Source: Pseudoglutamicibacter albus (GTDB lineage: Bacteria; Actinomycetota; Actinomycetes; Actinomycetales; Micrococcaceae). Taken from it: DNA of 64,000 bases. The notes under the pieces were generated by a model. It was given only the letters and a program-made list of their open reading frames with translations, was not told the DNA's origin and searched no databases. The stretch spans positions 1 to 64,000 of the forward strand of contig NZ_JAKRCW010000007.1 in assembly GCF_022346425.1 (NCBI RefSeq), given 5' to 3'. Shown in pieces: positions 1 to 64,000 of the stretch. The translations under genes were made by a program, and so were the position numbers. Within the stretch, counting starts at the first letter, position 1; each line of letters begins with the position of its first letter.

Positions 1-114
1 CAACGGAGCAACAGCCGCCACCAACTGACGAACCAAACCACCCAAATCATCATTCGACCCAGACGTCTTCTGATTCAACGTAGCCAACGTCTGCGAACCC
101 ATATCAAACTTCAT
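1..114 (-). CDS. WXG100-like T7SS substrate, N-terminal fragment (partial)
   Basis: Thirty-eight codons are visible, starting at an ATG (114-112) preceded by a GAAGGGAG-type ribosome binding site about 9 bases upstream; the rest lies beyond the left edge. The peptide begins MKFDMGSQTLATLNQKTSGS and continues into an amphipathic stretch, like the first helix of WXG100/ESAT-6 family proteins, which are small helical hairpins exported by type VII secretion. The WXG turn itself is not in the window, so family membership is inferred from the start and from the divergent EccD/EccC operon 365 bases away. Confidence 0.6.
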   Translation of the reverse strand, partial: MKFDMGSQTLATLNQKTSGSNDDLGGLVRQLVAAVAPL

Positions 115-478
115 AAAACTACTCCCTTCAAAACCAAAACAACCAACACATCAACCCAAACCCCACACCCACAAAACAAGGCGCGAAACCCGAGCCAACG
201 CACGCCACCCTAACCCGCACCACCACCAGAAAACACCCCAAAAACCCAAAAACTCTAGAAATTTGAAATAACGTTAAGCTCAGCCGCGACTCGCAACAAC
301 AGATCCGAATAATCAGCGATACCCCTTGAAACAACAGGGCAGCACATGAGACACATCGGAGACACACAGGAGTTCGCGTCATACTACTTTTGGCCGACCT
401 TAAGCTGCTTGTAACATGACTCATGCATAATTGGCCGCGCGATCACCTCTGCTTCTGTGAATGCGCTAAAGGAGAACC
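115..478. other. Divergent intergenic region of the T7SS locus
   Basis: A 364-base non-coding stretch separates the WXG100-like gene from the secretion operon. It is A/C-rich near the WXG100 side and becomes AT-richer around 245-275. A CATAAT hexamer at 425-430, about 50 bases upstream of the first operon gene, could be a -10 element, but I see no convincing -35 at the right distance. Open frames here have no ribosome binding site and no recognisable product. Confidence 0.5.
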
Positions 479-766
479 ATGCAGAACCATGACGAGCAGA
501 TTCTCGAATCAGTAGCTGTTCGTCGGCAGCGACTCAGCCTCGCACTCTTATACGGCAACGACCGGCGCCGACGCACATTCACCTCCGGAATCAAACACAT
601 TGTGATCGGACTGATCATCGCGGCCCTCATCTGCGCCGGCTGCGTCGGCTTCTCCTTCATCTCCAACCTGTTTAAAGAACAAAACGAACGTATGAATCGC
701 GCCTCGACACCCACCGAGACACCCATTTCAATAGAGCGCACCGTCGGCGAGGTTGCCCCATGGTGA
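479..766 (+). CDS. Small single-pass membrane protein of the T7SS operon
   Basis: A 95-residue protein with a basic N-terminus (arginine-rich near residues 28-33), one hydrophobic segment at about residues 40-65 that includes a cysteine pair region, and a short polar C-terminus, so a single-pass membrane topology is likely. The ATG follows a good AAAGGAGAA ribosome binding site. The TGA stop overlaps the eccD ATG by 7 bases, indicating translational coupling. I do not recognise the family; its place as first gene of an eccD-minD-eccC operon suggests an accessory part of the secretion complex. It is not a WXG100 protein. Confidence 0.7.
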   Translation: MQNHDEQILESVAVRRQRLSLALLYGNDRRRRTFTSGIKHIVIGLIIAALICAGCVGFSFISNLFKEQNERMNRASTPTETPISIERTVGEVAPW

Positions 767-2082
767 GCACCGGATACCGCAGAGTCACTGTCTTAGCTAC
801 AGACCGCAATATAGAAATGCTCCTACCGGCAGGTGTCAGCGTTGGCGAGCTCATCCCGCAGATCCTCAGACACACCTGCGCCGGCAACAAAGCCGCCCCA
901 CAAGAGCTGACCCTCACCCCGGTGGGTGGCGGTAGCCTCGCCCTCCACGAAACCCTCGCTGACGCGAAAATCACTGACGGCGCTCTCATCCGGCTAGATC
1001 GCCGCGACGAGGTCGTCCGCTCCCCGGTTGTCTATGACCTCGCAGACACCAGCGCCGAACTCACGGCGGGGCAATCTGCCACGGTGAGCTTCTCAAAATC
1101 GCGGCTGCTCAGCACAGCACTCGTCGTATTGCTCGCGGTGCCGCTAGCGCTCAGCCTTCTACCGGACCCTGGTAGCGCAACATTCCTTACCTGGGGACTC
1201 ACAGCGGCGGTCCTTCCTCTCATCGCGATGACGGCTATCGATCACCGCTGGTGGCGCACCGACATCGAACTCACCACTGTCTCGGCAGCCCTTCTGACCC
1301 TCACAGTGTTCTTCGCCGAACCCGAGCCGTTCCTCGGGTGGATGATCGTCAACGCGTGGATCGCAGCCACACTTCTAGCCCTTGGGATCAACCACAGGGC
1401 GTGGCAAACAGCACTCATTACAGGTATTGCCTCGCTCATGACAGTGGGCGTGTGGTATCTAGGTTTCATCCTCAACCTTGGCGACATGCATCTAGGGCTC
1501 TGGATGCTCACTATCAGCGGCATCCTGGTTGGCATCATTCCCCGCATCGCCCTCATCTTGTCCGGCCTCACACGTGTGGATGATGACCTCGCCGACGGCA
1601 AACGCCCCTACCGCAGCGACGTAGCCTCACGCGTGAGGCGCGCACACGCCGGCATGGCCATCTTGATATGGCTCATGTGCTTCACGATGCTCACAGCAGT
1701 CTTCCTGCTAGGGCCTTCCGGGAACGATCCCTGGGTCACTGCGCTCGTTCTGATCACGATCGCGTTAGTGTCCTTGCGTTCCCGCCACATGCCGTTAGTT
1801 GCAGAGAGAACCTGCATGCTGGGTTCCGCGATCGTCGGCGGTGTGTTCTGGGTGAGCTTGTCCTCCGTTTCGATACCGGCGTGGATCATGCCGTTGACGC
1901 TCGCCCTGCTGATCGTCGTGATCCTGACACAGCCGCTATGGCGTATGCCAGAGCATGTGGCCGCGGGCCTGCGTCTAACGGCCCGCCGTTTCGAAACCTT
2001 GCTGACCTTGTCTATTTTCCCTGTCCTGGTGGGCGCGTTCGGACTGTATGCGCGCCTGATCGAGTCCTTTACCGGTCAGTAG
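760..2082 (+). CDS. eccD: Type VII secretion integral membrane protein EccD
   Basis: A 440-residue protein with a ubiquitin-like (YukD-type) N-terminal domain at about residues 1-85, followed from about residue 112 by roughly eleven hydrophobic segments, which is the standard EccD layout. In ESX systems EccD forms the membrane vestibule of the secretion pore with EccB, EccC and EccE. The start ATG overlaps the preceding stop. Length is slightly below the usual 450-510. Neighbouring minD-like and eccC genes support the call. EccB, EccE and a mycosin protease are not in the window and may lie to the left or elsewhere. Confidence 0.85.
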   Translation: MVSTGYRRVTVLATDRNIEMLLPAGVSVGELIPQILRHTCAGNKAAPQELTLTPVGGGSLALHETLADAKITDGALIRLDRRDEVVRSPVVYDLADTSAELTAGQSATVSFSKSRLLSTALVVLLAVPLALSLLPDPGSATFLTWGLTAAVLPLIAMTAIDHRWWRTDIELTTVSAALLTLTVFFAEPEPFLGWMIVNAWIAATLLALGINHRAWQTALITGIASLMTVGVWYLGFILNLGDMHLGLWMLTISGILVGIIPRIALILSGLTRVDDDLADGKRPYRSDVASRVRRAHAGMAILIWLMCFTMLTAVFLLGPSGNDPWVTALVLITIALVSLRSRHMPLVAERTCMLGSAIVGGVFWVSLSSVSIPAWIMPLTLALLIVVILTQPLWRMPEHVAAGLRLTARRFETLLTLSIFPVLVGAFGLYARLIESFTGQ

Positions 2083-2109
2083 CCCGCAGGAAAGGTGAAA
2101 GGCCCGAGA

Positions 2110-3102
2110 ATGTACTCTAAGTCCACGATGCCAGCCAATCCCTTGAGAAAGAGGAACCCGGCCCGCCCCGAGAAGAAAGCCGCGGTGCCTAGGTACACCA
2201 CAACCACGCCTGGAGATTCCTGGTGGGTTCGCGCGACGCGCTCGGTCGTGAACCTGGTGGTGTCAGACCCGTTCCCGGAGGCCTACCAGCGGGCACTCAA
2301 AGGCTGCCAGACCTCGGTGCTCACGGGCCGCCGAATCGGCATCACGAGCCCCCTGGGAGGCTCCGGTGCGAGCTCAACTGTGGCTCTGTTGGGGCATCAG
2401 TTAGCGGATAGCCGCAAAGAACCCACGCTTGTGGTGGATGTGCTCAACCGTGACGGCGCCACCCTGCGTAGGCTCGGGCCACGCAACCCGCGAAAGGTGA
2501 GTGAGGACAAAGGGCTTGAGCGGCTCTCTGAACTCATGAACCAAAGGGATGTTCCCGTCCACCAGCACTTTCATACATATTCTGATGAGATCTCCCGGCA
2601 CCTGCGTTTCTTGCCGTGGGGAGATAGCGACGAGCGGCTCGATGACAGAGCCCTAATGCAGAACACCTTCCAGTTCTTGTCCCAGACTGCTGCGGTTACG
2701 CTTCTTGACCTGCCGATGAGCGATCACGTGATGCACGCCTTCTATCCGGGCTTGCACGCGCTGATCGTTCCGATCCCGATGTACCCGGCTGCGGTCGATG
2801 TTGCCGAGTCCTTCTGTAACTACATTCACCATAGCTACCCGCACGTAGCGCTCGTGCCAGTCATGGTTGACAGCATCCACGCATCAAAGCGGCAAGTCAG
2901 ACTCACCAAACAATCCGTGCGTCACACCAACCTGCGTTCCCACTTGCCGATCAGCCGTAAAACCAACCTGCCAGAACTGAGCTTTGACGCTCACGTCGCC
3001 ACCGGTGGCCGTTTGAATATGGAGCTGCTCTCAGAACGGGAGCGCCTGCAAGTGGCCCAGCTCGGGGCAACCGTGCTCTCCGTCGCGAAAGCTACATCAT
3101 GA
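2110..3102 (+). CDS. T7SS-linked MinD/TadZ-like protein with degenerate Walker A
   Basis: About 330 residues with a P-loop NTPase fold signature. The phosphate-binding loop reads SPLGGSGASS where MinD/ParA has KGGxGKT, so both lysines are missing; GGxGAS is closer to the CpaE/TadZ/Ssd group. A following hydrophobic strand (TLVVDV) matches the position of the usual Walker A' strand. I prefer ATG 2110, spaced 7 bases from GAAAGG, over GTG 2095. The gene sits between eccD and eccC and overlaps eccC by 4 bases (ATGA), implying a structural or localisation role in the secretion complex, like EspI-type proteins. Loss of ATPase activity is an inference from the motif. Confidence 0.75.
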   Translation: MYSKSTMPANPLRKRNPARPEKKAAVPRYTTTTPGDSWWVRATRSVVNLVVSDPFPEAYQRALKGCQTSVLTGRRIGITSPLGGSGASSTVALLGHQLADSRKEPTLVVDVLNRDGATLRRLGPRNPRKVSEDKGLERLSELMNQRDVPVHQHFHTYSDEISRHLRFLPWGDSDERLDDRALMQNTFQFLSQTAAVTLLDLPMSDHVMHAFYPGLHALIVPIPMYPAAVDVAESFCNYIHHSYPHVALVPVMVDSIHASKRQVRLTKQSVRHTNLRSHLPISRKTNLPELSFDAHVATGGRLNMELLSERERLQVAQLGATVLSVAKATS

Positions 3103-6100
3103 CCACACACAGCCGATCCCTGACTGCCCTGGAAGACAACGGACTGTTCCACCGCCCGGCTCGCTCCGAGCCACCCGCAGCGGAACCCGAGCTTGAGACG
3201 GTCCGCCGCCCGCCCTTGATCGAAGACGGTGGAGCCGGCAACATGGGGTTCCTCGGCCTCATCCCGCTCTTGGGTATGGCTGGCTCGATGACGGTCATGA
3301 TGCTGTTCCGGGGCTCCCCTTTCGCGGCGGTTGGAGCGCTCATGATGATCGTGACCGTGATCGGCGCGATCGTCATGATGACCTCGCAAAATGGTAAACA
3401 GACCCGCCGCCGCAAACAGTTGCGCGACAACTACCTTGAATACCTCGAAGAACGCCACCACGAGTTGCGTACAGCAGAAGACGAACGGCGTTCCCGAGCC
3501 CAAATAACTGACCCGCGCACCAACGCACTCGTCGAGTTGATCTTCACCCCATCGCGGCTGTGGGAGCGGCGCCGCCAACACAGCGACTACCTCAATGTTC
3601 GATGCGGCATCGGCGATGCCACGGGTGTCGAGTTCCGCCTTGAAGGTGAGGACCAGTCGTTAGAAAGCACTGACCCTCACCTCGAACAGCAACTCGATGT
3701 TCTCCAAGACCGTTTCTCCACGACCCCAGACATGCCGTTGCTGGTTCACCTGGGCGCCGACCACACGGTCTCAGTCATCGGGGATAACGAGTTCTGCGAT
3801 CAAGCGATCCGCAACCTGGTCCTGCAGGCGGTTGCGCTTCACTCCCCTGAAGACCTCCAGCTCGCGTTCCTCGTGCCGACGGTTCACCGCGATAAGTGGG
3901 AGTGGGTGCGTAGGCTCCCCCACATTCTCGACCAAGACCAACCAACCGCTTTCGGCCCCGTGCCACGCATCTGCGAGACGATGCCGGAGCTGGCATCTCT
4001 GCTGCGCAGCAACATCCAGCGCCGCTACCAGGCGACCGCTGAGCTACGGCGCACACCGGCGGACTACACGGTTGTAAACCTCAACCAGCCGCGTCTGCTC
4101 ATCGTCGATCTGCGGCATAGTGGCCCGGTAGAGAACTTCAGTGCAGGCACCGCAACGGACCTAGAGATGATGGGCATCACCGTCATCCACGCGCTACGCA
4201 ATCAGCTCGAAGAACCCGGCGATGTGTCAGCACGCCTCGTACAAAGCAACAGGGCCGTCCCCAACAACAATGTTGGGCAAGATAACGGAAGTGGACGAGG
4301 CCGCAGAGCGGGCCTGGGTAGTAAGACTGGCATAGGTAGTTGGGCTGGTCTGGGTAATTGGGCCGGGTTTAGGAACGATGCCGCGGCCAGCGAGGTGGAC
4401 CTTGAGGCCGCCGCGGAAGTTGAGGTTCAGCGTCTGGACTCTGATGGTTCCGTAGCACAACGTCTCAAGGGTGTTTTGGATGATTCCGATGTTGCCTTAG
4501 CCCAGTCAATCTCCCGCGTGTTGGCCCCGCTGCGGCTCTCTCACGATTCCCTTGAGCACTCCGAGCAACAAGCCGGTATGAAGTTCACTCAACTGCTGGG
4601 CCTCAAGGAGCTCAACGAATCGCATTTGCAGGCGGCGTGGGAGCCGAACTTCGGCCCTGACTTCCTTACCGTGCCTATCGGTTTGGATCAGCAAGGCAAG
4701 CCTGTTCGCCTGGACATCAAGGAGGCCGCCCAGCACGGTATGGGCCCGCACGGGCTGTGCGTAGGCGCAACGGGTTCGGGTAAGTCCGAGCTTCTGCGAA
4801 CACTGGTGCTCGGTTTGGCTTTGACCCACTCCCCTGAACAGCTCAACCTGGTTCTGGTCGACTATAAGGGTGGTGCGACCTTCGCCCCGTTCAAGGGCAT
4901 CCCGCATGTCTCCGGTATCGTCACCAACCTCGCTGACGATGTGTCGCTCGTGGACCGCATCTATGCGAGCCTTGAAGGTGAGATCCTACGGCGTCAGGAA
5001 CAGTTGAAAGCCGCAGGCAACATCGCCTCCATCACCGACTATCAGCGGGCACGTCGCCGCAACCGCAATCTGCCGGTCATGCCGCACCTGTTCCTCGTGA
5101 TTGACGAGTTCGGTGAGCTACTGACCGCGCAACCCGATTTCATCGACTTGTTCATGTCGATCGGTCGTATTGGCCGCTCGATCGGTGTGCATCTGCTCCT
5201 CAGTTCCCAACGCCTCGAAGCCGGCAAGCTGCGCGGCCTCGACACCTACCTGTCCTATCGGCTCGGTCTACGCACACTTTCTGAAGCTGAATCCCGCACC
5301 GTGCTCGAAACAACGGACGCCTTCCACCTGCCGCCGCTGCCTGGCTACGGCTACCTCAAAGTGGATACGACCGTGTATGAGCAGTTCAAAGCCGGTTACG
5401 TCTCTGGCCCGCTAGCGATCGAAACCGCAGAAGATGAGGTGACCAAGGAACCCACCGTACCCGTCGTGCTGATCGATCAGTACTATTCACAGAACTTCAT
5501 CACCATGGCCCAGGATTATGACGAGGCCGAGGACGAAGCGGAAGCCACGAAGCCCGCCACCCAGTCGGATGATGAGGATGCCGAAGGGCCCACCGTCTTG
5601 AGCGCATCCGTTGCCATGATGAGCAAGTACCCCGCCGTGACCGACCCCATCTGGCTTCCGCCTTTGCCGGATAAGGTCACCCTGGATCAAGCGCTCTCGA
5701 TGCCGCCGGAACCTGCCGCGATTTCTGGCCAGCTCGCCGGGGAGACATCACACAGCCTCCCGGTTCCGATCGGGATTTTGGATGACCCAGCGCACCAGTG
5801 GCAAGGGCGTTGGGAACTCGACCTAGCCCACTCGGGCGGCCACATCGCGATCCTCGGTGGGCCTTCAACCGGCAAGTCCACGCTCCTGCGCACGATCGCG
5901 CTCTCGCTGGCCTTGGAGAACTCACCGCGCGAAATAACCCTCTACGGTTTGGACCTGCGCGGCTCAGGCCTGCTCGCAATCGAGGGCCTTCCCCACACTG
6001 CCGGCGTCGCCGTGCGCACACGCCGCGAAGCGTTGCGGCGAACCTTGGAGGAAGTCACTGACCTGTTGACCGAACGCGAAGCGCTGTTCGAGTCGCTCCA

Positions 6101-7319
6101 CATCGACTCGGTCTCCACGATGCGTGAAATGTTCGCATCCGGCCGCCACCCCGAACTCGATGTGCGCGACGTCGTGGTGTTCGTGGACGGTTGGGGTGGT
6201 TTGATCGACGAGTTCGAAGACCTCCAGGATTCGCTCTACTCTCTCTTGACCCGCGGTAGCGGCTACGGGATCCACATCATCGCTACAGCCACCCGCTGGA
6301 ACGAAGTCCGGATGGCGCAGCAATCCTTCTTCGGGACCCGCCTGGAGATGCGGCTGACCGAACCATCGGACTCGATGCACGGCTCCAAGACCGCGGCGCA
6401 CCTGCCTAAGAACAAGCCGGGCCGTGGCTTCAACATCGACGGACGTATCGGCCAGATCGCGCTACCACGCATCGATGACGAGCCAAGCGATGACGGCCTC
6501 ACCAAGGCATTCAGGGAAGCGGTCGAGTACGTCAAACTCCACTATCGCGAACAGACCCCGCGCACCGTGCGCCTGTTGCCGACCCACATCAACGTGGACC
6601 AGCTGCCGCCTTCATCAACTCCGGGGCTTTTGCGCTTTGGCGTTATGGAACGCAATCAGGCAATCCGCTATCTGGACTTCATCGGCCGCGAACCACACCT
6701 TGCGGTACTTGCGGATGAGGAAGCCGGCAAGACGAGCCTGTTGCGTCTGCTCGCCCACGAACTCATGAGCCAATACAGCTCAGAAGAGCTCGTGTTCGCG
6801 GTCTTTGATCCGCGCCGTGACCTGCAGAACGCGATCCCGGAGGAATACCTCGGCGGATACGCAGCTACCTCGATGCATGCTGAACAGCTCACCGCTGCGG
6901 TGGTCAAAGAGGTGCAGTCCCGTGTGCAAGCCGACCCGCTCGCCCAACAGAAGGCTGGCTTCGAAGGGCCGCGGATTGTGTTGCTCGTGGACGACTACGA
7001 CGTCCTCACCGCAGGGGCGGCCTCACCGCTTCACGCGTTCACCCCATTCCTCGCGATGAGCACCGACATCGGCTTGCATGTGGCACTCACCCGTCGCGTC
7101 CGTGGCGCATCACGCACCATGTATGAGCCGTTCTTCGCATCACTGCGTGAAGCCGGTGCCGTGACTCTGCTCATGGACGGCGATAGCAGCGAAGGCCCGA
7201 TCATCGGGCGCATCCGGCCGCGCCACTTCCCTGCCGGCCGCGGTATGCTGATCCGCCCGAACGAAGGCCCACAAACCATCCAGGTAGCCACCCTCGACGC
7301 CGAGGAAGGCAACAACTAG
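3099..7319 (+). CDS. eccC: Type VII secretion ATPase EccC (three FtsK/SpoIIIE domains)
   Basis: 1406 residues. Two membrane segments lie at about residues 47-92. Three P-loops follow: GATGSGKS (about 555-562), GGPSTGKS (about 919-927) and EEAGKTS (about 1206-1212). The first domain has a complete Walker B (FLVIDEFGEL); the second (FVDGWGG) and third (LLVDDYD) lack the glutamate after the aspartate. This fits EccC/EssC, the motor and substrate-recognition ATPase of type VII secretion. An odd Gly/Trp-rich insert with repeated G-W-A-G-L/F patterns occupies about residues 395-430. There is no FHA domain, unlike the ATPase at the right end of the window. The start overlaps the preceding stop. Confidence 0.93.
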   Translation: MTTHSRSLTALEDNGLFHRPARSEPPAAEPELETVRRPPLIEDGGAGNMGFLGLIPLLGMAGSMTVMMLFRGSPFAAVGALMMIVTVIGAIVMMTSQNGKQTRRRKQLRDNYLEYLEERHHELRTAEDERRSRAQITDPRTNALVELIFTPSRLWERRRQHSDYLNVRCGIGDATGVEFRLEGEDQSLESTDPHLEQQLDVLQDRFSTTPDMPLLVHLGADHTVSVIGDNEFCDQAIRNLVLQAVALHSPEDLQLAFLVPTVHRDKWEWVRRLPHILDQDQPTAFGPVPRICETMPELASLLRSNIQRRYQATAELRRTPADYTVVNLNQPRLLIVDLRHSGPVENFSAGTATDLEMMGITVIHALRNQLEEPGDVSARLVQSNRAVPNNNVGQDNGSGRGRRAGLGSKTGIGSWAGLGNWAGFRNDAAASEVDLEAAAEVEVQRLDSDGSVAQRLKGVLDDSDVALAQSISRVLAPLRLSHDSLEHSEQQAGMKFTQLLGLKELNESHLQAAWEPNFGPDFLTVPIGLDQQGKPVRLDIKEAAQHGMGPHGLCVGATGSGKSELLRTLVLGLALTHSPEQLNLVLVDYKGGATFAPFKGIPHVSGIVTNLADDVSLVDRIYASLEGEILRRQEQLKAAGNIASITDYQRARRRNRNLPVMPHLFLVIDEFGELLTAQPDFIDLFMSIGRIGRSIGVHLLLSSQRLEAGKLRGLDTYLSYRLGLRTLSEAESRTVLETTDAFHLPPLPGYGYLKVDTTVYEQFKAGYVSGPLAIETAEDEVTKEPTVPVVLIDQYYSQNFITMAQDYDEAEDEAEATKPATQSDDEDAEGPTVLSASVAMMSKYPAVTDPIWLPPLPDKVTLDQALSMPPEPAAISGQLAGETSHSLPVPIGILDDPAHQWQGRWELDLAHSGGHIAILGGPSTGKSTLLRTIALSLALENSPREITLYGLDLRGSGLLAIEGLPHTAGVAVRTRREALRRTLEEVTDLLTEREALFESLHIDSVSTMREMFASGRHPELDVRDVVVFVDGWGGLIDEFEDLQDSLYSLLTRGSGYGIHIIATATRWNEVRMAQQSFFGTRLEMRLTEPSDSMHGSKTAAHLPKNKPGRGFNIDGRIGQIALPRIDDEPSDDGLTKAFREAVEYVKLHYREQTPRTVRLLPTHINVDQLPPSSTPGLLRFGVMERNQAIRYLDFIGREPHLAVLADEEAGKTSLLRLLAHELMSQYSSEELVFAVFDPRRDLQNAIPEEYLGGYAATSMHAEQLTAAVVKEVQSRVQADPLAQQKAGFEGPRIVLLVDDYDVLTAGAASPLHAFTPFLAMSTDIGLHVALTRRVRGASRTMYEPFFASLREAGAVTLLMDGDSSEGPIIGRIRPRHFPAGRGMLIRPNEGPQTIQVATLDAEEGNN
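4290..4380 (+). repeat. Gly/Trp-rich coding repeat inside eccC
   Basis: Imperfect repeats of roughly 18-21 bases built on GGTCTGGGTAATTGGGCC-like units encode a run of Gly-Leu-Gly-Ser/Asn-Trp-Ala-Gly motifs. They sit between the N-terminal EccC region and the first ATPase domain. Such an insert is not part of the EccC core and is probably a flexible linker grown by slippage. Confidence 0.6.
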
Positions 7320-7340
7320 CCCCTGTCCGCCGAATAACTG

Positions 7341-7420
7341 AATAACCCACTGGATACTGTAATAGCCCACTGGATGCTGTAAGACGGTTGAGATACGTCA
7401 AACGGGTTCAGATACGCCAA
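7341..7420. repeat. 20-bp tandem repeats downstream of eccC
   Basis: Two 20-base units at 7341-7360 and 7361-7380 differ at two positions (AATAACCCACTGGATACTGT and AATAGCCCACTGGATGCTGT). They are followed by two further related 20-base units at 7381-7400 and 7401-7420 sharing the pattern GGTT-AGATACG-CAA. The block lies between the eccC stop and the terminator hairpin. Confidence 0.75.
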
Positions 7421-7452
7421 GAGGGCGGTTCCTTTCGGAACCGCCCTCTTGG
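7417..7452. terminator. Bidirectional terminator between eccC and rpsA
   Basis: A perfect 16-bp stem (CCAAGAGGGCGGTTCC and its complement) closes on a TTTC loop. It lies between two converging genes, eccC and rpsA, and continues into a T-rich GGTTTAT on the plus side, so it can serve both. Confidence 0.85.
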
Positions 7453-7505
7453 TTTATCTACCCCGCTAGCGTGTCTGTGCCGCGCTCACGGGGCGGATGA
7501 TTCGC

Positions 7506-8984
7506 TTACTTGTTGCCGGTGAGCTTCTCACGCAGTGCAGCAAGGGCTTCATCGGATGCGAGCGTGCCGCTGTCTTCGGCGTCGCTCTGGTCCTCGGAGG
7601 AGTAGGAAGCTGGAGCTGGAACGGATGCCTGCTGTGCGCCGGCCTCTGCGTCCTTCTCGATTGCCTCTGCGACCTGCTTCTTGTGAGCCTCCCAGCGGGC
7701 CTGGGCTGCAGCGTACTGCTGCTCCCATTCTGCACGCTGAGTCTCGTAGCCCTCGAGCCATTCGTTGGTCTCTGGGTCGAAGCCCTCTGGGTACTTGTAG
7801 TTACCGGCCTCGTCGTACTCTGCGGCCATACCGTACAGAGCAGGGTCGAACTCGGTGCCCTCTGGGTCAACACCCTCGTTGGCCTGCTTGAGGGACAGCG
7901 AGATTCGGCGACGCTCGAGGTCGATGTCGATGACCTTGACGAAGATCTCCTGGCCCACCTGAACAACCTGCTCCGCGAGGTCAACGTGACGCTCAGCGAG
8001 CTCGGAGATGTGAACCAGACCCTCGATGCCGTCCTCAACGCGAACGAACGCGCCGAACGGAACGAGCTTGGTGACCTTACCAGGTACAACCTGACCCAGT
8101 GCGTGGGTGCGGGCGAAGGTCTGCCATGGGTCTTCCTGGGTTGCCTTGAGCGAGAGGGAAACACGCTCGCGGCTCATGTCTACCTCGAGGACCTCGACGG
8201 TAACCTTCTGGCCAACCTCGACAACCTCGGATGGGTGGTCGATGTGCTTCCAGGACAGCTCGGATACGTGAACCAGGCCGTCAACACCGCCCAGGTCAAC
8301 GAATGCACCGAAGTTGACGATGGAGGAGACAACGCCCTCGCGAACCTGGCCCTTTTCGAGCTTGTTGAGGAACTCGGTGCGGACCGCGGACTGGGTCTCT
8401 TCGAGCCATGCGCGGCGGGAGAGAACAACGTTGTTGCGGTGCTTGTCGAGCTCGATGATCTTCGCTTCAAGCTGCTGGCCGATGTACGGAGCCAAGTCGC
8501 GGACGCGACGCATCTCAACCAAGGAAGCAGGCAGGAAGCCACGCAGGCCGATGTCGAGGATGAGACCACCCTTGACAACCTCGATGACGGTACCGGTAAC
8601 GACGCCGTCTTCTTCCTTGACCTTCTCGATATCGCCCCAAGCACGCTCGTACTGTGCGCGCTTCTTGGAAAGGATCAGACGGCCTTCCTTGTCCTCCTTC
8701 GTCAGGACAAGTGCCTCAACCGTGTCGCCAACCTCGACGACATCGCTAGGGTCTACATCGTGCTTGATAGACAGCTCGCGGGACGGGATTACACCCTCGG
8801 TCTTGTAGCCGATATCCAGCAGAACTTCGTCATGATCAACCTTGACGACTTCACCTTCAACGAGATCGCCATCGTTGAAGTACTTGATGGTTGCGTCGAT
8901 AGCGGCGAGGAATTCCTCTTCCGAACCGATGTCGTTGACTGCGACCTGCGGGAGTCCGGTCTGATCCGGGTTCGTAGTGGTCAT
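7506..8984 (-). CDS. rpsA: 30S ribosomal protein S1
   Basis: 492 residues with four consecutive S1 RNA-binding domains between about residues 35 and 370, for example VNFGAFVDLGGVDGLVHVSE and VPFGAFVRVEDGIEGLVHIS. An acidic, Glu/Ala-rich C-terminal tail follows, as in other actinobacterial S1 proteins. S1 helps recruit mRNA to the 30S subunit. The gene follows the eis-like gene and polA in the same direction, the order known from mycobacteria (polA-rpsA). Here no coaE follows; the T7SS operon converges from the other side. Confidence 0.96.
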   Translation of the reverse strand: MTTTNPDQTGLPQVAVNDIGSEEEFLAAIDATIKYFNDGDLVEGEVVKVDHDEVLLDIGYKTEGVIPSRELSIKHDVDPSDVVEVGDTVEALVLTKEDKEGRLILSKKRAQYERAWGDIEKVKEEDGVVTGTVIEVVKGGLILDIGLRGFLPASLVEMRRVRDLAPYIGQQLEAKIIELDKHRNNVVLSRRAWLEETQSAVRTEFLNKLEKGQVREGVVSSIVNFGAFVDLGGVDGLVHVSELSWKHIDHPSEVVEVGQKVTVEVLEVDMSRERVSLSLKATQEDPWQTFARTHALGQVVPGKVTKLVPFGAFVRVEDGIEGLVHISELAERHVDLAEQVVQVGQEIFVKVIDIDLERRRISLSLKQANEGVDPEGTEFDPALYGMAAEYDEAGNYKYPEGFDPETNEWLEGYETQRAEWEQQYAAAQARWEAHKKQVAEAIEKDAEAGAQQASVPAPASYSSEDQSDAEDSGTLASDEALAALREKLTGNK

Positions 8985-9251
8985 GTAGTAGGGGCTCCGT
9001 TACGGATAGTAAATCGGTCAGAACAGCCGCGAATGTTTCGCTCAAAGTGTGCTGCTCTGAAGTAGTGAACAATATGGAATTGCGCACGCGTGATGGCACG
9101 CAAAGTGCACAACTCAACCAAGTCTATGCTATGGGGATAATTCAGTCAATGAAGTATGAGCTTCTTTTACTGCTGCCACGCGGCAGGGCTCTGCCCAATG
9201 TCAAGACCCCATCATCAAGACCCTGCCCATCATGACCAGGCAACCGGAACA

Positions 9252-10598
9252 TCAGAAGTGGGTTGTGTTAATCGGAGGCACCTTCGAGTGAAACAACAAG
9301 TGAAGCGCTTCAAGGTCGGCCCCATCAGCCTGGGCGCGCCCGCTAGCCACCAGATCAGCTACACGGCACGTACCAAGGTATAGAGCAGCCAACGCTTCCG
9401 CATCCAGGCTCAAGTGCGGCACATCCGCGCCGGAACCATCAGTAGCTTCCGGCGCTTCGGTAACCCTCGTTCCGTGTTCGTCTGCCTCGATCAGGAACTG
9501 CCCCTGGGCATACCCCAGAGGGTCAGAGACGTCCAGGACCACGGAGCCCTCACTGCTGAGTCCGCGGGCACGCATAGCCTCTGGAACATCGAGAACCCGC
9601 AGCCACAGGGCATCGCGCGTAACACCGTCAACCACATCGCGGCCATTGATCAACGCGACACGCAGCGCGTGATCAGCAACCACCGAATCGGCCGAAAGCT
9701 CTTCAACCAGGTCTGTGGCACCTAACGCTTGCCACAAAGCTAGCTCCGCGACAGGATCCGCGGCCATCAGCTCATGAACCTTCAACGTGAACGGGCGGGA
9801 ATCCCAGCCGGAGAACTCTGCCATCGCGTGCCCTCGCACTGTACCGTCCGGACCGAGCGCAACCAGCGGACGCAAATCGTGGCTCTCCCCTGGCTCTGCC
9901 AAATAGTTACTGATGCCGGCGGCGCGGCGCCGCTGCGAAGAAACAGGCGCAACCTGGCCAGGTGTCCGTTTGACATAGGCCTCAGAAGACTCACGGTGAA
10001 CCGCCGGCATCTCTTCCCAGGAGGGCACTACAACGCGCACACCCGAATCCTCGATCGCCTTGATCGCAGAAGCCCGCAAACGCAAACCATGCAGAACCTT
10101 GACCCGGCACGTACCGGTGTGCGCTGCAACGCCAAAACCGAAGCGGCCATAAATCACGCCCTCGGTCGCCGTGAGTGCCGCCAACGGACGCCCGGCCTCT
10201 TTAGCCCGGTCGAAAGAGGCATGCATCATCTTGGTCAACAAACCACGACGACGGTGCGAGGTCCGCACCGTCACCTCAGTGACCATATGCGTATCAACGA
10301 GGACACCTTCACGCACACACAGCTGGCCAGGGAACTCCGCGAACGTCGCAACGGGAATATCCGCATCCAGTGCGATCGAGGGCTGATTGTCATCATGAAC
10401 CATCGTCAACAGAGAACGGTCCTGACGGAAACGGTCAACCTTGCCCTGCATCTCCTCTTGCGTGCGGCGCCCATCCAAGAACCCTAAGGCCATCGCCTCA
10501 ATGAACGCCTCAGTCACCGGATCCGGGCTACCCAGGGGTCCGTCCGGGCGATGCCGAACAACCCTGAACCGCTCTTGATTCACCGCGCCACTACTCAT
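9252..10598 (-). CDS. Eis-family N-acetyltransferase
   Basis: 448 residues. An N-terminal GNAT domain carries the acetyl-CoA loop VRTSHRRRGLL, and a YGRFGFG motif matches the conserved tyrosine region of Eis. A second degenerate GNAT domain and an SCP2-like C-terminal domain follow. The protein ends in phenylalanine (TTHF), the C-terminal carboxylate that Eis enzymes use in catalysis. Eis proteins acetylate aminoglycosides or other amines; the natural substrate here is unknown. I use ATG 10598, which has GGAG six bases upstream, rather than the TTG two codons earlier. The gene lies between polA and rpsA. Confidence 0.85.
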   Translation of the reverse strand: MSSGAVNQERFRVVRHRPDGPLGSPDPVTEAFIEAMALGFLDGRRTQEEMQGKVDRFRQDRSLLTMVHDDNQPSIALDADIPVATFAEFPGQLCVREGVLVDTHMVTEVTVRTSHRRRGLLTKMMHASFDRAKEAGRPLAALTATEGVIYGRFGFGVAAHTGTCRVKVLHGLRLRASAIKAIEDSGVRVVVPSWEEMPAVHRESSEAYVKRTPGQVAPVSSQRRRAAGISNYLAEPGESHDLRPLVALGPDGTVRGHAMAEFSGWDSRPFTLKVHELMAADPVAELALWQALGATDLVEELSADSVVADHALRVALINGRDVVDGVTRDALWLRVLDVPEAMRARGLSSEGSVVLDVSDPLGYAQGQFLIEADEHGTRVTEAPEATDGSGADVPHLSLDAEALAALYLGTCRVADLVASGRAQADGADLEALHLLFHSKVPPINTTHF

Positions 10599-10667
10599 TT
10601 CCAACTCCAGACCAACATCTGTGGATCACTATCTTCCGTGAAAGACTCAATCTTTGCCAGGCGGCCG

Positions 10668-13433
10668 CTAGTGTGCTGCGGCGTGCCATGTGCGCCCGCT
10701 ACCGATGTTCACATCCAAAGGAACAGACAATTCCATCGCGCTGGACATGATCTCGACTACGAGTGAACGCACCTTCTCCTGCTCACCGTCCCCGACCTCG
10801 AAAATCAGTTCGTCATGGACCTGCAACAGCATCTTCGATTCCAGGCCCGCGTCCTTGAACGCGGCAGGGATGCGAAGCATCGCAAGCTTGATGATATCCG
10901 CCGCTGTGCCCTGGATCGGCGCGTTCAACGCGGCCCGTTTAGCCATCTCCCGCAACTGACGGTTATCGCTATGCAACTCAGGCAGGTAGCGGCGCCGCCC
11001 CAACAGGGTCGAGGTGTAGCCGTCCACACGGGCTTGAGCGACAACCTCATCGAGATAATCACGTACCGCACCGAAACGCTTGAAATAGTCGTTCCGCAGC
11101 GTGCGGGCCTCATCAACCGAAATACCCAACTGCTGCGAAAGGCCAAACTGGCTCAACCCGTACGCCAAGCCGTAGCTCATCGCCTTGACCTTCGAACGCA
11201 TCTCAGCAGACACATCCTCAGGCGCTACATCGAAAACATGTGAGCCAACAAAACGGTGCAGATCCTCGCCATCCTTGAACGCCTGGATCAACGCCTCATC
11301 CCCAGATAAATGCGCCATGATGCGCATCTCAATCTGCGAATAATCCGCCGTGAGCAGCTCCGCGCTGTCACCGCATGTGAAGATGTCGCGAATACGGCGG
11401 CCCTCTTCGGTACGCACCGGAATGTTCTGCAGGTTTGGGTTCAAGGAAGACAACCGGCCGGTAGCCGCGGCGGTCTGAGAGAACGTCGTATGGATCCGCC
11501 CATCAGCGGCAACAGTCTTCTTCAAACCTTCAACAGTCTGCCGCAGCTTAGCCACGTCCCGGTGAGCCATCAGTGCCTCGAGGAACGGATGTCCCGTCTT
11601 GACCAACAAATCCTGCAACGAGGTCGCGTCCGTCGTGTAACCGGTCTTTATCTTCTTGGTCTTAGGAAGCTCAAGTTCCTCAAACAGAACAGTCTGCAAC
11701 TGCTTAGGGCTACTGAGATTCACCTCGTGCCCAATCGCGTCGAAAGCCTGTTGTTGGGCGCGGTTCATGTTCTGGGTGAAGCTATCGATCAAATCATCAA
11801 GCGACTCCAGATCCACGGCCACACCCGTGGCCTCCATGCGCGCCAGAACGCTCGCCAAAGGAACCTCGACCTGCGTCAACAGGTCTTGAGCTTCACGATC
11901 AACAAGCATGGGCTGCAACACCGAATGCAGACGCAACGTGACATCTGCACGTTCCGCCTCGCGGCCATCCACGGCCGCACCGTCCTCATCCAGGCCTAAA
12001 TCAAGCTGGCCGGCGTTCTGTGCCGCTGCTTCACCCAGCGTGCGCTTCAGGTGCTGCTGGGAGAGATCCTCAAGCGCATAACCACGGCGGTCCGGCTGAA
12101 CCAGATACGCCGAGAGCGCGACATCATCGATCACACCCGACAACTGCAAACCACGCGCCCACAGTGCCTTCAGCATCGGCTTGAGGTCATACACAACCTT
12201 CGGCCGCTCAGCATCCGCAAGCCAGGCCGCCACCGCATCGGTGGCCTGCTCATCCAACTGGGCAAGATCAACTTGCAACACCTCAGCCTGCGCCGACTCT
12301 TCAGGAAGCACCGCAACCGAAAGGCTCAGAACATCCGATGCCTCACCCACCGCGTGCTCAGCCGACAGCTCAACGCGCACCGCGGCAACAGACGCACCAT
12401 CAGCACCCGCGCCAGCAACAGCTTCAAACCATGCACGAATCTGCTCAGCGTCAGCGAATGAAACAACATTCGGCAACTCAACAGCCGGGGACTCTTCCTC
12501 GCTCAAACCACCCATCACGTCGTTCAAACGGCGGCGCAACGTATTGAACTCAAGCGAATCAAACAAGTCCTCAATGCGATCCCACTCCGGTTCACGCACA
12601 CGCATGTCATCCCACGTGAGATCCACATCCAAATCCCGAACCAAAGCGTTCAGCTCACGGTTACGGCGTACATCATCCACGTGGTCACGCAGGCTCTGTC
12701 CAACCTTGCCCTTGATCTCATCAGCATGCTCAAGGATCTTCTCAACCGAGCCATACTGATTGATCCACTTAGCCGCAGTCTTATTGCCCACCCTCGGAAC
12801 ACCCGGAAGATTATCGGCCTTCTCCCCCACCAGCGCAGCCATATCCGGGTAGTTCTGCGGAAGAACCCCGTAACGGTCCTGCACCGCGGCAGCGTCCATC
12901 GGCGGGATATCCGAAATGCCGCGCATCGGATACAAAACCAGCACGTCATCGTTGATCAACTGGAACGTGTCCCTATCACCTGAGACAACCAGGACATCGA
13001 AACCATCCGCAGCGCCGCGGGTCGACAACGTCGCCAGAATGTCATCAGCCTCATAGCCCTCATACGTCAACGTAGGGATGTTCATAGCGGCCATGACCTG
13101 ATCGATCAACTCGATCTGGCCCGCGAACTCCGGCGGAGTCTCGGCGCGGCCGCCCTTATATTCCTCATACTGTTGCGAACGGATAGTAGGCCCAGAAAGG
13201 TCAAAAGCGACCGCAACATGGGTCGGTTCCCGCTGCTCAATCATTTTCAGCAGCATCGAAACGAAACCGTGAACCGCGTTCGTGTATTGGCCCGTAGCAG
13301 TCGAGAAGTTCTCTGCAGGTAAAGCGAAAAACGCGCGGAATGCCATCGAATGCCCATCGATAACGAGCAAACGCGGCTTGGATTCGGACGAAGACGAAGA
13401 TTTAGACGAAGAAGACTTGGCGTTGGCACTCAC
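10668..13433 (-). CDS. polA: DNA polymerase I
   Basis: About 921 residues. The 5'-nuclease domain (starting LLVIDGHSMAFRAFFALP) is followed by a 3'-5' exonuclease-like domain that lacks obvious acidic catalytic residues, then the polymerase domain with motif A (LTADYSQIEMRI), motif B (KAMSYGLAYGLSQFG) and motif C (QVHDELIFEV). It fills gaps and removes RNA primers in replication and repair. The frame stays open upstream to 13904, but that extension is antisense to the thioesterase and low in homology. I choose GTG 13433, just before a Ser-rich linker; ATG 13454 is an alternative. Confidence 0.93.
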   Translation of the reverse strand: MSANAKSSSSKSSSSSESKPRLLVIDGHSMAFRAFFALPAENFSTATGQYTNAVHGFVSMLLKMIEQREPTHVAVAFDLSGPTIRSQQYEEYKGGRAETPPEFAGQIELIDQVMAAMNIPTLTYEGYEADDILATLSTRGAADGFDVLVVSGDRDTFQLINDDVLVLYPMRGISDIPPMDAAAVQDRYGVLPQNYPDMAALVGEKADNLPGVPRVGNKTAAKWINQYGSVEKILEHADEIKGKVGQSLRDHVDDVRRNRELNALVRDLDVDLTWDDMRVREPEWDRIEDLFDSLEFNTLRRRLNDVMGGLSEEESPAVELPNVVSFADAEQIRAWFEAVAGAGADGASVAAVRVELSAEHAVGEASDVLSLSVAVLPEESAQAEVLQVDLAQLDEQATDAVAAWLADAERPKVVYDLKPMLKALWARGLQLSGVIDDVALSAYLVQPDRRGYALEDLSQQHLKRTLGEAAAQNAGQLDLGLDEDGAAVDGREAERADVTLRLHSVLQPMLVDREAQDLLTQVEVPLASVLARMEATGVAVDLESLDDLIDSFTQNMNRAQQQAFDAIGHEVNLSSPKQLQTVLFEELELPKTKKIKTGYTTDATSLQDLLVKTGHPFLEALMAHRDVAKLRQTVEGLKKTVAADGRIHTTFSQTAAATGRLSSLNPNLQNIPVRTEEGRRIRDIFTCGDSAELLTADYSQIEMRIMAHLSGDEALIQAFKDGEDLHRFVGSHVFDVAPEDVSAEMRSKVKAMSYGLAYGLSQFGLSQQLGISVDEARTLRNDYFKRFGAVRDYLDEVVAQARVDGYTSTLLGRRRYLPELHSDNRQLREMAKRAALNAPIQGTAADIIKLAMLRIPAAFKDAGLESKMLLQVHDELIFEVGDGEQEKVRSLVVEIMSSAMELSVPLDVNIGSGRTWHAAAH

Positions 13434-13452
13434 ACATGAAAGCCTAATGCCC

Positions 13453-13974
13453 ATGACTGACAAAAGCTCAAAACCCGAAACGGGCGGCACCAACAAGACC
13501 ACCCAAGCTGCCCACGAGAACCATCCGTTCGCTACCGAACTCACTGAAGCGAACATCCCGCACGCGGCGTGGGAATACCTACGCCACCATGGCCCCGGAG
13601 CACTGGTCACCAAGCTCGGGATCATCTTCGACACCTTCACGGTCGAAGAACTCACCGCAACCATGCCGGTTGAAAGCAACACCCAGGTAGCCGGAATCCT
13701 CCACGGCGGAGCCAGCGCGGCACTCGCTGAAACCCTTGGCTCCTTCGCCGCAGCCTTGCACATCGTCGACTCAGGGCTCCAGGGGAAATCCCCCGTAGGC
13801 GTGGACCTCAACATCACCCACCACCGCGGCGGTGTTTCCGGGCGGGTGCGCGGAGTGTGCACACCAGCCCACCTCGGCCGAACCACCACGAGCCACGACA
13901 TCAAAATCTATGACGAGAACAACAAACTTGTCGCGACCGCACGCATCACCAACCAGCTCATCGACCTGCGCTAA
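13453..13974 (+). CDS. PaaI-family hotdog thioesterase
   Basis: About 173 residues. The hotdog-fold core contains GILHGGASAALAETLGSFAA and the later GVDLNITHHRGG strand, typical of PaaI/YbgC-like acyl-CoA thioesterases, with the catalytic acidic residue expected in the long helix after HGG. ATG 13453 or the in-frame ATG 13447 may be used; a GAAAG lies just upstream. It is divergent from polA with only about 19 bases between start codons. Thioesterases of this family flank polA in other actinobacteria. The substrate is not predictable. Confidence 0.87.
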   Translation: MTDKSSKPETGGTNKTTQAAHENHPFATELTEANIPHAAWEYLRHHGPGALVTKLGIIFDTFTVEELTATMPVESNTQVAGILHGGASAALAETLGSFAAALHIVDSGLQGKSPVGVDLNITHHRGGVSGRVRGVCTPAHLGRTTTSHDIKIYDENNKLVATARITNQLIDLR

Positions 13975-14060
13975 ACGGTGACACTCAAACCACACGCCGG
14001 CACGCTACGTGGCTGTGTAGATGCGTAGCTGCGCTCGTTGTGGACATGTCGGGTGTAGAC

Positions 14061-14104
14061 GCGTTGAGGGCGGGCCACCTTGCACGGTGACCCGCCCTCA
14101 ACGC
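14061..14104. terminator. Hairpin between converging thioesterase and small membrane protein genes
   Basis: A 14-bp perfect stem (GCGTTGAGGGCGGG with its complement at 14091-14104), with further partial pairing inside. There is no T-tract, but the position between converging genes suits a transcript end. Confidence 0.65.
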
Positions 14105-14116
14105 TTGCGCGCGGCT

Positions 14117-14177
14117 AGAAGCCTAACGTTTCAGAAACCCAGCGCTTCAGAAGCCTAACGTTTCAGAACCCCAGCGC
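14117..14177. repeat. 32-bp tandem duplication spanning a stop codon
   Basis: The 20-mer AGAAGCCTAACGTTTCAGAA occurs at 14117 and 14149, each followed by a CCCAGCGC segment, giving a 32-base unit in two copies. The second copy contains the TGA stop (14165-14163) of the minus-strand small membrane protein, so its last codons and stop are duplicated downstream. Confidence 0.85.
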
Positions 14178-14411
14178 CTTATGGATCGGCGGGACGATCA
14201 ACGCGATACCGAGCAGAACGATCAGCCCGGATACCGCATAGCACGCGAAATAGCCGGCCTTGAGACGTTTCGCTTTGCTGAGGCCTTCCTCCGTTGCCGC
14301 GTCATGCAGGGACTGCAACCGCACCCCGGTCGAGAACATCAGCACCACGAACAGCGTTGAGAACACAGTCGCGACGAATACCATCAGAAACGGCATAAAT
14401 TCAACAGTCAT
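14163..14411 (-). CDS. Small two-helix membrane protein downstream of pit
   Basis: 82 residues with two predicted membrane helices (about residues 5-28 and 53-75) joined by a short charged loop containing two lysines and an arginine. It follows the phosphate transporter gene by 12 bases in the same direction, so it is probably co-transcribed. I do not recognise the family; a role with the transporter is only suggested by position. Its 3' end is tandemly duplicated. Confidence 0.7.
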   Translation of the reverse strand: MTVEFMPFLMVFVATVFSTLFVVLMFSTGVRLQSLHDAATEEGLSKAKRLKAGYFACYAVSGLIVLLGIALIVPPIHKALGF

Positions 14412-14423
14412 TGATCTTCTCCG

Positions 14424-15926
14424 CTACTTACCTTGCTTCGCTTCAGCAACATCGTGGCCCTTACTGGCTTCCTTAGCGGCGCGTTCGGCTTCACGGGCCG
14501 CCACATCGGACTCTTCCGCTGCGGCTTGGCTATCGACTGCCGCGATGAAGCTAAGCCGCGCTGATTCCTCACGGTCTTGCGCACGACGCACCTCACGCAA
14601 CTCGGCTGCCGCCGCCTTCCGTGCAACCCGGTGGGCGTGCGTTGCGGCACGAGCTGCACGGCGAGCCTTCCGCGCCTCAGACTTAGCCTTCGCGGCGGCG
14701 GCCTTAGCGTGCTCGTGCGCCTCGCGAGCCTCACGGCGCAATGCACGGGCAGCGCTACGGCGTTCCTTCTTAGTTGGTATGTGAACCGCGGCGGAGGAAA
14801 CCTCGACGCCACGCATAGCGTTCTCGTGAGTGACCGAGTTACGTAGAGAAATCAAGAAAATCGTGAGCATCGCGGCCAGGCCCGTGATCAGAACGATCCA
14901 CACACCTACCGAACCCAGGTGAGTCAACGCCGCAGCCAGACCACCGATGATGGCAGCGGCAGGCAGTGTGAAGAGCCAACCGGTCGCGATCTTGCCAGCG
15001 GTACGCCAGCGGACACCTGCCCCTTTACGGCCCAAACCGGAACCCACCACGGAACCGGACGCGACCTGCGTGGTCGACAACGCGAAACCTAAGTGTGACG
15101 ACGCCAGGATCGCGGCACCCGTGGAAACCTCGGCAGCGAAACCCTGCGGCGGCTTGACCTCAGTCAAGCCCGTTCCCAGCGTACGCATGATGCGCCAGCC
15201 GCCCGTATAGGTGCCTAACGCGATCGCGAAAGCACAGCTAGCGATAACCCACAGGTGAGGGCCTGTGCCGGCTTCCTGCATGTTAGCGGACACCAGAACC
15301 AGAGTGATGATACCCATCGTCTTCTGAGCGTCATTCGTGCCGTGAGCCAACGCGACAAGGGAGGAAGAGAAGATCTGACCGATCTTGAAACCGCCGCGAT
15401 TCGGGGAGATGTGTTTACTGTTCCGACGCGTGATGCGGTACGCCAACCGGGTGGCGAAGAAAGCTGAAACACCTGCGATGAGCGGGGCAGCGACCGCAGG
15501 GATCAGGACCTTCTCAAAAAGCGTTCCGTAATTCACCGCTGAGAGGCCCGCACCCACGATGGCGGCACCGATGAGACCACCGAACAAAGCGTGAGAGCTA
15601 GACGACGGCAAGCCGAGTAGCCACGTCAAGAGGTTCCAGACGATCGCGCCCATCAGGCCGGCCAAAATCACCGACGGAGTGATGAGGATCCCACCGTCCG
15701 AGGAAGATTCGTTGATGATCCCCTTAGAAACCGTCATCGCGACCTCGGTGGACAGGAACGCGCCAACAAGGTTCAAGATGGCGGCCAACGTCACAGCAGC
15801 TTTCGGCTTGATCGCCCCCGTCGCAACCGGGGTGGCCATCGCGTTAGCGGTGTCGTGAAAGCCGTTCGTGAAGTCAAAGAACAACGCCAAAGCGATGACA
15901 ATGACAACGAGTAAGAACGGATCCAT
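14424..15926 (-). CDS. pit: PiT-family low-affinity inorganic phosphate transporter
   Basis: 500 residues. The two PiT signature repeats are visible: FDFTNGFHDTANAMAT near the N-terminus and VALAHGTNDAQKTMG in the middle, with about ten membrane segments up to residue 375. Transport is proton- or metal-phosphate-coupled uptake in the family. Beyond the membrane core is a 120-residue cytosolic tail that is almost entirely Ala, Arg, Lys and Glu and looks like one long coiled coil; standard Pit proteins lack it. A candidate PhoP box lies 50 bases upstream of the start. Confidence 0.92.
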   Translation of the reverse strand: MDPFLLVVIVIALALFFDFTNGFHDTANAMATPVATGAIKPKAAVTLAAILNLVGAFLSTEVAMTVSKGIINESSSDGGILITPSVILAGLMGAIVWNLLTWLLGLPSSSSHALFGGLIGAAIVGAGLSAVNYGTLFEKVLIPAVAAPLIAGVSAFFATRLAYRITRRNSKHISPNRGGFKIGQIFSSSLVALAHGTNDAQKTMGIITLVLVSANMQEAGTGPHLWVIASCAFAIALGTYTGGWRIMRTLGTGLTEVKPPQGFAAEVSTGAAILASSHLGFALSTTQVASGSVVGSGLGRKGAGVRWRTAGKIATGWLFTLPAAAIIGGLAAALTHLGSVGVWIVLITGLAAMLTIFLISLRNSVTHENAMRGVEVSSAAVHIPTKKERRSAARALRREAREAHEHAKAAAAKAKSEARKARRAARAATHAHRVARKAAAAELREVRRAQDREESARLSFIAAVDSQAAAEESDVAAREAERAAKEASKGHDVAEAKQGK

Positions 15927-15975
15927 GCGGGGCCTTCCTCTTCAAAACACTCACATAAACCGGGCATGAACATCT

Positions 15976-15993
15976 GTTTACCTAGAGTTCACT
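15976..15993. promoter_or_regulatory. Candidate PhoP (PHO) box upstream of pit
   Basis: GTTTACC and GTTCACT occur as direct repeats separated by TAGA, an 11-base period that matches the actinobacterial PHO box pattern of GTTCACC repeats. The site is 50 bases upstream of the phosphate transporter start. One mismatch per half-site keeps this tentative. Confidence 0.45.
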
Positions 15994-16210
15994 CCACTCC
16001 CGTGACAATGCTAGACCTTTAAGCCCGAAAGCGTGACCCCGAGGCGGAATAAGCACTGTGTGAATAGTCACGCCCGCGTAGCGGTGCGGGTTGGATGTGC
16101 ATTTTCCACACGAGTGCGTATACAGTAGAACCCGCTGGTGAGAAAACCACGAGTAAACGAGTCAGAGATCCCTCGAACGGACACTCGACCCGGTACTCAC
16201 ATAGACACCA

Positions 16211-16292
16211 GCCCGAGTGGCGGAATTGGTAGACGCACTGCACTCAAAATGCAGCGATGAAAATCGTGCGGGTTCGAGTCCCGCCTCGGGCA
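16211..16292 (+). tRNA. tRNA-Leu (CAA)
   Basis: An 82-base cloverleaf. The acceptor stem pairs GCCCGAG with CTCGGGC and the discriminator is A. The anticodon stem CTGCA/TGCAG encloses CTCAAAA, giving anticodon CAA (codon UUG). A long variable arm and the GGTTCGAGTCC T-arm are present. CCA is not encoded. A TATACA -10-like element lies about 80 bases upstream. Confidence 0.95.
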
Positions 16293-16302
16293 CAGATACA
16301 AA

Positions 16303-16330
16303 GTGGGGCGCAACAAAGGTTGCGCCCCAC
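16303..16330 (+). terminator. tRNA-Leu terminator
   Basis: A 12-bp stem GTGGGGCGCAAC / GTTGCGCCCCAC with an AAAG loop, followed by GTTTGGTTTT, ten bases after the tRNA. Confidence 0.85.
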
Positions 16331-16363
16331 GTTTGGTTTTCTTGCTCTCCCGCGTTTGGTTTT

Positions 16364-16394
16364 CGTTTTAGCTTCTACGCGTTTTAGCTTCTAC
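16364..16394. repeat. 16-bp tandem duplication spanning a stop codon
   Basis: CGTTTTAGCTTCTAC occurs at 16364 and 16380 (period 16). The second copy contains the TAG stop of the minus-strand hydratase-family gene (16393-16391). Just before it, CGTTTGGTTTTC is also present twice (16330 and 16353). Confidence 0.85.
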
Positions 16395-17626
16395 TTGGGG
16401 AATTCAAGGTCCGGGAAGCCTGGTACCGCGGCGAAGAAACTCTCGACGAGCTCGGCGGTAACACCCTCCAGCGTTGCTGGGTTCCACTGTGGGTTGCGGT
16501 CCTTATCGATAATCTGAGCGCGGATCCCTTCACGCATATCGTGGCCAGGCCGTACTAGCTCGCGCGTTTCTACCTCAGTCGCGTGCGCGCCGCCGCGGCG
16601 GTTGCCCAAGACTGCGTTCCCGCACAACCGATAGTCTTGCCGATACGTATCCGCCAGGCTCAGTTGGCGCGCACGCTCGATCGCTTCCAGTGCCGTCTTC
16701 ATGCCCGTTGGGCTGTTCCGGCGCATCGCATCCAACGCTTCCCGCTTAAGCGTGCCTTGCCCAGCAGCTTCACCAGCGCCTTCAACACGCGCCTGCAAGG
16801 CCTCAAGGATGTCCTCGACAGTTTCGTGCGAGAAAGCCTCGTCGATCCAGCCGCGGGCCGCCTCCAAACGTCCCGCACCGGCGCCCTCTGCGGTGTCCCT
16901 TACTGTGCCTTCACCTGCGCTGCGCTGCCGGCCGTCCGTGTCCGGGACGGAAAGCGAGTAGCGCTCCACCGCATCGTCCACATCACCGGCGCATGTGGCC
17001 TGTTCAAGCTCCGCACGCAAGGCACCTTGCTGCGAAGCCGGAACAAACGCATCAGCAAGCCCCGCATACACCGCATCGGCGCCGCAAATCTGCAGCCCAG
17101 TCAAAGACAAGAAGCGGCCCACCGCCCCAGGAGAACGCGCCAAGAAATACGCGCCACCCACATCCGGGCTGAAACCGATACCGGTCTCCGGCATCCCCAA
17201 CCGGGTCGATTCGCACACAATCCGGTGCGAACCAGGAACCGAGATCCCGACTCCCCCACCCAAAACCAGGCCATCCATGAACGGAATATAGGGTTTCGGG
17301 AAACACGCGATCGCGTGATCCAAGCGATACTCCGCCGCGAAGAACTCCATCGCAACCGCCGGCTCTTCGATGGTGCCTCGATAGATCACGCGCACGTCAC
17401 CGCCCGCGCACAAACCCCGCTCACCCGCGCCACGAACCAGCACGGCACGCACCGCATCGTCTGCCGCAAAAACATCCAGCGCCTGATGCATAGCCTGAAC
17501 CATCTCAAGGTTCAACGCATTCACCGAGGCCCGGCGGTTGAGTGTCACAACACCCAAGGCCCCCGCACGTTCAGCGAGTACGAGCTCTGATCCGGTATCT
17601 ATAGCATCTACAGCCATAGCAGCCAT
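16391..17626 (-). CDS. Enoyl-CoA hydratase/isomerase family, 3-hydroxyisobutyryl-CoA hydrolase-like
   Basis: 411 residues with the crotonase fold. The oxyanion-hole region GAGERGLCAGGD and the helix MDGLVLGGGVGIS are clear, and MPETGIGFSPDVGGAYFLAR matches the glutamate-containing motif of 3-hydroxyisobutyryl-CoA hydrolases. The long C-terminal half also fits that ECH_2 subgroup rather than short hydratases. The reaction in the family hydrolyses HIBYL-CoA in valine breakdown. The ATG shares one base with the pyk stop (TGATG), so the two are coupled. A second in-frame ATG three codons on is possible. Confidence 0.8.
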   Translation of the reverse strand: MAAMAVDAIDTGSELVLAERAGALGVVTLNRRASVNALNLEMVQAMHQALDVFAADDAVRAVLVRGAGERGLCAGGDVRVIYRGTIEEPAVAMEFFAAEYRLDHAIACFPKPYIPFMDGLVLGGGVGISVPGSHRIVCESTRLGMPETGIGFSPDVGGAYFLARSPGAVGRFLSLTGLQICGADAVYAGLADAFVPASQQGALRAELEQATCAGDVDDAVERYSLSVPDTDGRQRSAGEGTVRDTAEGAGAGRLEAARGWIDEAFSHETVEDILEALQARVEGAGEAAGQGTLKREALDAMRRNSPTGMKTALEAIERARQLSLADTYRQDYRLCGNAVLGNRRGGAHATEVETRELVRPGHDMREGIRAQIIDKDRNPQWNPATLEGVTAELVESFFAAVPGFPDLEFPK

Positions 17627-19224
17627 CAGAAGTCAATGGCCGGTAGACGTGCGTCTTGGCCTTCATTCATCCGCACAACCAGGTCCTCGGCGGCCTGCTC
17701 ACGCGTACGCCACGGCTTGATCTCCTCATGGCGTTCCTCGTTCCGCTCGCCATCCTTACCGCTATGCGTGATGTCGCCCAGACGATGCACACGCAACGAG
17801 TTCGTGGATCCAGCCTTACCTGGAGGGGAACCCGATACGATCACCGCGAGCTCATCCTCTTCAGCGAGGTTGCTACCCAGCAAGTGTTCCTCGGCCTGCT
17901 GAGACATCTTGTCCGAATGATCCACAAACCCCGCCAAAACCGGGGTGATACCCCAGAACAAATTCATGTAGCGGAACGTCTGCTCACTCGAAGTGAATCC
18001 CAGAGCAGGGATCTCCGAACGCATACGCGCCAAACGGCGCGCCGAGTCACCGGTCTGCGTGAACGCCACAAGATAAGACGCATTGACCTCTTCAGCAACC
18101 TCAACCGCCGCCCTTGTCACCGCGCCACCACGCGTCCGGGGGCGCGCCGCGAGAGGCGGGATCCGTTGCAAACCGTGAGCCTCGGTCGACTTGATGATCC
18201 GCGCCATGGTCTCGATCGTTTCGATCGGATACTTACCAACCGAGGTTTCCCCCGAAAGCATCACCGCATCGGCACCATCCAAAACCGCGTTCGCACAGTC
18301 AGAGGCTTCAGCGCGCGTAGGTGTAGGCGAATCCATCATCGACTCCAAAACCTGCGTTGCCACAATCACAGGCTTAGCCCAACGGCGCGCCAGCTCGACC
18401 GCGTGCTTCTGAACCACAGGAACATCCTCAAGCGGCAACTCCACCCCGAGATCGCCGCGAGCCACCATGATCGCATCGAACGCGTCGATGATTTCCTCGA
18501 TGTTATCGACAGCCTGCGGCTTCTCCAGCTTGGCGATGACCGGAACCTTCCGGCCTTCCTCCTGCATAATCCGGTGCACAGGATCGATATCGGAAGCGTT
18601 ACGCACAAAAGACAAAGCGATCATGTCCACACCGGCACGCAGAGCCCACCGCAGGTCCTCTTCGTCCTTCTGCGAAAGCGCCGGTACATTCACAGCAACC
18701 CCGGGGAGGTTGATGCCCTTGTTATCAGAAACCTCACCGCCGACCTCAACCTCGGTCACAACATCGGTAGCCGTGACTTCGACCGCCCGCAGACGCACCT
18801 TGCCGTCATTGACTAACAAAATGTCACCGACATCGACGTTCTCGATAAGCCCAGCGAACGTCGTGCCACACTCGGCCTTCGAACCGGGGACATCGCGGGT
18901 AGTGATCGTGAAAGTATCGCCTTCGGCAAGCTCATGCGGGCCATCCGCGAAACGTGCAAGGCGGATTTTAGGGCCCTGCAGGTCAGCGAACACACCGAGC
19001 GGCTTATTGAGCTCTCGGGATACCTCACGCAGATTATCGAGATTATTCTGGTGGGTCGCATGATCCCCGTGGCTCATGTTCAGGCGGGCCACGTTCATAC
19101 CGGCCTTGAGCGCCTTGCGAGCCATCTTCTTAGTGTTGAGCGCCGGACCGAACGTCACGACAATCTTGGCTCTCCGCACCTGGCGCTTGTTCTTCTTGCT
19201 GGCTGCACTCTTGTCAACAATCAT
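17626..19224 (-). CDS. pyk: Pyruvate kinase
   Basis: 532 residues. The substrate loop ARLNMSHGDH, the catalytic lysine region PVIAKLEKPQAVDNI and the signature MVARGDLGVELP are present. It transfers phosphate from phosphoenolpyruvate to ADP. It is longer than the usual 470-490 residues through about 15 extra N-terminal basic residues and an acidic, Arg/Glu-rich C-terminal extension of roughly 45 residues. Its stop overlaps the following hydrolase start. Position after lgt matches actinobacterial synteny. Confidence 0.95.
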   Translation of the reverse strand: MIVDKSAASKKNKRQVRRAKIVVTFGPALNTKKMARKALKAGMNVARLNMSHGDHATHQNNLDNLREVSRELNKPLGVFADLQGPKIRLARFADGPHELAEGDTFTITTRDVPGSKAECGTTFAGLIENVDVGDILLVNDGKVRLRAVEVTATDVVTEVEVGGEVSDNKGINLPGVAVNVPALSQKDEEDLRWALRAGVDMIALSFVRNASDIDPVHRIMQEEGRKVPVIAKLEKPQAVDNIEEIIDAFDAIMVARGDLGVELPLEDVPVVQKHAVELARRWAKPVIVATQVLESMMDSPTPTRAEASDCANAVLDGADAVMLSGETSVGKYPIETIETMARIIKSTEAHGLQRIPPLAARPRTRGGAVTRAAVEVAEEVNASYLVAFTQTGDSARRLARMRSEIPALGFTSSEQTFRYMNLFWGITPVLAGFVDHSDKMSQQAEEHLLGSNLAEEDELAVIVSGSPPGKAGSTNSLRVHRLGDITHSGKDGERNEERHEEIKPWRTREQAAEDLVVRMNEGQDARLPAIDF

Positions 19225-19328
19225 TTTTCAACGCCCCATCGTGATGTATTTCGCGGCGCCCCAGACATGTTCACTCATGCGTTCGTCTCATCCCGCATGC
19301 GCTGAGGTTTCGCCTGTTTATAAGCCTA

Positions 19329-19365
19329 CAGCCCCGCGCCCGCTCAAGGGGCGGGCACGGGGCTG
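19329..19365 (-). terminator. Hairpin downstream of lgt
   Basis: A 15-bp stem (CAGCCCCGCGCCCGC with its partner at 19351-19365, one mismatch) and a seven-base loop lie 17 bases after the lgt stop and before pyk, suggesting separate transcription of pyk. Confidence 0.7.
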
Positions 19366-19381
19366 CAGTTGGCCTTTTGAT

Positions 19382-21265
19382 TCAGTTCTCGTCTTTCTTA
19401 TCGCCGACGCTATCGTCACCGGTGTCATCAGCTGTTGCGTCAGTATCCGCTTCCGTGTCGGTACTGGCGTTGTCGGCGTCAGTACCAGCCGTACCGGTGT
19501 CGGAGTCGGCTGTGTCGGTATCGGAGGCTCCGTTGGTCTCGGGGTCCTCAGCGCCGGTGTCCGCGGCGCCGGCTTCAACAGTGCCTGCCTTGTCAGCCTC
19601 GGACTCAGCAGTGTCTGCTGTCTTTGCTTCAACAACAGGTGCAGTGTCAGCATCCGATTCGGCTGTATCCGCGGTATCCGCAGTTTCGCTGGCGAGCTCC
19701 GCGTCAGCAGGCTCGGTCTCGTCCGGTTCGGTCTCAGCAGGTTCCGTCTCGGCAGACTCGGCGGTCTCCGCCGGTTTGTCCGGTTCAGCTACGGTTTCCG
19801 TCTCGGCTGTCTCGGCCGGCTCGACCGTCTCGGCTGGCTCTTCCGGTTCAGGCTCTTCCGCTTCAGGTTCTGCAGGTTCAGGCTCTTCTTCCACGACGTC
19901 AGTTTCTTCCGCGGTGTCCGCAGCTTCGGCTGTACCGGCCTGTTCCGTATCGGTCGCCGTTTCCAGGGCCTCAGCCTTATCTGACGCTTCAGTCTGCTCA
20001 GGTTCAGACACTACTTCTGACGCCTCGGCACTGTCGGCATCGTCGCCATCGTCTGTATCGTCACGATCGTCCGTACCATCTGCGGTCTCGGTCGTCTCCG
20101 TGCGCTCGGGCTTATCGGCTTCAGAGGACTTCTCCTCATCGGCGACCTGAGCGACCTGAGCGGATTTCTCTTCATCCGCGGTTTCTTCGGTCTCAGCAGG
20201 CTTCTCGGCCTCCTCTAGCTTCTCAACCTCGGCAGCTTTCTCCTCCGCGTCGCCAGGCTTCTCAGCCTCGGCAGGTCTATCCGTCTCAGCAGACTTGTCC
20301 GCGGCGTCGCGTTCTTCCTCAGCAGGCTTATCGGCACCAGCGGCCGCCGCTGCGCTTGGTTCGCGGCCTGGCAGAGCCACATCGAGCTCAGGTGCGTTCT
20401 TGCCTCGCTGGTAGGCGATGACGAACGCGACGAGCGCGCCCAGGAACACGAGGATCGATACCCACACGTTGAGCCTCTGCGTGACACCGGCGATCGTGAT
20501 CATCTGAGCTTCGTCGATCCGCAATGCTTCGATCCATGTGCGGCCTGCCGTATAGATCACAATGTAGAGCCACAAGAGCGCACCGCGGCGCATACGGAAC
20601 AAACGGTCAAGCAGCAAGAGGATCGCAACACCGACGATGTTCCAGATGGATTCATACAGGAACGTCGGGTGAAACAGCGTGTCCGCTGGCATACCAGCCG
20701 GGAAGGTCGGTGAGTCAGCATCAATCTTGAGACCCCACGGCAGGTCAGTCGGGCTACCGAACAGCTCCTGGTTGAAGTAGTTACCCCAGCGGCCAATTGC
20801 TTGAGCCAGCAGAACCCCTGGCGCGACAGCGTCAGCGAAGGTAGAGAACCTGACACCGGCGCGGCGCGTAGCGATCCACACACCAACCGCACCGAGGGCT
20901 ACCGCACCCCAAATCCCGAGGCCACCGTTGGCGATATACAGGATCTTGATGGGGTCCCCGGTGCCGTCATAATTCGGCCCAAAATACTGGTCAGGGGAAG
21001 AGAACACGTGGTACAGACGACCACCGATGATGCCGAGCGGAACCGCCCAGATCGCTACATCCCACACGAGCTCGGGGTTTCCGCCGCGTGCTTCCCAACG
21101 CCGCTGCGTGAGGATCAGGGCGGCGATGATCCCCAACAAGATGCAGATCGCATACATGTGGATGGTCAACGGCCCTAGCGAAAACGACGAGAACTCTTGC
21201 GGCGGCGATGGGAGTGACGCCGGGATAGCGGTTGAAACTGCCGTGGTGATCGTCTGTGTGATCAT
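19382..21265 (-). CDS. lgt: Prolipoprotein diacylglyceryl transferase with long acidic C-terminal tail
   Basis: 627 residues. The first 300 or so form a seven-helix membrane enzyme with the Lgt signature GRWGNYFNQELFG and later HPTFLYES and GRTWIE motifs; the enzyme moves diacylglycerol onto the lipobox cysteine of prelipoproteins. From about residue 305 to the end the protein is a low-complexity tail of Glu, Asp, Ala, Thr and Pro, with repeated (E)PAETxE and DTAE(S/T) patterns. The tail is about as large as the enzyme and is predicted cytosolic and disordered. The gene starts 3 bases after trpA. Confidence 0.94.
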   Translation of the reverse strand: MITQTITTAVSTAIPASLPSPPQEFSSFSLGPLTIHMYAICILLGIIAALILTQRRWEARGGNPELVWDVAIWAVPLGIIGGRLYHVFSSPDQYFGPNYDGTGDPIKILYIANGGLGIWGAVALGAVGVWIATRRAGVRFSTFADAVAPGVLLAQAIGRWGNYFNQELFGSPTDLPWGLKIDADSPTFPAGMPADTLFHPTFLYESIWNIVGVAILLLLDRLFRMRRGALLWLYIVIYTAGRTWIEALRIDEAQMITIAGVTQRLNVWVSILVFLGALVAFVIAYQRGKNAPELDVALPGREPSAAAAAGADKPAEEERDAADKSAETDRPAEAEKPGDAEEKAAEVEKLEEAEKPAETEETADEEKSAQVAQVADEEKSSEADKPERTETTETADGTDDRDDTDDGDDADSAEASEVVSEPEQTEASDKAEALETATDTEQAGTAEAADTAEETDVVEEEPEPAEPEAEEPEPEEPAETVEPAETAETETVAEPDKPAETAESAETEPAETEPDETEPADAELASETADTADTAESDADTAPVVEAKTADTAESEADKAGTVEAGAADTGAEDPETNGASDTDTADSDTGTAGTDADNASTDTEADTDATADDTGDDSVGDKKDEN

Positions 21266-21268
21266 GGG

Positions 21269-22066
21269 CTACCTGCCTCGTCCTGCTAGTTCCGCGGTCA
21301 ACCGGCCTACGCCTTCGGGACCGTTTTCACCGAGCTCACGCACGAGCGCGGTACCGACGATCACCCCGTCTGCATATTCGCCGATCTCTTCAACGTGAGA
21401 ACGCTGCGACACCCCGAGCCCAACGCACGCGGGGAGGTCACCTGCCGCACGGACCGCTTCCACAACACCCTGCGCTGCATCAGAGACGCTATCGCGGGCA
21501 CCTGTCACACCCATGATGGATACGCAGTAGACGAACCCGCGGGAGGAATCCACGGTCTGTTTGACACGTTCCGGAGTGTTCGATGGCGCAGTCAGAAAGA
21601 CTCGGTCAAGGCCATATTTCTCAGACGCTTCCATCCAGTCGCCTGCCTCTTCCGGGAGCAGGTCAGGGGTGATCAGGCCCGCTCCGCCGGCTTCTGCCAG
21701 GCGGCGGGCGAACTCATCGACACCCATCCGCAACACGAGGTTCCAGTAGGTCATGATCAGCACCGCAGCATCGGCCTCCGCGGTGACTTTCTGGATAATG
21801 TCGAAAACCTGCGGTACCTTGAACCCGTTCGCCAGGGACTGTGTTGTCGCGGCCTGGATGACTGGCCCGTCCATTACGGGATCCGAGTATGGCAAACCGA
21901 TCTCGATGATGTCGGCACCGTTCTTAGCTGCCGCGATCGCCGCGTCGATGGTGGATTGCACGTCCGGGTAGCCTGCTGGCAGGTAGGCGATGAGCGCTGG
22001 GCGGCCTTCCTTGTGTGCCCGCGCGATCGCGTCAGCGGATGTGATTCGTGGTGCGCTCTGGCTCAC
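21269..22066 (-). CDS. trpA: Tryptophan synthase alpha chain
   Basis: 265 residues, a TIM barrel with the active-site segment [19 protein letters not shown] holding the catalytic Glu and Asp. It splits indole-3-glycerol phosphate to indole and passes it to TrpB. The start overlaps the trpB stop by 4 bases. Length is normal. Confidence 0.97.
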
Positions 22067-23466
22067 GCTTGCTTGCCTTCCTCTTCCCCGTTGTTCTGCT
22101 CGTCTTTTTCCTCCAGCAGACCGAACCAGCGGGCTGCGGTTGCCACGTCTTTATCGCCGCGGCCTGACAACGTCACGACGACGATGTGCTCGGTTGGGTC
22201 TTGGCCGTTAGCTTTCGCTTCTTCAGCCATGCGCTGGCCCACTTTGATCGCGCCGGCCAGAGCGTGGCTGGATTCGATCGCTGGGAGGATGCCTTCTGTT
22301 TGCGACAGCAGGCGGAATGCTTCCATCGCCTCGCTGTCAGTGATGGCGGTGTACTGGACTCGGTGGATGTCGGCGAGGTAGGCGTGTTCTGGGCCTACCG
22401 CTGGATAGTCCAGGCCAGCTGAGACCGAGTGGGATTCGATGGTTTGGCCGTCTTCATCCTGCATGAGGTAGGTCTTCGCCCCGTGTAGGACGCCTGCCCT
22501 GCCGAGGGTGATGGTTGCCGCGTGGCGTGGCGTGTCGATGCCGTCGCCTCCGGCTTCCAGGCCGTGCAGTTCGACGTCTTTATCGTCGAGGAAAGCGTGG
22601 AAGCTTCCGATCGCGTTAGATCCGCCGCCCACGCACGCGCAGATCGCATCCGGGAGACGCCCTGCTTGTTCGATGATCTGTTCGCGGGTCTCGTTACCGA
22701 TGCATTCGTGGAAGAAGCGCACCATGCTCGGGAATGGGTATGGGCCGGCCGCGGTTCCGAGCAGGTAGTGGGTGTGTTCGAGGTTCGCGACCCAGTCACG
22801 CAATGCTTCGTTGATCGCGTCTTTGAGCGTGCGGGAGCCAACAGCGACCGGTATAACGGTGGCGCCGAGCAGTTTCATGCGGGCCACGTTGAGGGCTTGA
22901 CGCTCGGTGTCTTCCTCGCCCATGTAGACGACGCATTCCATCCCGAACAGGGCTGCCGCTGTTGCCGTAGCTACGCCGTGTTGGCCCGCACCGGTTTCAG
23001 CGATGAGGCGGTTCTTCCCCATCCGCTTGGCAAGTAGCGCCTGGCCGAGCACGTTGTTGATCTTGTGGGAGCCGGTGTGGTTGAGGTCTTCACGTTTAAG
23101 GAAGACACGCACCCCACCTGCGTGCTCAGCGAACTGTGGCGCCTCGGTTAGAAGTGACGGGCGGTTGGCATAGTTGGCTAGCAGGTCCTGGAACTCAGCC
23201 ACAAACTCTGGGTCTTGCTTTGCCGCGTTGAACGTCTCTGCAAGCTCATCGAGGGCGCGAACCAAAGACTCTGGCATCCACCGGCCACCGTAGTCACCGA
23301 AGTATGGGCCGGGTGCGTTACGTAGCGATCCGGACATGAAAGTATCTGCCATCGCGGTGTTATTGCCTTCAGAACCGCGCCCATCAGTGTCGCGCGCTTC
23401 GGTGCTCTGTTCGCCGGGGTTCTGATCGGCAGGGTTCTGTTCGCCGGAGTCTGGTGTGTGGGTCAT
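22063..23466 (-). CDS. trpB: Tryptophan synthase beta chain
   Basis: 467 residues. The PLP lysine lies in [13 protein letters not shown], and the phosphate-binding GGGSNAIG loop is present. It condenses indole with serine. The first 40 or so residues are a polar Asn/Gly/Glu-rich extension before the usual [14 protein letters not shown] start; a TAGGAAC ribosome site in front of the first ATG, and none near the inner ATG at 23352, favours the long form. It is the second-to-last trp gene before trpA-lgt. Confidence 0.96.
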
Positions 23467-23485
23467 TGCGTTCCTAGATGATGAT

Positions 23486-23516
23486 GGTGGCTAGCGGAGA
23501 TGCCGGTGACTAGCGG
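23486..23516. repeat. 19-bp spaced duplication spanning the trpC stop
   Basis: GGTGGCTAGCGG (23486) and GGTGACTAGCGG (23505) are 19 bases apart; the second contains the TAG stop of minus-strand trpC (23512-23510). Confidence 0.7.
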
Positions 23517-24331
23517 GCTGAGGACCGGATGGTGTGGCCTGCCTCAGTGAACTCGGCGACGGTTTGACGCGGTTGGGCGTGCTTGACGAGTGCTTCTCCT
23601 ACAAGCACGGCGTCGGCGCCAGCGTGGGCGTAGGTCATGACCTGTTCGATGTCCTCGACACCTGATTCGGCGACCGTCACGACCGTCTCAGGTAGGTGCT
23701 TGGCCAGTTCAGCATAGTGGCCGGTGTCGACCTCGAGGGTTTTGAGGTTACGTACGTTGACTCCCACGATCTTCGCGCCAACCTTTGTGGCTCGTTCGAT
23801 CTCTTCCGGGGTGTGTGTTTCAACGAGCGCGTTCATGCCCAGCTGGTGTGTGAGCGCAAGGAAGTAGCTGAGCTCTTGATCGCTCAAAGCCGCAACGATG
23901 AGCAGAACCAGATCCGCACCGTGGGCACGGGCCTCATAGATTTGGTATTCGTCTACCGTGAAGTCTTTGCGCAGAAGCGGGATGTTGACGCGCGCGCGGA
24001 CGGCATCGAAATCCGCGAGTGAACCGCCAAAGCGGCGCTGCTCTGTCAGAACCGAGATCGCCGCGGCGCCGCCAGCCTCATATTCGGCGGCGAGGTCAGC
24101 AGGTTCAGGAATGTCCGCGAGCGCACCCTTCGATGGCGAACGGCGCTTAACCTCAGAAATCACGGCGAAGGCGGAATCCGTGTTCGGGGTGAGGGCGGCC
24201 AGCGCATCGCGGGCTGGTGGGGCTTCAGCGGCGCGGCGCTTGATCTCTTCAAGCGGCACGAGTTGCTTGCGTTCGGCCAGATCTTCCTTAACACCTTCAA
24301 TGATCTGATCCAAAACAGTGGCCTCAGCCAT
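23510..24331 (-). CDS. trpC: Indole-3-glycerol phosphate synthase
   Basis: 273 residues with the TrpC signature VISEVKRRSPSKG near residue 60, the LLRKDFTVDEYQIYEA segment and VAESGVED. It closes the indole ring from CdRP. The ATG follows AAGG at a five-base spacing. A hairpin separates it from the upstream HGxxPAAW gene. There is no separate trpD or trpF in this block; they must lie elsewhere. Confidence 0.96.
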   Translation of the reverse strand: MAEATVLDQIIEGVKEDLAERKQLVPLEEIKRRAAEAPPARDALAALTPNTDSAFAVISEVKRRSPSKGALADIPEPADLAAEYEAGGAAAISVLTEQRRFGGSLADFDAVRARVNIPLLRKDFTVDEYQIYEARAHGADLVLLIVAALSDQELSYFLALTHQLGMNALVETHTPEEIERATKVGAKIVGVNVRNLKTLEVDTGHYAELAKHLPETVVTVAESGVEDIEQVMTYAHAGADAVLVGEALVKHAQPRQTVAEFTEAGHTIRSSAR

Positions 24332-24425
24332 GTGCCTTGCCTATCCCTTCTGTCCGCTACGTTCGGACGGTACCGGACCTTATGTATGCCCTGTATAGAA
24401 CCGTGTATAACCCCGTATAGAACGA

Positions 24426-24450
24426 AGCCCCGCGAATGTTTCGCGGGGCT
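24426..24450 (-). terminator. Hairpin between HGxxPAAW-family gene and trpC
   Basis: An 11-bp stem AGCCCCGCGAA / TTCGCGGGGCT around a TGT loop, 15 bases after the upstream gene's stop. It may end or attenuate the upstream trpE transcript before trpC. Confidence 0.7.
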
Positions 24451-24464
24451 GAGCGCTCACAACG

Positions 24465-24719
24465 TTAGTCGTGCTTGGTGCGGGAGCCACCCACGCCGAA
24501 ACCGGCGGCTTTCAGAACGAGGCCGGCGATGATACCGACAACGAAGATCACGCCGCCGGCCCAGAAAAGAACCCAGTTAGGGATGGTGAAGGCGACGCAG
24601 GACAGCAGGAAGCCAACAAACATGATGGTGAACATTGCCCACGAAGCAACCGTGTTGCCGTGGCCCAGGTGCTGCTCATGGATTGGGTCATGAGCAATGG
24701 TCTGGCGATCGAGAGGCAT
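24465..24719 (-). CDS. Small HGxxPAAW-family (DUF6704-like) membrane protein of the trp cluster
   Basis: 84 residues from ATG 24719, which has GGAG eight bases upstream; a longer frame begins at 24797 but lacks such a site. An HGNTVASW motif precedes two membrane helices (about residues 25-45 and 50-73) and a glycine-rich tail. Proteins of this type sit between trpE/TrpM and trpC in many actinobacteria; their function is unknown. Confidence 0.75.
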   Translation of the reverse strand: MPLDRQTIAHDPIHEQHLGHGNTVASWAMFTIMFVGFLLSCVAFTIPNWVLFWAGGVIFVVGIIAGLVLKAAGFGVGGSRTKHD

Positions 24720-24967
24720 ATCCCTATCTCCTTCGAGTTGAAACCTCAGGTCAGTGATGCTCTGCCCTCTGTGGGGCATCCGCGACCGTGAGGTCACGGG
24801 TGGATATGTGTCCAGGTGTGCGCGAGTGAAGCGTCAGCATGAACACACGCTCATAGCTATTCTGCCACTTCTAGGCGTTGACCGCTCAATCGCTACGTGC
24901 GGCGAGTCATTTCGATCGCGTCTGCGCACCGGTTGAAGGGCGTCTCAGATGAAGAGACCGCGGGCCG

Positions 24968-25001
24968 CCTAACAGGCGGTGGACTAACAGGCGGCGACCT
25001 A
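24968..25001. repeat. 15-bp tandem repeats spanning the TrpM stop
   Basis: CTAACAGGCGG-type units recur every 15 bases (CTA at 24969, 24984 and 24999); the last CTA is the TAG stop of minus-strand TrpM. CCGCCT/AGGCGG pairs also let the block fold into a small hairpin. Confidence 0.7.
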
Positions 25002-25739
25002 GTAGAAGCGTGCGCGCCCGGCGCGTGGGCCGTCAGGATCAGTCGGATCCTCGCCCTGGGTCAGGGCGTCCCATTGGTCGATCTCATCCATGGACTCGGC
25101 TGTACCGTCTTGGGCTCCATCGTCTCCGGCGCTTTGACCTGCTGGCCTGTTGCCCGGCTTTGAGGTTGCGCTACCGGTCTTGGAGCTCGCGCGATCATAT
25201 TTGCTTGATGTCGATGCGGCGGGTGCCGACACAAAAACGCCCCATACCGCAACCAGCACCATGAGAATCCCCGCAACCGCTGTGATGATCGGAAAGATCG
25301 TGACCTCATAAACACTGCTGACCACCCCGAGGCCGAATGTTTCTCCGACCTTGGCCGATGCCGCATCCTCAGGCGAGAGTGCCGCCCAGATACTCACCCC
25401 TGCAACGCCAGCACCGGCGAGGGCTTGGACTACGGTGATGATCCAGCGCGTCACGGGCCCTGCGATGGTGAGCGCGATCGTGGCCGCGAGCATCACCACG
25501 GCGAGCGCGGGTGCTGCTGGTGTTGCGGTTCCGCCGGCGACGTTGAGGCTTTCTACTGCTACCCCGGTGTCTGGGGCGCCGACGGTGATCCAGGTTTGGG
25601 TTATGAGGATGAGTGCGGCGATGGAGAGGGTGAGGCCTGCGAGGACGATGTGTTTGCGTTGGCCGAAGCGGTGGCGGCGTGGTGTGGTTTCGCCGCCCAG
25701 TGTGGTTTCGCCGTTCTGTGGGGTTTCGGTGTCAGGCAT
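24999..25739 (-). CDS. Trp biosynthesis-associated membrane protein (TrpM type)
   Basis: 246 residues with four likely membrane segments (about 30-47, 75-97, 102-120 and 145-168) and a polar Ser/Gly/Asp-rich C-terminus. The position, 8-base overlap with trpE, and layout match the Trp_oprn_chp family found only in actinobacterial trp operons. The role is unknown. The roughly 280 bases downstream, to the HGxxPAAW gene, hold repeats and no other gene that I can support. Confidence 0.82.
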   Translation of the reverse strand: MPDTETPQNGETTLGGETTPRRHRFGQRKHIVLAGLTLSIAALILITQTWITVGAPDTGVAVESLNVAGGTATPAAPALAVVMLAATIALTIAGPVTRWIITVVQALAGAGVAGVSIWAALSPEDAASAKVGETFGLGVVSSVYEVTIFPIITAVAGILMVLVAVWGVFVSAPAASTSSKYDRASSKTGSATSKPGNRPAGQSAGDDGAQDGTAESMDEIDQWDALTQGEDPTDPDGPRAGRARFY

Positions 25740-27345
25740 CGGCGTCTCCGGGTGTTGCTCCCTCGGCCTGGTCGACGTCGTGGTCTTCGGTTGCCCTGAG
25801 TTGGTCGGCGAGCCATACGGCGCGTAGCGGTGCGAAGGATTTGTTGACGGTTTCGAGGGCTTCTGATTCGGGTTGGGAGTCGGCGACGATTCCGGCGCCG
25901 GCGGATACGTATGCGGTGCAGTCTTTGAGGACTGCGGTGCGGATGGCGATGGCCATGTCCATGTCTCCGGCGGAGTCGAAGTAGCCGACTACTCCCCCGT
26001 AGATGCCGCGCCCTACTGGTTCTAGTTCGTCGAGTAGTTGTAGTGCACGTGGTTTGGGTGCCCCGGAGAGGGTTCCGGCGGGGAATACGGCGCGGAGGAC
26101 GTCGTAGGCGTTGGTGTGGGGTTCGGCTTGGCCTGTGACGGTGGATTCCATGTGCATGATGTGGCTGTAGTGGACTATCTCCATGAATTGGGTGACGTCC
26201 ACGGTGCCTGGGGTGCAGACTTTGGAGAGGTCGTTGCGGGAGAGGTCTACGAGCATGAGGTGTTCGGAGCGTTCTTTGGGGTCTGCTAGTAGTTCTTTGG
26301 CCAGTTTTTCGTCTTCGGCTGGTGTTGTTCCGCGGGGGCGGGAGCCTGCGATGGGGTGGGTCACGACGTTTCCGGATTTCACGGTCACGAGCGCTTCTGG
26401 TGAGGAGCCGACGACGGAGAATGGTTGGGCATCTGCGTTGTGGTAGGTCGCGACATACATGTAGGGGCTGGGGTTGGTGGCGCGCAGGATGCGGTAGACG
26501 TCGAGCGCGTTCGCTTGGGTTGGTAGTTCGAAGCGGCGCCCTACGACTGCTTGGAACACTTCGCCGTCCACGATCGCGTCTTTGATGGTCTCGATCGCGT
26601 GCATGAATTCTGGTTCTGCCCAGGTTTCTTTGACGGTTGCGAACATTTCTTCGCGCGATACGTCGGCTGATGGCATGGGGACTGGCGCTTCGCCGGTGGA
26701 GGGTTCACCGAGTTGGTGCGCCATGTTCTGTAGGCGTGTTACCGCTTCCTCGTATGCGCCTTCGGCTCCGGTGTCGAGCCCGTTCTTGTTGTAGGCGTTG
26801 GCGACCAGGGTGAGTGATCCGTCGAGGTGGTCATAGACGGCCATGTCGGTGACCAGTTGCAGCGCGAGCATCGGCACATGCATGTCATCTGCTGGACCTT
26901 GACCGAGGGTTTCCCAGTAGCGGACTGCGTCCCAGCCGATGTAGCCCATGAGTCCGGAGACGAAGGGGAACGATGGGCGGGCTAGGTTTTGTTGGCCGCG
27001 GTTGAGGAACTGCAGAGATTCCCGCAGAACCTCCATGACGTTGCCTTCAGATGGGATCCCGACAGGCGGGTTTCCTTCCCAGACGGCTTGGCCGTCGTGT
27101 TCGGTGAGCATCGCGGCACTTGCCGCACCGATGAAGGAGTAGCGGGCCCACTGCCCGGCGGTCGCGGATTCGAGCAGGAACGTGCCGGGGCGTTCATCAG
27201 CCAGGCGGCGGTACACACCTAAGGGTGTTAGGCCGTCGGCGAGCATCCGTGCTGTCACCGGGATCACTCGCGGGCCATCGGGTGAGGCTGCGGCTGCTAC
27301 GAATTCCTCGCGGGTGATGTTCGGATTGATCCTCGGAGCGCTCAT
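25732..27345 (-). CDS. trpE: Anthranilate synthase component I
   Basis: 537 residues. An N-terminal LLES motif (FLLESATAG) is the tryptophan feedback site. The C-terminal chorismate-binding domain has PIAGSRPRGTTP, LVDLSRNDLSKVC and the AVFPAGTLSGAPKPRA end. It converts chorismate and an amino donor to anthranilate. GGGAGAAG lies two bases before the ATG, which shares bases with the hisI stop (TAATG). The amidotransferase subunit (trpG) is not nearby. Confidence 0.97.
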   Translation of the reverse strand: MSAPRINPNITREEFVAAAASPDGPRVIPVTARMLADGLTPLGVYRRLADERPGTFLLESATAGQWARYSFIGAASAAMLTEHDGQAVWEGNPPVGIPSEGNVMEVLRESLQFLNRGQQNLARPSFPFVSGLMGYIGWDAVRYWETLGQGPADDMHVPMLALQLVTDMAVYDHLDGSLTLVANAYNKNGLDTGAEGAYEEAVTRLQNMAHQLGEPSTGEAPVPMPSADVSREEMFATVKETWAEPEFMHAIETIKDAIVDGEVFQAVVGRRFELPTQANALDVYRILRATNPSPYMYVATYHNADAQPFSVVGSSPEALVTVKSGNVVTHPIAGSRPRGTTPAEDEKLAKELLADPKERSEHLMLVDLSRNDLSKVCTPGTVDVTQFMEIVHYSHIMHMESTVTGQAEPHTNAYDVLRAVFPAGTLSGAPKPRALQLLDELEPVGRGIYGGVVGYFDSAGDMDMAIAIRTAVLKDCTAYVSAGAGIVADSQPESEALETVNKSFAPLRAVWLADQLRATEDHDVDQAEGATPGDADA

Positions 27346-27818
27346 TACTTCTCCCCTGCTTCAGTTACGTATGCTCGGCTCGTTTCGGCGGCGGCCGTGT
27401 TTGCTTGCCGCGACGGCGTGGCTACCGGGATGGAGCGGTCATCAAAACACGAGCGGCTACCGGTATGGCATGCGGCCCCCGTCTGGGCCACAGTGAGCAG
27501 TATCGTGTCCGCGTCACAGTCATAGTTCATCGCGACAACTTCTTGAATGTGACCAGATGTGTCACCTTTACGCCAGTACTCTTGCCGGGAACGTGACCAA
27601 TAGGTTGCCCGCCCGGTGGTAGCGCTACGCCTGATGGCCTCGGCATCCATCCAGCCGAGCATCAAAACCTGCAACGAATCAACGTCCTGCACAACAGCAG
27701 GGATCAGCCCATCGGCGTTAAATTTCAGCGCAGAAACATCGAACACCGAAGGCGACGAGTCAACTGCTTGGTCGCGATCGGCACGGATTTCAGCGGGAGT
27801 TTCAGAAGAACCAGACAC
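27345..27818 (-). CDS. hisI: Phosphoribosyl-AMP cyclohydrolase
   Basis: 157 residues with VLMLGWMDAEA, ATYWSRSRQEYWRKGDTSG and the metal-binding DCDADTILL...CHTGSRSCF segment. It opens the purine ring in histidine synthesis. About 30 N-terminal residues are extra and polar. The GTG start has a weak site (GGGAGC directly before it). It leads the hisI-trpE operon and diverges from the mycothiol-type gene. Confidence 0.95.
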   Translation of the reverse strand: MSGSSETPAEIRADRDQAVDSSPSVFDVSALKFNADGLIPAVVQDVDSLQVLMLGWMDAEAIRRSATTGRATYWSRSRQEYWRKGDTSGHIQEVVAMNYDCDADTILLTVAQTGAACHTGSRSCFDDRSIPVATPSRQANTAAAETSRAYVTEAGEK

Positions 27819-27893
27819 GCTCCCATGCTACGTTGCGCACTCCTTACAGTGTCATAGCGTGACGTGTCAGCTGAACGTGCTACGTTTGTGAGC

Positions 27894-28556
27894 GTGCCTC
27901 GCTTTGTCTCTGTGTCCCGTCAAGCGCTCGCCGATGCGCTCCTCGCCGCAGGTCCGCACGCCCCCACGCTGTGCGATGGCTGGGAAACACGGCATTTAGC
28001 GGCACACCTGGTGCTTCGTGAACGCTCCGTTTGGGCCGCCGGCATCACAGGTGCCCCTGGTTTACGGCAAGGCATGGAACGCAAACTCGAGATCCTCGCT
28101 TCCCAAGGCCAACACCCCGGCGGGTATGCGCGCCTCATCAAACAATTCGCGCAAGGGCCACAGAAGTTCTCCCCGTTCAACCTCAAACGTGTGGACGCCG
28201 CAGCGAACCTGCTCGAATACTTTGTGCACCTCGAAGACATCCGCCGCGCCCGCGAACGCTGGGTACCACGATCCCTGGATGCGGCATATACAGAACGGCT
28301 ATGGCAGCGGTTCAAGAACGGTGCCAAACTGCTCTACCGGAACTCACCGGTCGGGATCATCCTCGTCCGCCCTGACGGGACCCGCTACCATGCCAAGAAA
28401 GGCACCGACTCGGTCGCGATCTACGGGTCCGTGAGCGAACTCATCATGCATGCATTCGGCCGAACCGAACACGCGCTGGTGCTCTACGAAGGAAGCCCCG
28501 AGGCCAAGAAGGCACTCGAGGCCTCAACAGCGAAAAACGCTGAACGCTGCACCTAG
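27894..28556 (+). CDS. TIGR03085-type metal-binding protein (maleylpyruvate isomerase/DinB-like)
   Basis: About 220 residues. The N-terminus LLAAGPHAPTLCDGWETRHLAAHLVLRE carries the conserved GW and HL motifs of the mycothiol-dependent maleylpyruvate isomerase superfamily, a four-helix bundle that binds a divalent metal. I place the start at GTG 27894, in line with family members; GTG 27864 is upstream in frame. It is divergent from hisI and convergent with hisF. The substrate is unknown. Confidence 0.8.
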   Translation: MPRFVSVSRQALADALLAAGPHAPTLCDGWETRHLAAHLVLRERSVWAAGITGAPGLRQGMERKLEILASQGQHPGGYARLIKQFAQGPQKFSPFNLKRVDAAANLLEYFVHLEDIRRARERWVPRSLDAAYTERLWQRFKNGAKLLYRNSPVGIILVRPDGTRYHAKKGTDSVAIYGSVSELIMHAFGRTEHALVLYEGSPEAKKALEASTAKNAERCT

Positions 28557-28560
28557 CGGT

Positions 28561-28605
28561 GCATAACAGACGCGGCACTCAACGGACGCGGTTCTTAACG
28601 GACCG
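28561..28605. repeat. 16-bp degenerate repeats spanning the hisF stop
   Basis: GCATAACAGACGCG, CACTCAACGGACGCG and TTCTTAACGGACCG follow each other with a period near 16; the last contains the hisF TAA stop (28597-28595) and the middle copy a TGA. Confidence 0.6.
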
Positions 28606-29365
28606 TGATGCCTGCCGCCCGCATCGCGGCCTTCACTTCAGCCATCATGTGATCAGGCCCAAAATGAAACAGCGATGCCGCAAGCACCGCATCGGCCCCT
28701 GCCTCCACCGCCGGTGGGAAATGCTCGGGCTTACCAGCCCCACCTGATGCGATCAACGGAACCGAAATAACGCGCCGGACATCGCGCAGCATCTGCGTAT
28801 CGAAACCCTCTTGCGTCCCATCAGCGTCGATCGAGTTTAACAAAACCTCACCCACGCCGCGTTTCTGAGCCTCAGCCGCCCACTCCAGCGCGTCCTGACC
28901 AGTACCCACCCGGCCGCCACGCACCATGACCTCATAACCGGAAGCTAGATCCGGGTTATCGCTACGCTTAGCATCCAGAGACAACGTCAAAACCTGGGAA
29001 CCAAAAGCCTCACTGATCTGATTGATCAGATCCGGGTTCTCCACTGCGGCAGTAGCCACAGAAACCTTATCCGCGCCCGCGTTCAGCAGCTTAGAGACAT
29101 CCGTGACCGAACGGATACCGCCACCGACCGTCAACGGGATGAAAACCTCAGCAGCGGTACGACTAACAATGTCATACACCGTGTCACGCTCGTCAGAAGA
29201 AGCTGTGACATCCAAGAACGTCAACTCATCGGCACCCACACGGCCATAGCGCTCCGCAAGCTCAACCGGATCTCCCGCATCACGCAAACCCTCAAAGTTC
29301 ACGCCTTTAACCACACGGCCAGCGTCCACATCGAGGCACGGAATCACACGAACAGCAACAGACAC
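28595..29365 (-). CDS. hisF: Imidazole glycerol phosphate synthase cyclase subunit
   Basis: 256 residues, a TIM barrel beginning [20 protein letters not shown] with the first catalytic Asp; the second lies in [10 protein letters not shown]. It closes the imidazole ring using ammonia from HisH. Start GTG 29365 follows GGGGCAGG. The order hisE-hisG-hisF is continuous and same-strand; hisH, hisA and hisB are not here. Confidence 0.96.
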
Positions 29366-29378
29366 AACCTGCCCCTTC

Positions 29379-30233
29379 CTATAAACGGCAAGCGTTAATC
29401 GGGGTCACCAAAATCGCGCGCGCCCCCACGTCATAGAGCTCATCCATGACACGGTTGACCTGGTTTTCCTTAACCATGGCCCGCACCGCAACCCAATCAG
29501 GGTCAGCCAACGGGGAAATCGTTGGGGACTCCAAACCAGGGGTCAAACGCATCGCCTCATCAACCAACGTCTTCGGGATGTCATAATCCAACATCGCGTA
29601 CTGGCGAGCCACAATCACACCACGCAAACGACGCACGAGCGTGCCTTCAGCCTTCGGGTGATGATTCTTCCGGCCAATCAAAACAGCCTCAGACTTCATC
29701 AACTCAGGACCAAACGGCTCCAAACCGGCAGCACGCATCGTCGAGCCGGTCTCCACCACATCGGCCACCGCGTCAGCGACACCCAAACGGATCGAGGTCT
29801 CAATCGCGCCATCCAGACGCACCGTCTCCGCGTCAATACCGTGCTCTTGAAGATAATGATCAACCAAAACCCGGTAACTCGTAGCGATCCGCTTACCGTT
29901 CAACTGAGAAAAATCAGAGAACACACCGCGCGGGCCAGCGATACGGAACGTCGAGGCGCCAATACCCAACGGCATCAGCTCCTCAACCGCATCATCAACA
30001 TCCGCGTCCATCATCAAATCCCGGCCCGTGATCCCCAAATCCAAAACACCACGGCCCACATACACCGCGATATCCCGCGGCCGCAGATAAAAGAACTCAA
30101 CATCGTTCTCAGGGTCCGTCAACGCCAGCTCGCGCGAATCACGACGCTGCCGATACCCCGCCTCAGACAACATCTCCGTCACAGCGGAAGACAACGAACC
30201 CTTATTCGGAACAGCTACACGCAAAGTCGACAC
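29379..30233 (-). CDS. hisG: ATP phosphoribosyltransferase (long form)
   Basis: 284 residues: [12 protein letters not shown] start, [17 protein letters not shown], and a C-terminal ACT-like regulatory domain ending in [11 protein letters not shown], so the feedback-regulated long HisG. It commits PRPP and ATP to histidine. It precedes hisF by 13 bases and follows hisE by 53. Confidence 0.96.
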
Positions 30234-30286
30234 AACAACTCAACCCTTCACAAACTCACGCCACAACAACGCCTACGCCACATAAC

Positions 30287-30550
30287 TCACAGATGCTTAT
30301 ACACGTCCTGCAGAGACAACCCCTTAGCGATCATCATCACCTGCACGTGATACAGAAGCTGCGAAATCTCCTCAGCAGCCTCATCATCCGACTCATATTC
30401 AGCGGCCATCCACACCTCAGCGGCCTCCTCAACGATCTTCTTACCGATCGCATGGATACCCGCATCCAACTCTTGGACAGTGCCGGACCCCTCAGGGCGC
30501 TCGACAGCTTTGGTTTGCAGTTCAGCAAAGAGTTCCTCGAAGCTTTTCAC
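30287..30550 (-). CDS. hisE: Phosphoribosyl-ATP pyrophosphatase
   Basis: 87 residues from GTG 30550 ([20 protein letters not shown]). The MazG-like motif [17 protein letters not shown] supplies the metal-binding glutamates. It hydrolyses PR-ATP to PR-AMP. An in-frame GTG at 30574 would add eight residues; family starts favour the shorter form. Confidence 0.94.
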
Positions 30551-30620
30551 ACCACTCAGCCTAATCAAACCCACCCAGCATCAGCAGAACGTGACGACAC
30601 AAAGACCACACAAAGCAACC

Positions 30621-30654
30621 GGCGCCGGCCCGAGGTTACCCTCGGCCCGACGCC
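30621..30654 (-). terminator. Hairpin downstream of ribM
   Basis: A 15-base imperfect stem (two mismatches) around TTAC, with GC-rich arms, between the transporter and hisE. Confidence 0.55.
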
Positions 30655-30679
30655 AGCGAACATTCACCCCCAACCTAGG

Positions 30680-30731
30680 CTGAGACTCAGTTCCTGCACT
30701 GAGACTCAATTGGTGGGAACACACTCAATCC
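30680..30731. repeat. 19-bp triplicated element spanning the ribM stop
   Basis: ACTCAGTTCC, ACTCAATTGG and ACTCAATCC recur every 19 bases, the first two preceded by CTGAG. TCA lies at 30687, 30706 and 30725, the last being the TGA stop of the minus-strand transporter. The period of 19 places a TGA in each of the three frames. Confidence 0.75.
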
Positions 30732-31438
30732 ACGGTTGGGTCGAGTGTCTCCATCCGAGCAATCGATGGTTTCTCGTTCTTCTGGGCACGAGCCCACACG
30801 AAGAACCCGATCAACGTGAACACCCCGTAGAACAGGTACATGAACGCGGAAGCGAAGTATCCTGCCGAGAACAACAGCGGGACACCCACGATATCCACGG
30901 CAACCCACGCGAGCCAGAACTCAGTCCAACCCTTCGCCATACCGTAAGTAGCTACCAGCGAACCAATGAACGTCCATGCATCAGCCCACACCGGGTCATA
31001 CGAACCCAACGCGGCAAACAGTGGGGTCAGAGCGATCGTGCCGATGACCATGACCAACACCATCCCGATCCGAACACCCCAGCCACCCCATCGTGGGGTG
31101 ATCGCTTGAGAATCATCACCGCTACGTTGCTTGCGGCTTTCGTTCCAACGGATCCACCCGTAGATGGACACCACGATGAACATGATCTGACGGCCCGCCT
31201 GACCCAACAGGTGAGGCATAGTCGCGTTCGGGTCAACCAAAGAACCCAAGAACACCGTGAGCAACAACAAGTTACCGGCGATACCGATAGGCCAGGCCCA
31301 CACTTTACGGCGCATACCGCCAAGAGCCGAAGCTAAACCAAAAACATTGCCAACAACCTCACGGACCACCAAAACCTGCCCTCCAGGCAGGTCAATAGTC
31401 CCGTTGAAGGTTTCGACAAGCCACCGCAGAAAATCCAT
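30725..31438 (-). CDS. ribM: PnuC-family transporter, probably the riboflavin transporter RibM
   Basis: 237 residues with about seven membrane segments and the PnuC-type pattern of Trp- and Gly-rich helices (VVSIYGWIRWNE; GWTEFWLAWVAVDIVGVPLL). PnuC proteins carry vitamin precursors by facilitated diffusion. The FMN riboswitch in its leader points to riboflavin rather than nicotinamide riboside, as for RibM of corynebacteria. AAAGGGTTAGGA precedes the ATG and could be hidden by a leader hairpin. Confidence 0.85.
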   Translation of the reverse strand: MDFLRWLVETFNGTIDLPGGQVLVVREVVGNVFGLASALGGMRRKVWAWPIGIAGNLLLLTVFLGSLVDPNATMPHLLGQAGRQIMFIVVSIYGWIRWNESRKQRSGDDSQAITPRWGGWGVRIGMVLVMVIGTIALTPLFAALGSYDPVWADAWTFIGSLVATYGMAKGWTEFWLAWVAVDIVGVPLLFSAGYFASAFMYLFYGVFTLIGFFVWARAQKNEKPSIARMETLDPTVD

Positions 31439-31442
31439 TCCT

Positions 31443-31474
31443 AACCCTTTCTCGCTCTACGGCGGCCCCGGGTT
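31443..31474 (-). promoter_or_regulatory. Candidate ribosome-site sequestering hairpin of the ribM leader
   Basis: In the minus-strand RNA, AACCC (31474-31470) can pair with GGGUU (31447-31443), which includes part of the ribosome binding region just before the ribM AUG; two more pairs are possible beyond a mismatch. This would suit translational control by the riboswitch. Folding was done by eye. Confidence 0.4.
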
Positions 31475-31663
31475 GAGGAATACGTGAGTGGCTTCTTCGC
31501 CCAGCGCTTTCGTTCACTTGCGATGCGGCGGCGTCTTGGACTCGTCGTATGGACTCGCCCATTCGGCTGCTCGGCACGCGGTGACGCGGCTGAACTTCCC
31601 CGCAATCAGTGGCTGCGTGATACCAGCCAGCGGCTACGTGAAGAACACTGTCTCAGCGTAAAC

Positions 31664-31807
31664 CGTGCTTCTCCCATCCAGACTTTTACTGTCGGTACTG
31701 GATTTTCACCAGTTCAGCCGTCCCCCTTCAAGAGCATTTACTCAAGCTGAGGCAACGGGTCGCGGACTATCACCGCCGGTTCGGACTTTCACCGACCCCG
31801 GAGCACG
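31664..31807 (-). ncRNA. FMN riboswitch (RFN element)
   Basis: Read on the minus strand, the conserved blocks appear in order: GGTCGGTGAAAGTCCGAACC, GGCGGTGATAGTCCGCGACC, CTGGTGAAAATCCAG, ACCGACAGTAAAAGTCTGGA and TGGGAGAAGCACG. The closing helix pairs CGTGCT (31807-31802) with AGCACG (31669-31664). About 225 bases of expression platform separate it from ribM. Confidence 0.95.
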
Positions 31808-31947
31808 TGAACATAACTGTAACCCATGTCCACACGGGCCCCGCGCGACGGTGACACAATGTTGAGCCGACTTGCTCACTGCCCCCGCTTGAGGTCAGTT
31901 TCTATTGCCCGCCCCATCAACGGTTGCCGTTGTCAGTGCGGCTCAGT

Positions 31948-32622
31948 TCAACCTCCGATGGCAGCGTGGGCTTCGTCGCGCAAGTTCTGAATCGCTTCCG
32001 CTACGTCTTCGGCACCATAGACGCTGGAGCCTGCAACGAACGTGTCCGCACCGGCTTCAGCGGCGATGCGGATCGTCTCGGTTGTCACGCCGCCATCGAC
32101 CTGTAGCGCGACTTGCGCTCCAGAACCGTCGATCGCTTGACGTGCCGCGCGGATCTTCGGGACAACAACGTCGAGGAAAGCCTGCCCGCCAAAGCCCGGC
32201 TCGACCGTCATGAGCAACAGCATGTCGAGTTCAGGGAGCATGTCCATGTAGGAGTTCAGGCCCGTCGCTGGACGCAGAGCCATCGAGGCTTTCGAACCGC
32301 GTGCGCGCAGCTCGCGAGCCAAACGGATCGGGGCGGTCGCGGCTTCTGCGTGGAAGGTCACCGAGTATGCTCCCATGTCCGCGTATTCAGGGGCCCAACG
32401 GTCGGGGTCTTCGATCATGAGGTGAATATCGAGCGGTAACGGGGACTCGTCCTGAATCCTCTTGACCACAGGCGGGCCGAACGTCAGGTTCGGCACAAAA
32501 TGCTGATCCATGACATCGACGTGCACGGCATCTGCGGTTTTGATCGCTTGTAGCTCCTCCCCTAGCCGGAGGAAGTCAGCGGAGAGGATCGAGGGGTGAA
32601 TTGCGCACGTGTGGCGGCTCAT
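31948..32622 (-). CDS. rpe: Ribulose-phosphate 3-epimerase
   Basis: 224 residues, TIM barrel with [32 protein letters not shown] (metal-binding His/Asp) and [13 protein letters not shown]. It interconverts ribulose- and xylulose-5-phosphate in the pentose phosphate pathway. The start overlaps the rsmB stop by 4 bases. Between its stop and the riboswitch (31808-31947) I see only the likely ribM promoter zone. Confidence 0.97.
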
Positions 32623-34262
32623 GCTTGTTCCTTCTTCGTGATGAGTGCCATGAACATGGCGTCGGTTCCGTGGGAGTGCGGGAAAAGTTGGGCTGTGGAA
32701 CCGCTGTTGGTTCCGACGACGGGGTCGGCTGGGCGGGCCGCGTCACCTTCGCCGGTGAGCGTTACGGAGTCGAGGACTGCTCCGGTGTCGAGCAGTTCGA
32801 TGTCTTTGCGGCGGTGGAACGCGTCTTCGAGGATCGCGAGCGTTTCAGCCGGGTGCGGTGAACACGTCACGTAGGCGAGCACCCCGCCTGGGCGCAACGC
32901 GTCGAGTGCCGAGTTCAGAAGCTCACCTTGTAGGCGGGTGAGCGCTGGGATGTCGGAGGGCTGTTTGCGCCAGCGGCTCTCCGGGCGGCGGCGTAGCGCG
33001 CCGAGCCCCGAGCATGGGGCGTCCAGCAGGATGCGGTCGTAGTGGTTCGGCTGTGCCTTACCGATGTCCCGGCCGTCGCCGGTCACCGAGGTCCAGGCTT
33101 TCTCATCAACTGCCCGCAGCGCTTGCTTCACAAGGTTAGAGCGGTGCTCCTGAACCTCATTCGCGGTCAGATGCGCGCCGCGTTGAGCGGCGATCGCGGC
33201 CAGCAGCGCGGCTTTACCGCCCGGGCCTGCGGACATATCAAGCCAACGGCCGGCATCGGCGCCTGCAACATCGGCTTCTGCGAGGACGCGGGCGGTGAGC
33301 TGCGAGCCGTGGTCCTGCACGCGAATATGGCCTTCGGCAACACCTGGCCAGCGCAACGGATCGCCACCAGAGTTGACTGAGTATGCTTCGGGAACCCAGG
33401 TTGATGGGGTGGCTTTGAGACGTTTGAGTTCTTGCTCGGTTGCGATCCCCGGAAGCGCGGCCAGGTGCACCGCCGGCGCCACGTTATCGGCTTCGAGCAA
33501 AGCCTCGAGCTCATCGGCTGAACGCCCGTGCACAACGAGCGAGGACCGTAGCGCACGAACCACCCATTCGGGGTGGGAGTACCGCAGGGCGAGGCGCGCC
33601 ATCGGGTCGGTGATGGCCGCTTCGAGCGTTTCAGCCCATTCTTCACGCGAGCGTTCCGTAACCCGGCGCAGAACCGCGTTAACGAAGCCTCCCGCGCCAG
33701 CGCCTACGCAGTCGCGGGCGAGCGCCACGGTTTCATCGACCGCGGCGTGCTGCGGGACGCGCATGTGCAGAAGCTGGTAGGTACCGATCCGCAGAACGTC
33801 CAAGACCGGTGGGTCAATGTTTTTGAGTGGGCGATCAGAGCATTCAGCAAGCACCGCATCCAGGCTTGCCAGTTCGCGTAACGAACCATAGGTGAGCTCG
33901 GTTGCGAAACCGGCATCGCGCTGATCGAGGCGGGAACGGCGAATGTGGTGCGGTAGCGCTAGGTTGGCATACGCGTTGTCAACGGCGACGGCCTGCAGAA
34001 CGTCGAACGCTACTTTGCGTGCGGGGTCAGCGCTGCGGCTGCGCTGCGATGGAGCTGCGGCGCTGAACTGGCGGGGCTGGCGGCCGCCGCGGTTGCGTTC
34101 ACGGCCTTTAGCGTTGCGGCGGGAACCGTCGGTTCTACCCTGCCTTTGACCGTGTCCTTGCTTATTGTCGTATCCCTGGTGACTGCCCCGGCGTGGGCGA
34201 TCGTTCCCGTCCCCTCGGCCGGAGCGTGGGGCGCGGTCATTCGAGCGTGAATCTCGACTCAT
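32619..34262 (-). CDS. rsmB: 16S rRNA m5C967 methyltransferase RsmB with basic N-terminal extension
   Basis: 547 residues. A NusB-like domain spans about residues 80-215. The methyltransferase domain has [16 protein letters not shown] and the catalytic cysteine in [10 protein letters not shown]. It methylates a cytosine in helix 31 of 16S rRNA in the family. The first 78 residues are a disordered Arg/Gly/Asn/Gln-rich stretch, common in actinobacterial RsmB and probably RNA-binding. It overlaps both neighbours by 4 bases. Confidence 0.94.
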
Positions 34263-35209
34263 TCGAAGTGTCCTTCCCCGTTGCTGAGGGCTCCGCGAGC
34301 CCAGTCAGCGGCAGCCATCATCTTTTTACCCGCAGGCTGCACACGCGTCAGCTCAACCGGTGAAGACCCGGTGCCGACGACGACGCGGGCCGGCTTCCGG
34401 CTGCGGAAGCTCAGCTGGCCAGGGCCAAGGTTTTTCTCGTGGGCATCGAGCTCATCAGGGGTTGTGACACGTACCCGCTCGAGTTTGATGCTGGCCCCAT
34501 TGAAGTGTGTGAAGGCGCCGGGTTCTGGTGTGGTGCCGGCGATGCGTCCCCGTACGGCTTCCGCGGAGGTTGCCCAGTCGACGCGGCCGTCGTTGCGTTC
34601 GAGTTTCGGCGCGAGCGTTGCCTCTCCCTTTTGCGGTTGTGGAACCACCGCCCCGGAAACGTAGCCGGTGATCGCTTGGCTCAACAGCACCGCGCCTTCT
34701 GTGGAGAGGCGTTCGAGGAGGTCGCCCGCGGTGTCGCTTGGCTGCACGGCTTCCGTCATGACCCCGAGCACCGGCCCGGTGTCCATACCTTCATCGAGCA
34801 CGAAAGCTGTGGCGCCTGTGATGTCGTGGCACCGGATGAGCGCGTGCTGAACAGGAGCAGCCCCGCGTAGATCTGGCAGGAGCGAGAAGTGAAGGTTGAC
34901 CCACCCGAATTCTGGGAGGTCGAGTGTGCGTCGTGGAACCATCGCGCCGTAGGCGACAACCGCGGCGACATCGATCTCTAATGCGGCGATCGCATCATGG
35001 GCTTCGTCCGTGATCTTGTCCGCTTTGATGACGGGCAGCCCGTGATCTTCGGCGTAGGCCGCTACCGGGGACGGTGTCATGACCCGTTTACGGCCGATGG
35101 GCGCGTCAGTTCGTGTCAATACTGCTGCGATCTCGTGGCCGTCGTTGATGAGCTGCGCTAGCGGTGCGACAGCAACATCAGGGGTTCCGGCGTAGAGGAT
35201 TCGTGCCAT
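34259..35209 (-). CDS. fmt: Methionyl-tRNA formyltransferase
   Basis: 316 residues: ARILYAGTPDVAVAPL start, formyl-tetrahydrofolate signature NLHFSLLPDLRGAAPVQ and DEGMDTGPVL. It formylates initiator Met-tRNA. It is arranged def-fmt-rsmB-rpe with overlapping or near-touching frames (7 bases after def). Confidence 0.97.
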   Translation of the reverse strand: MARILYAGTPDVAVAPLAQLINDGHEIAAVLTRTDAPIGRKRVMTPSPVAAYAEDHGLPVIKADKITDEAHDAIAALEIDVAAVVAYGAMVPRRTLDLPEFGWVNLHFSLLPDLRGAAPVQHALIRCHDITGATAFVLDEGMDTGPVLGVMTEAVQPSDTAGDLLERLSTEGAVLLSQAITGYVSGAVVPQPQKGEATLAPKLERNDGRVDWATSAEAVRGRIAGTTPEPGAFTHFNGASIKLERVRVTTPDELDAHEKNLGPGQLSFRSRKPARVVVGTGSSPVELTRVQPAGKKMMAAADWARGALSNGEGHFE

Positions 35210-35216
35210 GTGCGCA

Positions 35217-35804
35217 TCAGCTCCTGAGGAATGAGTTGCCGGTTTTGTTTGAGAAGGCGCTGCCGATGGTGGTGGCGCGTTGGTCTTGCACGTGATCGAC
35301 GTTGCTTTGGAAGGTTTTGTGGCGCAGCTGTTGTTGTGCGCGACGGCGGTCGTCTCCGGTGAGCCGATCGATGAAGAGTCTGCCGTTGAGGTGGTCGGTT
35401 TCGTGTTGGAAACAACGCGCGAGCAGGCCCTCGGCGATGATCTCTAATTCCTCGCCAGTGACATCGACGCCGGTGAGTCGGACTTTCTTAGGGCGTGCCA
35501 GCGGCATCTGGATTCCGGGTACCGATAGGCAACCTTCGATCGTGCGATCGTCTTCGATGGTTTCTTCGTCCAGGATCTCAAGGACCGGATTGCACACTGT
35601 GCCTTGGTGTCCGTCGATGTTGTAGGTGAAGATGCGTTTGCTGATGCCGATCTGTGGTCCTGCTAGCCCCACACCGTTGACCTTGCTCATGGTCTCGTGC
35701 ATGTCTCGGGCCAGCGTGGCTAGAGATGAATCGAAAACGGTCACGGGCTCCGCCGCTGTCCGTAGGACCGGGTCCCCTACTGTACGAATCGCGTGAACTG
35801 TCAC
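35217..35804 (-). CDS. def: Peptide deformylase
   Basis: 195 residues from GTG 35804, which has GAGGGG six bases upstream. The three metal-enzyme motifs are present: GVGLAGPQIG, EGCLSVPG and QHETDHLNG. It removes the formyl group from nascent proteins, pairing with fmt. A longer frame to 35837 exists but lacks a ribosome site. Confidence 0.95.
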   Translation of the reverse strand: MTVHAIRTVGDPVLRTAAEPVTVFDSSLATLARDMHETMSKVNGVGLAGPQIGISKRIFTYNIDGHQGTVCNPVLEILDEETIEDDRTIEGCLSVPGIQMPLARPKKVRLTGVDVTGEELEIIAEGLLARCFQHETDHLNGRLFIDRLTGDDRRRAQQQLRHKTFQSNVDHVQDQRATTIGSAFSNKTGNSFLRS

Positions 35805-35830
35805 GCTTCCCCTCTTTCTGAAATGTTCTT

Positions 35831-35882
35831 CGCTCAAAAACGTGCGTTGCTCAATGAATGTTTGTCGCTCAACGAATGCGGC
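35831..35882. repeat. Degenerate 18-bp repeats upstream of def
   Basis: GCTCAA recurs at 35832, 35849 and 35867 within units of 17-18 bases (GCTCAAAAACGTGC, GCTCAATGAATG, GCTCAACGAATG). Confidence 0.5.
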
Positions 35883-35999
35883 GCGGAAGCGGTGCTTACC
35901 CTCCGCTGTTTGCTTTCCATCGTATGTGAGAAAACCGTGAGATTGGCGGGCGACAGCCCGGTCTGACCGCTCACGTGTTACGCCCAGTACGTGTTGTGA

Positions 36000-36929
36000 C
36001 TACCGAGTGGCTGGTGGCGGGACGGGCTGAAGTTCTGCGGCTGCACTGAAGGCCACGGATTCGGTTTCCCATACTTGGCGTAGAGCCCAGAACCTTTTCC
36101 ACGCGTTTTCGAGGCTGTGAGGTTGTGCCCGCATCGGTAGCACCTCAGTTTCACCGAGAGCCACGGCGAGCAGAACACTGTTTTTAGGGAACGGCCACGG
36201 CTCCCACGTCCCTTTTTCTGGGTCGCTCAGATATTCCTCGGCTTGCGCGCCGGCGGCGAGTTGCATGACAACCTTAGGGTCTGGCGCTTTAACACGGCCA
36301 TCCCGGGTGGTGCCGCGCGTCTTATAGTCGATCAGGCAGGTCGCTCCCCCGATCTCGGCAACCAGATCGAGTGTGCCGGCGTAGCCGACAGTGTGGTTCC
36401 AGATAGTGACTTCCGGTTCGATAGGCCGAACACCAAAGAGATCCCACCATTCATCGAAACGATCCGCATAGGCGCCTTCCCCGTGTTCTTTGAGGATTTC
36501 ACGCATCTGTGCGGCCTCGTGCGGGCGGCCAAGCTCACGCAGAGCCTTGTGTTCGGCATAGTTGTGGACCCGGTCTCCACGGGCCGCTGCCTCGTCACGG
36601 TATTTCTCCGCCGCGGAAGAGGCCTGCCGTGCAATCTGCTTGAGCTGGATCTTATTGCCCACTGACGTTGGTAAACGCTCGTCATTGATGACCGCGGTCG
36701 CGGCCATATGCCCAGCCCAGCCCGTCATATCCACCGCGTGGCGGGAAATCACGGTGGTGATCGAGGGAACTTCGGGGAGCCCGCCCACGGTGCGTGAATA
36801 CATACGCCCGAGGGAGGTCTGGTGCGCGAGCAATGGCTGTGTCATGCTCCCAAGTTTGTCACCTACCCCTGACACATTGCTCACCGACACATTGCTCGCT
36901 GAGGCATTGCTCACTGACACTTTGTTCAC
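36000..36929 (-). CDS. PD-(D/E)XK nuclease-like hypothetical protein
   Basis: Up to 309 residues. The segment VGYAGTLDLVAEIGG followed by CLIDYKTRG has the GT-D...DxK arrangement of RecB/Cas4-type PD-(D/E)XK nucleases, with the lysine in DYKT. A helical region with HNYAEHKAL precedes it. I cannot name a pathway; no helicase or phage genes are adjacent. The first 20 residues from GTG 36929 are an in-frame Ser-Val-Ser-Asn repeat; ATG 36845 is an alternative start but has GGGAG only one base away. Confidence 0.6.
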   Translation of the reverse strand: MNKVSVSNASASNVSVSNVSGVGDKLGSMTQPLLAHQTSLGRMYSRTVGGLPEVPSITTVISRHAVDMTGWAGHMAATAVINDERLPTSVGNKIQLKQIARQASSAAEKYRDEAAARGDRVHNYAEHKALRELGRPHEAAQMREILKEHGEGAYADRFDEWWDLFGVRPIEPEVTIWNHTVGYAGTLDLVAEIGGATCLIDYKTRGTTRDGRVKAPDPKVVMQLAAGAQAEEYLSDPEKGTWEPWPFPKNSVLLAVALGETEVLPMRAQPHSLENAWKRFWALRQVWETESVAFSAAAELQPVPPPATR

Positions 36930-36930
36930 G
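36871..36930. repeat. Four 15-bp tandem repeats at the 5' end of the nuclease-like gene
   Basis: GACACATTGCTCACC, GACACATTGCTCGCT, GAGGCATTGCTCACT and GACACTTTGTTCACG are consecutive 15-base units. In the gene's frame they encode repeats of Val-Ser-Val-Ser-Asn type, so length changes would keep the frame. Confidence 0.85.
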
Positions 36931-36956
36931 CGACCTGGACCGGCAAACCGCTACCT

Positions 36957-36974
36957 CATCAACCGAAAGGTTGA
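36957..36974. promoter_or_regulatory. Palindromic element, copy 1 (upstream of DUF2871 operon)
   Basis: CATCAACCGAAAGGTTGA contains the inverted repeat TCAACC-GAAA-GGTTGA. An identical 18-mer occurs at 53626-53643. Here it lies 152 bases before the DUF2871 start and 28 bases from the divergent nuclease-like start. Confidence 0.6.
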
Positions 36975-37125
36975 GCTGACTTTCAACACAGATCGCGATG
37001 TTTCTGCCTCTTCAAAGAAGTTGAATGACGTTAAAGTCCGGACCCCATTCCCGAACCCCAATAAAGGCCGAACCCGTTGCGCCTCTGCCGGAACCTGAAG
37101 CGCCGGAACCGAAAGGAACTGAACC

Positions 37126-37578
37126 GTGAAGAAGCTGCTGAACGCATCCTTGATCTATTTGATCGCAGGCTTGACCGCCGGCGTTTTCTACCGTGAATTC
37201 ACCAAGATCAACGAATTCCCAGAAGGCCAGTTCACGCAGCTTGGGGTTGTACATACACACTTGCTCGCACTTGGTTTCATGGGGTTTCTCATATTTCTCG
37301 TGGTCGAGAAGGTTTTCTCGATTTCTGACAGCCCCAAACTGTTCGCTTGGTTCTTCTGGCTCTACAACGCCGGTCTCGTTGTGACGTCAGCGATGCTCAC
37401 CTGGCACGGCAGCCTCACCGTACTTGGCCGGGACTCTTCGGCCATGATCTCCGGCATCGCAGGCTTGGGACACATCGCCATTTCGGCCGGCCTCATCGTC
37501 TTTGTTGTGGCTGTGCGCCGCGCAGTCACACCTAAAATTGTTGCTGCATCTTCCACCAACGGAGCGACCATTCGATGA
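37126..37578 (+). CDS. DUF2871-family membrane protein
   Basis: 150 residues with four membrane helices, beginning KKLLNASLIYLIAGLTAGVF; the HTHLLALGFMGFL segment has histidines typical of DUF2871. GAAAGGA lies 7 bases before the GTG start. It overlaps the next gene by 4 bases. Function is not known; the intramembrane histidines suggest haem or metal contact, as a guess. Confidence 0.75.
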   Translation: MKKLLNASLIYLIAGLTAGVFYREFTKINEFPEGQFTQLGVVHTHLLALGFMGFLIFLVVEKVFSISDSPKLFAWFFWLYNAGLVVTSAMLTWHGSLTVLGRDSSAMISGIAGLGHIAISAGLIVFVVAVRRAVTPKIVAASSTNGATIR

Positions 37579-38054
37579 CTACTACATCACCAAGCAAGCC
37601 TGTCAGCCCTCGCCTGCTGTTCCGCACCTTCGCCATCGCAGAAATATTCACATGGGCAGGGCTCATTACCGCGCTGATCCTTCGCGCACTCGATGTCGCC
37701 AACATCGTGCCGATTGCCGGCGGCATCCACGGGTTCGTGTTCTTGAGCTATGCTACCTCCACCGTTTTCGTGTGGGTCAACCAAAAGTGGCCGGCCCGCA
37801 TCGGCCTCACGGGCGTGCTGCTTGCAGTCGTGCCGTTCGCAACCCTGCCGTTTGACCTCTACGTAGACCGCAGGGGCCTGTTGAAGGGCGGATGGCGATT
37901 AGCGCCGGGAGGTGAGGAACCGAAAGGTTTCATCGAGCACGTTCAGGCGTGGGTTTTACGTCATGTGTGGCTCGCGGCCGTGCTGTTGGTTGCGTTCGTT
38001 GCGTTGCTGTTCGTGACGTTGCTGTGGCTTGGACCGCCAGTGCCTCGAAGCTAA
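37575..38054 (+). CDS. DUF3817-family membrane protein
   Basis: 159 residues with about four membrane helices: LFRTFAIAEIFTWAGLITAL, PIAGGIHGFVFLSYA, a third helix before DLYVDRRGLL, and a fourth near the C-terminus. This fits DUF3817. It is coupled to DUF2871 through an ATGA overlap. A role is not known. Confidence 0.78.
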   Translation: MTTTSPSKPVSPRLLFRTFAIAEIFTWAGLITALILRALDVANIVPIAGGIHGFVFLSYATSTVFVWVNQKWPARIGLTGVLLAVVPFATLPFDLYVDRRGLLKGGWRLAPGGEEPKGFIEHVQAWVLRHVWLAAVLLVAFVALLFVTLLWLGPPVPRS

Positions 38055-38167
38055 CGGCACGATGCGTTGCCAGCTTTGCTCGGGCGGCGCGCTCACTCGT
38101 GAGCTGGGGCATTCTGCGGATGGGCAACGCATATCGCAGGTCTTGAGACACTCGGCCTGACCCCGAT

Positions 38168-38197
38168 TTGGCATCGAGGCAGAATCTGGTCTAGAGT
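38168..38197 (+). promoter_or_regulatory. Promoter of the tRNA-Gly-Cys-Val-Gly cluster
   Basis: TTGGCA (38168-38173) and TAGAGT (38192-38197) are separated by 18 bases, 68 bases before the first tRNA; this fits a housekeeping-sigma promoter. Confidence 0.6.
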
Positions 38198-38264
38198 AAT
38201 CACTCGTTGGCATCACACCGGAAACGGTTTCCGAACAGGAAACTAACTGCGGGTGACACCACGT

Positions 38265-38338
38265 GCGGACATAGCTCAGCTGGCTAGAGCGCCACCTTGC
38301 CAAGGTGGAGGTCGCGGGTTCGAATCCCGTTGTCCGCT
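38265..38338 (+). tRNA. tRNA-Gly (GCC), copy 1
   Basis: 74 bases; acceptor GCGGACA/TGTCCGC, anticodon stem CCACC/GGTGG enclosing TTGCCAA (anticodon GCC), T-arm CGGGTTCGAATCCCG, discriminator T. CCA is not encoded. Identical to the copy at 38626. Confidence 0.96.
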
Positions 38339-38386
38339 CGCAAACCACTTGCTGGCCTGTCATAGGCACCGTAGTTCTACGGATGT

Positions 38387-38457
38387 GGTGGGGTGGCCGA
38401 GAGGCGAGGCAGCGGCCTGCAAAGCCGTATACGCGGGTTCGAATCCCGTCCCCACCT
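38387..38457 (+). tRNA. tRNA-Cys (GCA)
   Basis: 71 bases; acceptor GGTGGGG/CCCCACC, anticodon loop CTGCAAA (anticodon GCA), discriminator T, with an encoded CCA at 38458-38460. Confidence 0.95.
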
Positions 38458-38484
38458 CCACTAAGTGATTTGCAGCCTATATAG

Positions 38485-38556
38485 GCGCGATTGGCGCAGC
38501 GGTAGCGCGCTTCCTTGACACGGAAGAGGTCACTGGTTCGAACCCAGTATCGCGCA
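38485..38556 (+). tRNA. tRNA-Val (GAC)
   Basis: 72 bases; acceptor GCGCGAT/ATCGCGC, anticodon stem CTTCC/GGAAG enclosing TTGACAC (anticodon GAC), T-arm ACTGGTTCGAACCCAGT, discriminator A. Confidence 0.95.
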
Positions 38557-38625
38557 CGAGAACCGCGGTTCTTCAGACTTGAACCACGGTTTCTATAAAT
38601 ACGGTCCTGAACTGGACTGTCATTT

Positions 38626-38699
38626 GCGGACATAGCTCAGCTGGCTAGAGCGCCACCTTGCCAAGGTGGAGGTCGCGGGTTCGAATCCCGTTGTCCGCT
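38626..38699 (+). tRNA. tRNA-Gly (GCC), copy 2
   Basis: A 74-base perfect repeat of the tRNA at 38265, last in the four-tRNA cluster and followed after 11 bases by a strong hairpin. Confidence 0.96.
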
Positions 38700-38710
38700 C
38701 TCATGACGGA

Positions 38711-38742
38711 AGGCCGGGAACATCAAAAGATGTTCCCGGCCT
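38711..38742 (+). terminator. Terminator of the tRNA cluster
   Basis: A perfect 14-bp stem AGGCCGGGAACATC / GATGTTCCCGGCCT with an AAAA loop directly after the last tRNA. Confidence 0.85.
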
Positions 38743-38821
38743 AACGCGTTAAGGTGCAGAGCTCTCACCCGGCACCGCCCTACCACGCAGCACCGTCCTG
38801 CCGTCTAGCACCGGCCTGCCC

Positions 38822-38855
38822 CCTAGCGCCTGGCGGCAACCCGCCAGACGCTAGG
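38822..38855 (-). terminator. Hairpin downstream of zapE
   Basis: CCTAGCG-c-CTGGCGG / CCGCCAG-a-CGCTAGG around CAAC, a 7+7-bp stem with one mismatch, eight bases past the zapE stop. Degenerate GCACCG-CCTGCC repeats of about 18-20 bases lie beyond it. Confidence 0.7.
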
Positions 38856-38863
38856 AAGCTCGC

Positions 38864-39907
38864 TTAGGATTCAGCGCCCTGGCCTTCGCGAACCAGCGCG
38901 GTCAAACGAGAAACTGCGCGGAAGTATTTCTTCATGTAGCCACCGGCCATCATTTCTTCCGTAAAGAGGTGATCGAACGAGCCGCCGGAAGCAACGATCG
39001 GCACGTCCTTGTCATAGAGGCGGTCAGCGAAAACCACAAACCGTAGAGCGATCGCCTGGTTGGTAATCGTCTCGACGTTGTGCAGTACCAGCACATCGGT
39101 ATCGCTCAGAAGCTTGCGGTAACGCGACGGATGGACTTTCGATAGATGCTCTACGAGCTCGCCGAAATCGTCTTCGGCGATGTGCGCATCCGGGTAACGT
39201 TCCTCCGCAAACGACAACAGCTCGCTGTCATTCATTGGCTCCGGAGCGTCCGGCAGGCCACGATGGCGGTAGTCCTCACCGTCCACGCGGATGATCTCGA
39301 ACTGATCCGCCAAAACCTGGATCTCACGCTGGAAGTCCTGGGCGGCAAAGCGTCCCTCCCCCAGCGCACCAGGCAACGTGTTCGATGTCGCAGCCAGCTT
39401 GACCCCGGCATCGGCCAGTTCACGCATCAAGCGGGACATCAAGACGGTGTCGCCCGGGTCATCGAGCTCAAACTCATCGATGCACACAAGGTTATAGGTC
39501 TTGAGGATCTCAACCGCCCGTGGGAAGGTGAGCGCGCCCACAAGGTTGGTGTACTCGACGAACGTGCCGAACGCACGCTTGCCTTCCGTCGCATGCCACA
39601 GCGAAGCCAGAAGGTGGGTTTTACCCACACCGAAACCACCGTCAAGATAGATGCCTGCCGGACCTTTCGCTTTCTTCTTTTTACCGAACAGCTTCTTGAG
39701 GCCCTTCGCGGGCGCGGCATCCGCGTTGACGGTTTCTGCGAACTCCTGCAGACGTTTCACCGCGGCCGCTTGGCTCGGCTGGGATGGGTCGGGGATGTAG
39801 GTGTCGAAGGAGACCTCCCCGAACCGATACGACGGATGCATTCCGTCTAGAAGTGCCTCTGCGGCGACGTTGGGGGTGATGTCGGTCAACTTGTGAATGG
39901 TTGCCAC
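38864..39907 (-). CDS. zapE: ZapE/AFG1-family ATPase
   Basis: 347 residues from GTG 39907. Walker A GGFGVGKTHLL and Walker B LVCIDEFELDD are clear, followed by the arginine-containing ATSNTLPGALGEG region. In E. coli ZapE is a division-associated ATPase near the Z ring; the actinobacterial role is less known. An upstream in-frame start at 39952 is possible, but the family begins near this point. It is divergent from the sulfurtransferase gene. Confidence 0.87.
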   Translation of the reverse strand: MATIHKLTDITPNVAAEALLDGMHPSYRFGEVSFDTYIPDPSQPSQAAAVKRLQEFAETVNADAAPAKGLKKLFGKKKKAKGPAGIYLDGGFGVGKTHLLASLWHATEGKRAFGTFVEYTNLVGALTFPRAVEILKTYNLVCIDEFELDDPGDTVLMSRLMRELADAGVKLAATSNTLPGALGEGRFAAQDFQREIQVLADQFEIIRVDGEDYRHRGLPDAPEPMNDSELLSFAEERYPDAHIAEDDFGELVEHLSKVHPSRYRKLLSDTDVLVLHNVETITNQAIALRFVVFADRLYDKDVPIVASGGSFDHLFTEEMMAGGYMKKYFRAVSRLTALVREGQGAES

Positions 39908-40214
39908 GTAGATGCGTTTCCTCAGGTTGCAGTGCCTCATATGCGTCGTCAAGTTGATGTGCCAGCAAGCACGCCTGCGTTCGCAACCGCTCCTCGAGGC
40001 ACTTTCTCAACGATGTCTCTGCCTGTGATCTTACGCAATCTGGCGTTTGTTTCCTTTTGTGTGCGCCACATCCAAGCTGTGTTTTATTTGTCACTAGGCT
40101 GGAAGGGAATCATTGCGCACCCATTCTGGTTGTTCAAGATAGGTGCATTTCCGCGTCAGCGTAATGCTGTCGCTAGGTCCGAACGTGAACAAAATATAAG
40201 GAGATCGTTCAGGT
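39908..40214. other. Divergent intergenic region zapE / sulfurtransferase
   Basis: About 307 bases without a supported gene. It is T-rich around 40045-40095, so promoters for either side may lie there. AAGGAGATC at 40198-40206 is the sulfurtransferase ribosome site. No clear operator or RNA structure was found. Confidence 0.5.
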
Positions 40215-41135
40215 ATGTCAGAGGTTTTAACGGAGGAAGCTCGCCACGCGCAATATGCGCACCCGGAGAAGCTGGTATCCACGCAGTGGGTCGCGGATCA
40301 TCTGCATAAGCCCGGCGTTGTGATCGTGGAGTCCGATGAGGATGTTCTGCTGTATGAGACCGGACACATCGAGGGTGCGGTCAAGCTGGATTGGCATACC
40401 GAGCTTAACGATGCGGTGACCCGTGATTACCTCGATGGTGAGGCGATGGCGGCGTTGTTGAGCCGTAAGGGCATCAGTCGTGAGGACACCGTGGTGGTGT
40501 ATGGCGATAAGTCCAACTGGTGGGCAGCGTATGCGCTGTGGGTTTTGGAGTTGTTTGGTCACCCGGATGTTCGCTTGATGGATGGCGGCCGCGATAAGTG
40601 GGTTGCGGAAGGCCGTGAACTGACGCGTGAGGTGCCTGAGCGTGAGGCGACGGATTATCCGGTGGTTGACCGTGATGATTCGAAGTTGCGTGTCTTCTTG
40701 CCCGAGGTTCTTTCACTGCTCGGTTCTACCCCGTTGATCGATGTCCGTTCCCCTCAGGAGTACACGGGCGAGCGCACGCACATGCCGGATTATCCGGAGG
40801 AAGGTGCGTTGCGTGGCGGCCATATTCCGACGGCGGCTTCAGTTCCGTGGTCAAGCGCAGTTGGTGAGGGTTCGGTGATCAAGCCTCGCGCTGAGCTTGA
40901 GGCGCTCTACATGGATCAGGCCGGTTTGAAACCAGGCGATGACGTGATTGCGTATTGCCGTATTGGCGAGCGTTCGGCGCTGACGTGGTTCATTTTGAAG
41001 TACGCGCTCGGCTTCGAGAATGTCCGTAACTATGACGGCTCGTGGACTGAGTGGGGCAATGTTGTGGGCGTCCCGATTGTTGTGGGTGAGCAGCCGGGTA
41101 CCGTGAAGCCTGGCTCTACCGTCCGCGGCGCTTAG
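40215..41135 (+). CDS. sseA: Thiosulfate sulfurtransferase (two-domain rhodanese, SseA-like)
   Basis: 306 residues with two rhodanese domains. The C-terminal active loop is [13 protein letters not shown], with the catalytic cysteine in the CRIGERS form typical of actinobacterial SseA. It transfers sulfane sulfur to thiophilic acceptors. sufE follows by 12 bases, so sulfur handed over by one could feed the other. Confidence 0.9.
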
Positions 41136-41147
41136 GAGGGAGCTTCG

Positions 41148-41582
41148 ATGGCTTTGCCAGCTGCTTTGGCAGAGATCGCAGAGGATTTCAACGCGCTACC
41201 TGAACCGCAGCGGCTTGAGTTGCTGCTCGAGTTTTCAGATAACCTGCCCGAGCTTCCTGAGCGTTACCAAGATGCTGATCTTGAACAGGTGATTGAGTGC
41301 CAGTCCCCTGTGTTTTTGACGGTTGAGGTCGCTGATGATGCCGAGCATACGGTGGGCGTGTTCATTACGGCCCCGCCTGAGGCGCCTACTACGCGCGGTT
41401 TCGCAGGCGTGTTGGTTGAGGGCCTCCATGGGCTACCGGCTGAGGAGGTTCTTGCAACCCCGGATGATTACCCGTCAACTATCGGCTTATCGCGCGCTGT
41501 TTCACCGTTGCGTTTGCGTGGGATGACGGCGATGCTGGGGCGGATTAAGAACCGTGTGCGGAAGGAACTCGCGCACACTTGA
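41148..41582 (+). CDS. sufE: SufE-family sulfur acceptor
   Basis: 144 residues. The acceptor cysteine lies in VIECQSPVFL, and RGFAGVLVEGLHGLPAEEVL matches SufE. It receives persulfide sulfur from a cysteine desulfurase for Fe-S assembly. GGAGGGAG precedes the start. Pairing with a sulfurtransferase is frequent in actinobacteria. Confidence 0.9.
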   Translation: MALPAALAEIAEDFNALPEPQRLELLLEFSDNLPELPERYQDADLEQVIECQSPVFLTVEVADDAEHTVGVFITAPPEAPTTRGFAGVLVEGLHGLPAEEVLATPDDYPSTIGLSRAVSPLRLRGMTAMLGRIKNRVRKELAHT

Positions 41583-41608
41583 CCGTGTTTCACGGTGCTT
41601 CATGCTGT

Positions 41609-41645
41609 GACAGCGCGCTCACCCGTTTCGGGTGGGCGCGCTGTC
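41609..41645. terminator. Bidirectional terminator between sufE and the hydrolase
   Basis: A 17-bp stem (one G-T pair) beginning GACAGCGCGC and closing on TTT, followed by GTTTATAT. The genes converge here. Confidence 0.85.
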
Positions 41646-41669
41646 GTTTATATGCGCTGTCGTTTATAT
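41638..41669. repeat. Perfect 16-bp tandem duplication spanning a stop codon
   Basis: GCGCTGTCGTTTATAT occurs twice head to tail (41638-41653, 41654-41669). The second copy holds the TAA stop of the minus-strand hydrolase; the first overlaps the terminator arm and supplies a second TAA in another frame. Confidence 0.9.
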
Positions 41670-42881
41670 CCGGAGAGTTTTCTGGAGCCAGTTTTTGAGT
41701 GTTGTTTCCCATTTGTGTGGGTCGACGTTCCATTCGCGTACATGCCCGGCGCGTGTGAATGGTACGAGCGTGACGTAGCGTGGGTTCTTTTTCGCGAGCC
41801 GTTCGGATGAAATGTATGGCACAAACCGGTCGTCGCGGGAATGCTGGATCAGCACAGGAGTGGTGATCTGGTCGGCGCGTTCAACCCAGTTCAGCGCCTT
41901 GAGGTCGATGGGTGAGGTCAGGCCGGTGAGCTTCTTCCCGATACGCTGGCCTAGTAGCCACTCCCCGATCCGTCCCGAGAGGTACGGGATGTTGTTGATC
42001 TTCGCTTGATACCGCAGGATCTCGAACCAGTCGACTGCAGGGCCGGTCAGTGCCAACGCACGGATGCGGTGCCGGTAACGCGACAGCTCGAGGGTGCGTA
42101 GCGAGATGGCTCCGCCCATCGACCAGCCCACAAGCACGATGTCTTGGGCGCCGTGGCTGAGCGCGTACCTGATAGCCGCATCCACATCGTGCCATTCGGT
42201 CGCGCCTAAGCCGTAGCGGCCGTTGTTGACTTCCGGGCCTTCGCCGTCGTTGCGGTAGCTCATGGAAAGCACCGTGAGGCCAAGTTCACTCAATGGTTTG
42301 AGCCCGCGCAGGGTTTCAAGCCGGGATGCTCCGCGCCCGTGGATCAGAATCGCCCACGTTTCCGGGTGGGTGGTGCCCTCAACGAGCCACGCCGGCGCAG
42401 GGCCAGCTGTGAGTGGCACGTACACTTGCGTTGCCTGCACGCCAGCATCCGCTGGGTTGATGTAGTAGTTGCCGCCAATGCTGCCGCTGGTTGCCTGGCT
42501 GATGTCGCCGTGGTCGATGCTGATGATGCGGCGGCGCACACTGTTGCGTGACGGCGTCGGGACGATGTCCCCGATCTTCATGTGCCCGGTGTAGTTGTTG
42601 AACCACAAGGAGTAACGGCCGGGGGCTGTGATTTCTGGGCCGCGGGATTGCAGATCGATGTATGGGCCGATGTGGTCCTCGCCTGTGTCGAGGATCTTCA
42701 CGTGTTCGGGGTTGTTTCGTGAAGGAGTCACGACTGCGCGGGCGAAGAGGGACCCTAAACCGGTGATCACGCCGGCCCCGACGATTCCTGCTCCTAGCCC
42801 TGCGACAGCCCATTTTGGCGTGCCGGCGTGGTTGGTTCTGTGCAGTTTCTTGTTGGCTGCGGATCCCATGCACCCCATCAT
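41664..42881 (-). CDS. Membrane-anchored alpha/beta hydrolase
   Basis: 405 residues. A hydrophobic segment at about 22-48 suggests a signal anchor. The hydrolase domain starts near residue 165 (WAILIHGRGASR), with the nucleophile in VLVGWSMGGAISL, the acid in QHSRDDRFVP and the histidine in RAGHVREW. A 120-residue beta-rich region precedes it. Substrate unknown; probably an esterase or peptidase-like enzyme facing outward. Several close ATGs (42881, 42878, 42869) make the start uncertain. Confidence 0.8.
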   Translation of the reverse strand: MMGCMGSAANKKLHRTNHAGTPKWAVAGLGAGIVGAGVITGLGSLFARAVVTPSRNNPEHVKILDTGEDHIGPYIDLQSRGPEITAPGRYSLWFNNYTGHMKIGDIVPTPSRNSVRRRIISIDHGDISQATSGSIGGNYYINPADAGVQATQVYVPLTAGPAPAWLVEGTTHPETWAILIHGRGASRLETLRGLKPLSELGLTVLSMSYRNDGEGPEVNNGRYGLGATEWHDVDAAIRYALSHGAQDIVLVGWSMGGAISLRTLELSRYRHRIRALALTGPAVDWFEILRYQAKINNIPYLSGRIGEWLLGQRIGKKLTGLTSPIDLKALNWVERADQITTPVLIQHSRDDRFVPYISSERLAKKNPRYVTLVPFTRAGHVREWNVDPHKWETTLKNWLQKTLRI

Positions 42882-42915
42882 CTCACCTATTGGTGGCGCC
42901 TCGTAGACTGACTCT

Positions 42916-43332
42916 ATGCATTCCTTTGTTGACGATCCGTTGGGCCGCGGCGATGACGCGTGGCGTGAGCAGCTGAGTCCTGAAGAGTACGTTGTGTTGC
43001 GTCAGGCTGGCACAGAACGGCCAGGTACGGGCGCGTACACGGACGATGCCACCGAGGCGGTGTATGCGTGCCGCGGCTGCGGGGCTGAACTGTTTTCTTC
43101 GGACACGAAATTTGATGCCCGATGCGGTTGGCCGGCGTTCTATGCGCCGGAGGATTCTTCTGCTATCCGCTATCTGGTGGATGATTCGTTAGGGATGCGC
43201 CGCGTTGAGGTGCGGTGCGCGAGGTGTGATTCGCATCTGGGGCACGTTTTTGAGGGTGAAGGCTTCAACACCCCAACGGATCAGCGGTACTGCATCAATT
43301 CGATCTGCTTGGTTCAGAAGCCGGTCTCATGA
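42916..43332 (+). CDS. msrB: Peptide-methionine (R)-S-oxide reductase
   Basis: 138 residues with two zinc-binding CxxC pairs (CRGC, CARC), [21 protein letters not shown] and the catalytic cysteine in RYCINSICL. It repairs oxidised methionine. It is divergent from the hydrolase with 34 bases between starts. Confidence 0.96.
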
Positions 43333-43355
43333 TCCATAAAACGAAGCAAAACAAA

Positions 43356-43383
43356 ACTGCCTCGCCCGAAAGGGCGAGGCAGT
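43356..43383. terminator. Bidirectional terminator between msrB and roadblock gene
   Basis: A perfect 12-bp stem ACTGCCTCGCCC / GGGCGAGGCAGT with a GAAA loop between converging genes, with an A-rich flank on the msrB side that gives a U-tract for the minus transcript. Confidence 0.85.
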
Positions 43384-43401
43384 CGATGGGCCCGGATGGT
43401 A

Positions 43402-43424
43402 CTAGACCAACGTGTATTAGACCG
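43402..43424. repeat. 15-bp spaced duplication spanning the roadblock stop
   Basis: ACTAGACCAA and TTAGACCGAA are 15 bases apart; TTA at 43417 is the roadblock gene's TAA stop. Confidence 0.5.
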
Positions 43425-44895
43425 AAACCTGCTTAGCAACCTGCTTGAGCTTGTGGCGGGCCAATGCCAGGTTAGCCTTCGCACGGTCAAGGGTCAGGTA
43501 CAGGAACAGGCCTGCGGTGCCCTCAGTGGCGAGGATGTTGACCAGGTGGTACTGGTCGTTCAACGTGATCATGATGTCTTCGATCCGGCCGTTGAGACCA
43601 ATGTCGTTCATGGTGTTCATCTTTGCACGAACCACGTTCGAGTTACCGGCGGCTGCAACGTTCAGGTCGAAACCTGGCGCGCCACCGAACGCGAGCGCCA
43701 TGCCCGAGTCGATGTCAACGATTGCGGCACCAGTTGCGCCGTCAATGGAGAGTAGTTCGTTTACAGTCTGGTCAAGTTGTGCCATGGGCGTCTTCCCTTC
43801 ATTTCCTGGGGCGGCACCGTCAGTTGCATCGGTGCTCGCGGTTTCCGTTTCCGATTGCGCGGAAACAGAGCTTCGTACGGCGGAGCCTGTCGGCTCCGTC
43901 GAGTCTTCAAAAGCAGGTGCGAACGCGTTTTCTTCGCTCGTCGGACTTTTGTCTTTTTCTACTTTATTTTCGTCCAGGACACGCAACTCGGGGCGTCTGC
44001 CTGACTCCCCGATAGGTAAATTATCAAAAAATGACCCACCTGAATGACGCGCGTTGTATCGCGAACGGTCACGGGGCCGCGGATTGACAGCAGCCACCGA
44101 TTCCTCTTGAACCGGCTCCGGTTTCGGTCGTGGTTCTGTGCTAGGTCGCGACTCCGGTTTCGGTTGTGGTTCTACGTTAGGTTGTGGATCCGGTTTTCGT
44201 TCCGGCCTCGGTGAGTGCTCCTGCCTCTGCTCTGGAGCAGGCTTCGACTCTGTCGTTGGCTTCGGCGTTGTCGCTGGCTTCGGTTCCTGCTGGGCCGCAG
44301 GCTTCGGCGTCGCAGCTGATTCGCGTGCGGAATCACGGTTCGGCTGCGGCGCTGGTTTGGGTGCCGCTGCTGGCTTGGAACCAGGTGCTGGCCTCCGCCT
44401 CGCGCCGGCTTCGGATACCGGCACTAGCCTCGTTGCAGGTTCGTGAGTCGGCTCAGGCGTTGCCCTGTGTTCTGGCGTCCGTTCCGACTTCGAATCTGCA
44501 GGCGTTGACTCAGCCCGTGCCTCTGGCCGTGAAGCGGGCGCCGGCCGTGACTTCACCTCTGGCCTTGGCATCGCAACTGGCCGTTGCCGGTTTGTTGGCC
44601 GTGGTTGTGCTCCTGGCTCCGTCTCGTCGGAGTGTTTCAGCACATCGTCGAATGAAGCATCAGCCTCATCTGGCGAGGACGCTGCATGTTCAGGCCTGCG
44701 CCGTGGCTTCTCATCCCTGCTTCGGTCCTGATGCTTGGGTGCTCTCCACGCTGATGTGTTGGAGGTCCCTTCAGCACCGCCAGAGGATAGACCGGTCTCG
44801 TCGAGTTCATCGGAAGCTGCGTACGGTTGTTGCAGGTCGAGGTCATCGTCCCTCGATTCTCCGCCACGTTTGAACCAGCTAAAGAACCCAGCCAT
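43417..44895 (-). CDS. Roadblock/LC7-domain protein with long disordered N-terminus
   Basis: 492 residues. The last 120 or so (from MAQLDQTVNELLSIDGATGA) are a roadblock/LC7 fold, as in MglB-like regulators of small GTPases. The first 365 are low-complexity: Pro, Lys, Glu and Arg repeats such as PKPTTESKPAPEQ. An ATG directly before the roadblock domain (near 43783) has AAGGGAAG six bases upstream, so a short form could be made. The usual conservon partners (GTPase, DUF742) are absent. It follows the ABC ATPase gene by 8 bases. Confidence 0.8.
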   Translation of the reverse strand: MAGFFSWFKRGGESRDDDLDLQQPYAASDELDETGLSSGGAEGTSNTSAWRAPKHQDRSRDEKPRRRPEHAASSPDEADASFDDVLKHSDETEPGAQPRPTNRQRPVAMPRPEVKSRPAPASRPEARAESTPADSKSERTPEHRATPEPTHEPATRLVPVSEAGARRRPAPGSKPAAAPKPAPQPNRDSARESAATPKPAAQQEPKPATTPKPTTESKPAPEQRQEHSPRPERKPDPQPNVEPQPKPESRPSTEPRPKPEPVQEESVAAVNPRPRDRSRYNARHSGGSFFDNLPIGESGRRPELRVLDENKVEKDKSPTSEENAFAPAFEDSTEPTGSAVRSSVSAQSETETASTDATDGAAPGNEGKTPMAQLDQTVNELLSIDGATGAAIVDIDSGMALAFGGAPGFDLNVAAAGNSNVVRAKMNTMNDIGLNGRIEDIMITLNDQYHLVNILATEGTAGLFLYLTLDRAKANLALARHKLKQVAKQVSV

Positions 44896-44903
44896 CGTTC
44901 TAC

Positions 44904-46433
44904 CTAGCTATCGTTGCCGTTCGGCGATACTGCACGGCGGCCAGAGCCACCCGTCTTCCACTGGCTGCCAAGAGCGATCATGACCAGCATGTCCTCCGTG
45001 AGCCCCGCGTTCGGGTACACGTCGATGAGGTCGCCGTCACGCATGACAGCTACGCGGTTCGAGTTATCGAGCACCTCGGTCATGTCGCTCGAGATCAGGA
45101 TGACAGCGCCACCGTGGCCGGTGATTTCGCTAATCATTTCGTAAACCACTTCACGCGAGGCAACGTCAACACCGCGGGTCGGGTGGCTGAGCACAACAAC
45201 ATCGGCGTCAGCCTGCAGCCACTTCGCCAGCGCTACCTTCTGCTGGTCACCGCCGGAGAGGTTACCGATCGATTCGTGTGGGCCGACCGCGCTGATGTCG
45301 AGGCGCTGCATGGTTGCCACAACTTCACGGAAACGCTTAGCTTCCTCAACGAAAGAGGTGCCTTCCATCGGCTGCATCGTGGCGCTCGCCATCGTGTCAT
45401 CCTTGGTGATGCCGCGAGCGTTGTCTTCGTCGTGCAGGTAGGCGATGCCGTTCTTGGTGGCATCCTCCGTTGACTGAATGCTGATCTCGTTGCCGTTGAG
45501 TCGCAACGTTCCACCGGTCGACGGGTTGAGGCCGCCGATGGCCGCGCCGAGTTCGATGTGGCCGGAACGGCGCATACCCGTGATGCCGAGAACTTCGCCG
45601 CGGTTGACCGTGAGCGTGACAGGGTTGACGCCCTTTGCTTCAAACGCCTCGATCTCGAACAGCGGCTCGGGATCTGCAAGCTCCGTAGGCCGCTCAACTG
45701 GGGCGAACTCGCGCATGAAGATCGCGTTGGCGATACCGGGCGCGCCACCGGATTCGCTTGGCTCAAGTTCGCCGAAGATTCTTCCGTCACGAATGATGAC
45801 GATGCGGTCGCTGAGGGACTGCACCTCATCCAGACGGTGGGAAATGTAGACGACAGAACGGCCTTGTTTGGTCAGGCGGTTGGTGATGGCGTGCAACACA
45901 GAGATCTCGAGGTCATTGGAGACCGCGGTGATCTCGTCCAGAAGCAGCAGGTGAGACTCTTCGAAGGAGAGGCGGAGCAACCGCACGCAGACCTGTTCAG
46001 CGCGTGCGAGGTCGCCTAGACGCGCGTTAGGGTCGATGTTGATCCCGTCGGCTTCGAGCAGTTCTTGAGCCTGCTTGACTTTTTCTTCATACGGAGCGCT
46101 GGCTTGGAACGAGGTGGCGAAGATCTCCTCGGCCACCGTGAGCTCTGGGTCGACTGTGAAATCTTGCGGGATTGCACTGACTCCAGCGGCCAAGGCTGCC
46201 TCACGTGAATCGGGGTTGTAAGGCTCCCCCGCGAGGATCATTTCGCCCTCGTCAGCCTTGTAGGCGCCGCCAATGACGTTGAGCAACGTTGACTTTCCGG
46301 CACCGTTCTGGCCCACCAGGCCGATGATCTCGCCGCGTGCGATGTCGAGGTTGATATCGACAAGCGCGTCCTTGGAGCCGTGGCGCTTTTGGAGGCCGCG
46401 AGTTGAAAAGAGGATGGAGTCCTGGTCGAGCAT
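44904..46433 (-). CDS. Orphan sugar-type (RbsA/MglA) double ABC ATPase
   Basis: 509 residues in two ABC halves. The first has GLVGQNGAGKSTLLNV and Walker B LLLLDEITAV but a signature drifted from the usual form (LGDLARAEQV). The second has a degenerate P-loop (ITGMRRSGHIELG), as is normal for this family, and a good LSGGDQQKVALAKWL. No permease or binding-protein gene is adjacent; the neighbour is the roadblock gene, so a role in sugar uptake is unproven. Confidence 0.85.
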   Translation of the reverse strand: MLDQDSILFSTRGLQKRHGSKDALVDINLDIARGEIIGLVGQNGAGKSTLLNVIGGAYKADEGEMILAGEPYNPDSREAALAAGVSAIPQDFTVDPELTVAEEIFATSFQASAPYEEKVKQAQELLEADGINIDPNARLGDLARAEQVCVRLLRLSFEESHLLLLDEITAVSNDLEISVLHAITNRLTKQGRSVVYISHRLDEVQSLSDRIVIIRDGRIFGELEPSESGGAPGIANAIFMREFAPVERPTELADPEPLFEIEAFEAKGVNPVTLTVNRGEVLGITGMRRSGHIELGAAIGGLNPSTGGTLRLNGNEISIQSTEDATKNGIAYLHDEDNARGITKDDTMASATMQPMEGTSFVEEAKRFREVVATMQRLDISAVGPHESIGNLSGGDQQKVALAKWLQADADVVVLSHPTRGVDVASREVVYEMISEITGHGGAVILISSDMTEVLDNSNRVAVMRDGDLIDVYPNAGLTEDMLVMIALGSQWKTGGSGRRAVSPNGNDS

Positions 46434-46681
46434 GGTTTATGAAGCTACCTTTCAAGACTGCCGTGATGGCGCAACAAAACGTGGTCGACGTCGGAGCATG
46501 GTCGACGTCCACGCCAGCTGACAGCTTGGATTCTCTTGAGTTCTCTACAAACGACAGAATGCTATAACTGAATTCTAACCTACGCCAGGAAGCGTTACGC
46601 ACAGTCGCTGGCAGATGACCCGGGTTGAGCGTTATCGGCGTGCCGTCACCAAAAGATTTTCGTGTTCCATAAGCTAGCGGT

Positions 46682-47341
46682 GTGGGTTTTAGCGCAGACA
46701 CGACACGGTTGAGGTCAACCGGTGTTCCGCACGAATTTTCGATGGTGCTGGACGGTCTGAAGCGCGCCCTGGTTCGTCCTGAGATGACGCTCGAAGAGAT
46801 CCCCGCACCTAAACGTCTAGCCCCATACGCGGTCGCGCTCAAAGCGAATGTCGCAGCCGTTCAAGGTGAGGTTAAAGACAAAACCATCAAGGGTTCAAGC
46901 GCTGTTCCAAGCGCTGAAACGGACTCTAGCTCGGAGCTTGCCACGGGCAGGTTCATTTTGCTGTTTGATCCGCAAGGCAACACGGTATGGGACGGCACCA
47001 TGCGCATCGTGACCTATATCCGCGCCGAAGTTGATGGCGAGATGGGTAACGATCAGCTCGCCGCTTCTGTCGCGTGGACGTGGCTGGTTGAGGCCCTCGA
47101 GGAACACGGCGCACCCTACCGCCGCGCCGGCGGGACAGCGACACGTGCCTTAAGCGAGAACTTCGGCGATCTTCAACAGCGGCCGGACTCTGTCAACATC
47201 GAGCTTCGGGCCTCCTGGACCCCGGGCAACTACAACGTCCAAAACCAGCTTGAAGCCTGGTGTGACATGGTCTGTTCGTTCGCGGGGCTCCCCCCTCTCG
47301 AAGATGGGATTACACCGCTTCCCAACGTCCGCCTCACTTAA
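46682..47341 (+). CDS. DUF3000-family protein
   Basis: 219 residues. The pattern ELATGRFILLFDPQGNTVWDG, with SVAWTWLVEALEEHGA and a C-terminal GLPPLEDG, fits DUF3000, a family found beside ribonuclease D in actinobacteria, as here. GTG start. About 248 bases of non-coding DNA separate it from the divergent ABC ATPase. Function unknown. Confidence 0.85.
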   Translation: MGFSADTTRLRSTGVPHEFSMVLDGLKRALVRPEMTLEEIPAPKRLAPYAVALKANVAAVQGEVKDKTIKGSSAVPSAETDSSSELATGRFILLFDPQGNTVWDGTMRIVTYIRAEVDGEMGNDQLAASVAWTWLVEALEEHGAPYRRAGGTATRALSENFGDLQQRPDSVNIELRASWTPGNYNVQNQLEAWCDMVCSFAGLPPLEDGITPLPNVRLT

Positions 47342-47421
47342 GCGAGTTCCCTGCTGAGGCGGCGTGAGCATCGGGTAAAGTACGCCTCATCTGGTCACTG
47401 GCCAGTATGATAAGAAGAACC

Positions 47422-48696
47422 ATGAAGCTTGATCCCCCGCCGGCAGCACTTCTCGCCTCTGGTCAGTTCCCGGAGCGCGATCCTTCAACTCTCCCCCTGC
47501 TTGATTCTCCTGCAGACGGGATCCCGCCGGTGATTTCCACGCGCGCCGCATTAGATAACGCGGTAGCGAGTTTACGTGAGGGGCACGGCCCTGTAGCGGT
47601 CGATGCGGAGCGGGCGTCCGGTTTTCGTTACGGTCAGCGTGCATTCTTGGTGCAGTTGCGTAGGGTCGGTGCCGGGACGTTTTTGATTGATCCTGAAGCG
47701 TTCGATGATCTTCTGGACGTGAATGAAGCGCTGGCTGATGCCGAGTGGATTTTGCATGCGGCACATCAGGATCTGCCGTGCTTGCGTGAGCTTGAATTAC
47801 AGCCGAATAAGTTATTCGATACCGAGCTGGCGGCCCGTTTGGCCGGCCTGCCTCGGGTTGGTCTGGCGTATGTCACTGAGACGATGCTGGGTGTGCGTTT
47901 AGCTAAAGAGCATTCAGCGGCGGACTGGTCGGTGCGGCCTTTGCCTCAAGATTGGCTGAATTACGCAACCCTCGATGTTGAGGTTTTGATCGAGTTGCGG
48001 GACCAGCTTGAAATGCTTCTTCGGGGTCAAAAGAAGTGGGAGATGGCGCTCGAGGAGTTCGAGTATGAACGTCTCAAACCCGGGCCTCAACCAAAGAAGG
48101 ACCCGTGGCGGCGCACCCACGGTTTGCATCAGCTGAAAGATAAGCACCAGATCCTAGCGGTTAAGGAACTGTGGGAAGAACGCGAGAAGGTTGCGCAAAA
48201 TAAGGACCGCGCGCCTGGCCGTCTGTTACCGGATTCTGCGATTATCGCTGCGGCGCGGAACCTCCCGGCGACCGTTCCGGCACTGTTGCGCACTGAGGGT
48301 TTCCGCGGCCGGCTAGCCTCAAAGGAAGCCCGCCGCTGGGTCACAGCTATTGCTCGTGCTCGGAACGCAACCCGTTTCCCTCCCCGGACTGCGCGACGCT
48401 CAACGATGCCTCCCCCACGCTCCTGGAATGACCGCTTCCCTGATGCCGCCGAGCGCTACCAGACCGCGCGCTGGCGTTTGGAACGCGACGCCGATGCGCT
48501 AGGGATGCCGCTCGAGAACCTGCTGGCACCCGCTACTTTGAAAGAAATCTCGTGGCAGCCGCCCGAGGAGCTCACCCTTGATTCGGTGAGCGAACGATTG
48601 CGTGAGCTGCACGCCCGCGAATGGCAGATCCGCCGCACAGCCGCCGTGATCACGGTTGCGTTCTTGGAACCTGAACCGCTTGCGGACGCGTCATAA
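47422..48696 (+). CDS. rnd: Ribonuclease D-like exonuclease with HRDC domain
   Basis: About 424 residues. DEDDy exonuclease motifs are visible: VAVDAERASGFRY (I), ILHAAHQDLPCL (II) and NYATLDVEVLIELR (III). An HRDC domain follows around residues 205-290. It trims stable RNAs in the family. ATG 47422 follows AAGAAG; ATG 47407 is an in-frame alternative. It is 80 bases after DUF3000. Confidence 0.9.
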   Translation: MKLDPPPAALLASGQFPERDPSTLPLLDSPADGIPPVISTRAALDNAVASLREGHGPVAVDAERASGFRYGQRAFLVQLRRVGAGTFLIDPEAFDDLLDVNEALADAEWILHAAHQDLPCLRELELQPNKLFDTELAARLAGLPRVGLAYVTETMLGVRLAKEHSAADWSVRPLPQDWLNYATLDVEVLIELRDQLEMLLRGQKKWEMALEEFEYERLKPGPQPKKDPWRRTHGLHQLKDKHQILAVKELWEEREKVAQNKDRAPGRLLPDSAIIAAARNLPATVPALLRTEGFRGRLASKEARRWVTAIARARNATRFPPRTARRSTMPPPRSWNDRFPDAAERYQTARWRLERDADALGMPLENLLAPATLKEISWQPPEELTLDSVSERLRELHAREWQIRRTAAVITVAFLEPEPLADAS

Positions 48697-48764
48697 ACTC
48701 CATAGCGGGCCCGCTGCTGAGCACGAGCCTCCCCCGCATGTGATCCACCTCACTACTATGCGGT

Positions 48765-48783
48765 AACCTCCTGTTGAGAGGTT
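48765..48783. promoter_or_regulatory. Inverted repeat upstream of the beta-oxidation gene
   Basis: AACCTC-CTGTTGA-GAGGTT, 26 bases before the start codon; a possible repressor site, with no known match. Confidence 0.35.
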
Positions 48784-48808
48784 GAACCGCTTCCTAGGAG
48801 GAACTCAC

Positions 48809-51010
48809 GTGACCGATTCAGTCAACCCCACCGAAAACCCTGCTGCATCCAACGACTCCGCTTCAGCTACCGCAGACCGATTCGCACGTTTCGATGACTT
48901 GCGTTCGGCGGCCCCGAACGAAATCGTAACCCACGTTGAGGTTGAGGATCATGAGGTTGGCGGCCACACCATCGCCCTCATGACGATGGTCGCAGAGAAA
49001 GAGGGACATCCTGCAACCTTGGGGCCTGCCGGCCTAGCGAAGATCGGCCGCGCGGCCGAAGCTCAAGTCAAGCGTGCCGAAGCCGGTGAGATCGACGCGA
49101 TCGCTATCACAGGTACTGGCCGCACGTTCGCTGCTGGCGCGGATCTCAGCACCATCCGCACCCTTTCGGATCCTGATGACGGACGCCGGTTAGCAGAACT
49201 CGGCCACGTGGCCTACGACGTCATCGCTGATGCCGATGTTCCAAGTTTCGCGTTCATCAACGGTCAGTCCCTGGGCGGCGGTTTCGAGACCGCTCTGGCT
49301 TTCAAGTACCGCACCGTCAACACAGCCACACGCGCGCTGGGGCTTCCGGAGGCTGGCCTCGGTTTGATTCCTGGTTGGGGTGGCGTCTATCGCTTCCCGC
49401 GCATCGTGGGTATCGAAAACGGTCTGAAGGTCATGCTCGAGAACCCGCTGAAGGGCAACCGTTTCCTTACCGGTAACGAACTTGTTGAGATGGGCGGGGC
49501 TCATGTTGGTTTTGGGCCGGAGAATTTCCTGCAGGACTCCCTGGATTGGGCGGCATCCGTTCTGGATGGCACAGCGCCTGAGGCTCAGCGCGAACTCGAG
49601 GATCCCTCTGATCCTGAGGTTTCTGCCCGTTGGGATGCAGCACTGAAGTATTCGCGCGGTCTTGTTGAGAAAGCTACGCACGCCGAAACCCGGCCTGCGC
49701 CGACCGCTCTGCTTGATGCGCTGGATGCGAACCGTTCGATGACGCAGAAGCAATCTGCTGAGCTTGAGGTGGATACGCTTGCGCGCTTGATGTTCACTCC
49801 GGCATTCCAAAACACCATCTATTCGTTCTTGGAGCTATTCCAGGCGCGCGCTAAGCGTCCGGCTGGCGTGCCGGCTGTTGAGCCTCAGAAGATTTCGAAG
49901 GTCGGCGTGGTCGGTGCGGGGCTGATGGCCGCGCAGCTTGCACTCGTGTTCGCTCAGAAGCTGCAGGTGCCTGTCGTGATGACGGACATGGATGAGCAGC
50001 GCGCCCAGGCTGGCTTGGATCATGTTGCCGGTTACCTCGCTAAGAACGTTGAACGTGGCCGGATGAAGGAAGAGGACGCTCGCGCGATCCAGCAGCTCAT
50101 CACGGCTGGCACCGATAAAGGTGTTTACGCGGATGCTGATTTCGTGATTGAGGCCGTGTTTGAGGAGATCGGCGTCAAGCAGCAGGTTTTCCGTGAGGTT
50201 GAGAAGATTGTGCGCCCGGATGCGATCCTCGCAACCAACACGTCTTCGCTTTCGGTCAAAGAGATGGCCGAGGTCCTGGAGCATCCTGAACGTCTGGTGG
50301 GTTTCCATTTCTTCAACCCTGTAGCGCAGATGCCGTTGATCGAGATTGTGCGCGGGCCTGAGACCTCGGACCAGGTTCTTGCTACCGCGTTCGCCGCCGC
50401 GAAGGGCCTCGGCAAGACTGCAGTGCTGGTCAAGGACGCACCGGCTTTCGTGGTCAACCGTCTGCTGTTGTTGCTGCTCGGTCTGGTTATGGACGCATTC
50501 GATCAGGGCATGGACCCGCACGAAGCGGATTCGGCGTTGGATCCGTTGGGCCTTCCGATGTCCCCGTTTGATCTGCTCGCGATGGTCGGTTTGCCGGTTG
50601 CTCAGCACGTAGCTGAGACGCTGAACACGAGCTTCCCTGAGCGTTTCCCGCTTTCGAAGAACCTACAGACGCTCATCGATAACAAGATCACCTCAATCTG
50701 GTCGAAGGACGAGAAGGGCCGGAAGTTCATCCCGGAAGAGCACCTGGCCTTGCTTGAACGCGGGGACGCCACGATCACCAAGGATCAACTGCTCACAACG
50801 GTGCTCGATGCGCTGGCAACTGAAATCCGCATCATGCTCGATGAAGGTGTTGTAGCTGGCCCGCAAGACATCGACTTGTGCATGATCCTAGGTGCCGGCT
50901 GGCCGCAGCACCTCGGCGGCATCACCCCGTTCCTTGACCAGTCTGGTGCGAGCACCCGCGCCAACGGTGAAGCGTTCGGCGCGTGGAGCTTACCGGCATC
51001 CACGAAGTGA
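48809..51010 (+). CDS. fadB: Multifunctional enoyl-CoA hydratase / 3-hydroxyacyl-CoA dehydrogenase
   Basis: 733 residues. The N-terminal hydratase has GTGRTFAAGADLSTI, SLGGGFETALAF and LPEAGLGLIPGWGG with its Glu. The dehydrogenase has the NAD loop VGVVGAGLMAAQLA, VGFHFFNPVAQMPLIEIV and a C-terminal repeat domain. Together they do two steps of fatty acid beta-oxidation. GTG 48809 has AGGAGGA six bases upstream, so the earlier in-frame start at 48782 is not used. A thiolase partner (fadA) is not adjacent. Confidence 0.94.
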   Translation: MTDSVNPTENPAASNDSASATADRFARFDDLRSAAPNEIVTHVEVEDHEVGGHTIALMTMVAEKEGHPATLGPAGLAKIGRAAEAQVKRAEAGEIDAIAITGTGRTFAAGADLSTIRTLSDPDDGRRLAELGHVAYDVIADADVPSFAFINGQSLGGGFETALAFKYRTVNTATRALGLPEAGLGLIPGWGGVYRFPRIVGIENGLKVMLENPLKGNRFLTGNELVEMGGAHVGFGPENFLQDSLDWAASVLDGTAPEAQRELEDPSDPEVSARWDAALKYSRGLVEKATHAETRPAPTALLDALDANRSMTQKQSAELEVDTLARLMFTPAFQNTIYSFLELFQARAKRPAGVPAVEPQKISKVGVVGAGLMAAQLALVFAQKLQVPVVMTDMDEQRAQAGLDHVAGYLAKNVERGRMKEEDARAIQQLITAGTDKGVYADADFVIEAVFEEIGVKQQVFREVEKIVRPDAILATNTSSLSVKEMAEVLEHPERLVGFHFFNPVAQMPLIEIVRGPETSDQVLATAFAAAKGLGKTAVLVKDAPAFVVNRLLLLLLGLVMDAFDQGMDPHEADSALDPLGLPMSPFDLLAMVGLPVAQHVAETLNTSFPERFPLSKNLQTLIDNKITSIWSKDEKGRKFIPEEHLALLERGDATITKDQLLTTVLDALATEIRIMLDEGVVAGPQDIDLCMILGAGWPQHLGGITPFLDQSGASTRANGEAFGAWSLPASTK

Positions 51011-51014
51011 CACA

Positions 51015-51515
51015 ATGGGCAGTATGGAAAACAAAACTCCGGTAAATAACGCAGCGGCGGCAGAGGTTGCCTCGCCAGCTGAGCACGATGCGGCGCATCA
51101 GGGTTGTTGTGCCTCGCGTCGCGCTGTCCTAGGTGGCGCGGTCATGGGTGCCGCCGCCCTGGGGCTTGCCGCATGCGGACCAAGCGGCCCCGCAGAAATC
51201 CCTGAAGCCACGGGTAAGCCTGAGGCGGTTATGAAGGTCAGCGATCTTGCTGTGGGGTCTCAGGCGAGCGCGGCGGCAGGGCAGACCAAGCTCGTATTGT
51301 TCCGCCCCTCCGAGAAGGAGGTGCTGGCGTTTTCGGCGGTCTGCACTCACGCAGGGTGTGAAGTCAGCCCGGGTTCAGAGAACCGTTTCCACTGCCCATG
51401 CCACGAGTCCTGGTTCAAAGCCGAGGACGGCACCGTCATTTCCGGTCCAGCGAATGCGCCGCTACCGCGGTTTGCATGCGAGATCAAAGGCGAGGACATC
51501 CTCGTTTACATCTAG
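51015..51515 (+). CDS. Rieske [2Fe-2S] lipoprotein with Tat-type signal
   Basis: 166 residues. SRRAVLGGAVMG looks like a twin-arginine signal and LGLAAC a lipobox, so the protein is likely exported folded and lipid-anchored. The cluster ligands are CTHAGC and CPCHES. These single Rieske proteins are electron carriers of uncertain partner in actinobacteria. The start lies four bases after the fadB stop; ATG 51024 is an alternative. Confidence 0.87.
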   Translation: MGSMENKTPVNNAAAAEVASPAEHDAAHQGCCASRRAVLGGAVMGAAALGLAACGPSGPAEIPEATGKPEAVMKVSDLAVGSQASAAAGQTKLVLFRPSEKEVLAFSAVCTHAGCEVSPGSENRFHCPCHESWFKAEDGTVISGPANAPLPRFACEIKGEDILVYI

Positions 51516-51538
51516 TAGTTAGCAAGCCACTACGGTTT

Positions 51539-51572
51539 CAGGCCCCGGACAACACCCGTTGTCCGGGGCCTG
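51539..51572 (+). terminator. Terminator after the Rieske gene
   Basis: A perfect 15-bp stem (CAGGCCCCGGACAAC and its complement) with an ACCC loop, followed by CCGTTTTT. Confidence 0.9.
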
Positions 51573-51610
51573 CCGTTTTTCATGGTGATTCCGGCAGGCA
51601 CAGCAGTGTT

Positions 51611-51645
51611 GTCTAGAAGCGCGGCATAGCAGCGCGGTCTAGAAC
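51611..51645. repeat. 26-bp spaced duplication spanning the response-regulator stop
   Basis: GTCTAGAAGCGCGG and GTCTAGAACAG recur 26 bases apart; CTA at 51639 is the TAG stop of the minus-strand regulator, and the other CTA is at 51613. Confidence 0.6.
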
Positions 51646-52274
51646 AGTCCGCGTTCTCGGGCTTCGGCGACGGCCTGGGTGCGGGAGGTCACCCCAAGTT
51701 TTTCGAATACGTGAACCAGGTGGGTCTTCACTGTTGCTTGCGAAACAAAGAGTTTCTGGGCGATCTCGGCGTTCGTGAGCCCGTCTGAGACGCACTGCAA
51801 CACTTCCAGCTCGCGCAGCGTCAGGCTCGGCAAGGGTGAGACGAGCCGTTCCATGAGACGGCTCGCTATCGCCGGGGCGAGCGCTGACTGGCCAGCGGCT
51901 GCCGCGCGCACTGCCGGCAACAGCTCTTCCGGTGGGGCGTCCTTGAGCAGGTAGCCTGAGGCTCCGGCCTCGACTGCCGCGAGAATATCGGCGTCCGTAT
52001 CGTGGTTGGTCAAAACCAAAACCGGCATCGTGAGCCCCGCTGCACGCAGACGCTGAATAGCTACCGCGCCGGAGCCTTCATGGTCTAGCCGCAGGTCCAT
52101 CAAAACCAGGTCAGGGCGCTCCCGCTCAACCTCGGCAACAGCATCGTCTTCGCTTCCTGCCTCCCCCACTACCGTGAGGTCATCTTCCATCTCCAGCAGG
52201 GCGCGCAAACCAGCCCGGACCACGGGATGATCATCCACCACAACAATGCGGATGCGATCACGTGCTTCGCTCAT
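51639..52274 (-). CDS. NarL/LuxR-family response regulator
   Basis: 211 residues. The receiver has the acidic pair VVVDDHP and phospho-Asp in LVLMDLRLDHEG. The LuxR helix-turn-helix is LTLRELEVLQCVSDGLTNAE through ATVKTHLVHVFEKL. It pairs with the overlapping histidine kinase (4 bases) and lies near an ABC exporter pair that it may control. Confidence 0.93.
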   Translation of the reverse strand: MSEARDRIRIVVVDDHPVVRAGLRALLEMEDDLTVVGEAGSEDDAVAEVERERPDLVLMDLRLDHEGSGAVAIQRLRAAGLTMPVLVLTNHDTDADILAAVEAGASGYLLKDAPPEELLPAVRAAAAGQSALAPAIASRLMERLVSPLPSLTLRELEVLQCVSDGLTNAEIAQKLFVSQATVKTHLVHVFEKLGVTSRTQAVAEARERGLF

Positions 52275-53581
52275 AGCTCCTCCTCGCCGGTGTTACTAGC
52301 TTGCCCCGCTCCGTTCTGGCCTCCGCCTTGTGACGCGTCGGCTTCAAGCGGGATCCGTACAGAAATCCTTGTGCCCTGACCGGGCCGGGCATCCACCACG
52401 AGTTCCCCGCCCAGCTGTTGGGCCCGCTCACGCATCAAAGCCAAACCAAAGTGGCCTCTGCCCGGTGTGCCTTCCGGCGCTTTCGACGGACTAAAACCAA
52501 CCCCGTCATCGCTGATCGTGAGTGTCGCCGTGGCGTCATCGTGCTCAAGTGAAACCAAAACCCGGTGGGCCTGGGAATGCTGGCGGGCATTACCTACCGC
52601 CCCTTGAGCGATCCGCAGCAGCGCAGACTGTTGGCTCATCGTCAACGGTGGGTCATCACTCATCACGACCACGGCCGGGCCTGCCCCCACATCGGCGAGC
52701 CGCTCCAGGGCACCGGTGAGCGTTTCATCAGACAGCGCCGCCGGTGCCATCCTGCGCAGCATCCCTCGCGTCTCTGACTGCGCGTCTTCGGCTGCCGAAC
52801 GGGCCATGACGATGTATTCCTTCGTCTTACGATGCTCATCATCGGTTGGCAGGCCACGTTCCGCGGCGTGCAACAGCATCTGGATCGAGGACAAGGACTG
52901 GGAGACACCATCGTGAATCTCTCCAGCTAAGCGGGCACGTTCAGCCTGCACCCCGGCCTCCCGTTGACTCACGGTCAGTTCCCGCTCCGTGTCCAAGAGT
53001 CTCTGTAGCAGAGATTCACGCATTGCCGCCTGATACGCGACCGCGCGCAACGCCCAACCAATCATGATGCTGACCGATGCCCCCAGGACAGGGCCGATCA
53101 CAACCGCGAAAGAAAACCCGATGTGAAGGGAAACAAAGAAAATAGCGCAGGCCGTGGCGGCCGCAACAGCGACCGTGCCGAGCTTCATCCCCAAGAGGAA
53201 CAGCAACGCGAAAAAGAACGGAAACACCAAATACGAGGCTTCCAGGATCTGGCTCGCCGCCAGCATCCACGCCGCCCCCATGAGGCTCAGCCCGGCCACG
53301 GTTGCCGCGGTGTTTTCGTGAACCTTGCCTCGCTCAACCTGAATCGCGCCACCGGCCCACCCGGCAACGAAGAGCACAACGCCTGCCATGCCTAGCCAAC
53401 CGTGATGCGTCTGCCCCGGCGTCTTACTCAGCCCCACACCGGCCGCGAAAGCAATACCAGCGCACACGAGCATCACAATGTGCAGGCCAGCCCGCAACAT
53501 GCGGAAGGCCGGGGCCATCGCTGAAACAACATGCTCCGGCTCCGGCACTGCACGGGCAGAAGAAGGCGTGAGCTCAACCAT
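52271..53581 (-). CDS. Sensor histidine kinase (HisKA_3)
   Basis: 436 residues. About five or six membrane helices up to residue 190, a coiled-coil linker, then the HisKA_3 helix ERARLAGEIHDGVSQSLSS with the phospho-acceptor His. The ATPase domain has NARQHS, DDGVGFSP and GHFGLALMRERAQQLGG. There is no large extracellular sensor domain, so it may sense the membrane or a partner transporter. Confidence 0.93.
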   Translation of the reverse strand: MVELTPSSARAVPEPEHVVSAMAPAFRMLRAGLHIVMLVCAGIAFAAGVGLSKTPGQTHHGWLGMAGVVLFVAGWAGGAIQVERGKVHENTAATVAGLSLMGAAWMLAASQILEASYLVFPFFFALLFLLGMKLGTVAVAAATACAIFFVSLHIGFSFAVVIGPVLGASVSIMIGWALRAVAYQAAMRESLLQRLLDTERELTVSQREAGVQAERARLAGEIHDGVSQSLSSIQMLLHAAERGLPTDDEHRKTKEYIVMARSAAEDAQSETRGMLRRMAPAALSDETLTGALERLADVGAGPAVVVMSDDPPLTMSQQSALLRIAQGAVGNARQHSQAHRVLVSLEHDDATATLTISDDGVGFSPSKAPEGTPGRGHFGLALMRERAQQLGGELVVDARPGQGTRISVRIPLEADASQGGGQNGAGQASNTGEEEL

Positions 53582-53582
53582 A

Positions 53583-53627
53583 TGTATGAGAATACTGCGC
53601 TCAACCGCACGCCTTGACGCTCATACA
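53583..53627. promoter_or_regulatory. Inverted repeat in the HK/ABC divergent region
   Basis: TGTATGAG (53583-53590) and CTCATACA (53620-53627) are perfect inverted 8-mers 29 bases apart, starting right at the kinase start codon; a possible response-regulator site. Confidence 0.4.
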
Positions 53628-53643
53628 TCAACCGAAAGGTTGA
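53626..53643. promoter_or_regulatory. Palindromic element, copy 2 (upstream of ABC exporter)
   Basis: Identical to 36957-36974 (CATCAACCGAAAGGTTGA); here the palindrome extends one pair to ATCAACC-GAAA-GGTTGAT. It lies 153 bases before the permease start. Confidence 0.6.
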
Positions 53644-53796
53644 TCCTCGGCCTCAACCATGTTGGCAACCAAGATCAGTCCTCCGCGGGATCTATTCATG
53701 GGCGGAAATCGATGGAATGGAGATAACGAAAACCAGGCTGCACCGCAGGCAGTGTTGCATCGCAGCGTGGGGCAAGTACGAACGAAAGAGGTTGAA

Positions 53797-54894
53797 ATGT
53801 TCCTGGCTTGGCGTGATGTGTTACACGCGAAGGGACGCTTCGCGATCATCACGGTGGTAGTGATGCTCATGACTTTGCTCGTGGGGTTTCTGACCGGCTT
53901 GACCGGCGGGCTCGCCGGCGCCAACGTCGACACCGTGCGGTCTTGGAAGGCAGACCGCCTCGTGATGTCGGCCCCCACCGGCGCTCAGAGCGCAAGTATG
54001 TCCACCTCGTCCATCTCCCCTGAAGCCCAGCGCGAGTGGGAAGAGCACATTGGCCAGACCAACGTGACCGCCATCGGCGTCACACAAATCTCGGCAAGCC
54101 ACGAGGAGAACACCACCGGCGTTGCGATCATGGCGCACGGCCCTGGCGCTGACCTTGGCGCCGGCACAGGCCCGAACCAGGCCGACGACGCGGCAGCACC
54201 GACCGGCAGCGACGTCACAGTGAGTGAAGACGCCGCGGAAGAACTCGGTGTTCAGGCTGGTTCCACGATCACGGTCGCAGGCCACGAGTTCACGGTCTCT
54301 GAGGTCACTGGAACCGGTCACTATTCTCACGTGCCCGTCGTAGGGATGTCGTGGACCGCGTGGCAAGAACTCTCCGAACGCACCGGAGGCAGCGGCCAAC
54401 CGAACGCTTTGTTAGTGCATGCAGATGTTTCCGATGACGACGCCCAAGCCATCAACAAGGCCGCGAACACGGTCTCCCCTGCCGGGTTCGATCAGCTCTT
54501 GGCCGTTGGTTCTTTCCGTTCCGAGGTCGGCTCGCTCGGGCTCATGATCGGGATGCTCATGGCGATCTCCGCGCTCGTTGTCGGAGCGTTCTTCACCGTG
54601 TGGACGCTGCAACGCACCCGGGACATCGCCGTGATGCGCGCACTCGGCTCCCCCGTGAGCGCCCTTCTGCGCGACGCGATCGGCCAATCCTTGCTCGTTC
54701 TAGCGGTTGGTGTTGGTGCGGGAATCGGGATCATCATGCTGGCTGGGCCAGCGGTCTCTGCGAACGTACCGTTCGTCAGCAACTGGCTCACAACGCTCGT
54801 CCCTGGACTACTCATGACGCTCTTGGGGCTCATCGGTGCAGCGTTCGCCCTCCGTTCAGTGACCAAAGCTGATCCGATGCAAGCCCTCAGCTAA
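53797..54894 (+). CDS. FtsX/MacB-type ABC transporter permease
   Basis: 365 residues from ATG 53797 (MFLAWRDVLHAKGRF), which has GAAAGAGG upstream; the frame is open from 53659 but without a plausible earlier start. One N-terminal helix, a periplasmic domain of about 200 residues, then three helices in the FtsX arrangement (LGLMIGMLMAISALVVGAFF, DIAVMRALGSPVSAL). It works with the ATPase 73 bases downstream. The two-component genes are divergent, so self-regulated export is likely. Confidence 0.88.
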   Translation: MFLAWRDVLHAKGRFAIITVVVMLMTLLVGFLTGLTGGLAGANVDTVRSWKADRLVMSAPTGAQSASMSTSSISPEAQREWEEHIGQTNVTAIGVTQISASHEENTTGVAIMAHGPGADLGAGTGPNQADDAAAPTGSDVTVSEDAAEELGVQAGSTITVAGHEFTVSEVTGTGHYSHVPVVGMSWTAWQELSERTGGSGQPNALLVHADVSDDDAQAINKAANTVSPAGFDQLLAVGSFRSEVGSLGLMIGMLMAISALVVGAFFTVWTLQRTRDIAVMRALGSPVSALLRDAIGQSLLVLAVGVGAGIGIIMLAGPAVSANVPFVSNWLTTLVPGLLMTLLGLIGAAFALRSVTKADPMQALS

Positions 54895-54967
54895 ACCGCG
54901 AGCCCGCACTTACGCATCCATCCCGTTCTGCTTCTCGCACCGCCGCTATCCTTCTGAAAGGTTCATC

Positions 54968-55687
54968 ATGCTTTCCCTCACCAACCTGACCCTGACCTAC
55001 CCGGACGGCAACGACACCGTGACCGCGCTCGATAACGTGACGCTGAGTCCTGAACCTGGCACGCTCGTCGGAATCACGGGGCCATCCGGGTCAGGTAAGT
55101 CCTCGCTGCTCACGGTCGCGGCGACACTGACACAACCGGATTCGGGGTCCGTCATGATCGACGATGTTGAGGCCAGCCGCTTAAGCGCGGCACAAGCCGC
55201 GCGTCTGCGTCGCGAGAAAATCGGGATCGTGTTCCAGCAGTCCAATCTTCTGCCGTCACTAACCGCGCACGAACAGGTGCGCGCGGTGGTTGAGCTCGCG
55301 GGAACGCGAGTACAGAAACGTGCCGCGCGTATCCGTGCCGGTGAGCTACTCGAAGCAGTAGGGCTCAGCGAGCAAGCGAACCTACGGCCATCCCAGCTCT
55401 CCGGTGGGCAGCGTCAACGCGTCAACATCGCCCGCGCGCTGGTATCCAATCCGTCGGTGCTGCTCGTGGACGAACCGACCTCCGCGCTGGATTCACGTTC
55501 AGGTGCGACCATCATCAACCTGTTGATCCGCATGACCAAGCAACTCGATGTCACCACTCTCCTGGTGACCCACGACCTACAGCACGCCCACCGCTTCGAT
55601 GAAATGGTGACCCTGGTCGATGGTCGGATCACCGAGCACACCAAGGAAACCTCGCAGATCACAGTCGGCCAAGCCCAGTTCGCGTAG
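54968..55687 (+). CDS. ABC transporter ATP-binding protein (LolD/MacB type)
   Basis: 239 residues: GITGPSGSGKSSLLTV, Q-loop FQQSNLLPSL, LSGGQRQRVNIARAL, VLLVDEPTSALD and H-loop LLVTHD. It energises the FtsX-type permease encoded just upstream. Normal length. Confidence 0.93.
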   Translation: MLSLTNLTLTYPDGNDTVTALDNVTLSPEPGTLVGITGPSGSGKSSLLTVAATLTQPDSGSVMIDDVEASRLSAAQAARLRREKIGIVFQQSNLLPSLTAHEQVRAVVELAGTRVQKRAARIRAGELLEAVGLSEQANLRPSQLSGGQRQRVNIARALVSNPSVLLVDEPTSALDSRSGATIINLLIRMTKQLDVTTLLVTHDLQHAHRFDEMVTLVDGRITEHTKETSQITVGQAQFA

Positions 55688-55705
55688 CGGGCACAGCCTC
55701 CGTCG

Positions 55706-55753
55706 GGGCTAGTCCTCGTCTGGGCTAGTCGTCGTCTGGGTTAGTCCTCGTCT
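55706..55753. repeat. Three 16-bp tandem copies spanning the prfB stop
   Basis: GGGCTAGTCCTCGTCT, GGGCTAGTCGTCGTCT and GGGTTAGTCCTCGTCT are consecutive. The third contains the prfB stop TAA (minus strand). The other two carry TAG, shifted by 16 and 32 bases, so stops fall in all three frames. Confidence 0.9.
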
Positions 55754-56859
55754 TGGTTGCGTTGGCCTGCACGCCAACGGATGCCGGCGTCGATGAACCC
55801 ATCGATGTCGCCGTCCAGAACCGAACCGGTATTGCCGACCTCGTGGTTGGTGCGTAAGTCTTTGACCATCTGGTACGGGTGCAGAACATAGGAACGCATC
55901 TGGTCGCCCCAGGATGCCTTGACGTCGCCCGCGAGTGCTTTCTTCTCTGCGGCTTCTTCTTCCTGTTTCAGCAGAAGCAACCGGGATTGCATAACCCGTA
56001 GTGCGGCGGCACGGTTCTGAATCTGGGATTTTTCGTTCTGCATTGAGACCACAATCCCGGTTGGGATGTGGGTCATGCGCACTGCGGAGTCGGTCGTGTT
56101 GACGGACTGTCCGCCCGGGCCGGAGGAACGGAACACATCGATTTTGAGTTCGTTATCCGGGATTTCGATGTGGTCGGTGGTTTCGATGAGCGGGATCACC
56201 TCGACTGCCGCGAACGAGGTTTGGCGGCGGCCTTGGTTATCGAATGGTGAGATGCGTACGAGCCGGTGGGTTCCGGCTTCGACTGACAAGGTTCCGAACG
56301 CGTAGGGTTCGTTGACTTCGAAGGTCGCGGATTTCAAGCCGGCTTCCTCAGCATAGGAGGTGTCGGTGACTTTGGTTTTCCACCCGCGGCGTTCCGCATA
56401 CCGTAGGTACATGCGCAACAGCATCTCGGCGAAGTCAGCCGCATCCACGCCTCCTGCTCCAGCGCGGATTGTGACGACTGCTTCGCGGGCATCGTAGTCC
56501 CCGTTAAGCAGGGTCATGATCTCCAGTTCGGAGAGTTTTTCTTTGATCTTGGCTAGCTCGGAGTCTGCGTCTTCTAACAGCTCCGGTTCGCCTTCTTCTT
56601 CCGCGAGTTCGATGAGGGTTTCGAAGTCATCGATGCGGGACCCCATGCCGGTGATGCGGCCGAGTTCAGCCTGCTTATGGGATAGAGCGGAAGTCACTTT
56701 CTGGGCTTCTTCGGGGTTATCCCACAAGTCGGGTGCAGCGGCTTCTTTTTCGAGTCTCTCGATCTCGGTTTGAAGCTGCTCTATGTCCGAGACCTCTTCA
56801 ATCTCGTGAAGAGTATGTCGGAGGTCGCGGATCTCGGCGGCAAAATCAGTTGAAGACAT
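55741..56859 (-). CDS. prfB: Peptide chain release factor 2
   Basis: 372 residues from ATG 56859. SPF occurs in [20 protein letters not shown] (stop-codon recognition) and GGQ in [19 protein letters not shown] (peptidyl-tRNA hydrolysis). The reading frame is continuous, with no UGA frameshift site near the start. An in-frame start at 56883 is less likely. It ends translation at UAA and UGA. Confidence 0.96.
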
Positions 56860-56964
56860 AGTGTTTTCAAGTCTACCCGGCATGCAACTATGCCCACCTA
56901 AAGTTCAGGCCGGCACGGCATCGGGTTCAGGCCCGTCCGGCCTCGGATCGCCCCGGTGGCTGAG

Positions 56965-57396
56965 TTAACGCATTTCCACCCGGCTGAAGGAGTGGGTGTG
57001 TACGTGGGTGGTGCCGGGCAGCAGGCCGCCAAGAATCGGGATCCTGGTGGTTGCGGACATGTTCACGTGGAGTGTGAGCGATTCTCCTTTGAATTCGATG
57101 TTGTCGATCCGCAGGTTATCCAGTTGGTCTGGCAGTGGGATGCGCCGTAGCTGCGCTTCGATGTCGGCGCGTGCGGCGGCAACGTCCGGGTGCCCGGTTT
57201 CTTGAATCGCTTTGGCTTGGGATTTGCTCAAGACTGCGGAGCTTGTGACCGAGTCAGCGATCGAGGTGAGTTTCCGTTGAGAGATCGCGACGTGATTCAA
57301 AGCTGAGGTCACCGCGAGCACCGCGATGAGGAGCCCGAGCAGTCCCGCGACCATGACGGTGATGCGACCTTCCTCCTCTGTTTTCGAGGCGGTCAT
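56965..57396 (-). CDS. Tad pilus-associated TadG/TadE-like protein
   Basis: 143 residues. After EEEGRITVMVAGLLGLLIAV comes one membrane helix (about 13-33), then a secreted helical and beta region with no cysteines. The EEG-R-TV motif is typical of actinobacterial TadE/TadG-like small proteins at the end of tad operons. It overlaps the preceding gene by 4 bases. Probably a minor pilin or assembly factor. Confidence 0.75.
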   Translation of the reverse strand: MTASKTEEEGRITVMVAGLLGLLIAVLAVTSALNHVAISQRKLTSIADSVTSSAVLSKSQAKAIQETGHPDVAAARADIEAQLRRIPLPDQLDNLRIDNIEFKGESLTLHVNMSATTRIPILGGLLPGTTHVHTHSFSRVEMR

Positions 57397-57884
57397 TCGG
57401 CTCCTCCTATCAGCATCGAGGTCTCAGACTGTGCCTTCACTATCCCCCGGACGCCTTCGGGCAGGAAAGGTAGCGGAACGTCAACGTCCACGCGTGCAGT
57501 GATGAGTGAGCCTGGTCCGGGGCATTGCCCCGAGCATGTAAGGGTGAGCCGCGCATTGTCCGGGTTGATGCCGTAGCCGTGCATGACATCCGCGATCGCG
57601 TGTTCGGCTTGGGCACGTGTTCCAGGCGGACGCGCCCCAGGAGCATCTTGGTCCTGCGTGGAACCGTTGTTGGTCATGATGCGGGCGGCTTGATCGGATG
57701 CCGCGACCGCGGCGAGGTTGCCCGCCTGAACCATCGCGACTGCGATCATCAGATACATCAGCGGGATCGCAAGCAAGATCGCTAGACCAACGAATTCGAT
57801 GATCGCGCTACCCCGATCCTGCCCCGCCGCCGTCTCGTTGGGTTCGTTGCATTCAAGCGCTGTGTTCTGCGTTGTGGCGGGCAT
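57393..57884 (-). CDS. TadE-family pseudopilin-like protein
   Basis: 163 residues from ATG 57884, which overlaps the upstream stop (TAATG). DRGSAIIEFVGLAILLAIPL is a TadE-like prepilin segment with Glu five residues after Gly. A cysteine pair lies in CSGQCPG. The frame is open further upstream (to 58154), but that part overlaps the previous gene. Confidence 0.8.
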   Translation of the reverse strand: MPATTQNTALECNEPNETAAGQDRGSAIIEFVGLAILLAIPLMYLMIAVAMVQAGNLAAVAASDQAARIMTNNGSTQDQDAPGARPPGTRAQAEHAIADVMHGYGINPDNARLTLTCSGQCPGPGSLITARVDVDVPLPFLPEGVRGIVKAQSETSMLIGGAE

Positions 57885-58300
57885 TAGAACGTCGCTTTGG
57901 TTACAACCGCGTTGGTCGAGTATTCGAACGGCGCGGGCAGGAACCCTAGGATCGGTACGCGAACGGTAACGGTGACTTTGACTGCTGGCCCGTAGTCTCG
58001 GCTGATGAGTTCGGCATTGGCTTGTCCCATACCTGGCTGCAGTGATGAGTCCAGCAGTTCTTGAGCTCGTTGCGCTCCTGCGCCCGCTGATTGGTCCGGG
58101 AACGCGCCAAAGCGCGCCCCGTGGGTTGCTGCGTCTGCCGCCATGTTGCGCCAATGCAGGAACACCGCGAGCTGGATCATTCCGACGAATAAGAGCGCGA
58201 CGAGTCCCATGATCATCGCTGTCTCTGCTACAGAGGAACCCCGCTCCGGATGCTCTTGGCCGCCTCCAGCGCCCGCCTCTTGGCTCTCACACATCACCAT
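57884..58300 (-). CDS. TadE-like minor pilin
   Basis: 138 residues from ATG 58300, overlapping the upstream stop as TGATG. ERGSSVAETAMIMGLVALLF is the TadE prepilin segment, with Glu in position. The rest is a small exported domain ending in a phenylalanine. It is translationally coupled on both sides. Confidence 0.82.
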   Translation of the reverse strand: MVMCESQEAGAGGGQEHPERGSSVAETAMIMGLVALLFVGMIQLAVFLHWRNMAADAATHGARFGAFPDQSAGAGAQRAQELLDSSLQPGMGQANAELISRDYGPAVKVTVTVRVPILGFLPAPFEYSTNAVVTKATF

Positions 58301-58536
58301 CACATGCCGCCGACCTTACCGATCGCATCGTTGAACAGCTTGATCAAAGCTGGGCCTGCGACCGCGTAGATCGCTGCAACCAGCAGAGCCGACATGAGAG
58401 TCACCAGAACCCAGCCTGGAACGTCACCGCGTTCACGGTCCTCATCGGGTGCTGCCCCGGCAATGAGTGCCGAGAACTTCACCAACGCGGCCGTGACGGC
58501 TGAACCCACCCGTGAACGAGCGAATTTGTTGTTCAT
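58300..58536 (-). CDS. Flp-like pilin candidate
   Basis: 78 residues: a polar N-terminus of about 37, then GDVPGWVLVTLMSALLVAAI as a hydrophobic helix and a short tail. Size and place (between tadC and tadE) fit the major Flp pilin. However, the residue five after the likely cleavage glycine is Trp, not the usual Glu, so processing may differ. AAGGAATC precedes the ATG. Confidence 0.65.
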   Translation of the reverse strand: MNNKFARSRVGSAVTAALVKFSALIAGAAPDEDRERGDVPGWVLVTLMSALLVAAIYAVAGPALIKLFNDAIGKVGGM

Positions 58537-58569
58537 GATTGATTCCTTTCACTTCTGAATACAACGTTT

Positions 58570-59517
58570 CTATACAGACATCGTGAGCAGGCTCAGCCCC
58601 GGGAACACTGCGAAAACCACGGAGAGCGGCAAGACACCAAACACCACGGGCAACAGCATCCCGAGCTCACGTTTGCCCGCTGTTTCCATAAGGTCTCGCC
58701 GAGCTGATTCCCGGGCATCTGCGGCTTGATCCCGTAAAACCGCGGCCAGAGGGGTTCCGCGCTCCGCCGCAACACTCACGGTGGATGCGCACCGTTGGAC
58801 CGTGGTGCTCTCAAGTTCTGCCGCGAATTCAACGAGTGCTTCACCAACGTTTCCGTTCACGCGCATCTGGATCAGCATGTCGCGGATCCGCTCCCCCAAT
58901 ACGCCAGGGAACTGATTCCCTACCCGGGCGATTGCTGAACGCATGCCATCGCCTGCCGCAACGGCGAGCGCTACGAGTTCAATGAACTCTGGCCATTGCT
59001 CGATCGCGGCTCGTCGGCGTTGTTTGATGCGTTGGTTGACGCGGGTGTCTACGATCCAGGCGCCGGCGATTGCGCTTGCGATGACTGCAATGATCGCGGC
59101 GATGGGCTGGATGCTTTGCCGGGTGCTGAGCGCTATGAAGATGGTTCCGGCGGCCCCTGCCATGACGAGTGAGGCAATGAGCCTGTGTTGTTTGTGTTCG
59201 GCCACGCTGATGTCGAGGCCGGCGGCGGTGAGCATGGCCGCGATTTTCCGATCCCGCATCGCGATGTGTGGGCCAGCGGGGTACGTGCTGTTGCGGGTTG
59301 CGCTGTTGTATCGGGCCGCCCGTGCGGCTGATGACGAGAGGTATCTCAGTGGGTTGAGCACGCCCCAGCTCCATGGCCGGGGCGTACGGGCGCCGAACTG
59401 GGCCGCGATCCTGTCGCTGATCGGAAGGGTTCTACCTCGCAATATGAAATCGATGATGAATCCGATGCCGGCTAGGCCGGTGAGTGTGAGCAGGGCGCAA
59501 GCAATGAACAGGTTCAA
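58570..59517 (-). CDS. tadC: Tad pilus inner-membrane protein TadC
   Basis: 315 residues with a GspF/T2SSF domain between two pairs of membrane helices; EQWPEFIELVALAVAAGDGM and QRCASTVSVAAERGTPLAAV are characteristic. It pairs with TadB as the platform for the pilus motor. The start overlaps the tadB stop by 4 bases. Confidence 0.87.
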   Translation of the reverse strand: MNLFIACALLTLTGLAGIGFIIDFILRGRTLPISDRIAAQFGARTPRPWSWGVLNPLRYLSSSAARAARYNSATRNSTYPAGPHIAMRDRKIAAMLTAAGLDISVAEHKQHRLIASLVMAGAAGTIFIALSTRQSIQPIAAIIAVIASAIAGAWIVDTRVNQRIKQRRRAAIEQWPEFIELVALAVAAGDGMRSAIARVGNQFPGVLGERIRDMLIQMRVNGNVGEALVEFAAELESTTVQRCASTVSVAAERGTPLAAVLRDQAADARESARRDLMETAGKRELGMLLPVVFGVLPLSVVFAVFPGLSLLTMSV

Positions 59518-60368
59518 GCGATCACCCGCTGAGGTTCAGGTAGGCGCGCAATCCGCATCATAATGCGGTAGCTCACCACAGCCACGAGCGCTCCGCCAAG
59601 CAGAACCATGAGCCCGACTGGTGTCGAGTACGCCTGCGCTACGCGTGGTTCGAGGCAGAGAACCAACAGGATGACCCACGGCGCGCAGATCGCCAGCCGT
59701 GCAGCGTTGACTGTCCACGACTGCCGAGCTTCGAGTTCCCCTCGCGTGCGCGCATCAGTGCGCAAGAAACCCGATAGCGTGGTGAGCATGACGCTGACAT
59801 CGGCCCCACCCACCTCGCGGGTGAGTTTGACTGCGCTGATGATGCGGTCAGCCACAGGGTCAGCTAGTCGCTGCGCGAGCCGGTCGAGCGTTTCTTCCAT
59901 GTTGGCGGTGACCTTGAGGTCCGCCGCATAGGCCCTAAACGCTGGCTGAAGCTCTTTCGGCCCCTCGAAACTCAATTGTGCCAGCGCTTCATTCAACGGT
60001 AACCCGGCACGCACCGCCGAACGCAGATGGTCCACGACATCAGGCCATGTCTCCCGCAAAGCCTTACTGCGTTGATCGGCTTTGTGCCGCAACCACCACG
60101 AAGGCAAGACCGCGGTGATCCCCGCGAGCACCAGCGACACCGTGAGAGTTGAGGTCACCAACAGATAGATGCCCGTGGCTACCACCACGATGCAACTACT
60201 AATGAGCAGAAACGTCACCGTGGTCACTTGCTGCAACCCGGCCCGGTCCATAGTCCGGCGCAACCTACTCACCGAGGTTAAGGACTTCTTCCCACCACGC
60301 GTTGGAAAACCGGACTGCCAAATCAGCAACAGGCCCAGCCCAAGCGTCAACCCAAGAATCGCGCTCAT
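59514..60368 (-). CDS. tadB: Tad pilus inner-membrane protein TadB
   Basis: 284 residues. The GspF domain has LRSAVRAGLPLNEALAQL and REVGGADVSVMLTTLSGFLR, flanked by helices at the N- and C-termini. It overlaps tadA by 4 bases and tadC by 4, so the three are coupled. Confidence 0.88.
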   Translation of the reverse strand: MSAILGLTLGLGLLLIWQSGFPTRGGKKSLTSVSRLRRTMDRAGLQQVTTVTFLLISSCIVVVATGIYLLVTSTLTVSLVLAGITAVLPSWWLRHKADQRSKALRETWPDVVDHLRSAVRAGLPLNEALAQLSFEGPKELQPAFRAYAADLKVTANMEETLDRLAQRLADPVADRIISAVKLTREVGGADVSVMLTTLSGFLRTDARTRGELEARQSWTVNAARLAICAPWVILLVLCLEPRVAQAYSTPVGLMVLLGGALVAVVSYRIMMRIARLPEPQRVIA

Positions 60369-61594
60369 AGCCGCTCCACCAAAAACATGCGTGGATCGAC
60401 CCCGCGGGCCGCGAAACGAGCGTGCGCCGGGTCAGCATCACGGTTGGGAAGCAGCTCACCGCGGGAACGCTTGAAAATCGTGGAAGTCTCGATAACTCCC
60501 TGCCCGTCCGAACCTTTGAGCATCACGATCTCCTCGACCCCGCGCTCGCCGGCTGGGGTGCGGTAGCAGTGCACCACCACGTGCATTGTCGATGCCACGG
60601 TCGGAACCACGAACTCTTGGGAGATATTTGCACCGGCAAGCAAAGGCAGGGAACACATTTTGCTGATTGCTTCTCGCGCCGAGTTCGCGTGGATCGTAGC
60701 CATCCCAGGCAGGCCTGCATTGAGGGCAAGCAATAAGTCGAAACTCTCAGCCTCTCGCACTTCCCCGACCATGATCCGGTCTGGCCGCATCCGCAACGCT
60801 TCCTTTACGAGCCGCCGTAGCGTGATCTCTCCGACTCCATCGAGGTTGGCTGGGCGGCACTGCATTCCGACCACGTCACGCAACGGGACCTTGAGTTCGA
60901 AGACTTCCTCTACAGTGATGACGCGTTCCCGCGCCCCGATCGAGGCGGACAGCGCGTTCAGCATCGTGGTCTTTCCCGCGCCGGTTGCCCCGGACACCAC
61001 GATGTTGAGCCCGGCTTGCACGCACGCGTCCAGAAACGCTGCCGCGCTGTTGCTGAGCGAGCCGAGCCGCACCATGTCGCTCAAACGATGGGCCTGAGCC
61101 ACGAATTTACGGATGTTGACCATCCATGCTGAACGCGTGATGTCAGGGATCGCGATGTGAAGCCGGGAGCCGTCCGGCAATGCGGCGTCAACGAACGGGG
61201 AGGACAAATCGACGCGGCGGTTGGTTCCAGCCAGCATGCGGTCCACCAGCGAACGTAGCTCGTCCTGGGTCATCCTGACCGGGGTCAGCGACGCAACCCC
61301 GGAACGGGCAACGAACACCCTATCCGGGCCGTTAAGCCAGATCTCCTCAACCTCAGGATCGTCCATAAACACTTGCAACGGGCCAAGCCCGATGAGCGAA
61401 TCAACGATGCGGCGCTCAACATCATCACGACGCTTCAACGGGGTCAGCGATTCCGTGAGCGTGCGCAGGTCATAGTCTTCAAGTGCCTGCGCCACCAGCG
61501 CGCGCACGTGTGCTGGAGCAGTCACCGGGTCTACCCCATCCCGGCGCATCTGCTGGCGAACATCACGTTCGATCATCGAAGCGATCTCACTCAT
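60365..61594 (-). CDS. tadA: Tad pilus assembly ATPase TadA (CpaF)
   Basis: 409 residues of the VirB11/CpaF type. Walker A is VVSGATGAGKTTMLNALSA, the Asp-box-like segment ITVEEVFEL, Walker B RPDRIMVGEVREAES and the His box ATIHANSARE. It powers Flp pilus assembly. GAGGGG lies about 7 bases before the ATG. A prepilin peptidase and TadZ are not in the window. Confidence 0.93.
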   Translation of the reverse strand: MSEIASMIERDVRQQMRRDGVDPVTAPAHVRALVAQALEDYDLRTLTESLTPLKRRDDVERRIVDSLIGLGPLQVFMDDPEVEEIWLNGPDRVFVARSGVASLTPVRMTQDELRSLVDRMLAGTNRRVDLSSPFVDAALPDGSRLHIAIPDITRSAWMVNIRKFVAQAHRLSDMVRLGSLSNSAAAFLDACVQAGLNIVVSGATGAGKTTMLNALSASIGARERVITVEEVFELKVPLRDVVGMQCRPANLDGVGEITLRRLVKEALRMRPDRIMVGEVREAESFDLLLALNAGLPGMATIHANSAREAISKMCSLPLLAGANISQEFVVPTVASTMHVVVHCYRTPAGERGVEEIVMLKGSDGQGVIETSTIFKRSRGELLPNRDADPAHARFAARGVDPRMFLVERL

Positions 61595-61635
61595 GTTCCA
61601 CCCCTCACGCGTGTTGTCTCATGTGATGTGAATCA

Positions 61636-61702
61636 GGGAATTCTTTTCAGCGAATCCTGTCTCGCTGAGTTTCATAGCGAATTCTTGTGGCGAATTTTTC
61701 TC
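61636..61702. repeat. GCGAAT-rich degenerate repeats upstream of tadA
   Basis: GCGAAT recurs at 61650, 61677 and 61690, and GAATTCTT at 61639 and 61679, in an AT-rich stretch beside the tadA start. Confidence 0.45.
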
Positions 61703-61762
61703 AGTGTTTGATCTTGACCCTAAAAGCACACACGCACCGGTTGCAAGCACTAAATAGAAAGA

Positions 61763-61786
61763 TGTGGATAACGGAGCTTATCCACA
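61763..61786. promoter_or_regulatory. Inverted pair of consensus DnaA boxes
   Basis: TGTGGATAA (61763-61771) and TTATCCACA (61778-61786) are perfect 9-base inverted repeats six bases apart. TTATCCACA is the classical DnaA-binding consensus. The site lies in the divergent region of tadA and the FHA-FtsK gene, 93 bases before the latter's start. Confidence 0.6.
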
Positions 61787-61878
61787 CCAGAGCAACTCAC
61801 AGGGAGCCCACAGCCGGTTCTTCAGTACGTTGTCTTCAACCACGGAAATTCAATGATTTCACCCAGGAGTTCCCCACC

Positions 61879-64000
61879 ATGTTGCTGCTCGATCCACGAA
61901 ACCCACGCGTATTTCAGCTTCCGGGTCTTCGGAAAGACGCCGCGCAATATCTGAAACATTTGCTCCTAGAAGACACAAACACCACCACCGGGCGCAGCAA
62001 GAATGCCTCACACCGGCACCGAGACACACTCCACCTCATCGTGGACTCAGGCCCCGACAGCGGAACCGTGTTCCCACTACCCCGCGGCGAATCCCTCATC
62101 GGCCGAGGACCAGGAAGAATCCAGCTCAACGACCCCACTACCTCCCGCGAACACGCACTGCTACGAGTGGACCCGACCGGCATCACCGTCACAGCACTCG
62201 ATGGCGAGGTCACCATCAACGGCGAGCGCGTTTCCTCAGGTAGCAGTGCTCGCGGTGTTACTGATGCGGATACGGTGACGGTTGGTGACACGACGTTGCG
62301 GCTGGTGGTTGCTGTGCGGCGGCAGCGTGGTTCTGGGCCGTTGCCGCAGGGGCTTGATGTTTCGATGCAGGCTCCGCCGCGGTTCCCGTGGCTGGGTTTG
62401 GTGATGGCTATCGCGCCTTTGGGGATTGGGATTGTTCTTTGGGTCGCGTTGGGATCGTGGTTCATGATGGTTTTCGGTGCTTTGGGGGTTTTGACCGGAT
62501 CATTTATGGTCGGGCAGAACATCGCGGACCGGCGGCGCTATCGCCGCACGCTACGGCAGCGAGCCTGGCAGCACATCGAGACTCTGCGCCGTCACGCGCC
62601 TACTCCCGCACGAATTGTCGCGTCGTGGCATCAGAGGTCTTCTCATCTCGGTTCACAACAGCAGGGCGCGAGGGGTGCGGCAGCGTGGAGCGGAGGGGCT
62701 TCGGCGAGCGCGCAGACACTTAGCCTACGTATCGGGAGTGTGCGCGAGCGACGTATTCGGCTGACGGTCAACGGTGAGCCAAGCAGTGTTGCGCTGTCCT
62801 CTAGGTTGCGGCGCAAGCCTGTTGTGTGGCCGGCGGTTGTGCATGTACAACCCGGCGCGACGGTGACGATCTGCGGGCCGCCTGCGCGTTGCCTTGGGGT
62901 GTTGAGCGCGGTCGTTGTGTCTTTCTTGGAGCGTGGAATACCTGCGGGGTGGGGCATGGTGTTGCCGGCTTCTTCGCGTTTACCTGCCCGTCTACTGGGT
63001 ATAAATGGCGTGCGCTTCGATAGCGCAGTGAACTCTTATGAATGCCTGCTCATCCCGCCAGGCAGTGCGTTCCCCTCATCCGCCACGCATTCTCCTAGCG
63101 CAACGCACTCTCCTAGCGCAGCGCAGCCTTCAGGGGCAGCGCAGGGTTCAGGCGCGGTGCAGTCGGCGGTTACGGTGAAGCTTGAAACGCGTAGCTCTCT
63201 GGCCTCTGAGGGTGTCGCGTTGCCTGGTGATTGGGTTATTTCGTGCGCTGAGTCCAGTGCGGCTGGGCCACAAGCTGTGGTGCTGAGCGAGGGGACACGG
63301 CAGGATTTCTGCCCTGACACCATCAGCTTTGATGCGCTTGACCACGCGGCACTGACCTATCAACACAACAGTGGTTCGCAGCAGAGCGATGCTTCACAGC
63401 AGGGTGATGCTGCACAGCTGGGCGGCACGCCTGATATCGGTGGGTCACCCCACAGCAGCGGCGAGCCTCACAGTACCGATGAGCCTCACAGTACCGACGC
63501 ACCCGTCGAAACCGCTGATGCCAGGTACGGTGTGGCCACCGATTTGGGGGTGACCTCAGCCGGTGCGCCGCTCGTTATTGATATCGTCAAGGACGGGCCG
63601 CATGCCCTCATCGCAGGAACCACGGGCTCGGGCAAGTCAGAACTTCTACGTTCGTGGGTGCTCGGGCTGGCTGACCGTTACTCCCCCGAAGAGCTACGGC
63701 TTGCGCTCGTCGACTTCAAAGGTGGAGCAACCTTCAGCGATCTTGAAGCGCTGCCGCACATCGAAACGTGCGTCACTGACCTTGACGGAAGTGAGATCTA
63801 CCGGATCGTGGAGGCTCTGCGGGTCGAGCTGACCCGCCGTGAAGAACTGTTGAACGAGGCCTCAGTCGCAGACATTTCCGAGCTTGAGCATGCCCCGCCC
63901 CGGCTGATCCTGATGATTGACGAGTTCAGGATTCTCGCCCAAGACCACCCGAGCATCTTGACCGACATCATGCGTCTAGCCACGCTCGGGCGTGCATTAG
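61879..64000 (+). CDS. FHA-TM-FtsK/SpoIIIE ATPase of EssC-like layout (partial)
   Basis: At least 707 codons, open to the right edge. An FHA domain covers about residues 55-145 (LIGRGPGRIQLNDPTTSREH carries the phosphothreonine-binding Arg/Ser). Two membrane helices follow near 175-215, a second beta-rich region, a Ser/Gln/His/Pro-rich linker (about 400-540), then an FtsK domain with GTTGSGKS (580-587) and LILMIDEFR. FHA plus two helices plus FtsK is the order of Firmicute EssC, unlike the EccC at 3099. It diverges from the tad operon. Partners are beyond the edge. Confidence 0.82.
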   Translation, partial: MLLLDPRNPRVFQLPGLRKDAAQYLKHLLLEDTNTTTGRSKNASHRHRDTLHLIVDSGPDSGTVFPLPRGESLIGRGPGRIQLNDPTTSREHALLRVDPTGITVTALDGEVTINGERVSSGSSARGVTDADTVTVGDTTLRLVVAVRRQRGSGPLPQGLDVSMQAPPRFPWLGLVMAIAPLGIGIVLWVALGSWFMMVFGALGVLTGSFMVGQNIADRRRYRRTLRQRAWQHIETLRRHAPTPARIVASWHQRSSHLGSQQQGARGAAAWSGGASASAQTLSLRIGSVRERRIRLTVNGEPSSVALSSRLRRKPVVWPAVVHVQPGATVTICGPPARCLGVLSAVVVSFLERGIPAGWGMVLPASSRLPARLLGINGVRFDSAVNSYECLLIPPGSAFPSSATHSPSATHSPSAAQPSGAAQGSGAVQSAVTVKLETRSSLASEGVALPGDWVISCAESSAAGPQAVVLSEGTRQDFCPDTISFDALDHAALTYQHNSGSQQSDASQQGDAAQLGGTPDIGGSPHSSGEPHSTDEPHSTDAPVETADARYGVATDLGVTSAGAPLVIDIVKDGPHALIAGTTGSGKSELLRSWVLGLADRYSPEELRLALVDFKGGATFSDLEALPHIETCVTDLDGSEIYRIVEALRVELTRREELLNEASVADISELEHAPPRLILMIDEFRILAQDHPSILTDIMRLATLGRAL

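Follow-up and report, generated by a model that had tools for sequence, protein, structure and literature searches.

The closest described counterparts of the locus analyzed here are the ChrSA-hrtBA systems of Corynebacterium glutamicum and Corynebacterium diphtheriae, in which a kinase and a LuxR-type regulator are encoded divergently from hrtBA, with one central operator. In C. glutamicum, one central ChrA site drives both chrSA and hrtBA (PMC6850329); hrtBA is described as the only known target of ChrA, and HrrA is described as binding more than 200 regions (PMC7337898). A ChAP-seq motif, CMAMCDAAAGKTKGA, has been published for C. glutamicum HrrA, the paralogue of ChrA, rather than for ChrA itself (PMC12327846). 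The C. diphtheriae HrtBA complex is represented by structure 7W7D, with Glu219 of HrtB as the axial heme ligand (PMC11442138), and HsmA of Clostridioides difficile is reported to be a heme-binding and heme-sequestering membrane protein (PMC11442138, PMC12670364).

The window (the whole stretch of 64,000 nucleotides that was analyzed) resembles the corynebacterial systems in this layout as well as in its proteins, ChrA and HrtB being the nearest PDB relatives of the regulator and the permease. It departs from them in that a second operon, DUF2871-DUF3817, carries an identical copy of the putative operator (Table 1). We consider it highly likely that the adjacent ChrSA-type system uses this palindrome as its operator, through which hrtBA/chrSA and DUF2871-DUF3817 would be switched on in heme stress. 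An operator of the ChrA/HrrA type is of a known kind, and the palindrome very probably belongs to it, with protein binding predicted.

Table 1. Features of the window that bear on the two boxes, with positions in the window
Feature	Position	Strand	Evidence
Box 1, putative operator upstream of DUF2871-DUF3817	36957..36974 (core 36959-36974)	.	exact copy, genus conservation, HrrA-motif fit
Conserved block TTTCAACAC-N-GATCGCGATGTTT downstream of box 1	36981..37003	+	22/23 columns unchanged in 4 genus genomes
DUF2871 membrane protein, 150 aa, four helices	37126..37578	+	PF11070 E 3.6e-46; model pLDDT 89.7
DUF3817 membrane protein	37575..38054	+	PF12823 E 8.4e-17; start overlaps DUF2871 stop
Response regulator, ChrA homologue, LuxR/NarL type	51639..52274	-	best PDB match 4yn8, E 1.1e-54
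Sensor kinase, ChrS-like, HisKA_3	52271..53581	-	PF07730, PF02518; adjoins ChrA and HrtBA
Box 2, putative operator between ChrS and HrtB genes	53626..53643 (core 53628-53643)	.	exact copy, family conservation
HrtB, predicted heme-efflux permease, 365 aa	53797..54894	+	sole PDB match 7w78_B over the full length, E 2.8e-50
HrtA, ATPase	54968..55687	+	ABC_tran; HrtA chains 7w7a_A and 7w78_A rank third and fourth in the PDB search

The two boxes and the genes beside them

The palindrome CATCAACCGAAAGGTTGA had been noticed at two places in a sequence-only reading of the window, and both 18-bp copies are indeed exact. No further match was found in the window with up to three mismatches allowed, and shuffled windows gave an expectation of 0.03 matches, with none of 100 shuffles reaching two. 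The perfect inverted repeat within it is the 16-mer TCAACC-GAAA-GGTTGA, of which there are exactly two copies in the host genome (Pseudoglutamicibacter; 2,218,488 bases in 34 contigs, 99.94% complete). With one mismatch to TCAACC-N4-GGTTGA allowed, the genome contains 20 sites: 18 lie inside reading frames, and the two intergenic ones are the window boxes. Seventeen one-mismatch sites fall within mechanical reading frames, the third exact TCAACC-N4-GGTTGA site (C31:4920) falls within a 245-aa frame of L004, and C29:105129, two mismatches from the 16-mer, likewise falls within a reading frame. A scattered repeat was rejected on these counts, since only the window pair is intergenic; the genome-wide search, proposed along with the first observation, turned up two intergenic sites rather than many copies strewn about without relation to genes. 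Two closely fitting intergenic sites also set this genome apart from the more than 200 regions bound by HrrA.

Footprinting within the genus (with G103, a genome of the same species, and two further relatives, G001 and G002) found the box 1 core, together with the A and the G that flank it, unchanged across four genomes, with variable surroundings, and one base of box 2 different in two of the four. The conserved block just downstream of box 1 is possibly a promoter or a secondary half-site. On the other side of box 1, a 309-aa gene (36000-36929, minus strand) lies divergent from DUF2871, with its listed start about 30 bp from the box; it has no Pfam match and is 94–95% identical in two genus relatives. 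Box 1 could act on this gene too.

The FtsX-type ABC exporter beside box 2 is HrtBA, an identity that was absent from the sequence-only reading, as was the link to heme; heme export is predicted for it. Searched against the PDB at E up to 0.01, the permease (its start picked by homology, the open reading frame extending further upstream) has a single match, the C. diphtheriae permease of entries 7w78-7w7d, and its E243 aligns with the heme ligand Glu219. The best PDB match of the regulator is entitled “Response regulator ChrA,” followed by NarL at E 2.5e-36, and the stretch ATVKTHLVH of the helix-turn-helix is identical between the two regulators, that of the window and ChrA. The HisKA_3 kinase is encoded beside the regulator and divergent from hrtBA. 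By analogy with the corynebacterial systems, kinase and regulator would form a ChrSA-type pair, with sensing of heme by the kinase predicted.

The two boxes had also been said to lie 152–153 bp before a start codon, and this near-identity had been taken to suggest a shared operator or transcription start architecture. The distances hold closely: 151 bases lie between box 1 and the DUF2871 start (GTG), and 153 between box 2 and the HrtB start (ATG). The spacing does not hold as a signal, and we rejected it as such because the distances vary across the family and even within the species. Boxes with up to one mismatch stand 74–200 bp (median 117) before HrtB and 36–174 bp (median 92) before DUF2871, and random pairs drawn from the two distributions fall within 2 bp of each other in 3.6% of cases. 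In the same-species genome G103, the distance is 151 bp at DUF2871 (L062) vs. 200 bp at HrtB (L083), because the HrtB leader is 47 bp longer there (window 53579-53799 compared with L083:2593-2860). The matching spacing in the window is thus a coincidence and carries no information; as a simple scan also found no promoter-like site at either box, a start architecture common to both operons is unsupported.

Recurrence of the box in relatives

In both window copies, CAACCGAAAGGTTGA fits the motif published for HrrA at 15 of 15 positions, a fit at every position that is shared by only 9 of 58 HrtB boxes and 5 of 17 DUF2871 boxes. The consensus over the 58 HrtB boxes reads aTCAACC-[GA][AT][AT]N-GGTTGAt. 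Among 99 genomes (the host’s own and those of relatives), TCAACC-N4-GGTTGA occurs at 97 sites in 53, vs. 8 sites in 7 for the reversed control.

Within 300 bp upstream of HrtB starts, a perfect core was found in 38 of 74 and a core with one mismatch in 15 more (53/74; 0 and 0.06 expected); upstream of DUF2871, the counts were 9 of 24 and 6 more (15/24; 0 and 0.04 expected), these figures pooling loci some of which (L005-L034 and most of L035-L054) had been fetched because of an exact box. The counts cover 74 distinct HrtB and 24 distinct DUF2871 sequences, with first-order Markov resampling (50 per sequence) as the control; loci with a match more than 5 residues from the start or with less than 150 bp upstream were dropped, L028 and L029 among them despite their exact boxes. 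The HrtB set was filled from the homologue list, several weaker second copies in one genome being left out. In the family’s DUF2871 loci, 15 sites with up to one mismatch lie in 7.2 kb of upstream DNA vs. none in the other 73.9 kb. A box with up to one mismatch is missing before 21 of the 74 HrtB starts; 13 of these show at least four mismatches, including the closest HrtB homologues outside the genus (52–53% identity, L086-L088).

The proposal of a shared operator is strongly supported: the box recurs upstream of both gene types across the family, its two copies are the sole intergenic sites of their kind in the genome, it fits the HrrA motif, and the adjacent response regulator, which had earlier been proposed for a binding test, turns out to be the ChrA homologue.

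Some further sites stand apart from these. Two boxes lie 46–47 bp apart in some loci (L005, L008, L009); a DrrA/ABC-2 type exporter operon has a box about 60 bp ahead of it (L034:1501); and another precedes a 116-aa membrane-like protein with neither a Pfam nor an NCBIfam match (L042:3015). Box sites inside mechanical frames (L011-L015, L022, L030, L031, L036, L052) probably match by chance and were left aside.

A second sample consisted of the best 80 of 584 DUF2871 relatives with names; it leans to close relatives because only these were kept, and it includes near-duplicates (e.g., groups of Corynebacterium and Brevibacterium). Within these best 80 of 584, the closest relative is that of Pseudoglutamicibacter cumminsii (L152), at 82% identity, which puts the window in that genus or very near it, in another species. 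The DUF2871 start could be placed in 78 of the 80 loci in one scan and in 79 in another. A box with up to two mismatches lies upstream of DUF2871 in 29 of these best 80, and 15 more have a box only at an MMPL gene in the DUF2871 cluster; in 8 the regulator is present and no box was found (the MMPL start lying outside the locus in two), and in 28 neither a box with up to two mismatches nor the regulator was found near DUF2871. This sample also has 11 sites with up to one mismatch that are not upstream of DUF2871, and all of them stand just before MMPL homology (identified by Pfam in three loci and by tblastn elsewhere). Four g23 genomes of the family sample (G024, G051, G113, G132) share the order regulator-box-MMPL-DUF2871, and HrtB was not found in them at E 1e-20, which makes MMPL a candidate substitute exporter.

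Several other arrangements were seen at DUF2871 loci. MMPL genes are clustered with a ChrSA-type kinase, the regulator, and DUF2871, often with a box before MMPL, in L150, L145, L146, L033, L143, L144, L153-L156, L178, L202, L222, L224, and L225; the clustered MMPL transporters are candidate heme exporters of another family. In 14 Brevibacterium loci (L180, L181, L184-L186, L189-L193, L195, L197, L200, L223), a diverged box of the TCAATCN4GGGTCA type, with three mismatches, lies 34–37 bp before DUF2871. The DUF2871 gene is apparently broken by an in-frame stop in L071 and L160 and apparently split over two frames in L077/L081.

The box precedes a gene of the HsmA family in two genomes that belong to one genus (L045:2988-3430 and L040:2550-2992): the former matches TIGR03987 at E 3.3e-41, and its L040 homologue is 97% identical, the family match there starting past the box, from residue 25 of its mechanical frame. 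Like HsmA (TIGR03987), DUF2871 is a small helical membrane protein; unlike HsmA, it matches no NCBIfam model at E up to 0.001 and belongs to another family, so that the analogy is one of role only. In the passages of the literature that mention DUF2871, we found no statement tying it to heme regulation; its recurrent place in a heme-stress regulon, as predicted from the boxes, would be new.

The predicted fold of DUF2871

H43 and H45 (VHTHLLxLG) and H116 (GLGH) are invariant in 56 DUF2871 sequences. The AlphaFold model, built on an 18-sequence alignment, has four helices (pTM 0.81), and structure searches with it lead to heme-copper oxidase subunit I (COX1, CcoN, qNOR). In Foldseek against the PDB, the first 12 matches are cytochrome oxidase complex chains, with E values of only 0.1–0.9. 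In VIA-align, the top 44 are oxidase or NO-reductase chains (Z 10.8–15.1, 124–140 residues aligned), and the first other fold after them is mPGES-1 at Z 10.6. Helical models can reach a best Z of about 14 with no clear relative, according to the tool’s own warning, so the uniformity of the list weighs more than the scores. The model aligns with residues 337-483 of the bovine enzyme (1occ), which we take to be helices IX-XII.

Oxidase subunit I consists of three four-helix arcs, and its helix X carries ligands of both hemes. The model of DUF2871 looks like one of these thirds. Sequence comparison failed to prove the relation: the Pfam COX1 model matches DUF2871 at E 8e-4, below its cut-off, DUF2871 being the second and only other match to that model in three Pseudoglutamicibacter genomes (again below the cut-off), and in a COX1 comparison 8 of 18 members appear at E up to 1. 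Alignment with CtaD by hhalign was not significant with either the 18-sequence (A1) or the 56-sequence (A6) alignment; with A1 the top alignment covered an N-terminal portion of CtaD, and with A6 it covered helix X, placing H43/H45 opposite H-F-H. A search of the PDB with hmmsearch gave CcoN at E 0.13 with A1 and not at all with A6, and in one weak alignment the H-x-H of the second helix stands opposite H-V-H of CcoN; both H-V-H and the H-F-H of CtaD lie where the oxidase binds its hemes. SEC11A, the top match in that search (E 0.0046 with A1, 0.0012 with A6) over 33–36 residues only, was judged a chance helix match. An oxidase has twelve helices with copper-ligating histidines; DUF2871, with four helices in 150 aa and none of the copper-ligand helices, is not called an oxidase, since the rest of the enzyme is absent. 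A bolder reading, which we think quite unlikely, is that DUF2871 is a free-standing third of subunit I, a single four-helix unit with its H-x-H heme ligands, that assembles with itself, perhaps into a trimer that rebuilds the ring of the oxidase, and serves as a heme holder in heme stress under the control of ChrA.

Alternative explanations and the heme-stress regulon

The rival that deserves most weight, though still rather unlikely, accepts the palindrome as ChrA’s operator and assigns DUF2871 to respiration, as an accessory or assembly factor of oxidases or in heme supply or uptake for them, instead of detoxification. The oxidase-like predicted fold would suit such a role, and HrrA is described as activating ctaE-qcrCAB and ctaD in C. 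glutamicum (PMC3353115), but the recurrent neighbors of DUF2871 are MMPL transporters and the ChrSA-type system, and elsewhere the box precedes HrtB and HsmA-family genes. It is distinctly unlikely that a different regulator (an ArsR/HTH_20 repressor or another LuxR-type protein) reads the box in answer to a common signal other than heme. The identical core does precede ArsR-type genes in L007, L008 (boxes 864 and 910), L016 (box 1501), and L039 (box 2985), and the host genome encodes three further LuxR-type regulators, the nearest 43% identical; against this, box 2 is flanked by the ChrA-type system and HrtBA, an arrangement shared with many relatives, the HrrA motif matches the box, and there is no ArsR gene among the annotated neighbors of the window boxes. 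The ArsR-associated boxes probably belong to another regulator with a like operator. The core before ArsR-type genes often has TAA-type flanks, and in L020 (box 1501) it lies near an AHSA1 gene; because the same core precedes the former and lies near the latter, a bare core is no proof of control by ChrA.

The remaining two readings do without a regulator. Folded as RNA, the two copies reach -8.5 and -10.6 kcal/mol (z -2.1 and -3.4), as a leader hairpin with a six-pair stem and a GAAA tetraloop might, but such folding is expected of any inverted repeat, and the tetraloops vary among relatives, with GNRA in 3 of the 38 HrtB boxes that have a perfect core, GNRA in 3 of 9 DUF2871 boxes, and UNCG in none. 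As the divergent kinase gene also has box 2 upstream, the scans found no terminator-like site at either box, and site 1 has no Rfam match, we regard a hairpin as very improbable. For chance or a dispersed repeat, the shortness of the palindrome can be pleaded; conservation in the family contradicts it, as do the excess over the reversed control, the intergenic confinement, and the window shuffles, and we rate its likelihood as close to nil.

Returning to control by the ChrSA-type system, the analogy with C. glutamicum and C. diphtheriae (from which heme as the signal, phosphorylation, and activation are taken) would have ChrS sensing excess heme in the membrane and phosphorylating ChrA, whose dimer would bind TCAACC-N4-GGTTGA. 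Box 2 would serve as a single central site from which ChrA turns on both hrtBA (heme efflux) and chrSA (feedback), and through box 1 ChrA would turn on DUF2871-DUF3817. DUF2871 would then most likely bind membrane heme, holding or redox-buffering it while HrtBA exports—although we judge heme holding by DUF2871, taken alone, to be about evenly balanced.

The operator sequence would thus link a heme-export pump that is already known with DUF2871, a membrane protein that has been little studied, giving the latter a testable role, and would widen the range of the corynebacterial heme box to take in the Micrococcaceae and further actinobacteria. The MMPL transporters may be the heme exporters in genomes in which HrtBA was not found. 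If DUF2871 binds heme by an H-x-H of the oxidase type, it would offer a small model of heme holding in heme-copper oxidases, and if the self-assembling third should prove true, a living model of the unit from which respiratory oxidases are proposed to be built.
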